From Bacteroidales bacterium (lineage in GTDB: Bacteria; Bacteroidota; Bacteroidia; Bacteroidales; UBA932), in NCBI GenBank assembly GCA_017548805.1, contig JAFYZE010000235.1:1-12488 (forward strand): a stretch of 12,488 nucleotides of DNA. The letters run 5' to 3'. The notes beneath the pieces were generated by a model. It searched no databases. It was not told the DNA's origin and worked only from the letters and a program-made list of their open reading frames with translations. The translations under genes were made by a program, and so were the position numbers. Positions 1-12,488 of the stretch are shown here, one piece after another; the first letter of the stretch is position 1; every line of letters starts with the position of its first letter.

Positions 1-1794
1 AAGGGCTCCGCCCATAGACTTCGGATGCGCATAGATGACATCCCAGTAGTCGTCCACGCCACCGCCGCCGTTTCCGGCGACTGACAGGTACTCATCCATG
101 AAGGACGGGCGCAGGTCCTTGGTATCGAGGCCATAGCCCAGTTCCAACTCCATGGGGGAAGGATAACGGGGTCCGACAATATCCTCCGCGGGATGCTTGG
201 CGGCATTGCCGCCGTACATCCAGAAGCGGGTGGGATCGTATGACTTTCCTTCCTTCACGACTTCTGTGATATTGTTGCCCTCACCGCTTTCATTTCCGGC
301 ACTCCATATGAGCACACAGGCGTGATTACGGTCACGGAGGACCATCCTGCGGACGCGTTCGCGGTACATCTCCGTGAACTCTGGCATATCGCTTACATAC
401 TCGGAGGCATGTGCCTCGTCTCCAGTCTCATCGATAATGAATATGCCGTACTCGTCAGCAAGGTCGAGATATTCGTTGACAGGAGGATAGTGAGAAGTGC
501 GCACACCATTGAAATTGAACTGCTTGAGAATCTCGAAATCCCTGCGGATCACATCTTCGGTCATGGCATGGCCGAGGTCGGGATGCTGCATGTGGGAGTT
601 GACGGCGCTGACCTTGATCGGCTTGCCGTTCAGGTAGAATACGCCTTCGCGTATCTCGGTCTTCTTGAAACCTATGCGCTTTGTAACCTCGTCAACGACG
701 CGTCCGGAGGCGTCCTTGAGCGTCATCTTGAGGTCATAGAGGTCGGGAGTCTCGGACGACCATTTCTTCGGCGAGGCCACGCGGGCACGGAAGTTTACCT
801 TCTGCTGCCCTCCGGCAGCCACGCTGAGCCCGGACTGCTCCATGGTAGCCACAGCCTTTCCGCCGTCGGAAACCACGGCGGAAAGGGAGTAGCCGGAGGC
901 CTGTGCATCGAATGCCTGGACGTCCACCGCCAGGCTGAGGTCGGAGTCGGTATACGACGCGTCGAAATCCGTGATCACCTGCCAGTCGCGGATGCGGACC
1001 TGGGGCGTGGCGAAGACAGTGACGTCATCGAAGATACCGGCCAGACGCCAGTAGTCCTGTCCTTCCAGGTAATAGCCGTCGCAGTACTTCACCACCATCA
1101 CAGCCACGGTGTTCTTGCCGGGCTTGACATACTTGGTGATATTGTACTCGGAGGGCTCCTGTGCACCTTCATTGTATCCTACCTGCTTGCCGTTGACCCA
1201 TACGAACGAGCCCGAGGCGACCTTCTCGAAACGCAGGAAGACCTGCTCGCCCTTCCAGGACGAAGGGAGGTTGAAGGTGGTGCGGTATGCTCCGGTGGGG
1301 TTGAAATCCATCGGGACATTGGGGATCTGCACGGCGAAAGGATTGACCGGGCCGCCCCCGGCGCGGAACCGCGCCATGCGTTTCTGCTGTTCGCTCGCAT
1401 TGGGGTCATCCAATATCTTGCGGTACCGCTCCAGGAGGGACTCGGGCATGGTCACCGCGAAGGGGGCGCTGACGTTACGGAACAGCGCCTGTCCGAAGCC
1501 CTGCATCTCCCAGTTGGACGGTACCTCGATCCAGGACCACTTCCTGTCGTTGAACGACGGATTGAAGAAGTCCTTTGGAACGTCATAGGGCGACTCGAAG
1601 TACTGGAAACGCCATTTTCCGTCCAGGGAAACATTGTGGGCGGGGATATGGAAGGCCCTTCCGGGCTCCTGGTTCAACTCGAAAACCTCAAGGTTTTCCA
1701 TATAGTACGGCAAGTCCTCGAGGAAGGGTTTGTCCTGTGCAGGCGCCTGGAGGGCGATGATGCACAAGGCAAGGGGTAGAATGATTCTGCGCAT
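1..1794 (-). CDS. GH2 beta-galactosidase (LacZ-like), secreted; 3' end cut by window edge
   Basis: Hydrolyses terminal beta-D-galactose (family GH2, retaining); probably periplasmic or surface-exposed. 598 codons are visible and the frame is open at the edge, so the C-terminal domains are missing. The start is the ATG at 1794, which gives a clean signal peptide (MRRIILPLALCIIALQAPAQ) and leaves 22 bp after the GH95 stop, so the two are co-transcribed. After an ENLEVFELNQEP motif (about 33-44) come the sugar-binding jelly roll, an Ig-like domain and the TIM barrel from about residue 375. By comparison with E. coli LacZ, the acid/base is Glu502 (GNESGEG), the nucleophile Glu568 (MDEY), and the metal-site residues Glu460, His462 and Glu502; SHYP is also present. 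All key residues are kept, so it should be active. LacZ NRHEHHP reads NSHMQHP here (399-405). Residues about 115-145 form a charged segment absent from LacZ. The exact galactoside cannot be read from the sequence. Confidence 0.93.
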   Translation of the reverse strand, partial: MRRIILPLALCIIALQAPAQDKPFLEDLPYYMENLEVFELNQEPGRAFHIPAHNVSLDGKWRFQYFESPYDVPKDFFNPSFNDRKWSWIEVPSNWEMQGFGQALFRNVSAPFAVTMPESLLERYRKILDDPNASEQQKRMARFRAGGGPVNPFAVQIPNVPMDFNPTGAYRTTFNLPSSWKGEQVFLRFEKVASGSFVWVNGKQVGYNEGAQEPSEYNITKYVKPGKNTVAVMVVKYCDGYYLEGQDYWRLAGIFDDVTVFATPQVRIRDWQVITDFDASYTDSDLSLAVDVQAFDAQASGYSLSAVVSDGGKAVATMEQSGLSVAAGGQQKVNFRARVASPKKWSSETPDLYDLKMTLKDASGRVVDEVTKRIGFKKTEIREGVFYLNGKPIKVSAVNSHMQHPDLGHAMTEDVIRRDFEILKQFNFNGVRTSHYPPVNEYLDLADEYGIFIIDETGDEAHASEYVSDMPEFTEMYRERVRRMVLRDRNHACVLIWSAGNESGEGNNITEVVKEGKSYDPTRFWMYGGNAAKHPAEDIVGPRYPSPMELELGYGLDTKDLRPSFMDEYLSVAGNGGGGVDDYWDVIYAHPKSMGGAL

Positions 1795-1816
1795 AATGCT
1801 GGGTTGTTTCTATAGT

Positions 1817-4162
1817 CTATAGGGAGATCTTGACGGTCTCGCCGGCCTTGGTGTCAAAGTCATAGTAATTGTCGCCGACCCTGACCTTCAGGGGGCCGCC
1901 GACCTGGGACTTGACGCTGGCCTTGACAAGCTTGCCGCCGTCCCATGTCATGTCCACGATGAATCCGCCGCGGGCGCGGAAGCCCTTGACGCTTCCGGTA
2001 GGCCATGCATCAGGCAGTGCGGGGAGTAGGTGGACATAGCCGTTCTGGCTCTGGAGGAGCATCTCCGCCACACCGGCGGTAGCTCCGAAGTTGCCGTCGA
2101 TCTGGAACGGCGGGTGGGCGTCGAAGAGGTTGGGATAGGTCCTTCCCATCTTGGGACGCTGGCCGCCCGGAGCCATCCTGGGACGTCCGAAGCCGACGTT
2201 CGGATCGATGAGCGTGAACATGTTGCTGAGGATGAGGAAGGCATGGTTGCCGTCCAGCATGCGGGCCCAGAAGTTGGTCTTCCAGCCGAGGCTCCAGCCG
2301 GTGGCCTGGTCGCCGCGCTGGATGAGGGTGACCCTGGCGGCGTTGAAAAGTTCGGGCGTGTCGGGATTGATCTGGTTGGAAGGATAGAGGCCGTAGAGGT
2401 GCGAAATGTGCCTGTGCTCATCCTTGGGATCATCCATGTCCTCGATCCACTCCTGGAGCTGACCGTACTGGCCGACCTTCATGGGCGGGAGCTTGGCCAT
2501 GGTCTCGGTGAGCGTCTTCTGGTAAGCCTCGTCGATGCCGAGTTCGGAGGCGGCGGTCTTGGCCGCGGTCATGATATCGACTACGATCTGGTTGTCCATC
2601 GTACAGCCGGCGGTGAGCGGGTTGGCCTTGCCGACGCCGCCGTGCTCGGGGCTGACGGAAGGAACGACCACGAGGTAGCCGTTATTGGGATCGACCTGCA
2701 TGTAGTCAAGATAGAAGTCGGCGGCGCCCTTGATCACCGGGTACCACTCCTTCAGGAAAGCCTTGTCCCTGGTGAACAGATAGTGCTCCCAGAGGTGCGT
2801 GGCGAGCCATGCGCCACCGTTGGGGTACATACCCCAGTCGGAGGCGTCGACAGGGCCGGCGATCCTCCAGATGTCGGTATTGTGGTGCGCCATCCAGCCG
2901 CCGCAGCCATACATTTCGCGGGCGGTGATGGCACCTGTCTCGCTGAGGTCCCTGATCATCGAGAAGAGCGGCTCGGTGGTCTCGGTGAGGCCGCAGACCT
3001 CTGCGGGCCAGTAGTTCATCTCAGCGTTGATGTTGATGGTATACTTGCTGTCCCAAGGGGCCATGTGCTCCTGGTTCCAGACGCCCTGGAGGTTAGCGGC
3101 CTGTCCGCCCGGCTGCGAGCTGCTGATGAGCAGGTAGCGGCCGTAGTTGAACATCAGCTCCACCATTCCCATGTCGTCGCTGCCAGTGAACGAGTCGAGG
3201 CGCTGGCTGGTGGGAAGGGAGGCATTGGCTCCGGCAGGAAGTTCGAGATCCACCCTGTCGTACTGGTCCTTGTATGCATCGACGCTGCGCTTGAGAAGCT
3301 GCTTGTAGGACATCTTCTCCGCCGCGGCCAGCCTTTCGGCGTTCTTGGCGGAAGCGTTGCCGCTGACGTCGTGGTAGTTGACGAAATTGGTGGCTGCGGA
3401 GATGAGCAGCATGGTCTCGGTCGCGTCGCTTACATTGATCTTGTCCCCCGCTGCCGTGACGGAGCCGTTGGACTTGACCCGGATCACGATCTCAGCGGCG
3501 AGTTTGGCGTCGATGCCTTCCATCGAGTCGCCCTGCACGACCGCTACAAGGTCTTTGCCGTTGGCCTTGGCCTCGAACGGCAGGCGCGCGTTGTAAGACA
3601 GCGAGAACGAAGTCTTCTTGTCCTCGGTGAGACGGACTACGACTACCTTTTCGGGCATCGAGGCGAATGCCGTCCTCGTATAGTTGACACCGTTGGAGGT
3701 GTACGTGGTGGTATTGACGGCATTGGACAGGTCAAGCTGACGGTGGTAGTTCTCAGCCTCGCCCACTCCTTCGAACTCGATGAACAGGCTTCCGGCATTG
3801 AGGAACCTCATTCCGTGCGGCCCGACGACGAAGTCCTGGTCGATGATGGTCTTGGCTTCAGCCTCCTTTCCGTCGAAGATCAGCTGCCTCACTTCGTCCA
3901 GGCGCGCGAGCGAACGCGGGCTGTTGTTGTTATGGGGACCGCCGCTCCAGAATGTCTCTTCGTTGAGCTGGATCTCCTCTTTCTGGACACCGCCATATAC
4001 CATGGCTCCCATGTTGGAGTTGCCCAGGGGCAGCGCTTCCAGCCAGACACCGGCCGGCGCATCGTACCATAAGACTTCGTTTACGCCTGCCTCGGTCTGT
4101 CCGTTGCAGGAGAGGGCGCACATACAGAGTACCGCGCCGAGAATGTAAGCTGCTCTTTTCAT
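1817..4162 (-). CDS. GH95 alpha-L-fucosidase / alpha-L-galactosidase, probable lipoprotein
   Basis: Inverting exo-glycosidase of family GH95, 781 aa, a usual length. The start is the ATG at 4162. An upstream in-frame ATG at 4207 would place a transcription-terminator-like hairpin inside the coding region and bury the signal peptide. The N-terminus [19 protein letters not shown] is a lipoprotein signal with Cys19 as likely lipidation site; the lipobox is weak. Family signatures are the N-terminal [24 protein letters not shown], the NxNxxMNYW block, [18 protein letters not shown] and DGNFGATAG. By comparison with Bifidobacterium AfcA, the general acid is Glu506, the base asparagines are Asn377 and Asn379, and the assisting Asp is Asp689. 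AfcA has His two residues before the first Asn; here it is Thr375, a change I associate with alpha-L-galactosidase activity. The family is certain; the choice between L-fucose and L-galactose is inference. Confidence 0.94.
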
Positions 4163-4171
4163 AGCTGTACT

Positions 4172-4209
4172 AAAAATTGTGCTGTGGTTGGATACCAGCC
4201 ACAGCACAA
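4172..4209 (-). terminator. Intercistronic hairpin with T-run between susD and GH95
   Basis: A perfect 11-bp inverted repeat pairs 4177-4187 with 4199-4209 (TTGTGCTGTGG against CCACAGCACAA). Inside it, three more pairs form beyond one mismatch, around a 3-nt loop. In the leftward transcript the stem is followed directly by TTTTT (4176-4172). The ATG of the GH95 gene starts 9 nt after the run. It sits 10 bp beyond the susD stop. This has the form of a rho-independent terminator. Inside an operon it would act as a partial terminator or 3'-end stabiliser, giving more susCD than hydrolase mRNA. It could also hinder translation initiation of GH95. Confidence 0.7.
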
Positions 4210-4219
4210 AAATAATGAA

Positions 4220-5917
4220 TTATCTCCAGGTTCTGGTCTGCTGCAGAGTACCGTTGTTCTTCAGGAGTTCGTCCGTTGCGATAGGAAGCAGGTACATCGA
4301 ATCGTTGAACTTCCTGTCGAGGAGCAACTCGTCTTCGTAAGTCTTTACTCCGGTTGCCTTGTCCAGGGTGATCTTGATACCGTGTCCAGGGCGGTTGAGC
4401 ACCTCGGAGGCGATCATCCAGCGGCGGAGGTCGAAGTATCTGTGCTCTTCGAACACAAGTTCGATGTGGCGCTCGTTGTAGAGGCGGGCCCTGAGGGCTT
4501 CACCGGTGACGGATGCCGGCAGGCCGGGCATTCCGACGCGGGCGCGGATCTTGTTGATGTACTCGCGGCACTCGGCTTCCTTGCCGGTCTCGAATGCAGC
4601 TTCTGCGAAGTTGAGGTAAATCTCAGCCAGACGGAAGTGGATCCAAGGCATGACATATTTCTCCTGCCATGTAAGAGGAATCTCATCCGGCGGCATGAAC
4701 TTCCTCATCTGCTGGTTGCTGGCAGGGTTGTCACTACTCTGGTGGACGTTGTCATATCCCCAGCTGGTACCGTCGGTAGACACCCACATTTCAAAAGTGA
4801 CACCGTGGAACTGCGAACCGTCGTGGAGGATACACATATCCATACGGGGATCCCTGTTGTCATAAGGGTGCTGGGGATCGTAGCCGGAAGCAGGGTTGAT
4901 GGTCTTGACACCGTTGTTCCAGATGAAAGCAGGCTCGCCGTTGATCATGTCATAGTCGTCGAGGAGCTCCTTGGAGACACCGGAACTTCCCCACCATCCG
5001 CCATATCCACCGTAGCGGCGGCCGATCGTGTTGATCGGGTACTGGTGGCTGCTGGTCGAGGTGAAGTTTTGGGCGAAGATGATCTCACTGTTCGGAGTAC
5101 CGCTGGCCTGGTTGAACATCTTCTCGTAGTCAGGATAGAGAGAGTACTGGGTGTAGGTATCGATGAACTTCTTGGATGCCTCATAGGCCTTGTTCCATTT
5201 CGACTTGTCGTTCGAAGTGTTGAACAGGGGGGATGCGGCATAGAGGTACATCCTGCTCAGGAGAGCCTGGCACACTGCCTTGGTGGGATGGCCGAAATTG
5301 GCATCATTGGTTCCGTAATAGTCAGGGAGTGAAGGCATGATCGCGGACAGTTCCTTGTCAATGAAGGACACTATCTCATCGAACGGAGTGCTGCTGAAGG
5401 TATCCTCCGAACCAAGCTCGTAGGACTGGGTCACTAGAGGAACGTCTCCGTAGCGCTCGATCAGATAGAAATAGATGAAGGCGCGGAGGAACCTGGCTTC
5501 GGCGACGAGCTTATCCTTGTCCTGCATGGAGACTTCGGTCGTTTCCATCTGCTCCAGGAAGAAATTGATCCTGCGGAGGTACTGGTATGCCTGATTCCAA
5601 TAGTGGAGGTTGCATCCGCCATGCCACTGAGTGGTGGAAAGGTTGCCGACGTTGTCCGGAGTAAGGGTCGCCAGTGCGATCACCGGGGAGCTGCCGGAGT
5701 TGACGGTGACGATCTCATCAGTGGTCTTGCACTGCATGTCGATTTTGAAGCCGTGGGGGATGGCATTGAAGAGAGCGGTATGGTAGGCCCTGATCAAACT
5801 GGGATCCGACCATACGGCAGCATCGGAAATGCTGTTGGTAGGTTTGATATCCAGTATCTTGTCACTACAAGCGGATATTGCCACTACTGTAAGGATGATT
5901 GCAAATATCTTTTTCAT
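4220..5917 (-). CDS. SusD/RagB-family outer-membrane glycan-binding lipoprotein
   Basis: Surface lipoprotein that captures oligosaccharide and caps the SusC channel. 565 aa, typical for the family. The signal MKKIFAIILTVVAISAC gives Cys17 as the lipidated residue (ISAC lipobox). Family hallmarks are the TPR-rich stretch EARFLRAFIYFYLIERYGDVP (from residue 140), the W-I-H-F-R-L-AEIYLNFAEAAF segment (about 425-442), INKIRARVGMP, RHIELVFEEHRYFDLRRW (483-500) and the C-terminal YLLPIATDE. A Gly/Tyr/Trp-rich stretch at 299-309 (GRRYGGYGGWW) lies where SusD proteins often carry ligand-stacking aromatics; its role here is inferred. The gene starts 15 bp after the susC stop, so translation is probably coupled. 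The ligand cannot be read from sequence, but the downstream GH95 and GH2 point to a galactosylated glycan with an alpha-L-fucosyl or alpha-L-galactosyl cap. Confidence 0.96.
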   Translation of the reverse strand: MKKIFAIILTVVAISACSDKILDIKPTNSISDAAVWSDPSLIRAYHTALFNAIPHGFKIDMQCKTTDEIVTVNSGSSPVIALATLTPDNVGNLSTTQWHGGCNLHYWNQAYQYLRRINFFLEQMETTEVSMQDKDKLVAEARFLRAFIYFYLIERYGDVPLVTQSYELGSEDTFSSTPFDEIVSFIDKELSAIMPSLPDYYGTNDANFGHPTKAVCQALLSRMYLYAASPLFNTSNDKSKWNKAYEASKKFIDTYTQYSLYPDYEKMFNQASGTPNSEIIFAQNFTSTSSHQYPINTIGRRYGGYGGWWGSSGVSKELLDDYDMINGEPAFIWNNGVKTINPASGYDPQHPYDNRDPRMDMCILHDGSQFHGVTFEMWVSTDGTSWGYDNVHQSSDNPASNQQMRKFMPPDEIPLTWQEKYVMPWIHFRLAEIYLNFAEAAFETGKEAECREYINKIRARVGMPGLPASVTGEALRARLYNERHIELVFEEHRYFDLRRWMIASEVLNRPGHGIKITLDKATGVKTYEDELLLDRKFNDSMYLLPIATDELLKNNGTLQQTRTWR

Positions 5918-5932
5918 ATCGTTAGCTTTTAA

Positions 5933-8900
5933 TTAGAACTGGATTCTTGCTCCAAGGTTAAGAACGCGCTGCTGAGGATAGCTGAGGTAGTTGCCGCTGA
6001 CCTCAGGGTCACTCCACTTGACCTCCTTGGCCCAGGTCAGGACATTGAATCCGCTGACATAGAATCTGCAGGAGTTGAAGCCGATACGGCTCATGACACT
6101 CTTGGGGATGGTATAGCCGAATTCGATATTCTTCAGACGGACGAACGAAGCGTTATGGAGGAAGAAGGTGGAGCTTCCGGGCTGGTAGCAGTCCGCTCTC
6201 GGCATGGTACCGTTGGGATTGTCGACGGTCCAACGGTTGATGGACCTGTGTACGGTACTGTTGCTGTAGTCGGAAACACCGAGCTTGACATACTCGTCGT
6301 CATAGTTGTAAGCTCCGGCCTGGCCCTGGATGAGCATGCTGAGATCGAAATTCTTGTAATTGACACCGAAGTTGAGTCCGAAGACATACCTAGGAGTGGC
6401 ATCGTAGTCGAAGCGGAAACGGTCGTTGGAGTCGATCTTGCCGTCATTGTTGAGGTCTATGATCTTAGGGTCTCCAACGTGGGTCCTGCTGTGGTGAGGA
6501 TAGGAGTCAAGCTCTTCCTGGGTGTGGAAGATGCCGTCAGCCTTGTAGTAGAGGCCGGCGCCAATGGGGTGGCCGGTGCGGTTCTGATACTCTTCCACAT
6601 TCGGGGTCTCATCCATGAAGATGATGGTGTTCTTGGCGTACGACATGTTGCCGGATACGTTGTAGGACACATCACCCACCCTGTTGCGATGGCTCAGGAC
6701 GATCTCATATCCGTGGTTCTCGATCTTTCCGATATTCTCGTTAGGGAGAGAGGAGAAACCGAAGGTGCTCGGGATGGAGAGGTTCCTGGCGGTAAGGATG
6801 TTGTTGCGCTTCTCCTTGAAGACGGTGACTTCAGCGCCGAACAGGCCGTTCCACAGTGTGGTCTCAAGACCGAGGTCGTACTTAGTACTCCTCTCCCAGG
6901 TGATGTTGGGGTTGGGCATGGTGCCGGGCTGGATACCTGCAGAGGTGCTGGTTCCGAAGATGAAGTTGCCTCCGAAACTGTAGTTCTGCATGTACTGGTA
7001 AGCGGAGACGGCGTCATTACCGGTCTGTCCGAGTGATGCGCGGAGCTTCAACTGGTTGATCCAAGGGGCGTTGTTCTTGATGAAAGGCTCCTCGGAGATA
7101 CGCCATCCGAACGAAGCTGCAGGGAAGAAACCGTAGCGCTTGTCCTTGGGGAACTTGTAGGATCCGTCATACCTGAACAGGAGCTCCAACAGATACTTCG
7201 ATGCATACTCGTAGTTGAAGCGGCCGAAGTAGTTGTTACGGGCGGTCTTCGAAGAAGAACCGGAGTTGTCCTTGTCTTCCGCAGCGGTGCTACCGACGTT
7301 GATCTCTTCGATCGCGGTACTGATGAAGTTCTGCCTTCTGGCCATTGCGGAGGAGCTCTGGTTGATCTGCTGCTCCTGACCGACCATGAGTGCTACGCGA
7401 TGGTCACCGAAATACCTGTCATAGGTAATGCGGTAGTTGTAGAGCATGTTAGTACCATAGTTGTAGGTGTCGGTGAGCGTGACGGTGCTCTGGCCGGTAC
7501 CCTGCTTGTAGTCATACTCTCCGGTGTTCACGTTGTACTCGTGATAGAAGTAAGGAATGGACCATACCTTGTTCTTCGAGGTGGAGATGTCGTAGTTGAA
7601 GGAGGCATCTACCCTGAGGCCTTCGACCCACGGAATCTTGTAGGTAGCGGTGAAGGTGGAATAGATAGGAGACCTCCAGGACTTGTTGTAACCGCGCGTG
7701 TCGAGCAGGAGGGGGTTCTCTCCGAGTCGTCCGGGAGCGATAAGTCCGTTGGGATAGACAGCGATGAGACGAGGGTCAGCCATGAGGATGTTCACGAAGT
7801 TGTCGTGGGTGCTCACATGGCTGTGGGTCTCGTTGGAAAGGATGGCGCTGATGTTGGCGCCTACGGTGAAGTAATCGCTGAAATCTACTTCGACATTGGT
7901 CCTGAAGGTGTACTGGTTGTACTCCTCAAGCTGGTGATAGAAGCCAGGTCCCTGGGTCCTTGCGCCGAAGGAAAGGAGGTAACGGACGTTCTTGGTACCG
8001 CCGGAAGCCTGGACACTGGTACGGGTCTGGAGTGCGTACGGACGGAGGGTCTCCTTTACCCAGTCGGTGTTCGGATAGAGGACGGGGTCAGAACCGTTGC
8101 GGTATTTCTCGATATCGGAAAGGGCGATGGCGGGATTGTAGTTCGCCGGCCTGCCCTTCCTGTCCCAGTCGCCTTCGTTGTAGACCTCGGAGTAGGTGAC
8201 TGCGTCCAGCATATCGGGAATCTTGGTAGGGGCGGAGAAGGAAGTACTGAAATCAACCGAGAAGGTGGCCTTTCCTTCCTGTCCTTTCTTCGTGGTGATG
8301 AGGATGACACCGTTAGCAGCACGGGCTCCGTAGATAGCGGCTGATGCGTCCTTCAGGACGGTGATGCTCTCGATATCATCAGGGTTCAAACGGGTCATGC
8401 CGTCACGCTCGACACCGTCGATGATGTAGAGCGGGGTCGTGGTACCGAAAGTACTGAAACCGCGGATATGGATGGACGGGTCGTCACGTCCGGGCTCACC
8501 GGAACGCTGGTTCACGATGAGGCCGGGGAGACGGCCTTCAAGGGACGAACCGAGGTTCGGTGAAGGGCTCTTCGTGAGTTCATCGCCCTTGACGGTCACG
8601 ATGGATCCGGTCAATGTCTCCTTCTTGTGGACACCATATCCGACCACCACCGTCTCCTGCAACTGCATGTTGTCAAGTGCAAGGGACACGTTGATGTTGT
8701 TCGACTGTCCTACGGGAACCGTCTGGGAGAGGTAGCCGAGGGACGAGAACTGGAGGACGGCTCCTGACGAAGGGACCGAAATTGAATAGGTTCCGTCAAG
8801 TTCCGTGATCGTTCCGACGGAGACGCTACCCTGAAGGAGAACGGCGACACCCACCAGGGGTTCGTTGTTCTCATCCGTAACGACTCCGGTAATTGTCCTT

Positions 8901-8971
8901 TGCTGGGCAAAGGCGGACTGGCATACAATAAAAAAGAACGCCAGCACAAACAAGAGATGTTTTTTCATCAT
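5933..8971 (-). CDS. SusC/RagA-family TonB-dependent outer-membrane transporter
   Basis: TonB-dependent beta-barrel that imports oligosaccharides with its SusD partner. 1012 aa from the ATG at 8971 (a second ATG follows at 8968). The in-frame ATG at 9097 would add 42 residues ahead of the signal peptide and read through a GC-rich hairpin, so it is not used. Order: signal peptide ending SAFA (about 22), carboxypeptidase-regulatory-like domain about 26-105 (TGVVTDENNEPLVGVAVLL), TonB box ETVVVGYG (106-113), plug about 114-230 (LEGRLPGLIV, IRGFSTFG, PLYIIDGVERDG, LKDASAAIYGARAANGVILI), then the barrel ending in the aromatic terminus RIQF. There is no N-terminal STN domain, so it is not a sigma/anti-sigma-coupled transducer; control by the divergent AraC protein is more likely. 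The reading frame is intact, with no sign of decay. Confidence 0.97.
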   Translation of the reverse strand: MMKKHLLFVLAFFFIVCQSAFAQQRTITGVVTDENNEPLVGVAVLLQGSVSVGTITELDGTYSISVPSSGAVLQFSSLGYLSQTVPVGQSNNINVSLALDNMQLQETVVVGYGVHKKETLTGSIVTVKGDELTKSPSPNLGSSLEGRLPGLIVNQRSGEPGRDDPSIHIRGFSTFGTTTPLYIIDGVERDGMTRLNPDDIESITVLKDASAAIYGARAANGVILITTKKGQEGKATFSVDFSTSFSAPTKIPDMLDAVTYSEVYNEGDWDRKGRPANYNPAIALSDIEKYRNGSDPVLYPNTDWVKETLRPYALQTRTSVQASGGTKNVRYLLSFGARTQGPGFYHQLEEYNQYTFRTNVEVDFSDYFTVGANISAILSNETHSHVSTHDNFVNILMADPRLIAVYPNGLIAPGRLGENPLLLDTRGYNKSWRSPIYSTFTATYKIPWVEGLRVDASFNYDISTSKNKVWSIPYFYHEYNVNTGEYDYKQGTGQSTVTLTDTYNYGTNMLYNYRITYDRYFGDHRVALMVGQEQQINQSSSAMARRQNFISTAIEEINVGSTAAEDKDNSGSSSKTARNNYFGRFNYEYASKYLLELLFRYDGSYKFPKDKRYGFFPAASFGWRISEEPFIKNNAPWINQLKLRASLGQTGNDAVSAYQYMQNYSFGGNFIFGTSTSAGIQPGTMPNPNITWERSTKYDLGLETTLWNGLFGAEVTVFKEKRNNILTARNLSIPSTFGFSSLPNENIGKIENHGYEIVLSHRNRVGDVSYNVSGNMSYAKNTIIFMDETPNVEEYQNRTGHPIGAGLYYKADGIFHTQEELDSYPHHSRTHVGDPKIIDLNNDGKIDSNDRFRFDYDATPRYVFGLNFGVNYKNFDLSMLIQGQAGAYNYDDEYVKLGVSDYSNSTVHRSINRWTVDNPNGTMPRADCYQPGSSTFFLHNASFVRLKNIEFGYTIPKSVMSRIGFNSCRFYVSGFNVLTWAKEVKWSDPEVSGNYLSYPQQRVLNLGARIQF

Positions 8972-9027
8972 GGTTATAGAATTAGTATGGTGAGTGTTAA
9001 TTCTTTCGTTTTCAATCTTGTTCCCTG

Positions 9028-9070
9028 GGGGCCTTTGCCTCCCGCGCTTCCCAGCGAGGGAGGCTGCCCC
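9028..9070 (-). other. GC-rich hairpin in the reductase-susC spacer / susC leader
   Basis: The 129-bp spacer holds a strong stem. GCCTCCC (9037-9043) pairs with GGGAGGC (9058-9064). Beyond one G/A mismatch, CGCT (9045-9048) pairs with AGCG (9053-9056) over a 4-nt loop. Outside this, 9028-9032 can pair with 9066-9070. No T-run follows on either strand, so it is not a standard intrinsic terminator. In the leftward transcript it would lie 56 nt upstream of the susC start. Possible roles are a processing or stability element, or a leader control structure. No good TAnnTTTG box was seen in the spacer; the nearest feature is a run of three GTTT units just after the reductase stop codon. Confidence 0.5.
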
Positions 9071-9100
9071 GGAACCAACCATTAACCAAACAAACAAACT

Positions 9101-10048
9101 TTAAGTATTATTCCATCGCTCGCCGAAGTGCGGTTCGATAATCTTCGTGACCGCCTCCAGCAGAGCTGCATCGGTTTCGGATTCAAAGTATGCGACATCC
9201 CTCCTGACATTGTCGGGATTGGCCGAACTGAACAGGGTCGTGGCTATCCTTGGATTGGCGGTGGCAAACTGCATGGCGAGCTTCTCTATCGGGTAGCCGA
9301 CGCCCTTGCAGTATTCTGCCGCCTGCGCGCAGACTTCGACCAATGTCTTCGGGGCGGGATGCCAGTCGGGGATACCCTTTTCGGAGAGCAGTCCCATGGA
9401 CAGGGGGGAAGCATTGATGACGCCGACGCCCTTCTGCTCGAATTCGTCGAGGTAATCCAGGATCAGCGTATCGTTCAGGCAGTAGTGACAGAAGCAGAGG
9501 ACGGACTCGACCAGCCCGCTTTCTGTATTGTCAATAACCCATTTGAGGTTTTCGGGCTGCAGGTCCGTGATGCCGATATGTCCGACAACGCCCTCCTCCT
9601 TCAGCTCATGGAGCGCGGGAAGAGTCTCTTCCGCCACCTTTTTCAGGCCGCCGGGTAGGGAGGCCTGGAACTCGATATCGTGGACATTGATAAGGTCGAT
9701 GTGGTCGATGTTCAGGCGCTCCATGCTCTCATACACGCTCTCCTTGGCCCTCTTGGCTGAATAGTCCCAGATATTGACCCCGTCCTTGCCGTATCTGCCG
9801 ACCTTGGTGGACAGATAGTACTTGTCCCGGGGAATGGACTTCAGGGCCTTGCCCAACACGGTTTCAGCTTTGTAATGTCCGTAATAAGGCGAGACATCCA
9901 AGAAGTTGATGCCGCACTCGATGGCAGTAAAGACAGCTTCGATGGCTTCCTGCTCCTTTACGCTCCGGAATACCCCTCCCAACGAGGAGCATCCGAAGGA
10001 CAATTCGGAGACTACCATCCCTGTCCGACCGATTTCCCTATAATTCAT
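9101..10048 (-). CDS. Aldo/keto reductase resembling L-galactose / L-fucose 1-dehydrogenase
   Basis: NAD(P)-dependent cytoplasmic oxidoreductase of the AKR superfamily, 315 aa, full length. The AKR tetrad is visible: Asp51 and Tyr56 (FLDVSPYYG), Lys82 (STKVG) and His123 (NVHDIEF). From memory it resembles plant L-galactose dehydrogenase more than generic AKRs: shared stretches include SPYYG, HDIEF, an ETxPALxxLKxEG block, a CHYxxND block, KGVGVIxASPLxMGLL and a G-x-P-x-WHPA block. Those enzymes oxidise an aldose at C1 to the lactone; bacterial relatives use L-fucose or L-galactose. No signal peptide is present. It is the first gene of the leftward operon, ahead of susC and divergent from the AraC regulator, which suggests it processes the monosaccharide released by the pathway. 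The later enzymes (lactonase, aldonate dehydratase) are not in the window. AKR family is certain; the substrate is inferred. Confidence 0.88.
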   Translation of the reverse strand: MNYREIGRTGMVVSELSFGCSSLGGVFRSVKEQEAIEAVFTAIECGINFLDVSPYYGHYKAETVLGKALKSIPRDKYYLSTKVGRYGKDGVNIWDYSAKRAKESVYESMERLNIDHIDLINVHDIEFQASLPGGLKKVAEETLPALHELKEEGVVGHIGITDLQPENLKWVIDNTESGLVESVLCFCHYCLNDTLILDYLDEFEQKGVGVINASPLSMGLLSEKGIPDWHPAPKTLVEVCAQAAEYCKGVGYPIEKLAMQFATANPRIATTLFSSANPDNVRRDVAYFESETDAALLEAVTKIIEPHFGERWNNT

Positions 10049-10221
10049 GAAAAAGATTGGTTATCCCGTTTCGTTTATAAAATTACGGCAGAAACTCAGA
10101 AGTAGTTGGAAAATTATTTACAAATAGTTGTATTATTTTGACATGTGCAAAAATATTGAAACGTTTTATCAATTTTATATCAGAGAATTGCTATATTGCA
10201 CTTGAATTTTAAGCTTTTGAC
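10049..10221. promoter_or_regulatory. AT-rich divergent control region between reductase and araC-type regulator
   Basis: 173 bp separate the leftward operon from the rightward regulator. The region is much richer in A/T than its surroundings, as expected for a two-way promoter region. I found no exact TAnnTTTG box in either direction. The closest is TAATTTTA read leftward (about 10077-10084), which differs from the consensus at the last base. The rightward TATATTGC (10192-10199) matches poorly. Neither start codon has a recognisable Shine-Dalgarno site, which is normal in Bacteroidota. Confidence 0.6.
10100..10130. promoter_or_regulatory. Candidate AraC-type operator: direct repeat offset by 22 bp
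   Basis: AAGTAGTTG (10100-10108) and AAATAGTTG (10122-10130) are the same word with one difference. They lie in the same orientation with starts 22 bp apart, about two helical turns. AraC-family dimers commonly bind direct half-sites at about this spacing. The pair lies 52-82 bp upstream of the reductase start codon, a reasonable activator position for the leftward operon, and 91 bp upstream of the regulator's own start. It is a pattern-based prediction only. Confidence 0.35.
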
Positions 10222-11091
10222 ATGGATTATTCTGTCGATGACCTGAGGCTTCTGGTCCTCAATGTCGGATATGCAGTCCACAACAGTGACTGGAACTGGA
10301 AGGATGTCTCCAGTCCGTTCACCAGGCTATACTATGTCACTGACGGCCACGCACAGATACGGATGGAGGACGGCGTCCATGACCTTTATCCGGGCAAGCT
10401 TTATATCGTACCTTCATTCACCAAGCACACCAATATCTGTAACGAACATTTCGAGCATTACTACATACATATTTATGAGGATGTGCTGTCAAAGAGCAAG
10501 ATTTTCGAAGAGTACGATTTCCCTTTCGAGGTTGCTCCACATGATGGCGATTCGAAGCTTTTCCAGAGGCTCTGCGAGCTGAACCCGAAGGGCCGGCTGC
10601 AGCAGTCCAATCCCAAGAGCTACGACAACCATTCAACCCTGATCGAGAACATTCGCATCAACAAGGCCAGGGAGTTCCAGGACATAGTCGAGTCCCGGGG
10701 CATAGTGTATATCCTGACCTCCAGGTTCCTGGAGGCGGCCAGGCCCAAGTCTTCCTCCAAGGATGAGAGGATCAGGATCGCACTGAAGTTTATCCGGAAG
10801 AACATCGGCAACAAGATAATGGTCAAGGACCTGGCAGACAGCACTTCCCTCTCCATGGAGCACTTCATCAGGCTGTTCAAGAAAGAGACCGGGGAGACTC
10901 CCAACATGTATATTACAAAGGTTAAGATGGAAAGGGCCATGGTCCTGCTCGCCACGAGCAACGCCAACATCAAGTCCATCGCGCTGACACTGGGGTACGA
11001 CGACCTGTCCTATTTCACCCGCACTTTCAAGCGCTTCTCCGGCGTTTCGCCCCAGCACTACCGTGACCAGCACTTCACCCCCGCCGGGTAG
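10222..11091 (+). CDS. AraC-family transcriptional regulator of the adjacent locus
   Basis: DNA-binding regulator of 289 aa. The N-terminal half (about 20-110) looks like an AraC cupin sensor domain (SPFTRLYYVTDGHAQIRMED, then LYPGKLYIVPSFTKHTN). The C-terminal half (about 190-283) is the double helix-turn-helix domain. Its first helix-turn-helix is in KDLADSTSLSMEHFIRLFKKETGETPNMY; the second is in IKSIALTLGYDDLSYFTRTFKRFSGVSPQHYR, the standard family signature. It is neither a hybrid two-component regulator nor a transmembrane protein, so it probably senses a cytoplasmic mono- or disaccharide. It is divergent from the reductase-susCD-GH95-GH2 operon and shares its control region, so local control of that operon is likely. 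Sensing of L-fucose, L-galactose or their lactones is inference. The TAG stop lies within a 17-bp sequence also found inside the reductase gene. Confidence 0.93.
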   Translation: MDYSVDDLRLLVLNVGYAVHNSDWNWKDVSSPFTRLYYVTDGHAQIRMEDGVHDLYPGKLYIVPSFTKHTNICNEHFEHYYIHIYEDVLSKSKIFEEYDFPFEVAPHDGDSKLFQRLCELNPKGRLQQSNPKSYDNHSTLIENIRINKAREFQDIVESRGIVYILTSRFLEAARPKSSSKDERIRIALKFIRKNIGNKIMVKDLADSTSLSMEHFIRLFKKETGETPNMYITKVKMERAMVLLATSNANIKSIALTLGYDDLSYFTRTFKRFSGVSPQHYRDQHFTPAG

Positions 11092-11097
11092 GGAGGC
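11081..11097. repeat. 17-bp exact repeat, copy 2 (copy 1 at 9648-9664)
   Basis: The word CCGCCGGGTAGGGAGGC occurs exactly at 9648-9664, inside the reductase gene, and at 11081-11097, spanning the stop codon of the AraC-type gene. The flanking bases differ. Its 3' part, AGGGAGGCTGC, occurs again at 9057-9067 in the susC leader hairpin. It may be chance in G+C-rich DNA or a remnant of a dispersed repeat. Confidence 0.4.
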
Positions 11098-11297
11098 TGC
11101 AGTTCTCCGTTCTCGACCGCTAGGATTCCGCGGCCCCGCTGTCCTCGTGGGCAGCGCGCGGTGGCCGCGGGTGCGGCGGTGGCAGTTGGGAGCCGCAGTG
11201 GCCGCAGGCGTTTTCTCACTGAGCCAAGGCCGTACTTTTCCCACTACCTTTTTCCCGAAGGGAGCCGCAAAAAGAACCACTCCTGCTGGAAAATCGC
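11092..11297. other. G+C-rich regulator-ubiE spacer with inverted repeats; possible weak terminator
   Basis: No gene is supported here. CCGCGGCC (11128-11135) pairs with GGCCGCGG (11163-11170), with an inner CGCTG/CAGCG stem. A competing fold pairs TGCGGC (11172-11177) with GCCGCA (11192-11197) and GCGG (11167-11170) with CCGC (11202-11205). It is followed by TTTT at 11211-11214, which could make a poor intrinsic terminator for the upstream regulator. The word GTGGCCGC occurs at 11161-11168 and 11198-11205. Confidence 0.35.
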
Positions 11298-11305
11298 TAT
11301 ATTTG
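11298..11305 (+). promoter_or_regulatory. TAnnTTTG -7 promoter box for ubiE (probably leaderless)
   Basis: TATATTTG matches the Bacteroidota primary-sigma -7 consensus TAnnTTTG exactly. The ATG of ubiE begins 8 nt after its last base, so a transcript from this box would have only a few untranslated bases. No clear TTTG -33 element lies 19-21 bp upstream. Confidence 0.6.
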
Positions 11306-11312
11306 TCAAAGT

Positions 11313-12053
11313 ATGCCGAAAAAGGAGAAGATACAGCAGATGTTCGACGGGATCGCGGGGGACTACGACCGTCTGAACCATATTATGTCGCTCGGTATCG
11401 ACCGAAGCTGGCGCCGGCGGGCGATCAAGGAGATCGTCCGCAAAGCCCCGGCGCCTAGCGCCGGCGGCACAGCCGGGCACCCTGCCGGGCAGGAGATCCT
11501 CGACATCGCGTGCGGGACGGGCGATTTCAGCATCGCCATTGCCCGCGCGATGGCGCCCGGCAGCCGCGTCACCGGCCTTGACCTCTCCGAGGGCATGCTG
11601 GCCGTGATGCGGGCCAAGCTCGCGGCCGCCGGCCTTGAGGGCCGCGTCGCCTGCGTGCAGGGCGACAGCGAGTCCCTCCCCTACGCCGACGCCACATTCG
11701 ACTGTGTCACAATCGCTTTCGGTATCAGAAACTTCGAACACCGTGAGACAGCCCTGCGTGAAATCCTCCGCGTCCTGAAGCCCGGCGGCAAACTCGTCAT
11801 CCTGGAACTTTCTGTTCCGTCCAACCCAGTAATCCGCTGGTTCTACAAACTATATTTCACCGGCCTTCTCCCAATCATCGGCGGCAAGGTATCCGGCGAC
11901 AAAGCGGCATACCGATATCTTCCAGCGTCAGTGCTGAATTTCCCCGGCCGCGACGAGTGGATGGCCACGATGCGCGCCTGCGGCTACGCCGGCGTGCGCC
12001 ATAAGGCCTTCACCCTCGGCATCTGCCGCATGTACGTCGGCCTGAAGCCCTAA
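11313..12053 (+). CDS. ubiE: Demethylmenaquinone C-methyltransferase (UbiE/MenG)
   Basis: SAM-dependent methyltransferase that methylates demethylmenaquinone to menaquinone, the respiratory quinone of anaerobic Bacteroidota. 246 aa. The start at 11313 gives MPKKEKIQQMFDGIAGDYDRL, matching the family N-terminus; no earlier in-frame ATG exists. Motifs: LNHIMSLGIDRSWRRRAI (21-38), SAM motif I ILDIACGTGDF (62-72), GLDLSEGML (88-96), ESLPYADATFD (120-130), AFGIRNFEHR (135-144), LKPGGKLVILELSVP (155-169), YRYLPASVLNFPG (200-212) and the C-terminal FTLGICRMYVG. An Ala/Gly/Pro-rich stretch at about 44-59 (KAPAPSAGGTAGHPAG) loosens the link before motif I. It is encoded by very G+C-rich DNA and looks like a low-complexity insertion outside the catalytic core. 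It is a housekeeping gene, unrelated to the glycan locus. A ubiquinone role is unlikely in this group. Confidence 0.95.
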   Translation: MPKKEKIQQMFDGIAGDYDRLNHIMSLGIDRSWRRRAIKEIVRKAPAPSAGGTAGHPAGQEILDIACGTGDFSIAIARAMAPGSRVTGLDLSEGMLAVMRAKLAAAGLEGRVACVQGDSESLPYADATFDCVTIAFGIRNFEHRETALREILRVLKPGGKLVILELSVPSNPVIRWFYKLYFTGLLPIIGGKVSGDKAAYRYLPASVLNFPGRDEWMATMRACGYAGVRHKAFTLGICRMYVGLKP

Positions 12054-12104
12054 AGCCCTGACCTCACATACCCCCCTCATCAACCTTCGACCGTCTTCAA
12101 CACT

Positions 12105-12135
12105 ATCTGAACAAATAATGTAAAAATGTTCAGAT
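12105..12135. repeat. 9-bp perfect inverted repeat with TCTGAACA core
   Basis: ATCTGAACA (12105-12113) and TGTTCAGAT (12127-12135) are perfect reverse complements around an A/T-rich 13-nt centre, 51 bp after the ubiE stop. No T-run follows rightward. The TCTGAACA core is shared with the long hairpin that follows, giving four copies of the word in alternating orientation. Confidence 0.75.
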
Positions 12136-12141
12136 TCGAAG

Positions 12142-12190
12142 AAAAATAACCTTTTTCTGAACAAATTGGCTCGATTTGTTCAGAAAAAGG
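12142..12190 (-). terminator. Perfect 17-bp hairpin, probable terminator (best fit leftward)
   Basis: 12150-12166 pairs without mismatch with 12174-12190, around the 7-nt loop TGGCTCG. Read leftward, the stem is followed by TTATTTTT (12149-12142), as in an intrinsic terminator for a transcript entering from the right. Read rightward, it is preceded by an A-rich stretch and followed by no T-run, but the stem is strong enough to help end the ubiE transcript, 97 nt after its stop. A two-way terminator between convergent units is the simplest reading. Confidence 0.65.
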
Positions 12191-12287
12191 CGAACCAGCA
12201 TGCTACCGACCGTAGAGTTAACGTCAAAAAGAGTTAAGACGCCCGTAACCTTAGACTGGCAGCAGAGTTTTGACAAGAGAGCACGTT
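12191..12287. other. Spacer with no gene; short direct repeat only
   Basis: Nothing coding is recognised. AGAGTTAA occurs at 12214-12221 and 12230-12237, starts 16 bp apart in the same orientation. The pair might be a binding site or chance. Confidence 0.3.
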
Positions 12288-12488
12288 ATCCCTCAGCAAA
12301 AAGGTGAGGGATGCGGCGGTATGTGCGTTATCCCTCAGCAGGCGGGTGAGAGATAACAAAGGAAGGGTCGCAACCCTCACCCCAAGGTAGAAGGATGATA
12401 AGAAAAATGTTGAAAAGTCAGTATCCTTCGACCGATGGTAGAAGGATGACGAAGGTAGGGCGGTATCCCTCAACTGGAGGGTGAGGGA
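12288..12488. repeat. Array of five 25-bp palindromic units with mostly 17-bp spacers, running off the window
   Basis: Each unit is an 8-bp left arm, a 9-nt centre and an 8-bp right arm. Units start at 12288, 12330, 12372, 12423 and 12465, giving offsets of 42, 42, 51 and 42. Unit 1: ATCCCTCA/TGAGGGAT, perfect. Unit 2: ATCCCTCA/TGAGAGAT, extended outward by GTT/AAC. Unit 3: AACCCTCA/AGAAGGAT, a poorly pairing hybrid. Unit 4: ATCCTTCG/AGAAGGAT, pairing over 7 bp. Unit 5: ATCCCTCA/TGAGGGA, cut one base short by the window edge. Centres differ but most end in GGG or GGT. Spacers are 17, 17, 26 and 17 bp and differ in sequence. It is not a CRISPR array: the repeats are short and imperfect and the spacers too short. 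It most resembles a family of palindromic intergenic repeats. Function unknown. Confidence 0.8.

Follow-up and report, generated by a model that had tools for sequence, protein, structure and literature searches.

A REP-like palindrome cluster without a GTAG foot behind ubiE in a Bacteroidales lineage of the rumen, and its probable relation to RAYT-type transposases

Introduction

The REPs of E. coli and of the Stenotrophomonas REPtrons are short imperfect palindromes, often clustered, and each cognate Y1 HUH gene has its own palindromes on its flanks, the two changing together (cited passages of PMC2817692 and PMC8266576). The E. coli enzyme, TnpAREP, depends on a mismatch that is conserved in its REPs, and the spread of REPs is called poorly understood (cited passages of PMC8266576). 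For Pseudomonas fluorescens SBW25, REPIN doublets have been proposed as the replicating unit, with 71 and 110 bp as the two commonest inter-REP spacings (cited passages of PMC3116915). Subclass 2.6 of TnpAY1, from the Bacteroidetes, is described as having atypical flanking structures that lack GT[AG]G, copies of which occur elsewhere in the genome (cited passages of PMC6006769).

Here we analyze an array of palindromes at the right end of a 12,488-nucleotide stretch of Bacteroidales DNA (the window), together with related loci (L) in other genomes (G). The array is REP/BIME-like and has no GTAG foot. Since GTAG-free hairpins beside subclass 2.6 genes have been reported (in the part of PMC6006769 cited above), the kind is already known; the variant appears to be new, as no report of such repeats in this genus or of this variant was found in open-licence PMC papers. 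Systems of REP/BIME and RAYT, as described in the sources above, resemble the present one in their clustered imperfect palindromes, in RAYT genes having their own palindromes, in the co-change of the two, and, for the E. coli REPs, in the internal mismatch. They differ in that the present hairpins have no GT[AG]G foot adjoining the stem, and in protein size, the present RAYTs being mostly 290 to 320 aa long versus 165 residues for the 4er8 chain. Unlike in Stenotrophomonas clusters, in which the inter-REP length is stated to vary substantially (PMC2817692, passage cited), spacings are here near 42 or 51 to 52 bp. As for the SBW25 REPINs, doublets occur at set distances (PMC3116915, passage cited), but a distance of 50 to 53 bp is here common to hairpins with unrelated arms and spacers, and further arrays have a period of ~42 bp. 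The likeness to subclass 2.6 is one of description and not of tree placement, and it comprises the Bacteroidetes host, the GTAG-free atypical hairpins flanking genes, and the copies elsewhere (PMC6006769, passage cited).

Results

A preliminary description of this DNA had reported five units at the right end of the window, each composed of an 8-bp arm, a 9-nt center, and an 8-bp arm, with offsets of 42, 42, 51, and 42 bp. On recount, all five were present, starting at positions 12288, 12330, 12372, 12423, and 12465 (the z values below refer to folding as single-stranded DNA).

12288..12312, no strand assigned: unit 1, type I hairpin ATCCCTCA-GCAAAAAGG-TGAGGGAT with 8 bp, a mismatch, 1 bp, and a 5-nt loop; 8/8 arm pairs; z = -5.0.
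12330..12354, no strand assigned: unit 2, type I hairpin with a single arm mismatch; 7/8 pairs; z = -4.2.
12372..12396, no strand assigned: unit 3, hybrid with left arm AACCCTCA and the type II right arm GGTAGAAGGAT; poor pairing (5/8); z = -0.55.
12423..12447, no strand assigned: unit 4, type II hairpin ATCCTTCGACC-GAT-GGTAGAAGGAT with the conserved G.A mismatch; 7/8 pairs; z = -3.7.
12465..12488, no strand assigned: unit 5, type I hairpin whose last base is removed by the window edge; 7/7 visible pairs; z = -4.0.

This organization exceeds the expectation from dinucleotide shuffles of positions 12270 to 12488, since at least three units with at least 7/8 pairs were obtained in 1/5000 shuffles and an exact 11-mer recurring at +42 was obtained in 1/2000. 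Folded as single-stranded DNA, units 1, 2, 4, and 5 were each better than 200/200 shuffles, and unit 3 was close to its shuffles, 54/200 being as good. The fold of type I is the one listed for unit 1, and in that of type II a mismatch separates 7 outer from 3 inner pairs, with a loop of 3 nt. At its default score, Tandem Repeats Finder did not report any array for the window. The compensatory change previously noted in unit 4 (TTC/GAA for CTC/GAG) is real, as is the hybrid nature of unit 3, which combines a type I-like left arm with a type II right arm. The hairpins are not preceded by a GT[AG]G foot on either strand: the plus-strand bases before units 1 to 5 are CGTT, CGTT, TCGC, CAGT, and CGGT, and the minus-strand bases before units 1 to 4 are CCGC, TGTT, TATC, and CGTC. 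The only GTAG of type II lies inside the stem (GGTAGAAGGAT), and the inner hairpin occurs as a unit in single copies at position 132 of L270 and position 1673 of L363. For lack of such a foot, the array was classified as REP-like and not as a GTAG REP.

The array lies downstream of a methyltransferase gene and of two further hairpins.

11313..12053, plus strand: ubiE/menG-type methyltransferase gene (PF01209), upstream of the repeats.
12106..12134, no strand assigned: upstream hairpin TCTGAACA/TGTTCAGA of another REP-like family, the same as that of the array adjoining the RAYT gene of L014.
12150..12190, no strand assigned: second upstream hairpin TCTGAACAAAT/ATTTGTTCAGA with 17-bp arms (repeat search); z = -8.0.

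The second of these hairpins folds with 18 pairs once one base is added per side, and the two are 50 bp apart, center to center; the pair was absent from the preliminary description. In genome G001, the TCTGAACA family forms a long array at ~5050 to 5460 of L014, beside a RAYT-like gene (5481 to 6413). The remainder of the window includes, on the minus strand of positions 1 to 9097, a polysaccharide-utilization-like locus with SusD (PF07980), next to which a TonB-receptor-like open reading frame (ORF) and glycosidase-like ORFs were recognized by eye.

The nearest of the compared genomes, G001, shares 42% of the sampled 31-letter words of the window, and its ubiE is 94% identical to that of the window over a 595-bp stretch. 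At locus L016, which we infer from its sequence to be this same place of G001, ubiE is followed by ~1.1 kb of repeat-bearing DNA and then by a convergent UbiA-family gene. The gene following ubiE is convergent and of the UbiA family (menA-like; PF01040) in L016 and L017, the two loci covered by the Pfam check. In five of 16 loci (L017, L018, L019, L022, and L027), ubiE and the following minus-strand ORF share 4 bp. For ten others, the scripted distance to the next ORF was between -148 and 758 bp, the value of 758 bp belonging to L016, for which the script picked the wrong gene and the ~1.1-kb interval was read by eye; one locus had no ORF. Since ubiE overlaps its neighbor in 5/16 loci while L016 has ~1.1 kb there, the repeats resemble insertions into a junction that is otherwise compact. 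The same interval of L016 also contains, at 9650 to 9700, a palindrome, GTAGGAGGACT/AGTCCTCCTGC, with GTAG at its foot (by eye).

The position of the interval between convergent genes in relatives and the good folding of the hairpins, computed as DNA, would also suit a transcribed structured RNA or a terminator or mRNA-stability element in which the repeats act as RNA hairpins. A terminator scan of positions 11900 to 12488 gave 3 sites, all on the minus strand, versus a shuffle mean of 0.9, namely, a strong site at 12149 to 12191 and two weak, overlapping sites at 12362 to 12378 (minus strand). We nevertheless regard this explanation as improbable, because the scan lists no site at units 1, 2, 4, and 5, because no Rfam family matched at gathering thresholds, which also weakens the structured-RNA candidate of the preliminary description, and because the corresponding junction is too tight to accommodate such DNA in 5/16 loci. 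A role as RNA or terminator could be a secondary use of the repeats and not their cause.

Three hairpin subtypes were distinguished in relatives. Subtype I is ATCCCTC/GAGGGAT (ATCCCTCAGC-N5-GGTGAGGGAT), with a period of ~42 bp; subtype II is ATCCTTCGACC-N3-GGTAGAAGGAT, with a period of 52 bp and a conserved mismatch; and subtype III is ATCCTTCGG/CCGAAGGAT (ATCCTTCGGC-N5-TCCGAAGGAT and variants), with a period of ~42 bp. Units 1, 2, and 5 of the window are of type I, unit 4 is of type II, and unit 3 is the hybrid. The pattern ATCCYTC-N11-GARGGAT was found in 42/400 genomes of the genus, and the reversed control pattern was found in 0/400. More than three copies were present only in G157 (34 copies), G231 (31), G210 (7), G001 (7), and G005 (4), and many of the single matches are probably chance or coding sequence. 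With a looser pattern that allowed one mismatch, 48 type II copies were counted on 12 contigs of G231 (control, 0). Thus, as counted in the genomes of relatives, these repeats are, like REPs, short imperfect palindromes that are multicopy, often clustered, and intergenic at the places read. A fourth related subtype, AACCCTCAACC-N3-GGTAGAGGGTT or GGTGGAGGGTT, was seen by eye in L264, at 1410 to 1439 and around positions 2760 and 2810, with a left arm similar to the one in unit 3 of the window.

Spacings were counted between successive well-paired units less than 80 bp apart in 36 sequences. Type I units were separated by 42 bp in 3/3 pairs, all from L121 of G005, where four such units lie between two other genes. 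The spacing was 41 to 43 bp in 17/17 pairs for type III and its variants and 52 bp in 18/21 pairs for type II, the remaining type II values being 54, 42, and 42 bp. Both 42-bp exceptions, found in the window and in L285 of G210, mark a change of subtype, L285 being a mixed array that also includes a hybrid unit. As both spacing classes occur in relatives, the offsets of 42, 42, 51, and 42 bp in the window represent a mix of the two.

Pairing was likewise retained. Arm position 5 was paired in 164/170 selected readings (C-G in 15, T-A in 149, and unpaired in 6), the selection requiring that 5 or more of the remaining 7 pairs be formed (146 readings were dropped) and covering both strands, so that many units count twice. 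Distinct units were paired at this position in 64 of 68 cases, the 68 including at least one chance anchor. The first census, which was anchored on one arm and diluted by chance anchors, had given 199 paired positions among 316 readings. The G.A mismatch was kept in 29/34 distinct type II-like units. Since types I to III have a common arm core, some of the arm changes reflect shared descent and not independent events. The preliminary description had made its reading depend on 42-bp spacing and paired arm changes in relatives; the selected readings bear out the paired changes, and arrays with periods of both 42 and 52 bp were conserved.

An arm length of 8 bp would be suitable for a dimer, and the periods of 42 and 52 bp are close to 4 and 5 turns of a helix with 10.5 bp per turn (our own arithmetic), as expected if the array were a multisite operator whose double-stranded sites for a dimeric regulator lie on one face of the helix. 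This explanation also appears improbable: copies occur at many places beside different genes, palindromes of similar build track RAYT genes (see below), and a symmetric site would not need the internal mismatch that most type II units keep. Still less credible is plain growth and decay of a tandem repeat by slippage or unequal crossing-over, from one sequence and without a transposase; the period is regular and unequal crossing-over can enlarge a local array, but single copies are dispersed at unrelated places, there are two spacing classes, and pairing is kept through arm changes. Degenerate coding sequence, which the preliminary description had named as a finding that would overturn it and for which a minus-strand frame of 84 aa, open at the window edge, runs over the array, was rejected because 52 bp, the period of type II, is not divisible by 3 and breaks any frame.

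The RAYT-like ORF at 5481 to 6413 of L014 (G001, contig C5) encodes 310 aa, including NNHLHI, and adjoins the TCTGAACA-family array. Its homologues (family A) were detected in 52/61 genomes of the genus versus 0/40 genomes of other genera of the order. A second family (family B), found via L261, had matches in 227/300 genomes in a search within the genus. In each of nine genomes, chosen for carrying the hairpin family of the window, the family A profile gave 4 to 14 RAYT-like matches; a split gene may count twice. Both HUH histidines and one downstream tyrosine are invariant in 22/22 and 62/62 alignment rows of family A, as are H59, H61, and Y118 in 51/51 rows of family B; the invariant tyrosine is, by its position, the putative catalytic residue. 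The motifs read by eye are NHxH and IAYxxRN without NP for family A and NHFH and YIYNNP for family B, the family B motif being nearer to that of TnpAY1 subclass 2.4 (by eye, from the cited passages of PMC6006769). AlphaFold models of the two families had mean pLDDT values of 90.1 and 92.2, and the best PDB match of both, and the only one under an E value of 0.001, was 4er8, a RAYT with its REP hairpin (E values of 3.5e-4 and 8.6e-5; TM scores by target length of 0.65 and 0.68).

Annotation of these proteins was uneven. The L261 protein passes the Pfam Y1_Tnp model (32.9 bits; cut-off, 23). No Y1_Tnp match was found for L014 in the Pfam search, and its subthreshold match to an exonuclease family (E = 0.12) was taken as chance. 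PF01797 matched 11/22 rows of the A1 alignment at E values up to 0.1. NCBIfam NF047646 (REP_Tyr_transpos equivalog) also matched 11/22 rows, the shown cut-offs not being reached: among three proteins, REP_Tyr_transpos scores were 36 and 28 bits versus a cut-off of 80, and one was unmatched. The JGI label REP element-mobilizing transposase RayT was present on 4/96 family A homologues. For annotators, the warning is that family A RAYTs can escape the Pfam Y1_Tnp model.

Directly behind the family B RAYT gene of L261 (G157), whose stop codon ends at 2151, lie type III units at 2168 and 2210, 42 bp apart. Type III also occurs upstream of the family A gene of L257. The ortholog of the L261 RAYT in G231 (L292) is 60% identical and has the same neighbors (by eye), with different hairpin sequences following the RAYT gene and within the coding tail of the neighboring phosphoribosyltransferase-domain gene (by eye). 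These two hairpins have the word CCCGCAGG in common and different loops, and they were not counted as arm sharing by the script. At 1001 to 1030 of L261, a hairpin of the RAYT-linked type likewise lies inside the coding tail of the phosphoribosyltransferase-domain gene, the orthologous place being that of L292.

A palindromic 7-mer arm common to both flanks was present for 41/178 unique RAYT genes (22/133 in family A and 19/45 in family B), the 178 being those with both flanks longer than 300 bp among 194 unique genes (146 of family A and 48 of family B). Control pairings of mismatched flanks (20 rotations) gave a mean of 0.55 genes and a maximum of 3. The other 137/178 genes, including the orthologous G231 locus, had no shared exact 7-mer; some of them have a one-sided array or imperfect arms.

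Cognates of the ATCCYTC hairpins were sought among the RAYT matches of G001, G005, G157, G231, G210, G102, G315, and G260 and among 8/14 matches of G049. Only L261 (type III, G157) had such hairpins directly beside the gene, and no RAYT gene with type I or II hairpins of its own on its flanks was seen among the loci read in the genomes that carry these types. Two RAYT genes of G231 (L268 and L270) do have type II copies at ~0.5 and 0.9 kb, but both have other hairpins nearby. The 1.3-kb gap in a dense type II cluster of G231 (L362) contains a membrane-protein-like ORF (by eye) and not a RAYT gene, and the hairpin TACCCTC/GAGGGTA of L388 (G260) was too different to count as a cognate. Thus, the proximity of a Y1 transposase to such hairpins, which the preliminary description had suggested looking for, holds for type III; flanking by the same palindrome was found for type III and for the 12106 to 12190 family (L014) and not for types I and II. 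Since no RAYT flanked by type I or II hairpins was found, mobilization of these two types is proposed by analogy.

Successive related hairpins in the flanks of family A RAYT genes were 50 to 53 bp apart in 39/41 pairs, the others being at 42 and 62 bp. The loci concerned number 24 and differ in their arms and spacers; since some are orthologs of each other, they do not amount to 24 independent cases. Pairs were obtained from 25/150 family A genes, and 125/150 gave none. Four loci (L382, L388, L397, and L401) were added by hand for their shared palindromes; two hand-added loci contributed 4 of the 41 pairs, all at 52 bp, and without the hand-added loci 35/37 pairs were at 50 to 53 bp. As a control, 46 loci not chosen for RAYTs (638 kb) gave one related pair, at 51 bp, compared with 48 pairs for both families in ~224 kb of RAYT flanks, hand-added loci excluded. 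Family B gave 11 pairs, of which six, all in a single locus, were at 65 bp and the others were at 17, 22, 42, 52, and 56 bp (one each); as these spacings vary, the 51-bp rule is not general. The locus with the strict 65-bp period (L342; family B RAYT, six pairs of related hairpins) represents a third spacing class.

Discussion

We consider it very likely that the array of the window is a REP-like palindrome cluster, more precisely a BIME-like mosaic of two subtypes and a hybrid, and that its hairpins are substrates of RAYT-type Y1/HUH transposases. The palindromes are copies of small hairpin repeats belonging to a Bacteroidales lineage of the rumen, and these repeats most likely spread via RAYTs, single-strand DNA transposases with matching hairpins next to their genes. 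Assignment to the REP-like class is well supported; cleavage and movement are ascribed to the hairpins from what the family does. The REP/BIME-like element mobilized by a Y1 (RAYT-type) transposase, one of the candidates in the preliminary description, is favored by the 42- and 52-bp arrays, the paired arm changes, the hybrid unit of L285, and the RAYT gene with a sister hairpin, and its transposase part stands for that sister type, no RAYT for types I and II having been found among the loci read.

According to the mechanism that we propose, REP-like palindromes would have settled behind ubiE, in an interval that ends in relatives at the convergent UbiA-family gene. Each well-formed unit is predicted to fold into a hairpin with one internal mismatch (after 8 bp and followed by 1 bp in type I, after 7 bp and followed by 3 bp in type II). 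Y1/HUH tyrosine transposases of the RAYT (TnpAREP) kind would act on these hairpins in single-stranded form, cutting and joining them, with the lagging strand as the probable location. Copying into intergenic DNA would involve either single units or doublets of fixed spacing, and the arrays would later grow and mix through recombination.

A more tentative proposal, which we regard as possible but doubtful, is that what moves is a doublet of hairpins whose fixed distance (51 ± 1 bp, with 42 bp as a second class) would be kept while arms and spacers diverge beyond recognition. The RAYT would then measure distance, e.g., as a dimer on the doublet, and not read a GTAG guide, and the genus would host a radiation of guide-free REP/RAYT pairs. 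Such a radiation, if true, would fit the multiple RAYT-like matches per genome in the nine genomes.

The RAYT reading explains the palindromic arrays between genes of rumen Bacteroidales. A series of hairpins and transposases in one genus, free of GTAG, with one spacing and differing sequences, would allow the features read by the enzyme, i.e., mismatch, loop, and distance, to be tested.
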